Assembly: GCA_935421135.1 (NCBI GenBank)
Contig: OW285188.1
Location: 21,863,233 to 21,927,232 of the forward strand
Length of the DNA stretch: 64,000 nucleotides
From: Bugulina stolonifera
Taxonomy: Eukaryota; Bryozoa; Gymnolaemata; Cheilostomatida; Bugulidae
Direction: 5' to 3'
In this document: piece after piece, positions 1 through 64,000 of the stretch
Position numbering within the stretch: the stretch's first letter is position 1
How the letters are laid out: every line of letters starts with the position of its first letter
Notes under the pieces: model-generated
Databases searched by the model: none
Told to the model about the DNA's origin: nothing
Seen by the model: only the letters and a program-made list of their open reading frames with translations
Made by a program: the position numbers and the translations under genes

Positions 1-1329
1 TCTCATCTGAAGGAGTGAGAATTCCTTGTAGTACACACTGTGTATTTATATATACTTTATGTTGTACTGATTTTTGTGTTTGCAGGACTCTGTTATTGAT
101 TACATGATACCAAGGTCTTGGTTCTGTACTGCAGTTGGTGATACAATATCCCTCTCAAACCAAACCCTACACTAATAGCTCTCTTATATCATAGGTGTTC
201 CAGTGTTGAATGACTTGTCACAGGTTATTATTTCCTGCCATAATGTTTTGATAGAGCCGTACAAGTTCAACAACTTTTTATATACTTCAAGAATTATTCA
301 ATAGCAAGAGCTCAAAATCTTTACCACCCTTTTTCTGATATTTTGGAAATGTGTTAATATTTTAATCAATTTTGTGCCTATACATATCAATGCAAGTTTT
401 TACTAGTCATCTTAATCAACCTTATATTACGGATTATCTGTGTGTTCTGAACAAATAGTTAACTAAATCTGCATTTACAACTTACTGGGCAGCCAGTATT
501 GTATTGATAGCATGTTATTATATTGTATCTTATTTTTATGTATGTGTAATAATTCTACCACCATTCTCAATCAAAAAATTACTTTGAAATTATTATACTT
601 TTTTAGAAGTGTAATTTCTACAGATAGTGACAAATTTTTCTCAATATTCTGTAATTGATTGTGATATGTTTGTTTTGCCATGTGCTTTGGTTTGTATTAC
701 ATATTTCAAATACACCATCTGAGCTTCAAGAGTGGTTTACAACGTTGAATATAACGTGTATAACAAATGGTGCAGTATCTACATAAAACAGCAGACTGAG
801 AATGTTAGGGAGCTTAGTCATGTATTGTAAAGTTGTCCTCTCCTAAATGGAAGTACCAATGCATCAAAGGGGAGACAATTCCGCAAAGCAATGATTTTCT
901 CATACAATTATAATACCAGTCTCTAGTGATCCTGGATTTCAAGCTTTATCAACACTGCCAACCTTCTTCCCCATTAATTGGGAGAGATTTTCCATCTCAA
1001 AATTCTTTAGCCTCTCAGCAAAACAAATAATATGTGTCTTGTAGCCACCGTTTGAAATATAAAATTTTAAATATATCAATAAAATGGTACCAGTTCAATT
1101 CATAGCTGCAATCCTAACTCTATATTTATCATGTATAAAAAATACTATCCAACTAACAATCAACACATTGATTGAAACAGTCGTCATATTATGAGAAGCA
1201 ATGCTATCTCATCTGTTCCCATAATGCCTTTCAACAAATATATTATCAATATATCCATTACGAAAATTATTAAAAGATATGAAATCGTCAGATTTACTAT
1301 ATTAAAGACTTTATACCATATAGATTATC
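1..1329. other. No gene seen; downstream flank of the RING gene
   Basis: This AT-rich stretch lies 3' of the minus-strand RING gene and probably includes its 3' UTR. No supported exon, RNA gene or repeat is visible. The only open frame, around 1191-1382 on plus, has no start context, domain or splice support and overlaps the terminal RING-gene exon on the other strand. Confidence 0.5.
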
Positions 1330-4204
1330 TTATGGAGGTTGAAAATGTAAAGAATCAAGTTTTGAAGATAGATATTGCATAGTTTCATTGATCATGTTAA
1401 CTTTCTTCTTTTCATCATCTATTTGGCTTTTGTGAGAAGTTATCTTTTCCTTAAACTCGTGTTTATGATCTTGTAGAGTAACCAACTTTTTCTGCAGCTG
1501 TGAGATCTGACTAATTATCTCCCCTTCAGCCTTCTCCACACTTGAGATCTGTTCTACCTCCCCCTAAGTGAATAATTTATGGATAAAATAAGACTAGGTG
1601 AGTGAAAAACGTCATTGAGTTTGACTGAAATTTAATTGAATATTTAAATATACATAGAAATGACATTGATCATATATTATTATCAGGTTTGCACTTAGAT
1701 GAAAGCACAAAGCACGAAGAAAGGTCCCAGTATGATTAAGTATGCATAATACCAGCAAGGTATGGGTATTGCAATGCGGTCTATTACTCTCAGGCCATAT
1801 TACTGTTTTATAGAAAATGGTCTCTTATGGGTAATACAGGAAGTATAGCCAATTTAAAACAAAAGTTTGAATTTATAGTCTGTTAGAAGAGCGTTAGACT
1901 ACTAGTACTCTAGGGAGTTACTTAACCTGGCTATAGAATGAATGAAAGCATTGGCGGATATATGAACATTGTTATGCTTCAAATATTGATTGGGTATTAT
2001 TAGATTTGGTGGATATGGTAGATGAGACAGTCTTACCATTATTCTCTGATTTATTCTAGAAATATTCTGTTCTATAGAGCGTCTCTCCTCCTCCATGGCT
2101 TCTTTACGCAATAGCAGAGTCTGCACCTCCTCTTCCATCGCATCTAAATGTTTTAAACATAATGTAGTATAATAGTGTAGCGTGACAGTGTAGTATGGTA
2201 GTGTATTACAATAGTGTAGTATGATAGTGTAATATGATAGTGTAGTACGATAGTGTAACATAATAGCGTAGTATGATAGTGTAGTACGACAGTGCAGCAT
2301 GATAGTGTAGTATGATAGTGTAGTACGATAGCGTAGTACAATAGTGTAGTATAATAGTGTAGTACGATAGTGTAATATAATAGTGCAGTATGATAGTATG
2401 GTATGATAGTGTAGCATGAGAGTGTAGTACGAATGTAGTATGATAGTGTAGTACGAGTGTGGTATGATAGTGTAGGGCGATAGTGCAGTGGGAAAACATG
2501 ACATAGTGTCTAAAGGAGTGTAGAAGCTACACAGGAAAAGAAATCAAGTTGGGAGACTCAAATGTACCTCGACGATGCTGAGTGGTGGTATTCCTGGATG
2601 TTTTCCCACTATACCCTCTACTCGGTGGATGTTTGCTTTGAATGATTTGTTGAAGCATGATGTTACTGGTTTGACTACTGATCTCTGTTTCACACAAGTA
2701 GCATGTGACAGCACTGCGGCAGCAAGCCTCGCACAAACTGTGTCCACAGGGTATTAACATCATTGGCGAGTGCCGTGGTGAGACCTGTTTGAGGAAAGTA
2801 ACAACGGTGCGGTGGCAGGCTTTAAACATGTTTGAAGTTATGTAATAGACTAGATTAGGTGAATACGCTGATGAAAATATTTACTTGTTTACCCATGGCT
2901 TCGGAATTCAGTGTTTACATGTATGGCCTTAGTCATTTTAAGGCAGCTTCAATCATGAATAACATAGAAAGGCATCACACAATACAAACTATCTCAGTGT
3001 ATGCAATATGTTTTGTAGTCATTAAATCTGTTACCTGAGTTTCGTCTAAACTTACCATGAGTTGCCGACATTTGTAACACATGTGTGCTGCCAGAGGTTT
3101 AGGTTGACTACACCCTACGTCTGCGCAATCCTCCAAAATAGAGCTATCTGCTTCAGAACTACGAGTAACTCCAAGACTGTTCTTCACACGATAGATTATA
3201 TTATCAGCTATGAGATCATAGCTTTCCTCTCCGGAATCACTCGGAGTTATGCTCTCATAATTGCCTGAAATCAATAACAAGTATATTTCAAAATAAGCTA
3301 CATAAGCACACAGGGTACATAAGCACTGTTTGTAAACAATTTATTACTCAATCCTGTTTGTCTAGACTCTGGGTAGTATTCTAACAAGCATTGCTCAAAG
3401 TGTAACAGTGCCGTACTGTAAGCTGAGATCATGAGAGTCAAAATAGCTACAATAGCTATATTTCCTATATACTATATAAACTCCCAGCCTCAACAATAGT
3501 AATTGCTATGCCAGGATATAACATAATCTGAAGATGTTGATGTGATACTAGACACATTTTTATTATTTTATTCCTGATATTTCGATACTAGTACTGGTAT
3601 CATCATCAGAGGAAAATGGTAATAGTACTGGCCAACTCTCTGTGAGAAAGGTTCAGATGGTATGGCCTCTTTTGGTACGGTAGGAGTAGAGAAGTTGCAT
3701 TGAAGCCATGCTGGCTTTTATGACCTCAAGGACTGCAATCATAGTATACATCTAATATTACTGTACATCACATGATAATTTGAATCGCAACTTACTAGGT
3801 ATATAAGGTGAGGAACTGCCTGCAGGTTTATGCTCGATGGAGCTATGTTGCTTATGTCGAGTGGGGTGTCTGTAGTCAGGTGACTTATATTTCCTGTTTG
3901 ACCGATGATCTTCTGATGAATTACTTCTGGACTCCCCACTCTCACTCAGTTTCTTTTCATCCATCCATTTACGTTGTCTATCTTTGATCTCCTTTACCTG
4001 TTTAATTATAGGCATTCCATTTATGCCACAGTTCTACAACTTGATATTAATAGTACAATATGAATGCGTTAAAAGATCAAAATTGAAGATAAATATTGCA
4101 ATGTACTGATTTAAAATTACAGGGAATAGAAAAGTTAAAACAGTTACCTTTGTTGCAATTTCTTGCTTTTTCAACAGCGCATCCCTGGTTTGCTTTGGTG
4201 GCAT
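1330..4204 (-). CDS. RING-type zinc finger and coiled-coil protein, 6 exons, 353 aa
   Basis: Exons on the minus strand are 4204-4148, 4033-3796, 3264-3056, 2784-2568, 2143-2037 and 1563-1330. All introns are GT-AG, phases agree, and the coding sum of 1062 nt gives 353 aa plus stop. Residues 1-100 are polar and charged. A C3HC4 RING follows: Cys161, Cys164, Cys181, His183, Cys186, Cys189, Cys196 and Cys199, with the first two cysteines in exon 3 and the rest in exon 4. Residues from about 240 to 345 are Glu/Lys/Gln-rich with heptad-like spacing, read as a coiled coil. By family knowledge this suggests an E3 ubiquitin or SUMO ligase, but I do not recognise the orthologue. ATG 4204 is chosen as start; an acceptor-like sequence just upstream leaves room for a 5' non-coding or extra coding exon. 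Nothing shows its regulation. Confidence 0.8.
2155..2495. repeat. 13-bp tandem repeat in RING-gene intron 4
   Basis: About 25 diverged copies of a 13-bp unit like gatagtgtagtac fill most of the intron between exons 4 and 5. Because 13 is not a multiple of three and the unit has no stop on the minus strand, all three minus frames stay open, creating spurious proteins with a 13-residue Tyr/His/Thr/Leu period. Confidence 0.9.
3569..3619 (-). ncRNA. Hammerhead-ribozyme-like motif, probably degenerate
   Basis: Read on minus, the core CTGATGA (3609-3603) is followed by a GATAC/GTATC stem with an 8-nt loop and then GAAA (3583-3580). Next come a minimal ATAT and a C at the expected cleavage position, then AGGAA, which can pair with TTCCT just before the core. 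One extra T after CTGATGA and a bulge in stem I weaken it. It lies in intron 2 of the RING gene and would be on that gene's sense strand. It could be a decayed retroelement-borne hammerhead or a chance match. Confidence 0.4.
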
Positions 4205-4259
4205 CGTTGTCTTAGAAATCACCTTCTGTGTTCAAGAAATAATTTAGATTTACATAATT

Positions 4260-5120
4260 TCAAGTAGGAGTTGCCTCATAATGATTTGCTTCTCCAAATA
4301 AACTCAAACGATTGCACCAACACATTCCGTACATTGCATTGCATACTTGATTGCTTGTCATGCTAATCGCATTGTATATATGTTGACATTGGTATGCGTG
4401 TATGATTTTATACTCTGCTACTTTTACTAGTGCCGTGGCTATTATGCCTGTGTAATTATGTCTTTTCTTATGCTTATTATCCGAGTCCTTTTGTAGTGAT
4501 TGTAACTCGGACCCCTTTCGATCCAAGACCAACTTAATGTACTGGCTAACCTCGGACCAAAACCATATTTTATATGTAAGGAGCACAGCTTTGTATTGTA
4601 ACTTCAGTTGTCTGTAAGCTGTTGTTCAATAAAGTCTTCCTGCGCTGAGCTTATACAGTCTCTTACTGCTTATTGCTAACAGTAGAATACCAGGCACTTT
4701 TCCCTGGCCTTGGGTCTTCCCAGGTCAGTCCCATGACTAGTACCAGGCTCCCACAGCTGTAGGTTTCGTTCCTGCTAGCTCAGCCTAGCTATAGGAGTCG
4801 CACCCACACCGCTGGGTCTTTTGCTGACTCAACGATTACATTTAGGCCCCAGGAGTCTCTCCTAATTATCACACTACTCCGTTGTGTGTTTACAGTGTGT
4901 CAGTTGGACCTGCCCCCTCTCTAGCCCTAGCCCCTTCTGCTTGGTCAGCCGGTTCTAACTCTCTCTTCCCGTATTCTGGCCTGTATGTTGCACTACTGCA
5001 CCTCAGCCACCCAGCCGGACACAACAGTATAATGGGTCTCCTATCTACCCTTACACTTGCACACTTTTCAACCATGGCGTACTGCAGCATTTGGCGTCCC
5101 ATTTCTATTACATGATGCAC
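4260..5120. mobile_element. Possible LTR-retrotransposon remnant
   Basis: This block is noticeably richer in GC than its surroundings and has features suggestive of an LTR. There is a TATA-like stretch near 4569, an AATAAA at 4629 in a T/G-rich setting, a GCTAACA end near 4682, and a TGG-starting run at 5093 that resembles a tRNA primer-binding site. I found no target duplication, paired LTR or gag/pol similarity. Open frames across it are short and compositionally odd. It could equally be another repeat class. Confidence 0.25.
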
Positions 5121-5487
5121 ATTCGAAATTTATCTTTGACATACAACTTCAACTGGAATTAGTACTGACCGAGCTACCAAATTAAAACTCACTCACATCA
5201 GTGGCCGTCGTGTACTACATTAGATAAATGCATATAATACAGGCTTACAGCTCTTCTGATCCAGGGTAACTCCTTGTTCCGTAGAAAACAATACAATGGA
5301 CATTCTTACATGGACTTACACGGAGTTCATTGTCACGTTAGACCATCTAGGAGATGGAAGGGGCGTGCCTCATATGAGACAGTGGACAACATGAGTTGGG
5401 ACAGTATTTCATGTATCAGTTTAGGAATTATTAAAAGTTGATCTGTACAGGTTAGTGCTACCTGTCATTTGGAGATTGCTTGAAGTA

Positions 5488-6530
5488 TCAGTAGGATTGT
5501 GCTATTTTTAAATCTCGAACTGTTCTCCGTAGAAAGCTATTATGGTACTGGTTGTAGTTGGTTCTGATGGATATTGGTATGCCTCTGGTCTGGGCTCTAG
5601 TCTGTATCTGGCTGTTGTTGAAATGCTGCAGGACAAGTTCATCATATGAGGCGCTCAATGCTGGGTGTGAGTCTACATGAGACAGGACATTCATCAGCAG
5701 CAGGTTCACTCTTCGTTTTTTTGCGTCTCTCTTGTAGAGGTAGAAGTCCAAGCTTCTGTTTTACATCATTCATCTGCTGTCTGCCCTTTAGATTCACGAT
5801 AAATCTTGCGGCCTCGTCCTGAACATTTTCCAGTGCTTCAATATCTTTCTTTGCAGAGGGGTCCCAGGCAGCAGCTCCATATTCTAGGTGAGGCAGACAT
5901 AGAGACTTGTATGCTGTGAGTTTTGCACTCTCAGGCACCCAGTAAAGGGTCCTTCGTACCATTCCAAGCTGTCTTTTGGCTTTCTGTATTTTATTTTAGA
6001 TATGAGCATCGGGTTTCAGGTTCTCTTGGAGTATCAGGCCCAAGTACACAGTATTACCAGTGTGTTCCAGTACAGCTCCATCTAGTGTGTAATAGGGCAC
6101 AGCTTCCTTTGTGTTGAAGCCAATGATTTTACTCTTAGTGATGTTGAAGTTCATCTCCCACTTTTTTGCCCATTTACCGAGAGAGTTGAGGTTGTTTTGA
6201 AATCTATCGGTGTCAAGTTGGTCACATATAGTTTGGTAGATCAGGGTGTCGTCAGCAAACAGGCCCACCGAGCAATTGATACAGTCAGGAAAGTCATTTA
6301 TGAACACTAAGAATAACACAAGTCCAAGAACAGATCCCTGGGGAACGCCTGAGGTCACAGGGAGTGAGTGACTTTTCCCCATCTATAATCACACACTGTG
6401 ATCTGTTCGTGAGAAAATCACTTATCCATCGTATCAGGTAATCGTCAACATCAGCTATGGTCTTCAGCTTCTTAATCAAGAGGGTATGTGGCACTTTGTC
6501 AAATGCCTTAGCAAAGTCTAGCACTGATTG
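5488..6530 (-). pseudogene. Decayed non-LTR (LINE) reverse transcriptase
   Basis: On minus, three frames in succession give a reverse transcriptase. An LDFAKAFDKVPH block is at 6524, then GVPQGSVLG and the FADDT catalytic block in 6382-6240, then a thumb/C-terminal part (5962-5642) with the LPHLEYGAAAWDP motif. The last part, ending LRRTVRD, is in another frame (5751-5488). These motifs are typical of Jockey/CR1/L2-like LINEs. Frameshifts near 6375 and 5700 and a stop near 5996 break it. The 5' part, including endonuclease and palm motifs before LDFAKAFD, is missing, as expected for 5'-truncated insertion. It cannot encode a working protein. Confidence 0.85.
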
Positions 6531-7696
6531 AGATTATTATATATTGAGTAGATAATTTCTTAGTAAGCACATAGTGATAGGCAATGATCTAAATGATATG
6601 ATGAGAGTAATGTAATATAATGTACAGTCCATGTAAAATACAGGTTTCTAATTGTTTTTACAAGAGAAGATGAAGATTTAGATTAAACTCAAACTGAAGA
6701 ATGTTGACTCTGTAATTTAATATAAATAATCATATATCAATTATTTCTTTTCTTTTGTGATAATTTCAACAATTAATAATATTAATTGATAATCACAGTG
6801 ATAATTATAATTATAATAGTATTTATTCGACTATAATTTAACCAAGGATATAACAATATATATACACATTCATACATAAATAATAACAAAAAAGCAAAAC
6901 AAACATTACCTAAGCACAGTATTATCGTGTTCCACACTTTTACCTCATTTGAGGGTCTCAGTGGAAAATTTGAAAAAAAAAAACTAACGCAGTAAAAAAA
7001 AATCATTTGCTTTTTCGTCTCCAATGAAGCTGAGCGCTCAATTTCGTACCTCTTTCTGTAGAGTTTATGTAAACATACTTTTTATTGGTTCATTTAACCT
7101 TCGTCATACCGCGGGACCTTACAGGTTTACATTGTGCTAAGCAACATTACTCCTGAGGAAAAGAATTGTGATAATTCATAGTTCAAAAAGAATTGTCAGT
7201 AGCATGTTGTACATCGGTCATACGGGGTGCAACTTATAGCATTGTTCAACTAGAGAGTATTTTTAACTGCCAGCTAGAGAAGGAGTTTCTGCAAACTTAT
7301 AAATGATGATATAAATTTTATATTGAGGAGCCAGGTAAATTTAAATTTGCTTCTGAATTACCAAATAAAACAAAATGTAACAAATACCAAAAGATAATAC
7401 TAGTAGAAATACAAAGAATTAGTCAGAGTACAAATCTTGTTTTAAATGTTTATTTTTTGGTCAACTGTTATAATTTTGTATTAACTTCTTTCATTAAAGT
7501 TAACTAGTTCAGTAAATAATGACATTATGATTATACAATTTTGCCAAACTGAAACTCACTTAATGATTATTGGTTATAACCTGTTGAATATCTTCACATA
7601 TACTGTACCCATACATGTCTGTATTAGCCATTTAACTATATAAGCTTGTTATATATTTTTTTCACTTATTATTATATTATTGATATTGTGTCCAAT
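6531..7696. other. AT-rich intergenic stretch, no gene seen
   Basis: Low-complexity AT sequence with A-runs near 6973-7003. No exon, RNA gene or inverted repeat is supported. The left 8-bp target duplication of the neighbouring hAT-type element occupies 7689-7696. Confidence 0.6.
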
Positions 7697-8582
7697 CAGG
7701 GCCGTAGTGCCCTATACGGCCGTGCGGCCTGGCCGTCTCAACTTTTGGCATTGCAAAGTCAAAATGTAGTCAATTTAAATATTTAATATCATGGTCAGAT
7801 CAGTGTTTAAAGTTTTTTCCACTTTCCTATTCGCGGGGTTTACAAAATATGCAAGGATATGGTGATAATAAGTGTGCTAAACATTTTCATATCAGGAAAT
7901 TCTGAATACTACCGTACTTAACTGCAATTATGTAACATTTTAGGTATTGAAAAACTGTCAGGGGAGATAACTTTGAATTTCAAAACTATTTCAGTATACA
8001 GTATAAAAAGTATACACAGTCCATGTACTGGGTGTGTTAAAAAATATAAACCTTGAAAATCTAAACAATTATATTAGTTTTCAATTGAACAAACTTTTTT
8101 GAATTCGGCTATCTGTCTGCCCTACATTGTTGTCAATATATTTACTTGGGCATTCAATCTAATAGGGAGAAATAAGAAATATCTCTATGGTAGGGAAGAA
8201 ACACATGCTTTCAGCTGCTTTTTGTAGATTCGTTAGCTCTACTTCATTTCATTGCATGTTTTTCATCATTGTAAAGGAGTAAAGTATTTGTAAATGTCGT
8301 TAGAGTTGAATGATTTATGTTCAGTCATAATTGTGAACAGATACAATGTATACATGTACATGCATATATATGTATGAGGCTGGGTTATATTTAATGTTAT
8401 TACACAAGTATATTTCATAAACCTGAACTGCTTCAAATTTGCTCTATTTTTCTGAAAAACACTCTCAGGGCGCCGGCGGCCGGGGCGCTGCCCCGGACCC
8501 CGCCAGGGGGCCTGGGCGGCCCCCTGGACTCCCGGCCTAATCTTTTGGCCCCACCAACATTTCTTAGGGCGCTACGGCCCTG
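7697..8582. mobile_element. hAT-type non-autonomous DNA transposon (886 bp)
   Basis: The left end CAGGGCCGTAGTGCCCTA (7697-7714) matches the reverse complement of the right end (8565-8582) at 17 of 18 positions. The element is flanked by a perfect 8-bp direct repeat TGTCCAAT at 7689-7696 and 8583-8590. Terminal inverted repeats starting CAGGG with 8-bp target duplications are the signature of hAT elements. GC-rich subterminal blocks lie at 7711-7740 and 8465-8540. No transposase frame is present, so mobility would need an enzyme from elsewhere. Perfect duplications suggest a fairly recent insertion. Confidence 0.9.
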
Positions 8583-8590
8583 TGTCCAAT

Positions 8591-9403
8591 TGACATGTAT
8601 TTTGCATGTATTTCCAAAACAGTCCCAGTGATCACATAAGATAATAATTACAATATATTATTAATTGTTTAATTATGAAGAGTTAAAAGTTGCTCATCTA
8701 GTCACATTTAACAGCGCATAGTGTACCTGCATACATCAAATTCTATGTTTTTCAATGTGAATGACTGTGAACTAACAGATGATAAATATCTCAGTCAAAC
8801 AGATACATAAAAATAAACACTTTTATCTCAGGTGTCAAATATCAGATGTTCTTATGGAAAGAATTATAAGCCTGTTTCCTTAACTTGATAAGATACTCTG
8901 TATTCTACCATCTGCTTTGCAGGAATCATAGATTATATACATATATCTGAGTAAATGTTTGGTTTGGTACGGTGGCCTATCAGTGTTAGGTTTGAGCCAT
9001 TCTTCGCCATAATTATTACGACATATTGTACTTACTTCTGTTCAAGTTTGTAATAACTATATATCTCAATTCGGTGGTAAGTATTTGTATGCATATACAT
9101 TTTTATATTCACCAGTGGGGTAAGCATATCATATGCAGATTCATGACAAAGAATATGATCTGATCAAATACACTGTATGAGTATATACGTATACATTAGC
9201 TATCATTGCTCTCCAACGATACCATTTTTCAACTAATATTTGATTAATGCAGTAATACTCATGTGTATGTTTTAATCTACAGTATCTGTTGCTCATTCTG
9301 GGTTAAAGGGAATTAGTGTCAGGTGTGTTGTTTTAGGACCAGCACTGGTTAACAAGCCCTTGTTTCATCAGACTTGGCTAAAACTGGTAGGTGCTCTGAG
9401 GAC
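8591..9403. other. Upstream region of NEK10
   Basis: No coding exon is visible. The 5' UTR of NEK10 should lie at the right end; a possible acceptor precedes 9338, so a separate non-coding first exon further left is possible. I see no TATA box in a convincing position. Confidence 0.4.
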
Positions 9404-12400
9404 ATGCCAACTGCAAAGCCGAAAGAGTAAGTGAAACTTCTATATCTCTGTGTAACTCAATATTAAATATGACTGCGTGTTATAATCATGTGTCCACTAA
9501 ATAGAGATTGTTGTTATTATTACATTAGATTGTTGTGCTTGCCACAATCGGCCATCCCATCTAGTGTTCATTTATATGGCAGCATTTGAAAGAGCCAAGC
9601 ACTTATGAACAATCATAGGACTCCTGGACTAGTACTCTAACAGGCCTACTGTAGACATAGTGAATAGAATTATTGGAAAAGGTGAACGGTGTCTAGGCTT
9701 CATTAAAATTAAATTGTGCCTTGATCAATATGAAAGTATTTGAAGGCATAAAGTATGGCCTTCGCTGTCTGTATATTGGGTCTTACCTGACTATATTCTG
9801 TATAATACATGTTCATCTATACAATGTATGTGTATATAATACATGTATTATACATCAGCATCATTGATCCTAGCTCAACCTCTGTAGTATTAGTATTGAT
9901 GTATCTCCTGCTACTACATGTATATGTATATCTAGTTTATGGTTCAATAGCATTAAACTAAACCGAACATTCTCCTATTTCACTGAGATGTACAATTTTT
10001 ACCTGGCATAATGGCATGATTGTAGTACTGTAAAAATTTGAGTTTTGTAAAATATTATATCGACGACATAAATTTTGACGATAAACAAATATTTACTGCA
10101 ATGGGAGGAATTCAAGTCACCAGTCCCATTCTTTCCTCCTCCAAATTTCATGTGATTATAATGACCTCATTGCTGTTAGTCTTAATAGATAATAATATTG
10201 TGTATTAATTTTGTAGAGAGGTTAATGTGTTACATAGACTTCTAGAACTTATCAGTGTGTGTCCGAGTAAACAGCAGCTACCTTCTCTAGAGGTCAGCAA
10301 CCAGCAAGAAAATGGCGGCAGCAAAGTGAGCCGACAGCAGCAAGGGTCGCATCACCTCAGCACTGAAGCTCTTTCCCTTGAAGAGTTCAGGTAAGTAAAC
10401 ATGCAGATAATTAGTAGTTTTCCCTTTACCTGCATCTAGCCAGGGCTATATACCAGCAAGTAATTTCCTCTGGCATATGCTTGTTAGATAGGCATACAGC
10501 TTCTATTTCTAATTATATTTACTGTTGGCCTATGTTATAATAGGGTCTTATCTATCAAACCTTCATAGCAAACCAAGCAGTTTAGAATCAGCTAACATTA
10601 ATAGCTTTACCCCAATGCAAACACCATTTGTTTGAGAGTAATCATTGATTATCAAATAGTGTTGTGGTGGAAAACTGTTTTTTATCAGCTGACTCAATAC
10701 CTTTTGTAAGGCAGTTCTTATGTGAAGTGTCAATTGAATTTTAAGCACCTTTATCTTTCTCACTCTCAAGGGACTAACAAGTGCTATGCAAGCTTCACAC
10801 TCTCTTCTGTCACATAATTAATTTCGTAATTACAATATTTTCAAGAGTTGTAATATAGTCCTGAGTTTGTTCACATATTATCCAAATGTCTGACATCAAG
10901 TCAATTGGTGCAGCTCTGGACGAGTTAAATTTGTTGGTAAAGTTTGAATTTACGACTGCTCTATTTAACCCAGTACAATATGTGTTAATGAATATTACGT
11001 GTTATACACCATGATCTCTATACACAAACTGTAAATATAATTATATGATACATGTATATTGTTTACAGTACGAGATATGAAGAACAGAGAAACTACAAAT
11101 CCACAGAAAATGCAGAAATCTTCAGCAAGATATTCTCAGCCCTTGTGAAGCACAGACTCTGCAATGAGTGAGTGACCTTAGTTTAAGCTCCTGTGACTTT
11201 AGTCTGTGCTCTTGTGACTTTACCATTTAGTACATCATTTGAAGTAGGATCAGTTTTGAAACTATCGCAGTGTACCCAATAGAAGTAAATGAGAGACATT
11301 GCAAGTTCCATCCTAAAATCCGGGTCTGAATGGAGTAAGTTATAGTTAAAACAAGATAGTCAACAGGTACTCTTGTAGGTTCCTGTAAGCACTCCCCCGC
11401 ATTATTGCTTATTTAAACAGGAAATTACTGAAAAGGTGGGAACAGTTTATTCGCGAGCCGCACCTGGCTAGCCATAATAGCCGAGTCAAGTTATTATCAG
11501 CTCAGTATTGGTGTGGTATGCACCAGGCTTGTCATGTTCAAACATGATATACTATTACAGAATTCTACACCTAGAATACATTATGCATAGCATTATTACA
11601 CTTGGAGCAAAATTTAAAATTAGTCGTAGTTCCTATATCCAACTATAACTCATGGAGCCTAGTAAATAACCACCCGTAATATGCAACAATACCAACAATG
11701 TTTGTTCATTGATTTTTAGAATGCTGCGTATAACATGTCATTGAAATAAACGGATAAGCTCAAACAAAAAAATTCCATTACGGCCTGCTGATATTATAAT
11801 AAAAATAAAGATTGAGCTTGGTTAATTCAATAGCGAGTGAAGTGATTAACTGTGCAGCTCGTGAACGAGCACAGCGCTACCTTCTATTGATATAAGTAGC
11901 AGTCGGTTGCATCAACAATTTCAAAGTTCCAGTGTATTGCAATCAATTGTTTTTTCTACAAGAAGGTAATTGTACTTGTTGAGCATTGATAAATATACAG
12001 TTGGTAGTGAATAGAACGGCAATTAATGACACAGATGCCAATCATTTGTTCTAGTTTGCCTATGAGATTATATAAACTATAAGTAATACACCCTGGTCAT
12101 GATTCGTCTGCACTCGAATGTGATCTTTGATATACCCAGGTACCAATTGGTTATAATGTGTCAGTGTGTGTTTCACGTTATATACGTGCAAGTAGTGGGG
12201 AAACAATATACATGTATATAAAAGCAATATAGTGAAATACACAAAAATATTTTCAAAACAACCAAATATGGGTTGCAAAGCAGTAGTAGAAAATGGAGGT
12301 TCAACCCTCAACTTCCATATTAGTGTCAAATACGAAAACAGTCTAAAACTTCCATTTCCTGTACTCCACTCTATGACTGATGATGTACATTTGACCCTTT

Positions 12401-15400
12401 TCAATCATACACCATGTACAATATGAGATGCAGCTTACTGTGTATTGGTTAATCACTTATAGACTGTGGTAATATGCAGAATAACATGTCAGGTGGGGCG
12501 TCTCCAGATAGTGCCCTACCACCTCTTGACTAATATGACTAGAAATATGGAGTTCCCAAATTGTTTGAATGTTCCAAAAAAATTGCATGGGTATATCCTA
12601 ACACCTCAAACTCTCGCCTTCTACCACTAGAAAATTCTCTAATCACTCAACTTCATGTGTAGGCGCTTATACGACTTCAGTAAATAAGAATTAAAACCAA
12701 AACCTTGTTGCTCAACACTGAATTTAACCAATTTACAAGCCTATCTATTGATTTGAGTCCGGGTCTGCATTGGATTTCTATCCCATGTCCAGTCAGCTGC
12801 ATATCTTCTTGCAGGACGTAAGCCCATATTTACACTATAAATAATACCAGTATACAAATTTTGTCTCGGAGCTGTGTATGTTATTAAAAGTGAAGTAAGC
12901 CACTTAGTATATAGTCAATACTTAAGTATACGTTATATTCATCCAGGTTAAATGCTGCCAGACTAGCCTTTAAAATATAGACAAAGCAAGCATATAAATT
13001 TGAAATAATTATTTTCACTATTAGTCAGAAATGTTGACCTATTAATAGGGCTACGACGTCTGCTCCTGTATGCATGTCTGAATCATGAAAGGGGCTCAAT
13101 AGTCAGTATGACATGGCACGCAGGTAAAAGTACTAGTAGCCATGTGGTAGGTAAAAATGGTAGACGTTTGGATTAATCAAATTTATTGAATCATTCTGCT
13201 ACAATATTTGCTCCCTGTAAACACACCGTCGACTGCGTCTAGATTACATACATCTACATCATACTTATGCGTTCTGCTGAGAATGTTCAGTTAACCTAAA
13301 CTGCTGAACACAATCTCTCAGAAAATGGACGTCTCTCAAATAAACTATATTTCAATTATTTAAAGCAGAAGTTAAACCAAGTCGGGCATTAAACCGAGGT
13401 AGTTCGAACCTTTTGCTTGTGTGAGATGACAAGGGGCACTTGTTAACAGTTGACACTGAAAATAAATACTGGGTTTGATCTCTATCTACCTCAGTAATTA
13501 CCAGCAGATTTTTCTTCACAATCTCAATACATTCCTGAATTTACTAGGGCTTGGGTTAGTGCGGTAGCGTATATAAAGAGAGAAGGTTAGCATAATTACA
13601 TGTAACTTTATTGGAGTGTAGACTGAGTACATTCAATCATTCTACTATATTTTAGGGTGTGGACGGGTAGAGCCCCTCCTGAGAACATCTTCAGAGTGAT
13701 GACAGTAATGAGAATGTTGATGAGGGACCCTTTCTTCCAGCAGAGGTTTGTCAAGTTGGGTGGTCTGATGAAAATGTGTGAGTTCTTCCAGTCGACTACC
13801 ACCACATACCTGTATGAGGAGGAGGCCCCCTTTGTCGATAAGATTCTTATTGAGATGACCAGTAAGTTAGCTATTGTGAGGTAACACCATAAGGAACTGT
13901 CTGCGCAGTTCTCATATAATATCAAACTCATCTGAACCCCAATGCTCCTACACCAAGGTGATACACAATCGTGTCATTACCATAGTACGTGCACATCAGC
14001 AGACGTGCACATCAGCAGAATCCTGCCTTATCCTTTTAAATTACAGCGATTGCATTAAATCTTTACGCTAACTTTAGGATTTATCTTGCCTACCTGTAGG
14101 CTACCCATAAATTTCATGCCTCTGTCCATGAACATATTAAGACGATATGTTTGTTATCAGGACTAGCTTTAAAATATCAGTTTAGAAATAGGATAAATAT
14201 TTAATAAAATTGTCGAAGGTCTAATAATAGACATGTAGTAGCTGTCATTGTCAGCCATTCGTTACTGATTAGGTGGACATATCCGTATACATACAACATC
14301 TAGATCTAAATTATGATTTTTAGCATGGGCTATCTGTTTACACATGGATTAATTAATTGTTATCAATACACCACTGCTTATTTTATATAGCCCTTTAACA
14401 ATTCCTATTTTATAAACTCCTCTTTAAAAATCAATATTTCAGTTTAACAGTCAGCTGATAAAAGATTTAGAACAAAACCCTTGTCAAACATCGCACTGGT
14501 TTGATACTTGGTAAAACAAGTCATATATAATGTATCATTTGATACATGACACTAATTAAATGTTTTATATCAATCTACACTAAACATGTTGCATGTTTAG
14601 GTCCACATAGAATAGACACGTAGAATAGACTGTGATTGGTTCTCTCACCTCACTCTCATCAAATTAAATGGCTTATCAAATGAACTTTATAAATAATTAA
14701 CTTGTACTCCGCTTATTTGTATTCAAACGCTGCGCTCATTTCTCGTGTGTCCCTACAGCAGCGATCTTATGAAAGAAACAGCATGGTTTCCTTCATTATC
14801 TTATAATATACACATTACATTTTCTACAATGGTTTAGCTGTGTATTTGCTATACCACTATACCGCTATACCACTGTATATTTGCCATACCACCAGGGAGA
14901 TTGTGTGGAGATAATGACCCCAAAGTTTAGACTGCATGTGATGCATAGAACTTACACTATATTGGGTCAATCATATAATTAATCTGGCCAGTGACCAGGG
15001 ATTTTAGGAGATTATAATTGTCTGTCATGAAATTATTAATTGGCTGCTAATTGTATGACAGGGCAGCGAGCAGGGTATTACCTAAATATCTATTTAAAAT
15101 ATATTTGTTAAGTGTACTATGGTACTACCCAAAGTATAGTTGGGAGTTTGGGTTTGCTCCTGAAAGAATGTGAATGTGAAGTTGTTCCCTCCTTTAAATT
15201 CAACAATTCTCAAAAATATACCATTTATTACCTACTAACAATGAATGCTTGTAGAGCATGCTGTAGATTATTATGCTATCTGTGTTTGTATTGTTGACAG
15301 TTTGGTTATTCAAATATCACCGTATCAGCACGGTATACCCAAATTCTAACACAGCTGCCATATTTCTACATTTCTTCAAGTCAAGTTTATATAAATATTA

Positions 15401-18400
15401 CTCTGTTATGTAGATCTATTATACATGGGAAGAAATATGTTTCAGTGTTTGTATAATTGACCTTGGTGCGACATCAGGTGGTAGTAACAAACAATCTTGT
15501 ATCACTGTAGCATACTTCATCAGCGTTGATGCTTTTCAATATTGAATAATTCTTATGAAAGATCCATTTTGTTTTGTTATGAAGCATCTATGAAATGATT
15601 ATGATTTATTGATGATTTGTAGTGAAAATAGATAGAACAAAAGGACCAATCAATACTACTAGGATTTCAAAGATATCTGAGAGTGTGTAAAATCATTGGA
15701 ACAGGTCTTTCGCTGACTAATATAGACAGTTGACAATACATTAGTCTATGGTTACCAATAGATATATGGAGTAGTCAGCTTATATTTCAGCAGAAAATGA
15801 AAATAATTCAGTCATAAATTAGTTCACTCTGGGTTTTCTGCTACATAGTCTACACTTCTGTATCCAAGCTGCCGAGACTAGTAGAATTATGCAATATCAC
15901 TAGGAATTGAATGAAATGTGTGCACCAGTGGTTGCCAAAACACAAACATACATATCATTAGAATAAAAGTGGGTTTACCTATTTTTATGGCCTAAATCTA
16001 CACAGTAGATAAACTCCTGTCTATAAGATTGTTCATCGTGATATTTTTTTGGATGTTGTCAGAAATATCTCCTTTCTCATAACATCCCGTAACAAGTCCG
16101 GCATTCATATGCTGACTGGATACAATGTCGTTAGTTATGGTGCTGCATAGTCAGTAAAGTATGTTTAACATTAATTTCAGATATATTTCAAAAGCTGTCA
16201 AGTTTCTCAGCTGAACACAGAGAACTGATAGTAGAGAATGGTGCTCATACATCTTTAGTAATGTTGCTGTCGACAGGTAACATCACACTACTACATTGTG
16301 CTTTGTACGCTCTTCAGGATCTAGCTCAAAGGTAAGTGGAGGTGGCAATATTTGACTCTGATAACTATGGTAATGTAGTACAATACTATATAATGTACAT
16401 GTAGTACATACTATATAATGTACATGTAGTACATACTATATAATGTACATGTAGTACATACTATATAATATACATGTAGTACATACTATATAATGTACAT
16501 GTAGTACATACTATATAATGTACATGTAGTACAATACTAATTATATAATGTACATGTAGTACATACTATATAATGTACATGTAGTACAATACTAATTATA
16601 TAATGTACATGGATGTTTTACACTTTTATCCTTGTACAGCCTCTTCGACAATCAGGTCGTGGTACCTACTACCCACGAAGTTTTAGCTCATAGTTTATAG
16701 TGACTGGGAAACTCATGCTATAAATGTTGTAGCTGTGTATTCAGATGGACTATGCTCTTCAATGGCCAATTGCTGTCATTTCAGGGGTCTTTTACTTCTA
16801 TTTTAGTGAGAAGGCCAGAAATCTTATTGGCCAACTTAACTGTATTGAAAGGATTCTGTATATGTTTCAAGATTATGATTTGGATTCGAAAAGGTATGTA
16901 TGTAAACAGTCCCAACTTGCACTTGACTGTATACTGCGTACATATGACTATTATAATACATTGTGATTTATTGAATTGTTCATTATGTGTATTTAGTTTT
17001 GAACCTTGTAAAGATTATGTTAGCAAAGGCTATTTGTTTGAATCCTTAAGTTTTTGTGAATATTTAACCAACCAACTGGAGTCGTGTATGCAATGTAACA
17101 CTGTATGTTATTCATTTACAGTTGAACGTTTTTATCAATTGCTAATATCATTATACAATGGTGCCAAATGAGAAGTCAATTGATAACTTTCAATTGCTAT
17201 TGTTTGTTAGTGTTGTGAAATATTTAAATACAGGTATATTTTACACTCAAGCACAAGCTTAAAGCCACCCATGATTTCTCAAGTGGTCCTAGTTTTCTTA
17301 TACACCAATATCATGCATGAAATATTATAATATTTTGATTTCTGTATATACGAATCAGGTGTTCTGGAACATGATTGTTTATTTTTATCATGGTCAGTGA
17401 GTTTCTATACGATATTTCTGTAGACATGCTGCCAAATTGCTCAAGAGTTTATGCGGAGACAGTCAGGTCAGGAGAGAGTTAGTGAGGGTGTATGATGGTA
17501 TCCCCCATCTGCTAACGTAAGAATCACTGTCTATATTCAAACTAAAGCGACATGATCTGTTAATTTAAGATTTTTCAATATTCAATTCTACGTTATGATC
17601 ACTATGTGTTTGATTGACTCGTATTTATATACGTTGCATATTGCCTTTGCAACTTTACCATGTAGGTCTAAAATAACCCGAACTTACAACAAAGATTTTA
17701 ATAAACTATATGAATTTACTGCTGATATTCTTACAAACTGAGCAGCTGTTAAAGACAAATCTTAGATATACATGTTACATTATTATTACGTTTGATGTAA
17801 ATGGTAATGTCTTACGATTGATTATCAGGTAGTTTGTGTAATGTTCTTTCATGGTTTATAATCAGCGTAGTGTTAGTCATGCTGAGATATAGAATAATGG
17901 CTCCCTCGACTCCCATTGCTCTAACCAAAGCATTGTCTGCTCTGGTTTGGTGTTTTATAATAGTTTAGCCACATGGGTTTAGTTCAACTGTTACAGAATA
18001 TAGTATATGACAGTATATTTCTCTTTAGGTACAAACGGAGCAGACGCGTATTATTGTTATCTCGTAGCTGTAGTTAAATTACAAATTTTATTCAGTCAAA
18101 ACGGTTTTGATGACCGTAGAAAATATGCCTTGTAACTTTGTTCACATTATGATTTTATACGTTGGTAGCCATTTTTATATACAGCATCCCTACAGTCTGC
18201 TGTAGTGGTCTTTATTTTACCTGTATACTGTACTTGTTTACTATACATACAATGTACATCTTCATGTAGGTTACTGGATGGTTGTGATCTCAAACTGCTG
18301 AGGAATATTATATGGTGCATTGTACAACTAGCAGAAGACGTGGACACTTCCAATGTATTGAGAAGTTCAGGAGTTATCCCACTACTCATTAACTTGCTGA

Positions 18401-21400
18401 GGTAAGCAGACAACTCCAATTATATGCTATATGTACAGTAGTTACTACCTGCTGCAATACTGTATTAGGATATACATATATGTAGATGTCAAGAGATGCA
18501 TTTCAATATATGATACATTTTTCTATTGAATTATATAAGGTTAATATTAATTGTACTACTAGAAAATGTATATTTCAGGGAATTTGATTAAGAGTTATTG
18601 AAGTATCTCTTGCTCAAATATAAAAAAATTAATCACTGTCGTAACTAAAACCGAGCAATTATTTTGTTAAAAATTCATTTGTGTTCTACCGTGTAAATTA
18701 AAATTTTTATCACACTGTTAATAATTTCAGGGAGAGGAAATATTCTAATGACTCGGACCGCTCTACACCGACATCAGCGACTCTAGGAGGCAGAGGTGTT
18801 GCTAGGCAACTGTTTAGTATTAGCTCAGACGACTCTCTCAACAGTATATCGGCGGGCAGCGTCTCAGATGGGATGATGGAACAGGTTAGTATAGACTGTT
18901 ATCAGCATTGGAAGAGTTATATTACCAAGAATATAATATGAGTGTGTAGACGATCTTCTGTATTTGTTGAAAATATAATCTTGCTGTTGTTACACATACA
19001 CATTTCATTACTCTATTAGGAGACGTATAGCCATCTGCGCTATGTCTGTTTATAATATACTATGGGCAAACAGCAATTTCAAGATATTTGGGTGTATAGA
19101 GAAGATGTCGTACCTTGGCCCGTTGGTCATAGAACACATGCATACTAAAATGTCCAAGGCTCTGGACTGTATACGTATACTTATACGCATTTTTTGGTGT
19201 TCCAAGCAGGTTTGTCTTCTCAAGTCGGCATGTTGTGCAGCTCTTACTGAGCTCATCAGAAATGATCACAATTCACAGCAGATTGTCAGCAACAATGGAG
19301 TCTACGCTATTGGCTTACTCATGCTACCAGATCTAAAACTGTATAAGGGATCAGAGACTTTGCAGGTAGACAAACTTGTAAATAAATATTTAACCTGTAT
19401 CCTATTTAAATTCCGGAAATATTTTGTGATTTACTTTGTAAAGATAGGGTCATTGAAATTTCTATAATTAATTAAGATAAATATTACTAAATGTAAATTG
19501 ATGAAAATCAATATAGATATTGCGTCAACAAATTTTCTGAAGTGCATTAACTTTTAATTTAAAGTTTGAATGAATGTTATAAGATAACGAATAGTCTATG
19601 CCGGGAGCCATGCTTAACAAACAGCCAAGTCATTTAAAATAACAGGTTGTTTACTTTAAGTAAACAGTTGGTAGACTAGTCAATAGTTGTATTATACTTC
19701 ATAGTAGGATTTAATTATATCATGTGCTGTCATTCCATCACCTGTGTGTTTGTAATGGGCCAAATGTTTAACTCAAACATATTATGATGTCTATATCAAA
19801 TAGAAAATCTCAATGCTATACCTAGCTTAGGGTATTTGTGATGGTTAATGGAGTTTTATTTTAATTTTAGAAAAATGCTCTTCGAACGTTGAGGTTCCTC
19901 TTTAGTAAAGAAGGTAATCGAAGAATGTTCCAGAGAATATTCCACAAATCTCATGCGATATTCACGGCATTCACCAATGTCGGTCACTATGTTCATACGA
20001 TAGAGAAGTACCAAACTGTCGTGGACATGCTAAATGCATTGCCGGTTAGTTTGATTTGTTTATTCATTTAATGTATGTCTGGTTTAATACTTGCAATGTT
20101 CAGTTGTGATCCAACAATATTGTGTTGCTTAAACATTTTATTGAGGAGTTGCTTTCTCCTGAGCAAGAAGCCATAACATGAAAAGACAACTTCTTTAAAT
20201 ATGCAATATAGTGAGAGATGACCTTCAGCAACAAGAGTAGACAACACTATTCTATACATTCCGTATTTGCAGCCATAGCCCTGCAGCACAGTGTATATCG
20301 TGACACCCATGTTTTTATCTAATGGTAGTGTCCATATTGTGCCCATTGTTCACAGCATGTATTCTTGACTGCTAATTATTGACCAACACCTCTTTACTTA
20401 ATGAATTGAATGTTTGAACCGATTTGAACATAACAAAGTGTATATTTCGCTAAAGATTTTAATTTGAACAGCTACGTAATAGTCACTCGTATAATACTAT
20501 GCTATGCTTATATAGGAATCAGTTATCAGTCACTTGTATGATACTGTGCTATGCTTATATAGGAGTCGGAGTTGTCTGATCTGAGAGAGAGTATAGAAAG
20601 CACCAATCAGCAGAGAGAGATCAGTCAGTTCATAGAGGAGTATGCTGTTCTGGAACAGCTAGGCTGTGGTGCTTTTGGCAGCGTTTGCAAAGTTCGAAAG
20701 AAAGATAAGTCTCAGGAGTATTTTGCCCTGAAAGAAGTAGGTTTTGCCGCATGGTCAAATGGACAATGTTTTAATTTTGTAATGTATTTTCCCTGATGGT
20801 GTACGTGCATATTGACGTAATACTTAGCAAATAAGCAAAGCCAACATGATTTGCTCATGTCCCCAAAGTACACAATGTAATTCCCAGTTCAGTATGATGT
20901 TTGTTTATTGATGCAGACGTCTGAAATGTCAACATAAATTGTCTATTAACACTTGTTTCAAATACCTTGTTTTAGCCTTGAATAATATCTAAACAAATTT
21001 TCTGCATTGTAACTAATAGTTATTGTATGTTATTATTACTGTATTAAAAGTGCATTACATGTACATGTATCTCTATATTGCTATTACTTTACATATAGGT
21101 AAATCTAGCCATGATTGCTAAGAACACCAAAGACCGAGACAAAAGTGTTGGAGAGATCATTAGTGAAATTAATATCATTAGAGATCAGTTAAAACATCCC
21201 AACATTGTCAAGTACTACCGGACCTTCACAGTGGGTTCGTTCATATAACTTTACGCTACACAATCATGTGACTTTTACCCAATTATGTTGTCGCAAAATG
21301 TTAAATAGAAAGAAAAGATAGCTTCGAAGTGAAGTGGGCTTTTTAAATATGAATCGCTTTCATAATGTGTTAAAATAATATTAATAGTTTTGTATGAAAT

Positions 21401-24400
21401 TTATATTGCTGGTTCTAGTTTCCAGTAAAAATGACTTAAGTTCTACCAAAATATCATCTTGACTATTTTTAATGGTCATAGTGTTTCACATTTTAGACAC
21501 AAACAAGTTGTGCATCGTGATGGAGTTGATAGATGGAGCACCATTAGGTGAACATTTCCAATCACTGAAGGAAAAGAAGGAGACGTTCTCAGAGCCCCGT
21601 ATCTGGAACATATTCATACAGATAGTCCTAGCTCTAAGGTATCTGCATAAGGAGAAGGGAATTGTCCACAGAGATCTCACACCTAACAACATCATGCTGA
21701 GTGAAAACGATAAAGTCACCATCAGTAAGAATATGATATCTATGTTTCACTAACATCACCTAATACTAATATACTTGTAGTAGACCTAATAAGATAGTAC
21801 ATACATGAAGTTGATAAATGGCAAGATATACTAGAATGGGAATATCTATCAAAAGGAAATTAATAATATTATATAAAGTTAGATTACATTGTATGTTATG
21901 TCAACAGTGTAATGTGTACGTTTATTATATAATTTCTTGCACGAAATAATTAGCCTAAAGCTTCCTAAACTTTAATTGCTCATAAATACATTCATATAAA
22001 TATACATGCATATATAGTGTATATAGGTGCTCGTGTGTGGGTGCACCTATACATGAATATGCTATATTCACACATATATTTACCATGTACATGTACTATA
22101 TAAAGAACATTTCATAGCTTCAGGTATATTCTATTGTGTATATGTAAATATATAAATATTATTGGTGCCCTCTTGCATTGTACTATATATTGTATATATA
22201 CACTTTAGCTGACTTTGGTTTGGCCAAGCATAAGAGAACAGACGCTCAGTATATGAAATCTACAGTTGGAACTATTCTTTACTCTTGGTAAGTATTCTAT
22301 TAATATACGTACCTGTGATGTCATATTCTGTATGCATAGCGTGACGTCAGCAGTATAACAGCATACCTGCCATCAGTTATTTAATATCTCCAAATAGTTG
22401 TACATGTAGTTGGTGATCTGCATCTTGCCTGAAATATCTGAATATACCCTCATTTTGTATACATATACATGTACATGTATACAAATTATATATTTAGTCC
22501 AGAGATAGTCCAGAGTCACCCCTATGGAGAGAAGGCAGATATATGGGCTATTGGCTGTATATTGTACCAGATGTGCACACTTAGTCCACCTTTTAGTACA
22601 TCTAACATGTTGGCACTCGCTAAAGCAATAGTGGCCGGATCATATAAACCCTTACCTACTGGAGCCTACTCAGCTAAGGTGGAGCAGACAATTTCTAAGT
22701 GAGTCTCAATATACACAGTGAATGTGTCAGAGTAGATGTTACCCCACTTTGTCAGTGAACTGTAAACTAACCACCAACCTGAATATTGCTTCAGGCCTCA
22801 TTTCTAAGGTCATATTTACTAGGGCTGGTGCCATGGGAATCCACTGGTGTTATGATGCTGATCTATTAGCTAATAGCTACATGCCCTCAAGTAGATGATA
22901 CATTCATGCTGTTACTCAGGCTATGGCATGTAAAGATAGTGAGGGATAAATAGCCTGTAGCAAATCATATGCAACATTCTATAATTATATAATTTGCATG
23001 TCAAGAACAACATGGAACAATCAATTTTACCCACATGTGAACATACTGCTTGAGAGGAAATGGGACATCTTCAAGTTATAATAATATGTTGTTTATTTGC
23101 AAGATCATCCAGCGAAGTGTATATTCAGCTTGTGCATGTATGTCCTTCTTCTTATAGGTGTTTGACAGTAGAGCCAGCGGAGAGGCCAGATATAGTGGGT
23201 GTGGCCAGTTTCATAGTGGATGAAGTTATGTCGCACTTGGAGTCTGTGAGACACAAGCAGTTCTCTCTGGAGAGGAGGCTTGAGAAGGAAAAAAAGAGGA
23301 CAGAGAAACACTCAAGTAAAGCCAACGACTATATGAAGAGCTACCAGAAGCTCTGCATAGCCACTCAGGAAAAGAGCGACAAACTTGCCAATTCCCAGAA
23401 CAGTTCGATGAATCTACCAGATGCGTTACCTGATGTGAGACGATGTCTGGAGGGCCATTTTATGCAAGACCCAAACAACAATTATCTAGGTAGAGTGTTA
23501 CTATTGTGTCATGCATATTTTTGCTTTACTACAAGTAAGTTAATCTAAAGGTAATTATTTTTATGAATTTTCATTTAGATTAATATTTGTCTGACTTTAA
23601 CAGGGGGTGCGAGTGGAGACGATGAAGCGGAACTGTCGAGTAGTGATAGCAATGGAAGTACGATCCTCAGCAATGCTTTTAAGCCTCCTAAACCACCGAG
23701 TGCTTCACGTTTTCACAAACCAGACATCAGAAGCAAATTAGAAGTGCAAATACCTCGTAAGTATGACTGCATTCCCTTCAAGTTGATGCTTCTGCGATGC
23801 AGAACATGTTTTATTTTATATCTGCATGAATTTGTTATTCATTTAGAATTTTTCTGATCATAACATGATAATCTTATTTCCTGTTGTAGCACCGAACAGA
23901 TATGGAACGAGAGATTCTGGAAGTAGCTCAGCTGGAGAACCGTCTCCGAATGGTAGGATTACGTCTCAAGCATTTCATAGGAGCTTGAGTAGTCCAGCAG
24001 TCGACAGACGCAAGAGAGAAAGGAGTGGTGGCAAACGGCGCCCTGGTGTGTAGCTAATATCACGTCTGTAACAATATTTGATGATAACTAAATGTAACGA
24101 TTCATTGACCAATTATAGTGTTGGCCACACAGCTGGACTGTGGTCATTTAGTTTGTGTGGTGAATCAATATAAAGCATGAATCACATGTTTTTATACGAC
24201 TTGAAAAACTTGTTGACTAGCGTGAAAATGTTGGCCTAGAACTCAAGATTATTGTTGTTTTACAAGCATAACAGTAAATATCACCTGACGCTAAATGTTT
24301 ACCATAGTTTATCCATGTAGTAGCTTTTTGCCATAAGCTTACACACTAATGCTTAGTAATTTATTGACCCGAGTGCCATTCTTTATCCGAACTATGCCAT

Positions 24401-25151
24401 CTGTCCGATTTTTCTGTAAACATACTAAAATATCATACATGAAATTGGTATGTGTTTGTACATAGAGCATTGTTAGGAAACATGTTTATGGTGTATACCA
24501 ATTTTGTTTCTAATTAACAGTGAGCACTAATAACGGAGCTGCTACGTTTTCCATCTCGCCCAGTAAGGTGAAGGAGATTGACCCCATCCAGCAGATACTG
24601 AATGTCCTACATAAAGTAATCTACATTTCCCAATTACCTCCATCCCTCTCTCACAATCCCTGTCGGACAATAGTAGATAAATACAAACGGACGTTATTTC
24701 TCCACAACACAAACTCTACACACTTGAAGATAGAGCTCACAAAGTTAGCTGATAACTCTCCAGATTTGATAGATATCAATTTTGGGAACTTTGATTTACA
24801 AGGTGCTAGCAACACTAACCACTCAAAGTCGTCTGCTAATGGATCAACTATAGACCATGAAAGTAAGTGCAAGTACATCTCAAATTCTCGTTCTTAATTT
24901 CTGGCAACCTAAAAGCTAATATTATACATGTTTATTCAATTCAGAACTATTGGTTGAATAGAATGACCAAAGTCGTCTACATTGTACATTCTATGTCTGA
25001 CACAGGTGGTTTAGAACGGGATATCACAAATGGAATCTCATACAGTCAGCTTAACGCCTTTATAGAAGACGTGTTAAGGGAGAACAAGTATTATTCTATG
25101 CAAGCACCCCTACAACATGTTAGACATCAGTTACCCTCGGTGAGAAGGTGA
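9404..25151 (+). CDS. NEK10: NEK10 protein kinase, complete, 21 coding exons, 1131 aa
   Basis: Exons: 9404-9426, 10217-10390, 11069-11167, 13656-13861, 16181-16331, 16807-16893, 17424-17516, 18270-18401, 18731-18884, 19210-19365, 19871-20044, 20563-20736, 21099-21234, 21497-21724, 22209-22287, 22498-22698, 23158-23489, 23604-23756, 23890-24045, 24521-24862, 25006-25151. The coding sum is 3396 nt, an exact multiple of three. The protein has N-terminal armadillo-like repeats (about 60-460), a kinase domain (about 510-785), a Lys/Glu-rich coiled coil, a Ser-rich linker, and a conserved C-terminal block starting DPIQQIL. This order and length match vertebrate NEK10 (about 1170 aa), and similarity runs end to end from SKQQLP to the C-terminal EDVLRENKYY. 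Known roles of the family are in DNA-damage checkpoint and motile-cilium function. Start ATG 9404 gives an N-terminus close to the family's. The exon 13 donor is GTTCGT, off consensus but required by frame. Confidence 0.96.
16377..16612. repeat. 25-bp minisatellite in NEK10 intron 5
   Basis: About nine near-identical copies of actatataatgtacatgtagtacat, some with a 4-5 bp insertion, fill 235 bp of the intron between exons 5 and 6. Each unit contains the palindrome TGTACATGTA. It has no coding content. Confidence 0.95.
20468..20575 (+). repeat. Duplicated 3' splice site before NEK10 exon 12
   Basis: A 47-bp unit is repeated in tandem. Copy one runs through tgctatgcttatatag|gaatcag with its acceptor ending at 20515; copy two carries the acceptor actually used, ending at 20562 before GAGTCGGAG. 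The unit covers the intron end and the first bases of the exon. Use of the upstream AG would add 47 nt and shift the frame before the kinase domain. Confidence 0.85.
20563..23250 (+). other. NEK10: NEK10 kinase-domain exons 12-17
   Basis: Exon 12 gives the glycine loop GCGAFGSV (517-524) and the lysine of ALKE (540). Exon 14 gives HRDLTPNN with catalytic Asp646; exon 15 gives DFG (664-666) and the activation segment ending GTILYSCPE; exon 16 gives the DIWAIGCILYQM helix. All catalytic residues are present, so the enzyme is predicted active. The usual Lys of HRDLKP is Thr, as in vertebrate NEK10, and the GTIL sequence replaces the GTPYY common in other NEKs. Confidence 0.93.
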
Positions 25152-27218
25152 AAGGTCAAGGTCAAAAATCTTCAATGCCACTTATTGCTCAGATTTTAAC
25201 TTTTTTCCACAAACAATATAATTATTGTAATGGTTGGATAAATTTCCAAATTTAGTTTTTGCTGTCTCTGAATTTTGCTCATCAGAAAATACCAATTTAT
25301 TGTATTATATTGCATGTGTATGCTTACTATTTTTAAATATGTTTTATTTTGATGGAAGGAAGCTGTGAGTTCGTGATCACTTGCGTTCAGCATCATGAAA
25401 TTATGCGAACATGATGTATATTTTCAACTTTAATTTATGCGATGCGTGCACATGTATACTAAATACATGTCTGTGATAATATTTCTATGATTTACTAAAT
25501 ATCCATTTAGCTCCCTGAGGATTGAATTTTTAGCTCTTCTGTGATCATTACAATAATTGTATTCTCACCAAGGTAGACAACTCCAATTCCGTTCTCTATA
25601 TTTACAATGTACAAGTACACCATATTTTTTGTTTTATAGCTTATACTTTTAAGTATATGCCGTCCAAAGGCAGTTCCCAGTCATTCAATTTTTAGAGTTG
25701 CAAGTTTAGGCTTATATTTAGGTCAATTTATTCGTCATCCTTATCACAAACCGTCCACTACCTGTACATATTTAATGTAATTATTATATTAATTATTAAA
25801 TTCTCAATATTTATGAGCTTATCTGAGTTAGTTGAAGAGACAATCGAATTATATTATCTATATTATATAATTGTATAATTATTACATAACTTATTTATTT
25901 GACTTATCACAAACCGTCCAAAAACATTGTAGCTTTTCGTTGCATGTTTGTACATAGACTTAGAGAGAGTATTTTACTATATATTATGTAATATGGTATA
26001 TTTATTAATATATTATGGTTTAGAGAGAGTATATAGTAATAGGATATATTTATTAATAGATTATGGTTTTAATGAAGTGCGTGAGAAATGGTGTCTACAT
26101 GATTTATTTATTTTATTGACTGTATAAATATACACCTATTATATATGTCAATTGTCTCCTCTTCATAAATATATTAATAGTATTTATTTTATGTTATTTA
26201 TTCTAAATGTATAGAAAACAATAATTATTTTCAGTGTAAACACTCTATTTTTATATCAAGAAATATTATGCCATGGATTATAAGATTATTACACCTCTAA
26301 TAATATTTTATCTTGAATTTAAATTGCTGTATTTTTGTTTGAATGGTTAATATTTTGTTATTATCATTATTATTATATAATATTATGTAGTAAATAGCCT
26401 ATCAGTGACATAATCAACAACCTATCATGTCCAATTTCATGATGTACATGTATATAAATTATATAGAATTACAATTGTTTGATTATAATAAATACAGTGA
26501 TATATTGTTGGCAACATAAATTATGGAAGTAAAATACCACAATCATATACTTGTACAATCATGTACGTGTATAATATACAGCAAAGTAGGCAAATCTTTG
26601 GAAGCCCTGAACTTGCTCTAAATTCTTATTCCAATAATGGCTACCATGTTGTATTTGCTGTATGTAGATGTAAATCATACATTTATTTTGTAAAGAATAT
26701 AATAAAATGAAAAATTTCAAAAAAAAAGGTTTATAGCAACAGTGTATCATGATGACCTATGAATTCTATTCACACATGCATTTCTTCTGAAAGGCTACAT
26801 TGGCCGGTAGCTTTTGGGCTTACAATCTTGTCTTTGTTAAGGTGTAAATACATGTACATGTCTTTGTATATACATGTATATATATACATGTATCATATTA
26901 TACGTGTAAATATGTATATATTACACCAATATCCAAAATAATACGAGATGATCATGCCCTATATGCATTTGTACTATTTTAACATTGAATAGTGACATCA
27001 CATACCAATTGCAACATGCAGTACATACATCCATCCAATAGTAAATTAGCATAATATATGTAGTCTACGCATGTACGCGGGTACTATACCCCTGTAGGTA
27101 TGCTGGTATATACACTGTATATGCTGATAATACAACATAAAATATATAGGGCCTACTGTACTACGTACATGTGGTTGATTCATTGATTGAGCAATGGGAG
27201 GGGTACAAATGTACAGAG
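25152..27218. other. NEK10 3' region and intergenic AT-rich DNA
   Basis: The NEK10 3' UTR must start here. Candidate poly(A) signals are AATAAA at 26489 and 26701; the second is followed closely by a run of A at 26720-26728. Much of 25750-26500 is AT-rich low complexity with two copies of a gagagagtat/ttattaatatattatggtt segment near 25960-26065. No further exon is supported. Confidence 0.5.
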
Positions 27219-27227
27219 TATATAAAG
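27219..27227 (+). promoter_or_regulatory. TATA box of the peptide gene
   Basis: TATATAAAG lies about 30 bp upstream of a plausible start near 27250, followed by a non-coding first exon that ends at a good donor (CAG|GTAAGC, exon end 27377). It is the clearest core promoter in the window. Confidence 0.6.
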
Positions 27228-27986
27228 GGTAGACAATGACATGTAAAGATCATTACTGAAGATATTAGTGCAGTTAAAGTATCTCAAGCATAGACAGTGT
27301 ATCTTATTTCTTACTTTTGTCATCACAGAACAGCACACCATTTGCTAGCTATCTAGTTTGGTGTTACTACAGTACAGGTAAGCGCAGAAGTTAGTGCTAT
27401 GAGTTTTTTTACATTCTATACTTTGTTTACGACTGTCGGACCATTATTAATACAGCCAGTATATACAGTCATAATACAGCAATATAAAATGTATAACCAC
27501 AGTGAACAGAAATAGAAGCAGCATGTACTTGCAAGGTATATGATGTAGAATACTAGTATGTTTAACATTTTCTCAAAAATTACAATGCTTGTAAAATTTG
27601 ACATATACATGTACGTATACATTGTATATGGGTTGTACAAATTACATGTATACTGACTTTGAGTGTTTTATAACAAAAAATCTGCTAAAAAATTGAAACG
27701 GTCAATAAAACTAATAACTCAGATCTCATACATGCAACATGGATGTACATGTTGGTAAAAACCGTGTAGGTACACGGTATATGTGTTCCAAATTATATGG
27801 TTGTGTACCCTAATCATATGTGAAACAACAAATAGAAATGCTCCATTTGTAGCAAATCTTTCACATCATATAATTATGACCTTTATGCAAAACTTTGTGT
27901 TATAATATTGTTATGTGTTCATCTATTATTATTGTAGAAATACGAGTAGTAGAATTATTATCCATCAAGTCAAGAACAGAGAAGGC

Positions 27987-28301
27987 ATGATGTTACTCAA
28001 ATTAGCTATCATAAGTGCAGTTGTACTGCCTGGACTCATTACTAGCATGGTCATTCCAGACATGGGACAGACTGAGGGGCGTGAAGAAAGACTAAATGCT
28101 GCTAGAATAAAGTGGTTAATAGAGATGATTGAAAGTGGTGTAATTGTACCACCATCTGCTACCACACCACCTACAGCCTTCAATCAACCAATGATGATGC
28201 AGAGACGAAATGGACACCCTGGCTTCGGGAAACGAGCACAATTCATTGCACCGAACAATCATTATGACGCCCTTCAAGATTGGGACGTAATCAGAAAATG
28301 A
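27987..28301 (+). CDS. Secreted peptide precursor with an amidation and dibasic cleavage site, 104 aa
   Basis: A non-coding exon (about 27250-27377) is joined to a coding exon from 27938, after the acceptor attattgtag. ATG 27987 opens a 104-aa frame ending at 28301. Residues 3-20 are a hydrophobic signal peptide with likely cleavage after Ser20. Residues 21-54 are mostly charged/amphipathic, and 55-68 are Pro/Thr-rich. Arg73-Arg74 and Lys82-Arg83 flank NGHPGFG; by prohormone-processing rules this would yield NGHPGF with a C-terminal amide, because Gly81 precedes KR. A 21-residue C-terminal peptide follows KR. The single small coding exon, TATA promoter and short length fit a neuropeptide-type gene. 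I do not recognise the peptide family. The alternative is a small secreted protein that is not processed. Confidence 0.65.
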   Translation: MMLLKLAIISAVVLPGLITSMVIPDMGQTEGREERLNAARIKWLIEMIESGVIVPPSATTPPTAFNQPMMMQRRNGHPGFGKRAQFIAPNNHYDALQDWDVIRK

Positions 28302-30284
28302 GAAAAATATTTTAAATGCCGATATTCTGTCGATGCTTTATTATACTCAAACAATTTGGTTATTAATGACTGGCAGTCACCTATTTTCTATTTATATATA
28401 TTTTTATCTGGCATAGTGGTATAAGAGAAAAATGTATGTCCTTTACGTTTCTTAATACAGAAATTTGAAACAAAACCCAATGATAATGCTTTTATTACAT
28501 AGCAATGTTGTTTATGTTTTGTAAATTACAGTGTTCATGTGTAACCTGTTGCAAGCATAATACACTGCTAATGTGGTGTTAGTCTGTAGACTATAGCTAA
28601 TCCTTGATCTACATGACTCTATGATAATTTACTCTGCTCAGGCTCTAAAACGGATGAACCCATCATAAAAGGCTAAAGATTTTTGGGGAGTAGACCCTTC
28701 TAGGCCCAAATGAATAATTACACTTCATGTAACTGGGATCTAAATTTCTTTTCAAAACTTCCCCCAACATATTCAACCAAGTCTGAAAAGGCCTGGGCAG
28801 CTTTCACTTTTAGGCTTTAGTATAAAGTCACGTGATGCAACATTACAGAGGGTCACGGACCGAAAACAGTGCTATGAAATTTGTCTACTGTTACTGGAAT
28901 AATTCATTTTCCAGTTGAATTATTGCATAATATTGTTAAATATGCATGAATGTCTGCCTAAACTGGTGTTATGAAAAGATAAAATAATGGCATTGTAGAG
29001 CTTTTTCTTATACTGACTTTTTGCATGACGCAGTATAATGAGTATATATGGTATACATTATGCAATAAAATATAAGTTTAGTATGGAGACATAATATTGT
29101 GGACTGCAATACTGAATATAGATAGTAGTGTATAATTTACATGTACATGTATATTGCTATAACCTATATCTAACAATTTTTAAACAAGATTCCTAACATA
29201 CATGTATTATATGGCTTTGTACATCTTTACCACACTTGCAGATAGCCAGGTATGCTACATCTTACCTTGCATCTACATTATTTTACACAAGTGTAGAATG
29301 CTAAAGACGAAGAGTTTCTGTTCATGTTCTATGAAAATATTCAACCTTGAACTCCAATATATAGCAACCACAAAATATATATTATTGATCACTGGTAGTG
29401 GTAGCCCATCTGGAATTAGTGAACAAATATCCAGGTAAACATGTATATATATAGATTATACATGTATATATTAATTAATATACATTGTACATGCATATAT
29501 ACAGGTATGTATATGCATATACTAGGGTTTCTGCAAAAATATCCCAAGGCAGCAGAGGCCACAGAGACCAAAAGCTACCCACATACAATGTACATGCGTA
29601 TGGTCCAAGTACCTGTTTATTGGCCAATTACTGTAAAACTTGGCTAAGGACTGAGTACCTACCCAAGTACAGTGCTGTACCTACCCAGAGATCTAGACAG
29701 ATTAAGTACACAGGAAACAAAATGGGGTCAGACACAAGACCAAGTATGTACATGTTTGTATCTAACTATTATTTATTGTGACTATCACAGTTGATTTTGA
29801 TTGGCACCGAAATGAACCAGAATTATAAAATGAAACAGCAATATAACACTATATAACCTTATGTGGCTGTATAAAAACAAAAAAGTTGAGCCTTCATCTG
29901 GGAATGAAGATACAGTAGCACCTAATTGCAAGCGTTTGTTCAAATTATAAGGTTGTTGACTTTTAAATTAATTAGTAATCAGATATAGAATAACAGATAA
30001 ACAAATTATTTCAACTCCCTTGATAATAGGACTAGCAATTATAAAACATTACAAGTATATAAAATTAAAATATTCACAAATTGTACTACCATGGGATTTA
30101 TGTTTTCACAACAGACAAGAAATGATGCAAAACTACAATCTGCCATAATACCCACATACAAAGAGTATTGTCTGTTTGATTATAAATTCACGACTTCATC
30201 AATTTAGGTGATTTACATAACAATTGATATGTAAAAACATTGACATCAAATATTAGTACATTAAAACATTCTAGGCTGGTTAGT
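28302..30284. other. Intergenic between two convergent genes, no gene seen
   Basis: The peptide gene's 3' UTR begins here; AATAAA occurs at 29064. Open frames at 29202-29781 have no domain, start context or consistent splice sites. Short TACATGTA-rich stretches occur at 29139-29152 and 29440-29510. Confidence 0.5.
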
Positions 30285-33200
30285 TTACGATGAGTCTATT
30301 GAATTTGCTGAAGATAAATTTATAAGTACAATCCCAACATCCATTACATTGGTCCCTGTTAAACCGGTATTGTATAAGAACTTTCCCTGTTCCAGTTGAC
30401 TAAAGTATGTGTAAGAATCGTTATTTTGTAAGAAGGGAAGTGGGTCCAGGTGTGACATATCAGAGCAGTGTGGTGCAACAATAGCACCGGCAGCATCAGT
30501 TGGTCCATCCTGGCCGTCTGTGCCAATTGAAGCAAATGTGACAGCATGGCTAGGCATATTTAGAGAGTTCATTGCTATCAGGGCACTCAGGCACATCTCC
30601 TGATTCCTACCTCCTGGAACAAAGTGACCGAGTTGAGCTGGGTGATAGTAAGGAAAACAGTTTGCAGTATGAGATCATACATTAGCATGACTTCCCTAAC
30701 TGTCGAACAACACGCTACGCTAAAATGTTTTAGCTTTGCCAACACATTAATTGCCCTAATTTTAAAGTATTTTAAGAGTATGAAGAGAGGGGTAATGCCC
30801 GACGTCCAACTAAATAGTACAATTGAGGTGTTGAGTGAGTCTATGTTTATCTAATGCATATAACACATATAATTACTTATTAGTCAACATTTTGTAAACA
30901 TAAGCAGAAGTATTCGAGTATTACATGTACAGCATTGTATCATGTCTGTATAGGTATATACATGTACAGCATTGTATCATGTCTGTATAGGTATATACAT
31001 GTACAGTATTGTATTATGTCTGTATAGGTATATATATGTACAGTATTGTATTATGTCTGTATAGGTATATATATGTACAGTATTGTATTATGTCTGTATA
31101 GGTATATACATGTACAGTATTGTATCATGTCTGTATAGGTATATACATGTACAGTATTGTATCATGTCTGTATAGGTATATACATGTACAGTATTGTATC
31201 ATGTCTGTATAGGTATATACATGTACAGTATTGTATCATGTCTGTATAGGTATATACATGTACAGTATTGCATTATGTCTGTATAGGTATATACATGTAC
31301 AGTATTGTATCATGTCTGTATAGGTACATACATGTACAATGTACATACATGTATATACTGTATAATGTGTATGTGTATAATAAAGAATAGCTAAACTAGA
31401 CAGATAAATCATGGATTTATAAGAACCTACTGATGCTATGATGTAGACATTCCCTGAGCACTTTAGTTAGGGGGTTTATACTGACGGCTTGAGAACTGTA
31501 TTTCAGTATATTACGCACCTTATATACATGCCCTGCTATGAATAAATCAATGAGTATAACATGGTATTTCCTAGAGTGTTTTGAGAGTTATATCTGAGCT
31601 GCGCTATTCAACTATTACCTTGACCTGTTCCTTTGACCTCTACCGTAGTCTCCCCTCCAAACAACAGACATAGAGGTAGCTTTGATTCAGTAACTGCCCG
31701 CCTTATTTTACTATTCAAATCATCCTCAAGAGACAAGACATCATTGAACAAACCTTCGGTATAGTTAGATGAGCTAGACCAGTTCAATATACGGTGTGTT
31801 AATTCTGCCATTTCCTTTCCAATCTATCCCCAATAATAAACACCAACACAAAACATAATTTACAACATGGGAACATTCGTCTAAAATGAAAATTGTAAAC
31901 AAAATAATTCAGCGATATCTCGGAACAGCCCTATGTGTGACAAGGAGAGTAAACAACATTGACCATTACCTGAGTAGCATTTCCACATAGCTGCGTGGTG
32001 AGTAGCACTGGGACAACAGACATGTTGTGGCAGCGATCAACAGCTGCCTGCAGCGCAATGCTATTGGAGCCAATTACCACGTTATGGACATTTGTGGGAG
32101 AGGTCAATGAACCGCTGCTGTCAAGATACAATTTCTTTCTGCCATGCTGTAGGACATCTCTAACAGACAGCAGCACCTATGGGAAACAAATACGAGTGGG
32201 AAATAACAAAGAAACAATAGATGGGGTTTAATATCAGTCCCCTTTCCACATTATATACCAGGTAACACCAACTTTGCTTAGATTTACGTATTAAAATAAT
32301 TATACACGTGAGAATGTATGTATAGCCATAGGCTTCGACATATCCTATCCCTGAGAAGTGTCTTTCATCTGTGTATTTGTTCACTATTACAAGTCACACT
32401 AATTTAAATCCTATTCCAAACACACCTAACAACCCATTACACAACATAAAAGTAGACAAATTGCTATGTTGACCCACTGTTATGTGGACCCATTGCTATG
32501 TAGGCCTATTGCTATCTAGACCCATTGCTATGTGGACTAATATACGTATAGCACATAGACACACCTCATTCTCATTCAGGTATTTCCTTAGAATATTCAG
32601 AGCATCTTCTGCAGTGCTAGTATCTGGTAGAGTAGGTCCACTGGCAATGATATCTAAAGGGTCCCCTACTACATCAGAAAGTACCAAATTCACCACCTGT
32701 ATGGAGACATCATGTGTCTGTTAGTTTATACAATGTACATGCACACACCACAATCCTTACACCTAATATTCAGCCTACTAACACATGTATATCACACAGT
32801 GTATATAACCATTCACATTTACAGTATACAGGCCTATCTGCATTTGTACATGATACGGACAAACATATACACACTGTATCTATACATGAAACGTAGATCA
32901 TGCATGTGTCCAGTAGTCGCATACATGTATAATGGGTGTTGTGATCAGTATACCTGTCATAAGTGTAGTATTGTATACTAACAGACATACACGTGATAAG
33001 GTGAATATGTATGGTCATATATGTGCAGTGCAGACCACCGTTAGTAGGCCCCCAGTCTCAAAATCCTAGACACAGCTTTCCAGGGTTCAGAAAGCAGAAA
33101 TACACTAACCTCATTTTTAATGAAACTGTTCAACATTTAGAAATCAGCATGACTGCTAACTTCTGACATTAATTATAATACCACAGGGCATCCAGTCATC

Positions 33201-35690
33201 AAGAAAACACCATGTATAATGTGTATGTACATAACATATGTAGACTATAATATGTAGACTATATGTACACTATATGTATAATGTGTACGTATATGTTGGC
33301 TATATGCATGATGTGTATGTATAATCATGTGTATGTATTAGACTGCAGGCTGTATGTATAATGTGTATGTATATGTAGACTATAGCTAATTGGTGTACAC
33401 TTGTGTTGTAAAAAGTCCTACCAATTTTATACTTATAGGCCTACAAATACTGTTTATACTATTGTTTGTAATAAACTAGTAATATTGTAAATTATTGCAC
33501 CGTGAGTTCTGCAGAGAAAGTTATCTCAGTATAAAAATCTAATTGCAACGCATGTGCACACAATAGTGTTACAGTGGAGGACAATTCTGATGTCTAGGAT
33601 TGTATACTGAATAGTATTACAAAATAGAGTCATCCAGAACAGTGAGTAGATAACTTCTGTAACAAACTGAGTGGAAAGGAAATTAATTTTAGAGATAGTA
33701 TTTTTATAATACAGATTAGTTCTAAATATAGCCAAGACATGATAAATATTACAAAAAACCTATGTACATGTTTGTATAGACTATGCATATAGTACTACCT
33801 GGATACATGTGAAATACATGGTTATATATTCCACTACCTGGGTACATGTGCAATAGCACATAACTACAATGTACATATCTATGTATTATATATATAGTGC
33901 TACATGTGTACCTGTGCTGGGTAAGCTAGCTGAGCCAGTCCACCCCCTTTCAGTATTTCTAGATGTTTCCTTACAGTGTTCAGCTCTACAATACTTGCAC
34001 CAGCTCTACCTAAACATTTAGTAGTCTGTGCCAGATCACCCAGAGAGAGCGGTGGTACGGGTAAACATAGCAAGGCCGAACCTCCACCTAAAATTATTAT
34101 AACGATCAAAGAATAAACATTACCTTGTGTTGGTTGCATAGAAAATGTTGTTATAACAAAGTACACCCATATGTGGGCACTAGTAACATTAGATTGTATT
34201 ATACATTTATGTACAACATTGGCAGAACAGTGCTTCTAATCCTATAATACTATTGGTACACATGCATGTCTACTATAGTACTAGTCTACTATAGTACTAT
34301 TGGTATCACATGCATGTTTACATACTAAAACTTACCTGACGTAAGTGTTATGAGAACATCCTTTTCATCGAGTCCGTTCACCATGTGTTGTATACGTTGA
34401 GATGCATTAATACACTCTTCATCAGGAATATTTAGGAATGCCCCTTCACACAACTGTACCCGTGAACCGTTAACAGGTATCAGGTCACTTAAACAGCATG
34501 AAACACTGACATCATGCAGTTGAATTTGAGCTATAGCACTTGATAAGCTCAAAATTCCAATATATATTACAACTCTCTATTAGTACAACCCAAAAGTATT
34601 ATCAAAAACTAGTCAAATATATCAACTGAAAGTTGAAAAAGGGACAAACTAATAATATATAGCAAAGATACACTTGGAACATAGACAAAGATATATACTT
34701 CACAGGTAAATGTGACAGTACCTTCTACCATTGGCCTGAAGCTCTTTTTGAATATTTTTCGGAATACTGGCAATACCAGAAGTGATCTTGTTCCCCAAAA
34801 TAGAGTCAACAGCCGTGATCATACCGATAACTGCTTTACCAAAAGCTACAATATGGCAGTCTCTTCCCTCTATATTTATAGCGACAGCGGATTCCTTCCT
34901 TCCAATCTGAAACAATGATAAGTAGAGAAGATAACTTCTACTGCAAGAGAAAATCATGAGCAGATAACTCCCCCGGGACTCCATTACTTGACTGAGAAAT
35001 CTCAAATACAGAGACGAAATGAACTGATAACATGTACGTTCTACATTGCAGTATAGATGAATTTTTTAAATCTAAATTCGTAATTAATTTTATTCTTGGT
35101 AATTATATTATGAACTCCTAAAGACATACATGTACGGGTATATTATCAGGGAGTCAGAAATACATGTACATCTCCAAATAGAATTGCGAATTAATTGATA
35201 ACATATCATCACATAACATAACAAAACATGCACTTATATTACAGCAATGGAAACAAATTACAGAACTGTACCTGCAACATTCCATTCTGATAGCTCAAGT
35301 TGTTTCTAACCATCTGAGTTGGTTCAACTGAAGCCAAAGCAGCATCATAAATGTGTTTCACAGCAGAAATATTTTTATCCACTTGATTACTCATCATTTT
35401 CCCTGCAAATGTAATAACGACCATTATATGCCTACATGGCAAGTGTACATAGATAAAATTGATCAAAGTTGGAGTTTTGTCGAACAGAGTCCAATAGCTG
35501 CATCATTTACTACTCTATTGGGAAAATGTTATGACAATGTTAAAAATCATTACAGAAGAACAGTTAGTTTACCTTGGTTAATGGTGTGAGAAGTGCATCG
35601 TAGAATTGCCACAGAAGTATTAGTAACAGCATAGTAGGAATCGGGAAATGTTCTAATTAAACCCTGCAGTCTACTTTTAACATGCATCAT
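30285..35690 (-). CDS. GLYCTK: D-glycerate kinase, complete, 9 exons, 544 aa
   Basis: Minus-strand exons are 35690-35573, 35402-35272, 34906-34722, 34487-34336, 34087-33912, 32696-32565, 32176-31970, 31823-31619 and 30613-30285, summing to 1635 nt. The protein phosphorylates D-glycerate to 2-phosphoglycerate in serine and fructose breakdown. The N-terminal glycerate-kinase domain (DUF4147) carries FGKAVIGM, the SGGGSALL nucleotide loop (195-202), KGGGLAQLAYPAQ and LSDVVGDPLD (from 261). The C-terminal MOFRL domain carries GGETTVEVKG, GRNQE and IGTDGQDGPTDAAGA (465-479), ending NTGLTGTNVMD. The length is close to human GLYCTK (523 aa). Residues 1-40 are basic and lack long acidic stretches, which suggests a mitochondrial presequence, as reported for animal isoforms. 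Two adjacent ATGs (35690, 35687) could both serve. It is divergent from CELSR. Confidence 0.96.
30925..31345. repeat. 37-bp minisatellite in GLYCTK intron 8
   Basis: About eleven copies of a 37-bp unit (gtacagtattgtatcatgtct then gtataggtatatacat) lie between exons 8 and 9. Copies differ mainly by cat/tat and acat/atat variants, so the array looks recently homogenised. It holds a TACATGTA palindrome in most units. Confidence 0.95.
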
Positions 35691-38064
35691 CGTAAAACCC
35701 TTTTATCACACCTATCTATTACAAAAGTTAAAATGTACATGTTAGCTGAATTGACAATTCTGCAACTGCAAGTGTTGAATAGCGGGCCAGTTGAAGAAAT
35801 CCACTAAAATCAATATGTGCAAAATATTCAGATGAATATAAAATTGTAAAGATTGTTCACTGCGCTAATATAACTATAAGAAGGAGAGAGCAACTCATGC
35901 GAAGTAGTAGCTGAGCAACAATTATTATATAAAATACACACTTCTCAAAAATATATAAATATTAAAATCAATATAAAATAAATATGTTTATTTTTATTTC
36001 ATAGAAGATCGACCAAGAAAACAGATAACAAAATAGCCTAATTCAGTAATATTGTAAGAAAATTAATATAATAATAACAACATATTGCCATTATATAATC
36101 AGTAATAAATTAAATAAGTTAAAATAAAAAATTTAAATCGAAATATCTACTATGTAGTAATTGAATAATAATAGAATTATTATTATATCAATGTTAAATG
36201 TATATATAAATTTAATTAATTTCAAGCTAAGACGAAGTGAGAACACCCAGCATGAAAACAAGCCTGAACATTCATTAAGCAATAAAAGTTAAATATAAAT
36301 TTGCTTTAAATTAGTTAACCTATTACTATTTCTATAAAAGTATAAGAGAAATAATTTCTAATTCATTCATGCCGCAATCTTTAGTGAGGTATAGATAGCA
36401 ATGCAATTCTACTACAGTGTATCTTTATATTACAAATGCATACTACTTCGTCAAAAACACAACTATGCAATATTTAACTGGCTTTGTTACAAAATGTAGC
36501 AGAAAACCAATTACCTTTTTTCCAAAAATAATACAGCACACCCCTTTTGATTTTATTAGCAAAACAATAAATTAGAAAAACCATCCTAGCCTTAATTCCT
36601 TTCAAACTATAGCTAGTGCTCTACGCAAAATGATACTTGAAAGCGTCATGACTTCTAGTCCGTTATTAGATTTTGTAGTGGACCACAGGCTAGAATTGTG
36701 AAGCGTTTAAAATGTTTTTAGTGGAACCAGCAAGAGGTACCTGGTTGGTCATTGCTAGAAATACTAGAATGTTATTGGATTATTTGGTTTTTATCTTTAG
36801 CTTTCCAAATAAATTTGCTAACATACACAAACAGGTGGTTGGTTGAAGAGATGAAGTTCGCTGATACGTTGTTTTCTATTGGAATTTGATTATAAATATA
36901 TTTTAGTAGGATGGTACGTTGAAAAAGTTCTATGTAGCGAGCAGTTGCGAATTTAATAGAGTGATTCAAAGTGGCCACCATTGATGCCTCATTATAGAAT
37001 GAGATAGGATAAAGTAAAAATGGAATAAAAAAATTAAAATTAAAATAGATATCAAATCATCTAATCATATGGAGTGAACAATTATTGTTCACAATGATAT
37101 TAATTAGTAAAATGTATAGCATTATAATTATAATAAAAATGTAAAAATAATTTTGGTAGGAAAATTGAGCTTTAGAAAGGACTAGTGTAGGCCTCCAGTG
37201 TCAATCTATTAGTAGTATGAGCCAAGGAGAATAAAATGGCAATTTTTAAAAAGAAAAAAAATTACACTATATAACTATAACTATCACCATGTGACTATCA
37301 CCATGTGACTATCACCATATGACTATCACTATATGACTATCACTATATGGCTATCACCATATAGGCCTATGGCTACCACTGTATAACTATCACCATATGA
37401 CTATCACCATATGACTAATAATATAATTGCACTAAATGTGTGGTTCTGGTTTACTTTAATTTAATTCGAATCAAAGCCCATGAGTTTAGGATAATGCCTG
37501 TAAGTGTTACCTTTTGTAATAGTGAAATCACGAATATTTATTTCTCTCATTTGTATAAACTGTTTAGTTATCGTTGTTCAAAGGCTAAGATCATAAAATG
37601 ACATTTGTACTTAATACTAGGTGCATTCCACATTCCAATTCGAATCGGGCAAAAATAGGAAGCAGGTTTCAGATCATGGAGCAGTTTTCTAGTTGTTCCA
37701 AAAGCTAACCAATCAACTGATGAGACTCGACTTGTTGTTCACTTTTGTTCAAATTGGCATGTGTGATTAATCCTGGTTATAGATTGAATAATGAGATGGT
37801 GTTTTCAAACAAACAAAAAATAAATCTTTTGCACCCCAACGTCAAACAAAAGTTGCAGCAAATTTTAACATGAAATTTAAATCTCCCAAAAATGGTCCAA
37901 TGTAAGCCTGCTTTTAGTATTTTCTCAGTTTTACATATAGGCCTAGCTGATAATTATGTGTTTAGTCAAACTTACATAAATATGTGCTGTGTTGAGTTTA
38001 TAATAATTATCGTGTTTATGTTTGCAATTATAGATGCAGTGAAACTTCAGACTACTTTTATCGC
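35691..38064. other. Bidirectional spacer between GLYCTK and CELSR
   Basis: This 2.4-kb AT-rich stretch separates the two divergent start codons and should hold both promoters. No TATA box stands out. An acceptor-like ttgcaattatag at 38021-38032 suggests the CELSR start exon is preceded by a non-coding exon. Open frames are short and unsupported. Confidence 0.45.
37276..37420. repeat. 14-bp tandem repeat
   Basis: Roughly ten imperfect copies of ctatcaccatatga lie upstream of CELSR. No function is evident. Confidence 0.85.
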
Positions 38065-41000
38065 ATGGATTTAAACCTTCGCGGATATGTTCCATATCTG
38101 CCACTTAAGATGCTGATATTGCTGTTCTCAATACAAATATTATTGGCTACAACCACAGGACTATCTGGTAATGGACGAACTCGATTGTTTGATTTTTCGA
38201 TATTAAATTCTGGGTGTCGTTATGAAATCACACGATATCTCTCATCAAACTACTCAACCACAAAGATTTGTGAGCCTCATTTTGATATCAGCCAAGATGG
38301 TATCCTGCTATATAGACACAGTATTTGGAGGTCATATAGTAAGAGATGCAAGAATGACATTGCCAATTTGAAAACATTGACTGTCAAAGCAGAGAATTGT
38401 TTTTCTGCTTTCAATGTGGCTTTCAAAGTTATAGTATCTGAGGCTAAGCTGTTAGTGACGATTCCCCTTATTGAGATTCACGTCTATAGCAATGAAAAAT
38501 TTGCCTCAGGTAACAGACTATTTGATTCTAATAGGATATTAACACTTCAGCGCAGACTAGAAGACTTTCTTCCATATGAGTTGGTCAAAAGGTTTGACAA
38601 TTCCCTCATTAACTCTAGATTAGTGGACATTGTAAGTGACTGGAATCAATATAAGGAATCTCATGTATCCAATACAGTATCACTGGATGCCAAAACTAGA
38701 CTTGTAGTTGAAGTTCGTAACGAAGCCTCCGTGCATGGACTTCGATACAAAAGACAGGTCTTTAGTAATCTACACAAACCAAAGTTTGCGCAAAACTCCT
38801 ATATTGCTGAAACTAATGAGGAAATTCCTATTGGCACTGATATCATACAGGTGGAAGCAACAGATGAAGACGAAGGAAGCTCTGGTACCGTGGTGTATTC
38901 ACTTCATGCAGATGTGGATCAGCGAAGTCTGAATTTATTTTATATAAATGAGAACACAGGCTGGGTTACGACTAAGGGTAGAATAGACCGGGAGAATATC
39001 ACATTACATCAGTTCACAGTGCGAGCTAGAGATCAGGGGTCACCTTCTAATTCTGAACAAGTATCTCTAACCATAAGGGTTTTAGATATCAATGATCATG
39101 CTCCAAGGTTTGAGCTTCCTATCTATAATATCAATGTATCTGAAACTCAGTCTAAAAGCTATGTGATAGAGCGTGTGCGGGCTGACGACAAGGATATCGG
39201 CAAGAATGGAGAAATTAAATACATGATAATCCACTCTGAATCAGTAGCTGACTTCACTATTAATAGAGATAATGGAGACATCACTATTGCAAAAGCCCTT
39301 GACCGAGAGAACAAATCCAACTATAGTTTTTATGTGAAGGCTGTTGACCAAGCGGACAACGATGGGGATCGGCGCACATCTAGTGTCGCAGTGAATATTA
39401 AAATAATAGATTCCAATGATAATCCTCCAAAGTTTGATAAATCGGATTATACTTTTCAAGTTCGTGAAGATATTAATATCAGCTCAGGACCTGCAATCAT
39501 TGGTCAGATAGTTGCAACGGATGCCGACTTTGGAGCCAACGGTCATGTCAGGTAGGCCCCATGGTTTGTCGTATACGGCTAAATGGTTATAATAGAAGCT
39601 CTAACATTGCATTAGAGCTAATAGGGCCTACAGTACTAACTATTTGAGATAGATTAGAGTACTTTAGTCGCCTGGCCTAATAGTGTGAGCACAGTTCAAT
39701 AGTCAGATTTTTAAAACATATTTTATTGTAATTTAATTAATGTGAAGGATATGGGATTGATAGCCTAGTAGCAATAATGAACAGATCCAGCGGATATAAA
39801 TCTTTCATAAAAATATCTTTAGAAGGTCAATTTACTTGCAAGATTAAAACTTTCTAGCTGAACATAAGAAGTTGATTGGTGGAGCAGAGAAGCTGATAAT
39901 TACATGTATATTATTGTGTAAATGTAGTGAAATTCCATAGATAGACTTAACTATTTCCAAGTAATCCTTTTTTTATAGACAAAACTGTAGCCTTGTATCC
40001 TATGACACAGCATTGTTCCTGCCTGTAAATGGGTGAAGTAGGCCTTATATACAAGTACATGTACATGTAGACAACACCTTTGTTTAGTTGTTGATAGGAG
40101 GCTTTGCTTGTTTAGCAATTTACTGTATTAGCGTACAACATAAAATACAATGTGTTTTGTGAATTGCTTGAATACAACACAGTTTTTTTCTGCTGTTGCA
40201 AATGTTTAACAGAAGTTGCAATAGCCGTGTCCTGACTGATTCACATGTCACATGTTGTGCACATGCTAACAATTGATTTTGATTAGACAGCAATTTTATT
40301 CAATGTTCTGTTAGTTGTAATACATTATAGCATATTGTTGATGTCTAGTGAAGTGTACTAATGAATATAGTTCATGCATAGTTTTTCTCTAAAACACTGA
40401 AGCAAATATATTTATTGAATTTTGATTCAAATTTGTTTGATGGCGTTTCCTCTTGTGGGACTTGACTATTATTATACATGTAAGTCCAGATGACTATATA
40501 GAACAGGTAGAGAATCACAATGAGATCAACACTTTCTATTTTAGATACTCTATAACCTTTGGCAACCAGCTGGAGGTGTTTGAGATTGATGTGGAGTCTG
40601 GGGAACTGAGAGTGGTGGTTCCACTGGATCGAGACCAGAGAGGGGGAGGAGAATACAACCTTAGAGTGAGGGCTAGGGATGACGGCGCCTCATCTCTCAG
40701 CAATGTCGTCAATGTCAAGGTCATCGTACTCGACGTAAACGATAATGCTCCGTCATTCAAATATCCGTCATCTTCGTGAGTATAGATAGATGGTTTTAAG
40801 GGTCATGTTATGTAGTAGACAGGCTAATATAGGTTATTAGTTGCTATCCAGTTGATCATATGTTTTTTGTTATACTTGTCGTACATAGTATCATTTGGGT
40901 TCAATAGCTGACAGTGTATCATTGCTACATAATGGGCAGTAATGTTCTGCATTAGGTTAGTTAATCTATGCCAAATACAAATATTTTATTTTATATAATC

Positions 41001-44000
41001 TTGGGATTACCAATAAAATTAACATTAAAATACAATAATGCCATTACCATGTAAGGATTTAATTACACTTCTGTGTAACCCCTATTATCACCACTATGTG
41101 TGAAGTTATTACCTACTATGATTTGGATTTTTAGGTACAATGTATTTGAGGGTCATGTTGCTGGCAACCCTATAGCCACTGTGGTAGCCACTGACCCAGA
41201 TGAGGCAGACAATAAGCTCCTGAAGTATTCCATTATACCTCAGGTACGGAGGACACAGCTCCCTATTGCTATAGATGAGAACACTGGAGTCATCACCAAT
41301 AATGCCACACTGGACAGAGAAAGAGAGGCCAGGTTAGAATTGTCTTTCTGTCTTCCTGGCTAATTTTCTAATTGAGATTTACTCTCGGGCCTAGAATGTA
41401 GCACAGCAGTAAATTAACTATTAACTGTAGCCTAAATGCAATACTATCCTTCCGTGATGTTGTGGGCATTGCGTAAAGAATTACTCCGGTTCCGGTATGA
41501 AGTTACTTCTCTGGCAGTACTTGTAATGTACACTAACACCTAAAACAGATACTGATGAGACAAACCTAAATTTTATTTTGTTTTACTGATGTTTGTTGCG
41601 GAAAATATCACCTTACAGTATTGTCAACTTGATTAGTTTAGATTCAGAATATAAATATTGATTTTAAACTATTTGTTGCGTCTAATGTCTACTTGGACTC
41701 GTAGAATCACTGTACTGTTAGAGCAATGAGTTGTAATTGCTAGTCCACATATTGTATAGAAATGTATAGACCTATTAATAATACCTGCATTACTGTATAA
41801 TATTCAAGGCATATTATGCACTTAAATATTCATTTATATTAGCTATTATTGTCTGATTGAGTAGAAGCTGGTTTGAAGTGACTCTGTCTATTTAGTAATT
41901 TCTTCATTAATTTCCTACTTGATAAAGACTAGAACTTGTGTGTGTCCAGTTGTACAGTTATGTGCTATACATGCGCTATTATATTCCATTGTAGGTACTA
42001 CAGTTATGCTATACATGCGCTATTATATTCCATTGTAGGTACTACAGTTGTGTTAAACATTTGCTATTATATTTCATTATAGATATGAGTTTGTAGTGCT
42101 TGTCCAAGACCATGGAAGTCCACCGAAGTCCGCTACTTCGAATATCACTATAAACATACTGGACAGGTAGAGTCATTACTAATATCTGTACATGTACATG
42201 TTCCTACTGTTAGTACATGTACATGTTCATATATAACCTACTGCAGTACATATACATGCGTGTATATATAATATTTTGTATGGGTAAGATCTTTAGTACT
42301 TTAACTCTGGCCTTGGAGTTCCACCCATAGAATTATGTTACCACTCTACTAAGACAGCCTGGCTACTAGTACATCTGGTCCTACTGAACTACTAAATCAT
42401 TAATCACATACATTATTCTTATTCCTGTATATCCTAAATGAAATAGATGCCAAATTTTAGTTTAATTATAGTTCTGCTCTTCATTGTCTAAAATTAATTA
42501 TCTTTTAATTTAGACTTGACCATTGAGTTGGGTAGCAAGAGCTAACCTTCTCTATTAGTACACTAGGACTATCCTTCTATGTAGAATTGCTGGCTGGTTT
42601 TGACTGTTGTTAGGAAAATTGTAAATTTTATGCAAAATTGGTCCCACAAATGTTGTGTCAAAACGAGTGGTGATGACTGAAAACTGTACTAGATTTGAGA
42701 GTTATACTGTCTTACAGTATGTGCTAATTTATCAGTGTTGTCTGAACAGTACGTTTTATACTGAAAGGTGCTGTGTTAGACTGACTGTATAGGGGAGGTG
42801 ATATTATTTGCTCATAAAGATGGAAATTGGGCCTGAATAGGCTATAGAATAGACCACCTAATATCCACACTTTGTTTTGTTTACATAAAAGTTTTACTAA
42901 CTGTATTGCTGAACATTTTATTCTAATTGTTGTGTTCATTTCATACTTGTTCAATGAATTGAGATAATACGCTGCTTTGTTGTACAAATAGTAATGTTAG
43001 TAAGTGTATAACATGGGAACTAGCAGTCTTGTGTGGTAGCGATAGTCCAATGTCAGCTGGTGACTCGGAGACTGCATGAACTACTGCCAATATATTATTG
43101 AAAGATAACTTCATTCATGTGAGCCAGTCGGTTCAGAAAGGGTAGAATATTGTTATTATAGCCTGCTATCTGTAATGGAAGTGATGTGGTAGACTGTAGA
43201 TGGTATTTATGGCCATCCTGGCCTAATAATTATTGCAGTGGGGTGTCTAGCTTGCTATGGCTTCATGTTGAAGTATTGTCTCTCATCTTGTCAGCTCACT
43301 ATTATATTAGTATGTACTAATGTACCAGTACTAGTGATGGTAACAGCTCCTTCTGTCTTACAGGAATGATAATGAACCTGAGTTTACAAAGAACATCTAC
43401 AATGCGTTTATATCAGAAGATGCTGACGTGTTAGATGAAGTTATCACTGTGACAGCTGACGACCCTGATGAAAACGATGAACTCACGTACACTATAGTCA
43501 GTGGAGGTAAATTTTACTGTAATGATGGATGGTCAAATTAGAAAGTCTAATTTCTAATTTTTATGTAATTTATGTGAAACAATTATAATTATATCTTATA
43601 TGATGTTCTCAAAATATTATTCATAATAATACCATTTTAGAGCTATGATGGTAGTTGATAACTCTGTGAATTACACAAGCCATTTTGTATTGTCATTATT
43701 ACAATTTTGTTATAGGAAGCTTGATTGGGAATCTTTTGTTTGTTTTGTCAATGCACACGTTGTGTATATCACAGTATAATCAATGGATATATCATAGCCC
43801 ACGCCAGTTGATTGACAGGCCTGTAATTACTCACCGGCCGAAATAGCTCAGTTGGGAGAGCGTTAGACTGAAGATCTAAAGGTCCCTGGTTCGATCCCGG
43901 GTTTCGGCAACACCGATCCTGGTGGCTGGTACATTTTTTTTTATTTTTTAGATGGCAGCAACGACTTCATGATAATAAAGGAACAAAAGTTTGGTATTAT

Positions 44001-47000
44001 CAAAGTGAACAAGAAACTGAGCTATGACAACAAGAATTTTTACAAGTATGTTTAATGTTGCAGTATCATTTTCTACATTTAATTAGAAAATATCTCAGTT
44101 TTAGACATTTGTGCAGAGTAGTTACAGTTGTACAAGCAGAGTTGCAGCTATGAATTGTATCCGTAGCAGAAATAGTCAAAACTAGCAACTTTTTGTCAAT
44201 ATTATAAGGCGACGCTGTGCTAATAAGACCAAAGATACCATTTACTGCTTTTACCAGCACTCACCCAATTAGTGCTCTAGTTTACTGTTGATGTGACTGT
44301 ACTTATACAACATGTCCATTTCCTTTGCTTGATAGTATAGCACATAGTCCCTGTTTTTGATAACAATTTTTGCTTAACTTTATATTATACGATATGGGAG
44401 TTAGCATCTTTTATTTATATATTTACTGTCACTCTGGGTATGCTCAGCATTTGGCAATGTTTATCTGATACTGCAGGCTGACAGTACGAGTCGTTGACAG
44501 CTCAGGGCAATCATCCGACTGCATTGTAAGAGTAAACGTCACAGACAAGAACATGTACACACCTGTGTTCAGACAGGACAGGTATAACTTCAATATATCT
44601 GAGGCAGCAGACAAGGGAACTGTTGTTGGTACTGTACAGGTGAGTGGGGGGATTACTTTTCCAATATGGCATGGAGAGGACAAACCCTGTGATTTTGTAA
44701 CTAGAATTCGTTGGTGGAACATGACGTAGGTTATATAATGTTTCTCTAGTTTAAACTGGCTGTTGAATCAGTGATCTCACTTCAGGGTCAATCATATCGA
44801 ACCTTCACTAAAAATTTGTGATGATGCTAAATTTATATGGTTATATTTGCACATATATCTGTTAGCCTCTAAATCCTATATTTCAATAATTTATGTACAG
44901 TTTTTTCAACTGAGGCGGAAATTATTTCCTAAAGACAGAAGTTATATTCTGTACAAGGTAGCTTACAATTTGACATGTAGAGTGTATGTAGAGTATTGTT
45001 ACATGTATAATATGTTTTCTTCTGTTTATTCCGTGAGAAATATTAACAATGCTGATTAAGTGAACAGTGTTAAGATTTTAATCTCTCCACGAATGAAAGA
45101 AGATAGTGAATTGTAAACAACATTGTCTATCAGCTTAGAATCCCTTCAAACTTCTCAATCTACCCTTCAGTACAGTACATAGTGCTCATAGTTTAGTATA
45201 CAGTATACATGGGTAGGTGCTAGTTGAGGGGACTACACCAAACCTGGCTAATTCATCATTTATTTCAAGATAGCATGTGTTTTACTATATAATATTATAA
45301 TATATTACTACAATGTGATAAATACTATGTTATTTTGACACGGGACTGAAAGCTTTCAGTGTTTAAGTATAACATTTTGGAAAGGGAATTAAAATATCTG
45401 TGAATAACAGACGTTATAGTATTGTTATTAATCATAGACCTACATGTTTGAAATTATTCCATTATGCTAATAATATATTTGACATGTAATTATTCAGTAA
45501 TGTCATGTTAGATAAATACGTTATTTCTAAGATTAACTTCCATGTGACCACTGTCCACTATCTAAGCTGGTCCACATATAACATGTGCTGGAGAATCTTT
45601 CCATCTTTTTTGTCAATATAGAGCAAAAAGTTTAGACCATATTGTATTAGGAATATTCTACTTATATCAGAGATAGGGAAATCAGTGTAACTTTAATAAG
45701 TGTAAATCCTGTGGATAGAAATCATGTAGACTAGAGTAGTAGTGAGAAAATTGACAATGTCATCCCTACTTCAGTTCATGTGGAATAGTCAAATAGTCAG
45801 TGGTTGTTGATTGTTTATGTGAATAAGATTTGAATTGTGATTATTGATCCATCTTTGTTGATCAATTCATTAGTCTATTGTCTCCCTTGAACAGGGCATG
45901 GAGTGGGCTAACTACAGTGATGCTATAGAGACAATCTGTACATATATATATACAATATTGTTATACTTGAGAATATGTGGAGTACATGATGTACAATATG
46001 AAATATATAATACAAACAACATAAGATGTTTGGGAAGCAGATGTCTTGTTCTACATTGTACTATGTAATCTAATGATAATGTTCCTTTACTTAGGCTGAT
46101 GATGCTGATATTGAGCTGAATGGTAAAGTCACGTACTTCTTCGTGCACAGTGGACAGTCCTTACCATTTAGAATTAACACTACGACTGGAGAGGTCATTG
46201 TGAATGATACACTGGATAGAGATAATCCCCGAACTCAAGATTTCTATATAGATGTCATTGCTAAAGATCTGGGACTGCCAGTACTGCAGGTATACACTGC
46301 ATAAGTTTGAGATATACATGTACATGTAGCGTTGGTTCTTTGTTGAAACCGAAACAGGTGAAGTCTTCTTCTCTGTATATTTCCCAGTAGCCCAAATCGA
46401 ATTGTGTCTTCTAAAGCCATCATAAGATATGAACATATAAAGATTTCCCCGCTATTACACTGAACACATTTAATTTTTTCTTCCCCAGTCGATAGTATTC
46501 TTTGCACACTGGACTTGTCTCGTCTAGAAATACGTTTTTGTAAGTTAATGCCCTGTATTGTCAAATGTCATGTGTTTGTGTAGGCTATTGGTAAATAGAT
46601 ATTAGTATTTATTCAACTTGGAAGTATTATTGTTTGTTATGGCACAGCATATTTATTTCAGAAATTCCTGCTGCTGTTACAAAGGCTGAACATTGTAAAA
46701 TACTCTGTTTTCTATTGTAGACCCCGATCCCAGCAGTGGTACACATAGTGATAGGGGACATCAATGATAACGCCCCGATATTTGAGAAGACCGAGTACAC
46801 AGTGTCAATATCTGAGAGTATAGGTGCTGGCTCTAGCGTGGTAACAGTGGGGGCTAGTGATGCTGATAAACCAGGTACTGATAACTCCCGAGTGCGATAC
46901 ACGTTTGAAGGGGGAGACAATGGCAATGGTAGCTTCTACATCGAGTATGCTGGAGGTGCGCCTAGTGCTTTACTTACTATACTACTTACACAGTACAATA

Positions 47001-50000
47001 TACTATACGCACCATTCACTTTTAGTGCATAGGTTACACATAGACATACATAGGTGTACTGCAAGTCTTTACTTATGAAGTATTTCATCACATTCAACCT
47101 TGGGATAGTCATTATTAGTGATTTACACCTTAGCCTTTGGTTTAGACTACTGGAAGGTAGCATCTGGACAGCACGACTCTTTGATTCCTTAATCCCGCCC
47201 CCTCCGTACTATTGATTGACTAAGTGGCTAGTAATGATATGTAGTCAATGTTGTGTTATGTATTTTATATTATTGGTAAATGCTTTTATGTACAGTAATT
47301 ATCATTTCTGACATCACTGCATGTTTTTACGTTATGTAATGTGCAATAATAATATAATATTTGTATTGATTACTTGATTGTGTGTGACTTTCTATAACTC
47401 TAGGCACTATTAGAGTGAACAAAGAGCTAGACCGTGAAACCACAAGTGAGTACGAGCTGGTAGTATATGCTACAGATATGGCACCCCTATCTGAGAGACG
47501 GTCGTCTTCGGTAAGTAGGCTATTTACTTGTACTAAGCTACCCTCTCCCTTATCTTCATATACTTAAGTAGAGACACTATATCTCAACACCCAATGTGAC
47601 TGTTGACTAGACATAGCATGTCTCTATCCTAGTGTCCATATAACACACGGTTTATGGTGGAGTTCATTTCCTGCATTTTATATTGCAGTGTTTTCTAGAT
47701 TGTGCACATTGCATTAGGCTAAACAAAAATATTTTACTTGAGATATAAACTGCCTAAAAGATGCATAACTCTGTAAAAGTGTTCCATATTTGTATGACGT
47801 ACTTTGAATATACTGGAAAAATATCCCATCTACACTTTACAGTGTACATACACATGTACGCTGTATAGGTATTAGTTAGAACTGTCACCATTCTGGTTGT
47901 AGACTCTCTGTCTGTATTCTGGATTTCATTTATTAATATCCAACCATTACGTACAATGTATATGAGCTCATTTCTACCATATTGATATTATTCGTTGTTA
48001 TACACTTCAGTACATTAGAATGTGTGTAGAGTAGTGACCTTGTGCATGTCTGCTGTCTTCCATGCATACAATTATAGCCTGATATGATATAATAATAGGC
48101 CTATGTTGTATACACTGTATATACTTGTAGGTGATTGTACGTGTAACAGTTCTAGATGTTAATGATAATGCACCACAGTTTGAGAGTAACACGATAGTGA
48201 GGAGGATATATGAGAATAAACCAGAGAGGTCTGCAGTGGAACCGGCTATACGTGCTACTGACGCTGATCTCGGCGAGAATGCAAAGGTACAGTAGTAGTG
48301 GGAGAGGCGTGTGGTTAGAGATTGTTGCATTACATAAAATATAAATTTTCGTCTAATATTTGGTTTCGTTTTACATTGTGCTTAATGATCCAAATATACT
48401 CAATCTGACTGTTGAATAATAGTGGCAGGGTATGTACTGTTTTAGTACTGTTTTCCAACTCTTATATATCTACCTGTGTATTATGTTATCATATTATTAT
48501 ACTAAATCATATTGGATAATATATGCCTCTCTAAATGCCAGCTGTGTGTGCTACTATTTCTATTGAACATACAAGTAGGTGGATTGGAGTGTGTGTTTAG
48601 TTATCATAATGTATGTATAACCTTTCTCTCTTCAGATAACATTTCAACTAGTTGGCGGGGATACTACTGCATTTGAACTCAAAGATTTAAATGATGGCTC
48701 CTTTAAATTGTATAGCAAAGTTCCTTTAGACTACGAGTCTTTGAGGAAGAACTATACACTAGAAGTGCAGGCTTCCTCCGCTCATATGATCACTAAGGCT
48801 ACAGTCGTAGTTAAACTGCAGGATGTCAACGATAACAGACCTGAACTGAAGAATTTTACTATTGTTGTTAATAATTATTGGTAAGTGATGCTAAATGGTG
48901 CTCTAATCAGGCCTATGTAATTTCATACAGTAACCTGATCCTTCTTCAGGAGTTGTCCCCACAGTAAATCAATGTGCATCTAAGACAATAATATTGCTGT
49001 TGCTAGTCTAGAGGCAAAACAAACCAGCAGTAGTAATGGTAGATGTTGCTGCCTGCTGTGCAGGAGGCCCAAAGTTTGGTTCAGTTATGAAACCTGTGGT
49101 GCTCTTCTGGTATTGGTCTGGTATTGGTCTGGTATTGGTCGTTTTTGAGCTGACTCGTTGTTTTGCTTTGAACAGACAACTCCTTAAGAAGGATACTAAT
49201 TCAAATGGAGTTAGTACACAATATGTATACAATATACATTGTATGTATATTACAGTATATTGTGCAGTAGGTTAGGGATGCACATAACAACGTAATGGTT
49301 GTATCGTGTTGCACAGATATACAGTACATGTAAGTAGATATTACCAATAATACTATAAGATAATAATAGTATGTTTGTCTGATTTGTATAGTGGAAACAT
49401 GGAAAGACTTGTGTAACTAGAGTGTCTTAGCCAGAGGCACTTGAATTATATACATGTAACATATTGTATTGGTCATGTGTTACTATGTGTAAAATGTATT
49501 TATGAACTACTTCAACCTACTATTACAGTAACTTTAGCATGATATGTGTTATACTTATAATGTAATATATATAACATTGTAAACCTTTGGGAATCATGAC
49601 ATATCCATATTGATGGGGTATCCCTTCCCTGGATGTTAGTCTATAAGTATGTATACCAGGGTTAGAGTATACTGTTGACTAGGAAGTGAGGATTATAGGA
49701 GAATGGTAGCTGGTGTGTGATGAATGAATCTATGAATATATAGTTTACATGTAGAGATTATGGTGGCAGGTGCTTGTAGGTGGAAGTGGTAGACTTGTAG
49801 GGGAGAGAGAGGTAATATAATCATATCATATCAGCCAGCGTTCTGCTGTGTCACACCTGAGAGCACCATCTTATATCTTATACACATCTGTCTCTCTTTA
49901 TCAGTTCACTTTCATCCATCCTTGATAGTGTCGCGATATATCATCATAGAAATAACAAATTCCTCAAGAATATGCTGTATGATACATGTTATAACATCTT

Positions 50001-53000
50001 CTATGCTAAACTATATGATAGAACAGGAGTAACGAATTATACTAAAACAATGTAAATCGTTTTATTCATAGTTTTAGTCTGTTATCATGCAAGACTTTAG
50101 TACAGTACGTACTAAGTACGTCACCGTTTGCTGTATGTTTAGTCACGCTATGATACTTGTTATAGGGGTCACTTCCCAGATGGATATATAGGTCGAGTTC
50201 CAGCGTTTGACCCTGATGAATCCGACAGGAACAACCTGCGCTATACTGTCAAATCTGGTAATGAGGCTGACTTCTTCACTCTAAACTCTTCTACTGGTTA
50301 TATAAGGCTAAACAAGGCTATAGGCAGCAATAGACCTATAGATGGCAACTTTGTAGTACAAGTTAGTGGTGAGTATCTATACAATAATAATATTAAAACG
50401 CATGTATAATATATCATCTCTACTGTATTATATATCTCAACTATTATGTTTTTTTGGCAAGCAATTAATTTTTTTGAGCAATCAGACAATTGTTTCACAT
50501 CCATGAAAATACTAGTCCCTCACTGGGATTTAAAAACTAAATTATATATCTCTGTGGAGATGTTACATATATACATTATATATTGTTTCAGATGTGCTGA
50601 ACACCGTGAATGCCACATTGAGGCTGATATACAGACTCATCAGTGACGAGATGCTGACTAACGCCGTTACTCTCAGACTTGATGACATCACTCCTACGTC
50701 CTTCATGACCAGCATGTATAAATACACAGAGCAAGCTTTGGCTGCAGTACTTGAACTTATCCCCTCTCAAATATATATCATTGATATCAAGGTGAGCCAA
50801 GCGGCCATTTTATTTGTATAGGATGTAGAATTGGCTGAATATTTCTGGTTTAAATATGGGGTTGCCGATTGGTTGTTTACTTTGTCTTAGTTTTCAAAGC
50901 CCGAAGCCTCTTTGTAAAACTATTCATGTTTCCTAATAAATTTAATGTAGTAAAACATGCCTAGGTTAGAGCATTTTATTCGATAATTTAATGGGTCCCA
51001 ATTTTGGTATTTCTGACATTAAAGAGAAGTCATTCCTGAAATACAATGTAGCACTATTTCTGTTCATGATAGGTATTAATTCCTCATATTTGATTTTGTA
51101 ATTTCAGGCGGATACTGAGGTGGACACTAGTATCCATAGTCCAGTACTCAACATTAGCTTTGCAGCAGTGCAGACAGTGGACGGGAAAGATGTCTACCTC
51201 AACCAAGAGGATATTAAGGAGCAGATTTACAGGAGACTTGATCTTCTGAAGAACCTTTCTTCTCTGACGGTCAGTGACTAGCATTTTATTTATATTACCG
51301 TAGCCTATCTTCTGTAATTGGTCAGAATCATAATATAATATATTTAGGCATAACCATCCGTTGATAGTTCCCTGCCCTTCAACAGATGAAATTCTAAAGC
51401 TGATTGAAAAATTATATAAATAATTGATCAAAATATGGTTTTATTGGTTTATTTAGGAGTTATGTTCTCTGCATAATTGGGAGTTATGTTTTCAATGTCA
51501 GTTTTTATTAATAGTCATGGATTCCAGAGGTGAAGGCTGTGGACAGTGCAGCTTCAAGACTACTATTGAATTCATAATCTTGACGTAGGCAGTTATTACA
51601 GCACTCTATATTCTGTTAATACAGGTTTTACCATTTGATGACACTCTGTGTGTAATAGAGCCCTGCCTTAACTATCACTCCTGTACCATTGCCCTGAAGT
51701 TTGCTGAGGCAGCGCCTTTCCTTAATTCCCAGACTATGCTATTTCGTCCAATCAGATCAAAGAAACTCTACTCCTGTAGCTGTCCTACTGGATTTGTTGG
51801 TGAGCTAATATACGTGTGTGCTACATCTAATAGAGTGCAATACATGCATGCATACGCGTTATGATGATGTAAAATACAGTCATGGATAGAAATTATGTAC
51901 ATATGTATAATAGGCCTATGTGATGTTCTATTTGGTTGGTTTTGAAGGTTTTGAGTTTTTTTTATTGGTGCAAATTAATATGAATTAATAATTATTATAT
52001 ATTTCACCAATGCACTAATTATTTTACTGGTTTTATGCATGTATATTTAATCTTGTTTGTATAGTGTATGTACCTGCTATCTACATGATTGTATTCGCTA
52101 TCATTGTACTACTAGGTAAAGATGAGTCATACAACTGTGACACAGAGTTCAACCTTTGCTATAGTGATCCGTGTGAGAACTCTGGTACATGTAAGCAGGT
52201 TGAGGGAGGCTATAAATGTGTGTGTCCCACAGGCTACAAAGGTTAGTTTAGTAATTCCAACTTCAACTGCATGTACATGTAGCCTGTGCTAGAGCTGGTT
52301 ATCTGTAGGAAATTAAATTTGATGACAATTATCTTACCAAGAAATAGCGAAAATCTCCCATTTCTGTTCAGTTTCAACGAGTAACAGATATACATGTACA
52401 TGTATGTATGGTATCATACTCTATGAGTATCAAGAATATGTACGTGTGGTATTGTAACATCTATTCTGTGAATGTTCAGGAGAAAGATGCGAATACAACA
52501 CATTGAAAGGGGAGTATAACACCACATCCTGTCCAAGTGAGGTTTGCAGTGGGAAAGGTGCCTACTGTGTTGATCTTATTAGAGGGGGATTTGCTTGCCA
52601 CCAGGAGGGAAAACGTTGTGTAGAAACAGACGCACTCACAGACACATGCTCTCTGAGAAGTGTCAGCTTCGTACCCGGATCTTACCTCATGTTTCCTGCC
52701 CTTCGTTCAAGACTTAGATTCAACATACAACTCAGGTAAGGGTGGATCAAACCGCCCCCTTTCCGAGCATTCATTGAGACCCTGTAGTACATCCTGTGTT
52801 CATATCAGTTCTATATATTACTGAATTAGTGCATTATGTGTACTAGCTTTTAAGTGGACAGTTTTCGAATAATTTTGATTTGTCTGCTTTAGAATGAAAT
52901 ATTGATTTAAGTTCCCATCCTAATGTTTCACTTGATTCCTTCTCTGGGATAGATACATGTAGTTGATGTATGTCTTTATGATTAACAGCTAACTCACTGT

Positions 53001-56000
53001 ACTGATGTTTTGTAGTTTTGCTACGAGAAAAAAGTCCGGCTTATTGCTTTACAATGGCAGATATAATCACTTCCACGATTTCATAGCTTTGGAATTGATT
53101 GACCACAGGGCTGTGCTGACATTGTCTTTTGGAGATAAAACATACTCTGTATCAGTCGGTATGTATATAATACTGTATACTTTGTTAGCAGTCGAGCTCG
53201 GCATAATCACACATGCAGTATCATAACATAGTACATGAATGTATAGAAGCCAAACTCTATAAAGAATATTACTGGAAGTAATTTTTTCTTCATATGCTGG
53301 TTCGAAGCACAAATTGTTAGTGTAGATGTGTACGCATATTTTCTACATCCTGAGTTGGTCCACTTTCTCACTGCTAGTGGAACTTAATCTCTACAGGTAA
53401 TCAGTATGGGCTGAATGATGGCCAGTGGCATACGGTAGAGGTAGACTACAAGGATGCATCATTAGTTATCTCCCTTGACCAGTGTGATGTAGGCCTCAGT
53501 CTACAACACCCTGATCTCTTCCGTCAACCGTGTGCTCAGAGAGTCATTATTGAAGAGTAAGTACTGGGCATACATGAAAATTAATGTGTTAGATGTCATT
53601 GGTGAGAATACTTATTTGAAGATTTGTCATCTCTTTCCACATACTACAAACACATTATTTGTACCAACTGATGCTGAGATGGTTATGTATATGCTACTGT
53701 ACTACACTTCCCATAGTCTAACATAATGTTGTGTGCATTACAGATGTACAGAGTTACCAAGAACTAAGCTCTGTGCATTAGATGTAACCGGTCCGTTGTT
53801 GATTGGTGGACTGCCTGAGTATCTTAGTGTGAATGATCTAAGGCTAACTTCAAGCTATCTAGTGGGATGCATAAGTGACCTCTACCTCAACTATGAGCCT
53901 GTGGACCTCAATGCTGCTGTAACCAACCACAATACTCAGCAGGGCTGTGTATACAGACGGGACTTCTGTGCCACCTCCCCGTGTAGAAACAAAGGTGAGA
54001 TTCTCTGGATATGTTTTATTTTAATATAGAGCATATAGGACCAATAGGAGCTTGGCTCACAGGTAAAGGGCTTCGCATGGCCATATACTGCGATAAGCTT
54101 CCAAGTCTCTAAATAGACTGTAAGTCAAACACTGCACCATTCCGTCATTGTAACTAGATAATGAAAGCTGATTATGGTTCGAATGTAATTTATGCAACTT
54201 ATAATCATACATGTAAATAGTATTAAACAGATTTATTTGGTAGACAACATGCCATTTCTAAAACTGTTTCTATCACGTTGTAGGGACGTGCGTCTCTAGC
54301 TGGGCTACCTACAAATGTATGTGCCCTGAGAATACAAGTGGCAGAGATTGCAGTCTAAATACTGGGCCTTCCTTCAGCTTCTACAGTATCGGTTACCTGA
54401 AATATGCGAGCTCCATAGAGTCAGTGAGGAAACCGTGGTATAATAGTTTCTTATTTAAAACTACAGTTGATAACAAACTTGTGATGAGAATAACTTTGGA
54501 ACAGAGGAAGACCATCGAGTACAAGGTAGTCTACCATTTCATTATTATTTTTTGACAAATAGAGACTGCATGTTTGTAACTGGTTGCTGTAATAATTCTA
54601 TGTTCAGGTGTTATTATATGGCCCCATTTACTTGGCCCAGTACCTTGACCAGCTGCAGTGCTGTTGCGTACTTGGAGCTCCAACAGTTTTCTTCAACTCT
54701 TTTATTCTTGTTATTATGTAACTCTAGGATAAAATAAAACAAAATAAACTTTATCTTAATGTAGAACATCTAGCATTATAATTATGTAGGTATTATGCAT
54801 GTATATACATGTATTGTATATGCTGAATGCTAACTGCAAGTGGGTAGTGTAATAATAGTGGTTCTGAAAGAATAAACATTCAAAAGTTGTGCTCTTCATA
54901 ATTAATGAATGTATCTGCTGCACTTTCATGGCGATTATGTATTTTATAGATCGAGCGGGGTTACATCACTTTCCGATACGCTGATTTCTACTATGTATTT
55001 GATGAAGCTATTATCAATGATGATAAATGGCACCACTTTGAAATGAGGTTATTGGCTAATAGTCACGGTCAAGGTCAAATATTACTGCAGTTGGACTATG
55101 GCGATGTACAGGTACTGTTATTATAGGTTGCTATAGTGATAAACAGGAAGTATTCCTATGGTGATAAGGTTTACATGGTGATAAACAGGAAGTGTTTCTT
55201 TTTACACAGTTGTGTTAACCTTAACTTATGGGGTGGCGACTTAAATATTCATTTACTCTGTAAGTTTCTATTGAGTCTTATTTTGGAGTACACGACCCAC
55301 CATAACAGTTTGTTCAGCAGTAGACCAACATGTGCTTGTGTGTAGCCAGTATTATGAATAGTGTCTGAACTCACATGGTCCCATCAATGATTCTCCCAAG
55401 TCTGTACAATCAGCCTTCAATGTGTTTCCAAGTTGGAGTTGTCTCACTTTTATTTGGGAGTAAGCGATTGCAAGGAACATATTATAAATTATAGATTATT
55501 GATAGTCATTGGCCTTATCTTGCCTCTTGGTCTTTCAAATTGTTTACTCAGTGTTAAAAGCAAGACGACTCTACATGGCCAAAAATTGATGACGCAGGTA
55601 ATATTCAGTGGTAAGTCTTCACAGAGTATTTGATCTGATGTAGCTACTGTGGCATATTACTCAATTCTCTGATCAACTTCAAACCTACTTTCTGTTCGCA
55701 GCGGAGTGAGCCATTGGACAACAGTCTGGATGGGCTAGATGTGTTACAAGTGTGGGTCGGTGGTGAGGAAACTACTGGACCTGCTAACTTAGGCTATGCT
55801 GGGTGTATCAAGGTTAGAAGAACTTAGGTTATTCATTGGTTTGAATTCCAGTTCTTTTACATGTGTGCATCAGATGGTAATAGAATGATTTCTGATCTAT
55901 CTATTTTTGATACATGAGCTTGCGAAGAAAGAGTGAATTTATAAATAATATCAATTTGCATAATTGAATTAATAATTAGTCTATGATTTCAATGTTCTTT

Positions 56001-59000
56001 TCAACAGGATGTGAATGTTGGAAGTAATCCCAATTCCCGAGCATTGGACAGCCCAGCGAGGCATAATGTGTTTAATGGATGCAGTAAGCCCACCAAGTGT
56101 GAGGCACCATGTAGAACTGGTGCAGCCAGTGTGTGTCATGTAGGCTGGGAGAACTCCACCTGTCTCTGTAGTGAAGGTATGTTTGTATTTCTCATGTTAC
56201 TTCTATTACGTTTTATTGTATATGAACTATATGGAGTAATGCACGTGTTTATGCACTGCTGAATCTCAGACAAAGTGCTCAATGTTTACAACAGAGCTAA
56301 TTAATATTTGGTAGAATCTCACTGTTTTATCTCTTTTATTACTATTAGTTTCATGCTATATACTAGAATGAAATATATAGCAATCATCAGATAAAAGAGA
56401 CATAATACTACTAATGGACAAGGACATGGTTAAGGTGTTTTATATGTAGCGATTGTTTGGCTTACTGTTATATACATTGTACATGTAGCTAAAGAGATTA
56501 GGACTAATCTTGGTGTATTAAGTAATTCCATAGTTGAGCATGTGTTTTCTAGAGTGTCTGCACGTGGATATGAGCTCGTTTCGTTTATTCAGTGTGGCCA
56601 TGAGTGGTTTGCGTAAAATAACATATTTCTCAGTCACGCATAGGTGGCAATTTTTGGAAGAGTTGTTATAGGCCTGTGCATGCGTTATTATTTTCCACCT
56701 GATGTTGAAGTTTAATTGCTGTTCCTTCAGTTCCCAGATGTATTTACTTAGCTCTGTGCTAGCCCAATGCCAACATACCAGACCAAACTTATATAGGACT
56801 GACAGAAAACACTTTCAAGAAGCGCATGTACAACCACAAATCTTCATTTAATAATGAGAACCAAAGGGCTAGCACAGAGCTAAGTAAATACATCTGGGAA
56901 CTGAAGGAACAGCAATTAAACTTCAACATCAGGTGGAAAATAATAACGCATGCACAGACCTATAACAACTTTTCCAAAAATTGCCACCTATGCGTGACTG
57001 AGAAATATTTTATTTTACGCAAACCACGCATGGCCACACTAAATAAACGAAACGAGCTCATATCCACGTGCAGACACTCTAGAAAACACATGCTCAACTA
57101 TGGAATTACTTAATACACCAAGATTAGTCCTAATCTCTTTAGCTACATGTACAATGTATATAACAGTAAGCCAAACAATCGCTACATATAAAACACCTTA
57201 ACCATGTCCTTGTCCATTAGTAGTATTATGTCTCTTTTATCTGATGATTGCTATATATTTCATTCCAGTATATAGCATGAAACTAATAGTAATAAAAGAG
57301 ATAAAACAGTGAGATTCTACCAAATATTGTATATGAACTACGTAGATATCGTACCATCTTTTTGGTTTACTTATTGCTGTTCATGTTAACCATTATTCAA
57401 ATATACCGTAAAAAGTTGTATAATAGCGCGCTTTCTAATATTTTACTCTGGTGTAGATGTGTGTAGGTTTAGTTTTATTCTTGGTTTCATTACAGGTTTA
57501 TATGGATCTACTTGTACCAGTGTATGTAGCCCTAGTTACAATCCATGCGAACATGGTGGTCAGTGTAGAGTGGACAGAGAGGTGGCACTTGGATACAGGT
57601 GCCTGTGCTCTGAGGGTTACCAAGGGACATACTGTGAAGATCAACTGCAGGTAGTAAATGTATAAAACGTGTATTATATTCAAGTATTATATATATACAT
57701 GACATTGCTTATACTAAACATTGTATGTGTAAGCAGTCGACAATAAAAGCAGATCTTGGTACATGCATGACGTAATATTCATTTCTCTCTCTATGATTGT
57801 ATTTTAGTCCGAGTGCCCTGCATCATGGTGGGGCACCTCTGTATGTGGTCCTTGTAACTGTGATACAGAGTTAAACTTTAACAGGCAATGTGACAAGTTG
57901 ACAGGTGCCTGTCTGTGCAAGGTAAGCTATAGTAGAAATAATACATTATATAAATTATATATTATACCGTTCTTACCCTGGCCTATATCAATTAGATAAA
58001 CTGATTTATTTACAGAATGTGTCGTAATTTTTGTTCGTTCAAAAGCATACTGTATTCTTTCACATGTAGAATGGCTACTACAGACCGAAAAATAGTGATG
58101 GCTGTGTACCGTGTAACTGCTATTACAATGCTGGCAAGGGCGGAGCTATACGAACATCATGTGATGCAGCAACTGGCCAATGTGAATGCAGGACAGGGGT
58201 CAGTGGTAGGATATGTGATGCATGTGAAAACTTATTTGCCGAGGCAACTGAGGAAGGGTGTATAGGTAATTATTAATTTTGTTATATCCTGGGTTATAGG
58301 AAAATGTATCACGAAAATGTAACTGCTAGTGTGACTGTATATGTGTATACATGTACAATGTACATCTTTGTATATAATGTATTTATCTATACATTCCCTG
58401 CAGTGCTGTACAACTCATGTCCCAAGTCATACACTGCTGGTGTCTGGTGGACAAGGACTCAGTTTGGAGTGCAGCGAATAGAATCATGCCCTCCTGGAAG
58501 TGTTGGTAATGCCACCAGAGTCTGCAAGGATAGCGAAGATGGCTGGCAAGAACCTATACTCAGTGCCTGTACCTCAAATCAATTCCTAGCTCTCCATGAC
58601 AGCGTGAGTATAAAACTGACCTGTGGCTACTTGCAGGTCACTTGTGTTTCGAAGTTCCTCATATCTGTTGTATATACAATGTATTTTGGTGATTTTATTT
58701 GTTGTTGGACTAACAAGCATACATGTGAATGGGTGAATATTTCAATGAACAGTTCAGTCTTTTCAATACAATGTTTGCTCGATTTCTTTTTATTGACATG
58801 ACTTACATAGATTTGTTTTACAGTTGTTAGAACTGGAATTGAGAAAAGATGGCAATGGATCTGAACCAGTTGTAGCTGTGGGCTCTGAGCGCTATTCATT
58901 TGTAGCTACTCGCATTATCAGTAAACTGAGGAATGCCACCGAACAGGTGAGTGTTAGCGGGCGGGTGAGGGGTACAGGTGAGTGTTAGCGGGCGAGTGAG

Positions 59001-62000
59001 GAGTACAGGTGTCAGCTGGTGAGTGAGGGTGGTAGATGTCTTAAGTGGAGAGCTTTTATCATGCAATATTTCTGGAGATGAGCAGCAACTGCAAACATAC
59101 ATATAGGTCATTTGTGATTTTATGGGGACTATTGACGGTAGCAGGTAGCAGCAGACGGCTGTTGACAGGTGATTGCTACTGGCAGTGTTGAGAAAGGTCC
59201 TATTAATCAGCAATTATTTTCCTCATAGTTATTTATGTTTTAGTAGTTACTCCCAGAATATTCCATGTACATGTAATAGCGGTGTTTGTTATAGGTAAAG
59301 AATTTATACACCAATGATTTACTCATTACTGTGAAGGTTTTGAGACAAATTCTATTAAGGGAAAAAGTTGGGAAGTCTCTCTACCTGTCCCATACGCGAG
59401 ATCGTTACTTTCTGGAAAACCTGGTCTATATAACTAGCACTGCTCTCAACACTGACTTCACCGATCAGTGGGTCTCGATTACCAAGACATACAAATCGTC
59501 TGCTCTTGTCGATCTCATTCAAGACTATGATGACTATATCAGTAATCTGGTTGACAATATGGCTACCATATTTGTCACGGCAGGCATGGAACCTTTCCAG
59601 ATAATAACCGACAATATCGGTGAGTCATACATACAGCCTTTTGTGCTGAAACTTTCTAATAGAATATAATTATTTAGAAACTTTATGCAAACTTCTATAA
59701 TATTGTATATCTGCATATGGTGTACATAAATATATAAGCTATGCATACATTGCACTCGCTGTGTACGTGTATTATCGTTATACAATTTCTAGTCATGAAT
59801 ATGGATACTCTGAGAGTCAACGGGGCGACAATCCCTAAATATAACAACATCAAGAAGAACGATTCCGTATTTGATGATGCAACGTCAGTGATATTGCCTT
59901 CCAAACTGTTTACAGAAACAAGTGATGGCTGTAAGTGAATATTATGTTCCATTAGTATTTCAAACCACATATTTATTATTAGTTGGTATTAAAACCTTAC
60001 ACACATATACTTTAAGATACTACATAGTACAATGTGTATGTAAATAGTTGCTCCGGATATCAATTAGAACAACTAGAGGTACATACAAGGTATTTGTAAT
60101 AAATCAATTCTCTCCTATCATATTGTAATGTAGGTTATTTTGTTGTTGTTCTGTTGCAGTGTTGGCTGGTAAGACAGTATGTGGTTCTCTGCTATACAAG
60201 ACAGCAGCAGAGCTTCTCGTCTCCACATCTAGTTCAGAGAATAACCGTTACGCGTCAGATATAGAGTTTAATAACAGAGTTCAAAGGTCAGTACGTGGTT
60301 TATACTCTTCTCATGCTACAAATTGTATTGAGTTGTTAGTGGAATGTGCAGTATTTAGCCTATCCATGTAAGGTAGATTATAATAATTTATAGCCCTGCA
60401 AATGCAACTGCATGTACTGTAGATGCTAAAACTGACAGCTCTATGTGTTCGGTTGTAGGCTTTCAAACTAATATACATGTAGGTGATTTCCTGGTATCTT
60501 TGATCAGTCAGGTCAAAATGGGATTTTCCTAGATGTTCAAATTTAGCAATTCAACCTCAAAGATGGGTGGCGTGAGAATTAGACTTTGGCTAGTATGACG
60601 TACAGTGCATGTTTTATGTGTGGCAGTGTGACCACCAGTGACCACCTACTAGTAAAGGTTATATGTGGCAGTGTGACCACCTGCTACTAAAAGTTATGTG
60701 TGACAGTAGTGAGCTAGACTCATATCCAACAAATAATAATCAGATATCTGCTAATTCAGCATCATCTGAATATGTGGAAATCTAGTGGTAGGAATCCATT
60801 GCACTCCGTAGGCTACTGTAGCATGTGGTATTAATATACAGTTATATACGTATAGCTATCATAGTAAACACTATGTATATTCCAGGGGGCCTACCTATGG
60901 AGGTATTGTATTGAATTCAGCTGTGTTTAGTCTCGCTGTACAGCAAGGAGAGAGGAGACCAGTACTGCTGGTGGACCCCATAGAGATTACCTTCCTACTC
61001 AGGATATCTGACCAGACTACTAACCCCCAATGTGTATACCTAGATACCCAAGGGTAAGTTAGCTAGTGCATTAAACCTGTTATTATATCCTACATATGCG
61101 ATGAAAAAGTATGACAATTTACATGTTCCATATACTTGTTATTTCTTCTAATGGATTTACATGGAGCCTAACCTATATGTAGTGTGGGGATACTTGGTTG
61201 GATAAATCTATTGTAGATGTATATACCATAATGCGTGTTTATCAGATGGTTATGTGATGATTATTTACTGTATACACTATACAGGCATTGGACAGCCGAG
61301 TCCTGTCTTACTAAGGAGGTGCTCGATGATAGAGTTATCTGCTCCTGTCTACATCTCAGTACATATGCACTAATAACAGACTTCAACCCAAACACTGTGA
61401 GTATAATATCGTTGGTATCAGTGTGGTAGTAGCCTAGGTTCTCAGTACTTTAAAGTAGTAGGTAGGGGCCTCTGCTGCTGATCAATATACTGGCGATTGT
61501 ATGACAGTTTTAGCTCAAGTTATTATAGATTTGATGCTGTTGTGGTATTCGAACTATACTATACTTTGCAGTAACCAATCATATCAGTGTACACATGTAC
61601 ATAGCCTATACTATACTCTATTACAGGGTGCACTAACCAATCATATCAGTGTACACATGTACATAGCCTATACTATACTCTGTTACAGGGTGCACTAACC
61701 AATCATATCAGTGTACACATGTACATAGCCTATACTATACTCTATTACAGGGTGCACTAACCAATCATATCAGTGTACACATGTACATAGCAGTGGCTGT
61801 TGCCCTCCTGTGTCTAATGATTACTCTACTAGTGTTTGTGTGCCTGAAGGACCTCAAGTCTAACTATATATACAACCAGATAAACTTGCATATCTGCTTC
61901 TCTATCTCTCTCATCATCTATGTGGCTGGTTCGAACAGTATGGATAACCAGGTACAGTATCTATATACAATATGATTTGTCGGGGTCAAACTGGGGAAGG

Positions 62001-63241
62001 GGCAGTAGTGTGTGTTTAGCTCATTAAACATATTGGCCACTTATTCTCGATAATACTTGCTGGTAGTTAGTTGGTGGTAGTTTTAACTTTTCATTAGCAG
62101 CAATACTGTGACTTGCAGGGCTCATAGTAACAACCATTTTCTGTTAAATCTGGTTTTTATTGTATTGAAATAATATAATCAAAAGAGGAATCTCTCGTTC
62201 CTCGTAATACTAGAATATTCTAATTAATGGTCTCATTCGAGTAGATTATATGCAATGTATCTACATGTATAACATTATATGGATTGAGTGAATCTGTTTG
62301 TAGGCTGCCTGTACATTGGTGGCTGTAATGCTGCAGTTCTTTGTACTCTCTCTGTTTGCCTGGATCTTTGTGAATTCATTCCACCTCTATAGAATTTTAA
62401 CAGAGAAAAGACGTATAGATGGAGAGGCAATGCTTCTATATGTTCTCATAGGCTATGGTAAGAATATTACATAATTATTAACACATGTACATTTATATAA
62501 TGCCTGTTTGTAACTCATTCATTGTATTATGTTATGTTTGTTTGATTTTACCAATATACTAAGTGTGGAAGGAACTAAGTTTTACTTCTGATACAAATAT
62601 GACTTAATTTTCTTCAGCTGAATAGAAAAATGTGCATTTACACAGAATTCTTTTGGAAGCTTGGATTTATCTTCTCTCTAAACTTATTCATATATTGTTA
62701 GAGAGATGACAACTTTCATGTCACTCTATTCATTGTGGTAGAGCATCAAGTTGATTGCTACGTTACTGGAGTCATGTGAATTGAATTATCCTAATGCTCA
62801 AACTGTCTGTTGTATCTATACCCTCAATTCTGTAGTTGGTCCGGGGGTGGTCACTGGGCTCTCTGTAGGACTCAAGCCTGAGGAGTTTGGAACTGAGACT
62901 CTGTAAGCTTACAATAATTATACACAGTCGTAGTGTTTACTTGTGTAGTGCTATATACATGGTCATGATGCTGATATATGCAAGACTGTTGCTAAGTACA
63001 TGCACATCTGTTGTAAGTGCTGTTTATGTCCGTAAAAAGGTTTTTATTTACACTGTTTTGTTGGCACTAGATTATCACATCATTTTTATCCACCATATAA
63101 AAGTTTATTTGTTAATACTTAATACTTTTTAGTGTAGACGATGTAGTAGTATGATGTATTGTACTTGTTTCTAGGTGCTGGTTGAATATAAATCAGCCAA
63201 TGGTATGGAGTTTAGCCGGCCCTGCACTCTTCTGCTCTTTG
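38065..63241 (+). CDS. CELSR: CELSR/Flamingo seven-pass cadherin (adhesion GPCR), 39 exons, 3' end outside window
   Basis: Thirty-nine exons join without phase conflict into 7845 nt (2615 codons) and stop short in the fifth membrane helix. Order: signal-anchor-like hydrophobic stretch near residues 16-32, a 200-residue N-terminal region, nine cadherin repeats, EGF repeats alternating with two laminin G domains, laminin-type EGF, hormone-receptor motif, GAIN with GPS, then a seven-helix domain. This is the CELSR/Flamingo arrangement in every detail. The family forms homophilic bridges between cells and sets planar cell polarity with Frizzled and Van Gogh. ATG 38065 is followed by the hydrophobic leader; an earlier ATG at 38033 is followed at once by a stop. 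An R-Y-K-R sequence at 227-230 just before cadherin 1 could be a furin site. TM6, TM7 and the cytoplasmic tail are missing only because the window ends. Exon coordinates are in the four block entries. Confidence 0.95.
41951..42082 (+). repeat. Triplicated 3' splice site before CELSR exon 4
   Basis: A 44-bp unit occurs three times, each ending in a T-rich run and AG (41994, 42038, 42082). The last AG precedes the coding exon. Using either earlier AG leads to an in-frame stop. The first two units are nearly identical and the third is diverged. Confidence 0.88.
43837..43909 (+). tRNA. trnF-GAA: tRNA-Phe (GAA)
   Basis: The 73-nt sequence folds as a full cloverleaf. The acceptor stem is GCCGAAA/TTTCGGC, the D arm carries GCTC AGTTGGGA GAGC, and the anticodon stem TTAGA/TCTAA holds loop CTGAAGA with anticodon GAA. 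The T arm is CCTGG TTCGATC CCGGG and the discriminator base is A. No CCA is encoded, as in nuclear genes. A and B box consensus is intact. It lies in the sense direction within the CELSR intron between exons 5 and 6. A tRNA-derived SINE is unlikely because no body or tail follows. Confidence 0.96.
43934..43950 (+). terminator. Pol III T-run terminator shared with a splice acceptor
   Basis: T-runs of nine and seven begin 25 nt after the tRNA 3' end, fitting a Pol III terminator. The same stretch is the polypyrimidine tract of the CELSR exon 6 acceptor (AG at 43950-43951). Confidence 0.6.
56331..56399 (-). ncRNA. Type-I hammerhead ribozyme, antisense copy
   Basis: Read on minus, it has the same fold as the sense copy: stem I CTCTTTTAT/ATAAAAGAG (9 bp), core CTGATGA (56390-56384), stem II TGCTATATA/TATATAGCA, GAAA, a 3-bp stem III and the cleavable T-A. 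It differs from the sense copy by one base in the stem II loop. The copy is antisense to CELSR, so it would act only in antisense transcripts. Confidence 0.78.
57232..57300 (+). ncRNA. Type-I hammerhead ribozyme, sense to CELSR
   Basis: Stem I is CTCTTTTAT (57232-57240) with ATAAAAGAG (57292-57300), 9 perfect pairs. Core CTGATGA is 57241-57247. Stem II is TGCTATATA/TATATAGCA with an 11-nt loop, bounded by a T-T mismatch next to the core. GAAA is 57279-57282. Stem III is ACT/AGT around a 3-nt loop, and cleavage is expected after A57291. Tiny stem III and an open stem I are the form described for Penelope-like elements. The mismatch at 10.1/11.1 may slow it. Confidence 0.8.
57808..61396 (+). 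other. CELSR: CELSR exons 27-35: laminin-EGF, hormone-receptor motif, GAIN and GPS
   Basis: Exons: 57808-57921, 58070-58265, 58404-58603, 58824-58946, 59295-59619, 59793-59930, 60160-60286, 60886-61053, 61285-61396. Exons 27-28 give paired laminin-type EGFs (WWGTSVCGPCNCD to GRICDACE). Exon 29 gives the hormone-receptor motif (CPKSYTAGVWWTRTQFG to DGWQEP). Exons 30-34 are the GAIN domain. The GPS has all four expected cysteines and the tryptophan, ending CSCLHLSTYALI. The HL/S sequence (2438-2440) at the scissile position suggests self-cleavage is possible. Confidence 0.93.
58941..59010 (+). repeat. Duplicated 5' splice site after CELSR exon 30
   Basis: CAG|GTGAGTGTTAGCGGGCG occurs at 58944 and again 31 bp later at 58975, and a third CAG|GTG starts at 59006. 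The first donor keeps the frame; later ones would add 31 or 62 nt and shift it. Confidence 0.88.
61566..61790 (+). repeat. 62-bp tandem repeat across the CELSR exon 36 acceptor
   Basis: Three copies of a 62-bp unit, plus a partial first one, each contain a pyrimidine tract, ACAG and the first 40 bases of exon 36. Acceptors end at 61571 (partial), 61626, 61688 and 61750. Only the last joins an open frame; the others run into TAA after about 60 nt. Confidence 0.92.
61751..63241 (+). other. CELSR: CELSR exons 36-39: seven-helix domain, TM1 to start of TM5
   Basis: Exons: 61751-61951, 62304-62457, 62836-62902, 63175-63241. Exon 36 encodes TM1 and TM2 joined by CLKDLKSN, close to the family's LRSLKSN. 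Exon 37 encodes TM3 and the start of TM4 (FAWIFVNSFHLYR). Exon 38 finishes TM4 with GPGVVTGLSVGL. Exon 39 gives CWLN, with the extracellular-loop cysteine that pairs with TM3, and starts TM5. The next exons lie beyond 64000. Confidence 0.93.
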
Positions 63242-63394
63242 GTAAGGCATATACATATATACAAGTACATGTGCAACTAACTATATGATAGAGAGAAGAC
63301 AACTTTCATGTCACTCTATTTATTGTGGTAAAACGAGTTGATTGCTACATTTATTATTAGAGTCAAGTGGATTAATTTATTAAAATGTATATAT

Positions 63395-63840
63395 ACATGT
63401 ACATGTATACTTAGACCATAGATATAATATACATGTATACTTAGACCATTGATATAATATACATGTATTATACTTAGACCATAGATATAATATACATGTA
63501 TTATACTTAGACCATAGATATAATATACATGTATACTTAGACCATTGATATAATATACATGTATTATACTTAGACCATAGATATAATATACATGTATTAT
63601 ACTTAGACCATAGATATAATATACATGTATACTTAGACCATTGATATAATATACATGTATTATACTTAGACCATAGATATAATATACATGTATTATACTT
63701 AGACCATAGATATAATATACATGTATACTTAGACCATAGATATAATATACATGTATACTTAGATCATAGATATAATATACATGTATACTTAGACCATAGA
63801 TATAATATACATGTATACTGAGACCATAGATATATATAGA
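63395..63840. repeat. Minisatellite in CELSR intron 39
   Basis: About 13 copies of a 32- to 37-bp unit (atatacatgtatacttagac then catagatata), differing by an optional tatt insertion. It shares only the ATACATGTAT palindrome with the other arrays in the window. Confidence 0.95.
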
Positions 63841-64000
63841 TGTGTATATTATATCTATGATTTGGAAACGCTTGTAATATGTTCTAGATAAATCTACTTA
63901 TGGCAAGGTAATCTATATACATGTATATATGTACAGCATGTACATTTGTACTATGTTAGTGTGTATTATACAGTAGATATATAATATACTTATTGATACA

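Follow-up and report, generated by a model that had tools for sequence, protein, structure and literature searches.

Priming on both target strands is known from the twin priming of LINE-1, in which it leads to inversion of the 5' segment within one copy. Closer to the insertion described here are the Penelope-like elements (PLEs). In Adineta vaga these form head-to-head pLTRs with a tail that is optional on one of them, and inversions of bdelloid Penelope copies have been ascribed to self-priming on an antisense template (Arkhipova and others, PMC3846280). In vitro the anole PLE protein, when purified, cleaves both DNA strands and extends them; reverse transcription begins inside the RNA at two adjacent sites, the interval between which matches the genomic tail, and no difference in start site was seen between the top and bottom strands (Frangieh and others, PMC11167929). 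The integration of PLEs, with their frequent head-to-head pairs and odd optional tail, is unsettled in the literature examined.

The insertion lies in a 64-kb stretch of Bugulina stolonifera DNA, the whole of which is referred to below as the window. It is a Penelope-like retrotransposon of known kind, inverted copies and optional tails having been described before. Its location in a gene and its doubled ribozyme matter little; the pattern that deserves attention is the presence of one tail per pair of arms.

The inverted insertion and its unequal arms

The insertion consists of two PLE arms joined head to head within an intron. Its features are as follows (window positions):

56177..57495, + strand: host intron of a CELSR/flamingo-type gene, 1319 nt, GT...AG, assigned from the domains of the flanking exons
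56214..56229, + strand: left target-site duplication (TSD), 16 bp, TATTGTATATGAACTA
56230..56302, - strand: 73-nt tail, a 3' extension of the left arm that is absent from the right arm
56303..56765, - strand: left (tailed) PLE arm, with the end of the GIY-YIG ORF, the 3' UTR and a hammerhead, reading leftward
56763..56765, no strand: head-to-head junction with 3-nt microhomology, the overlap of the two arm alignments
56766..57110, + strand: putative endonuclease frame (C-terminal, GIY-YIG) of the right copy, 115 aa; its initial 100 nt are missing in the left arm
56866..57328, + strand: right (tail-less) PLE arm as a repeat; the element sequence ends at about 57324
57325..57340, + strand: right TSD, a 16-bp direct repeat of TATTGTATATGAACTA

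The initial annotation had placed inverted 463-nt arms at 56303-56765 and 56866-57328 and assigned them to a PLE in an intron of a CELSR-type gene. The arms stand where they were placed: 457 of 463 positions match (6 differences, 99% complementary), a 100-nt spacer lies between them, and the pair is the sole inverted repeat of at least 45 nt in the window (repeat search, seed 14). The outer boundaries, given as 56303..57328, needed revision, because the 16-bp direct repeat at 56214-56229 and 57325-57340 sets the insertion at 56230-57324, with asymmetric ends. The intronic location is supported by the Pfam domains of the flanking exons and the GT...AG intron, and the identity of the element is supported by the tail, the hammerhead, the TSD and the 5' truncation.

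The arms are unequal both outside and at the centre. The left arm runs 73 nt beyond the end of the right arm, and the right arm reaches 100 nt further toward the element 5' end, in frame. Since the tail is confined to the left arm and the 100 nt of coding sequence to the right, neither arm simply duplicates its partner. At five of the 6 differences one arm stands apart from almost every other copy (one of the five variants recurs in a single other copy), and the sixth difference segregates in the family. An assembly artefact is unlikely, as the arms differ at 6 positions, the tail is found on one arm only and the 100-nt spacer on the other only, and each sister insertion read as sequence shows a junction and flanks of its own.

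The 115-aa frame covers solely the portion from YIG onward, and the reverse transcriptase region is missing from this truncated copy. It has 96 database relatives at 36-67% identity, one of which is named as a GIY-YIG domain protein. Pfam found no domain on the 115-aa fragment, nor on 218-aa and 464-aa pieces from sister copies. The 464-aa frame, from the sister locus L026, extends upstream. Of its 3450 relatives the top 120 show identities of up to 59%, and none of these 120 bears the name ‘reverse transcriptase’. Prokaryote species genomes scanned with the PLE protein gave no relative. An optional 3' tail and a hammerhead motif near the 3' end/pLTR are present in both PLE families of this genome (the second is described below); TSDs and frequent 5' truncation are found as well. 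By analogy with the anole element, the tail would span two start sites for reverse transcription (PMC11167929).

The hammerhead motifs and the host gene

The core CTGATGA...GAAA...GTA is found in both arms, on opposite strands, and as the arms are inverted there is one hammerhead per strand:

56328..56402, - strand: left-arm hammerhead, predicted cleavage between 56340/56339, coordinates mirrored from the right arm
57229..57303, + strand: right-arm hammerhead, in sense orientation relative to the host gene; core at 57241-57247; cleavage predicted at 57291/57292

CTGATGA is followed by helix II, GAAA, helix III closed by AAU, the GUA cleavage site and helix I. In the model drawn for the right arm, helices I, II and III have 12, 11 and 3 bp, and helix II carries a U-U at its base. 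Such a U-U base has a precedent in axolotl hammerhead motifs (PMC7229834). With its conserved core and three predicted helices the motif corresponds to a minimal type-I hammerhead, and the fold that had been claimed for each strand holds in this model. The minimum-energy fold predicted for the free-standing segment has -20.3 kcal/mol, against -19.4 kcal/mol for the hammerhead, with part of the core closed differently. Rfam gave no hammerhead match over the window or over 56200-57400. Matches to the plant miRNAs MIR2606, mir-5014 and MIR2655 in Rfam were rejected, being below gathering scores and tracking the long hairpin.

The core is intact in 48 of 55 aligned arms of family 1, to which the window element belongs (one short arm excluded). 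In family 2 a clean core with different helix sequences is present in both arms at 7 of 9 loci; L049 has an altered GAAA and L051 showed no core. Another hammerhead-like core, CTGATGAGGTGTTAAACACCGAAA, unlike the PLE motif, adjoins a family-2 insertion (L050:3040) and possibly belongs to a retrozyme-like repeat.

The exon segments flanking the insertion, all on the + strand, encode cadherin, EGF, laminin G, hormone-receptor (HRM), GAIN, GPS and secretin-type 7TM (7tm_2) domains. For each of these, one or more of the singly scored stretches exceed the Pfam cut-off; laminin-EGF and CELSR2-ninth-cadherin matches fell below the cut-off, and 4 of the 17 host-gene stretches tested gave no Pfam match. 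The combination of cadherin, EGF, laminin G, HRM, GAIN, GPS and 7TM domains is the architecture of CELSR/flamingo. For the cadherin exon the closest database matches are 51-54% identical. A tRNA-Phe (GAA) gene at 43837-43909 (+ strand) apparently also lies within an intron of this gene. The window further contains minisatellites at 30848-31431, 2124-2474 and 63310-63864 (units of 37, 13 and about 30 bp) and at 16358-16637, 37247-37439 and 61567-61791 (units of 25, 14 and 62 bp).

The initial annotation had stressed the placement of the ribozyme pair in a planar-polarity gene, with no described case known to it. Use of the pair there as a regulatory device, acting by intron self-cleavage or as a long double-stranded RNA, would be in keeping with the intact hammerhead cores, one of which is sense to the gene. 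Against this, equal structures occur at dozens of further sites in the genome, and the sense ribozyme is predicted to be sequestered: the fold of lowest energy for the intron has 458 of the 463 left-arm bases paired to the right arm, in a duplex that takes in 78 of 79 nt of the sense hammerhead. Cleavage during transcription, ahead of duplex formation, might still take place. The 6 arm differences would appear in the duplex of the sense transcript as five mismatches and one G-U, and no differing site has been restored by a second change. Such uncompensated differences look like neutral decay and argue for neutrality. We consider a regulatory device extremely unlikely; neither a special relation to the gene nor a function of the ribozyme pair in it is supported, and the intronic pair is probably neutral, decaying sequence.

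Outer ends of the sister insertions

The organism's own genome (235 Mb, 27 contigs) was searched, and 40 of 263 candidates were scored, with at least 113 matches. The family-1 set comprises 36 fetched loci and the window, 37 in all, with arm and tail mapped separately. Read as sequence, these are 19 head-to-head pairs, 17 single arms and 1 complex locus (L043). Each of the 19 pairs combines a single tailed arm with a single tail-less one. Single arms are tailed in 8 cases and tail-less in 9, a nearly even split of the two end types outside pairs. A string of 14-19 bp is common to both ends in 15 of the 19 pairs, a raw count that includes some strings of simple AT repeat. In the remaining pairs the ends lie in tandem repeats (L009, L020), share 9 bp only (L013) or have a displaced repeat (L033). 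No repeat of at least 8 bp was found at both ends in 7 of the 17 single arms (L015, L017, L019, L021, L022, L027, L042), so a clear duplication does not accompany every copy.

The same pattern was followed genome-wide with short motifs. The tail-start motif (up to 3 mismatches) has 76 occurrences (36+40), a complete list, and the arm-end motif (up to 2 mismatches) has 213, at least 160 arm-end entries being used, some via a shorter variant motif. Combined, these give 178 ends; a tail is recognised at 76 of them and not at the other 102, the tail-less list being partial. Neighbouring ends within 6 kb are head to head in 39 of 39 cases, and all 39 have one tailed and one tail-less end; a smaller motif set gave 36/36. 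The 39 include the 19 pairs read as sequence, the other 20 being defined by motifs alone. By chance about 49% of pairs would be of this kind, giving a probability of about 8e-13 for all 39 if pairs are taken as independent. Pairs with two tails would escape this count only if a tail had more than 3 mismatches in the motif, and pairs with no tail could sit among unlisted arm ends. Unpaired family-1 ends number 100, of which 63 are tail-less (16 in one tandem array) and 37 tailed, and some may have an unlisted partner.

Two further features of these ends may be recorded. At G000:C4:2827977-3025041 there are 16 PLE arm ends, all on the + strand and for the most part spaced by about 12.36 kb; they apparently belong to a large tandem array whose unit contains a PLE end. 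Many pairs with one end of each type are tiny, their arm-end motifs only about 35-200 nt apart (e.g. G000:C5:8954007-8954107, C6:1651815-1651897 and C9:2222447-2222530). Little has been inserted in these beyond the two 3' ends, and they might be taken in error for small palindromic DNA elements.

A second family, with an endonuclease about 60% identical to that of family 1, was found by endonuclease search of the same genome. Nine of 11 loci were fetched, picked for back-to-back endonuclease matches (- then +) with tails ignored, and all nine have a tail on exactly one outer arm, of up to 87 nt (62-88 columns matched). Both motif lists for this family are complete, with 71 arm ends and 99 tails. 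The outer ends are one tailed and one tail-less in 29 of 31 loci, consisting of 27 motif pairs, the compound locus L053, the outer ends of which are tailed and tail-less and which was counted as support, and L051, which is too divergent for the motif and was added from sequence reading. Three of the 27 motif pairs have a tail without a matching arm-end motif, and all three (L049, L056, L057) agree when read as sequence. The other two loci, L054 and L055, have tails on both sides by motif and were counted as compound, not as support. To judge from its sequence, L054 looks like a pair with one end of each type, then its duplication, then a tiny second pair of the same type; L055 has three arms, and its outermost ends are tailed and tail-less. 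A further 54 family-2-type tails are near no listed arm end and hence fall outside the partner count; many are of a diverged subfamily. This subfamily, marked by the tail motif GCTCTAGGACAATACCACATCC, occurs often, with no listed arm end nearby (e.g. G000:C2:3262834, C7:5527473). Over both families, 68 head-to-head insertions (39 + 29) in one genome have one tailed and one tail-less outer end.

This constancy might be attributed to a mobile palindrome, that is, to a master locus with tailed and tail-less ends that transposed as a unit and was internally deleted. Such a locus would explain constant outer ends with variable centres. However, the central arm ends vary among the sequenced pairs, several distinct variant combinations are found across arm pairs, and single arms of both end types are common. 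A master palindrome is decidedly unlikely.

The partner arms are closely alike. Mean divergence is 0.59% within a locus and 3.4% from one locus to another; arms re-paired at random never came as close in 5000 trials. The partner is the nearest copy, ties included, for 28 of 38 arms; for the other 10, one to nineteen copies are strictly closer. On the simplest reading, partner arms come from a common source transcript or copy. At the junction, arms overlap by 2-9 nt (mean 3.8) in 14 pairs, compared with a simulated mean of 0.66 (0 of 14000 samples, each of 14 junctions), the observed overlaps being defined by BLAST and the control by exact matches, measures that are close but not identical. Two pairs have a filler, of 14 and 47 nt, in place of the overlap. 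This count excludes L030, L033 and L044 (3 of 19 pairs). These three loci and L043 show internal rearrangements, with short segments repeated and middles inverted, which suggests template jumps during insertion. L030 and L033, although internally rearranged, still have one tailed and one tail-less outer end.

Near-identical arms in head-to-head palindromes are what self-priming would give, a strand snapping back and being copied so that one arm is the copy of the other. One such pair, L026:3181-6708, is a spacer-free palindrome (99.9%) with arms of 1727 nt, the halves of which can be read from the sequence as joined via a self-complementary dinucleotide. Fold-back cannot simply yield the nine pairs, the window included, in which each arm holds sequence missing from its partner, nor should a copied arm end at the second start site every time. 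We regard fold-back as a very unlikely source of the pairs.

The reach of the arms toward the element 5' end was compared in 17 pairs (L030 and L033, 2 of 19, excluded). The tail-less arm is longer in 9, the tailed arm in 6, and the two are equal in 2. This comparison bears on the sequential use of one RNA, in which a first enzyme would block the proximal site and a second would start at the distal site. That scheme accounts both for the one end of each type and for how alike partner arms are, and in 2 of the 17 pairs the two stopping points are no more than 5 nt apart. Nevertheless, a trailing enzyme should shorten the tailed arm, and the reach is unbiased (9 vs 6, p = 0.61). Sequential use is unlikely.

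Proposed priming from two start sites, and known systems

Asymmetric ends, a target duplication, a junction overlap, close likeness of partner arms and one end of each type in two families are all observed directly. PLE insertion by target-primed reverse transcription (TPRT) on both strands, with a separate start site for each strand and joining by microhomology, is the probable origin of these pairs. The element endonuclease would make a staggered cut leaving 3' overhangs of roughly 14-17 nt, to judge from the duplications, and reverse transcription of sense element RNA would then be primed at both 3' ends. A start at the proximal site, immediately beyond the hammerhead, would produce the tail-less arm and a start at the distal site, about 73 nt on, the tailed arm, so that the 73-nt tail of the left arm in the window would be a product of the distal site. 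The two cDNAs would halt at different points, and their 3' ends would anneal by a few nt and be filled in to give the head-to-head inverted pair. The enzymology of such both-strand priming is proposed by inference from the integrated copies.

A stronger version supposes an obligatorily asymmetric complex, in which the strands are assigned to different RNA start sites, one per protomer, so that one end of each type always results; we give this about an even chance. The complex may perhaps be a dimer with one protomer per start site. That each strand has its own site is not established, as the anole protein in vitro showed no difference in start site between the top and bottom strands (PMC11167929). 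The one tail per pair in two families leads to a sharp prediction, two-strand priming from different start sites, which is open to checks in other genomes that carry PLEs and in the in vitro system already in use. A strict rule of one tailed and one tail-less end was not found stated in the available portions of the PLE literature, including PMC3846280, PMC11167929, PMC8969392 and PMC8232201, nor in those of PMC12910113, PMC7761336 and PMC7229834.

A close genomic counterpart is Penelope of Adineta vaga, which shares the head-to-head inverted pLTRs, the TSD and the AT-rich targets. Its tail is 31 bp, whereas those described here are 73 or up to 87 nt, and its TSD is 8-10 bp, against end repeats that are mostly 14-17 bp here. 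Its tail is optional, in contrast to one tail per pair in nearly all loci scored here (PMC3846280). For the inversions, the present genome data fit two-site priming on both strands and argue against self-priming.

The hammerhead resembles the minimal type-I motifs of PLE pLTRs in having a type-I core in the PLE 3' region, and from its sequence it appears, like them, to have no classical loop-loop contacts. PLE pLTR hammerheads are usually without helix III, whereas a helix III of 3 bp accompanies a helix I of 12 bp here (Cervera and de la Pena 2014, as described in PMC7761336).

LINE-1 twin priming likewise uses both strands; in the pairs described here, however, the arms share sequence and the element 3' ends face outward. 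The anole Poseidon PLE (PAc) shares the two internal start sites, with the hammerhead upstream of both. In vitro PAc shows no strand difference, whereas the integrated pairs of B. stolonifera have one site on each side (PMC11167929).
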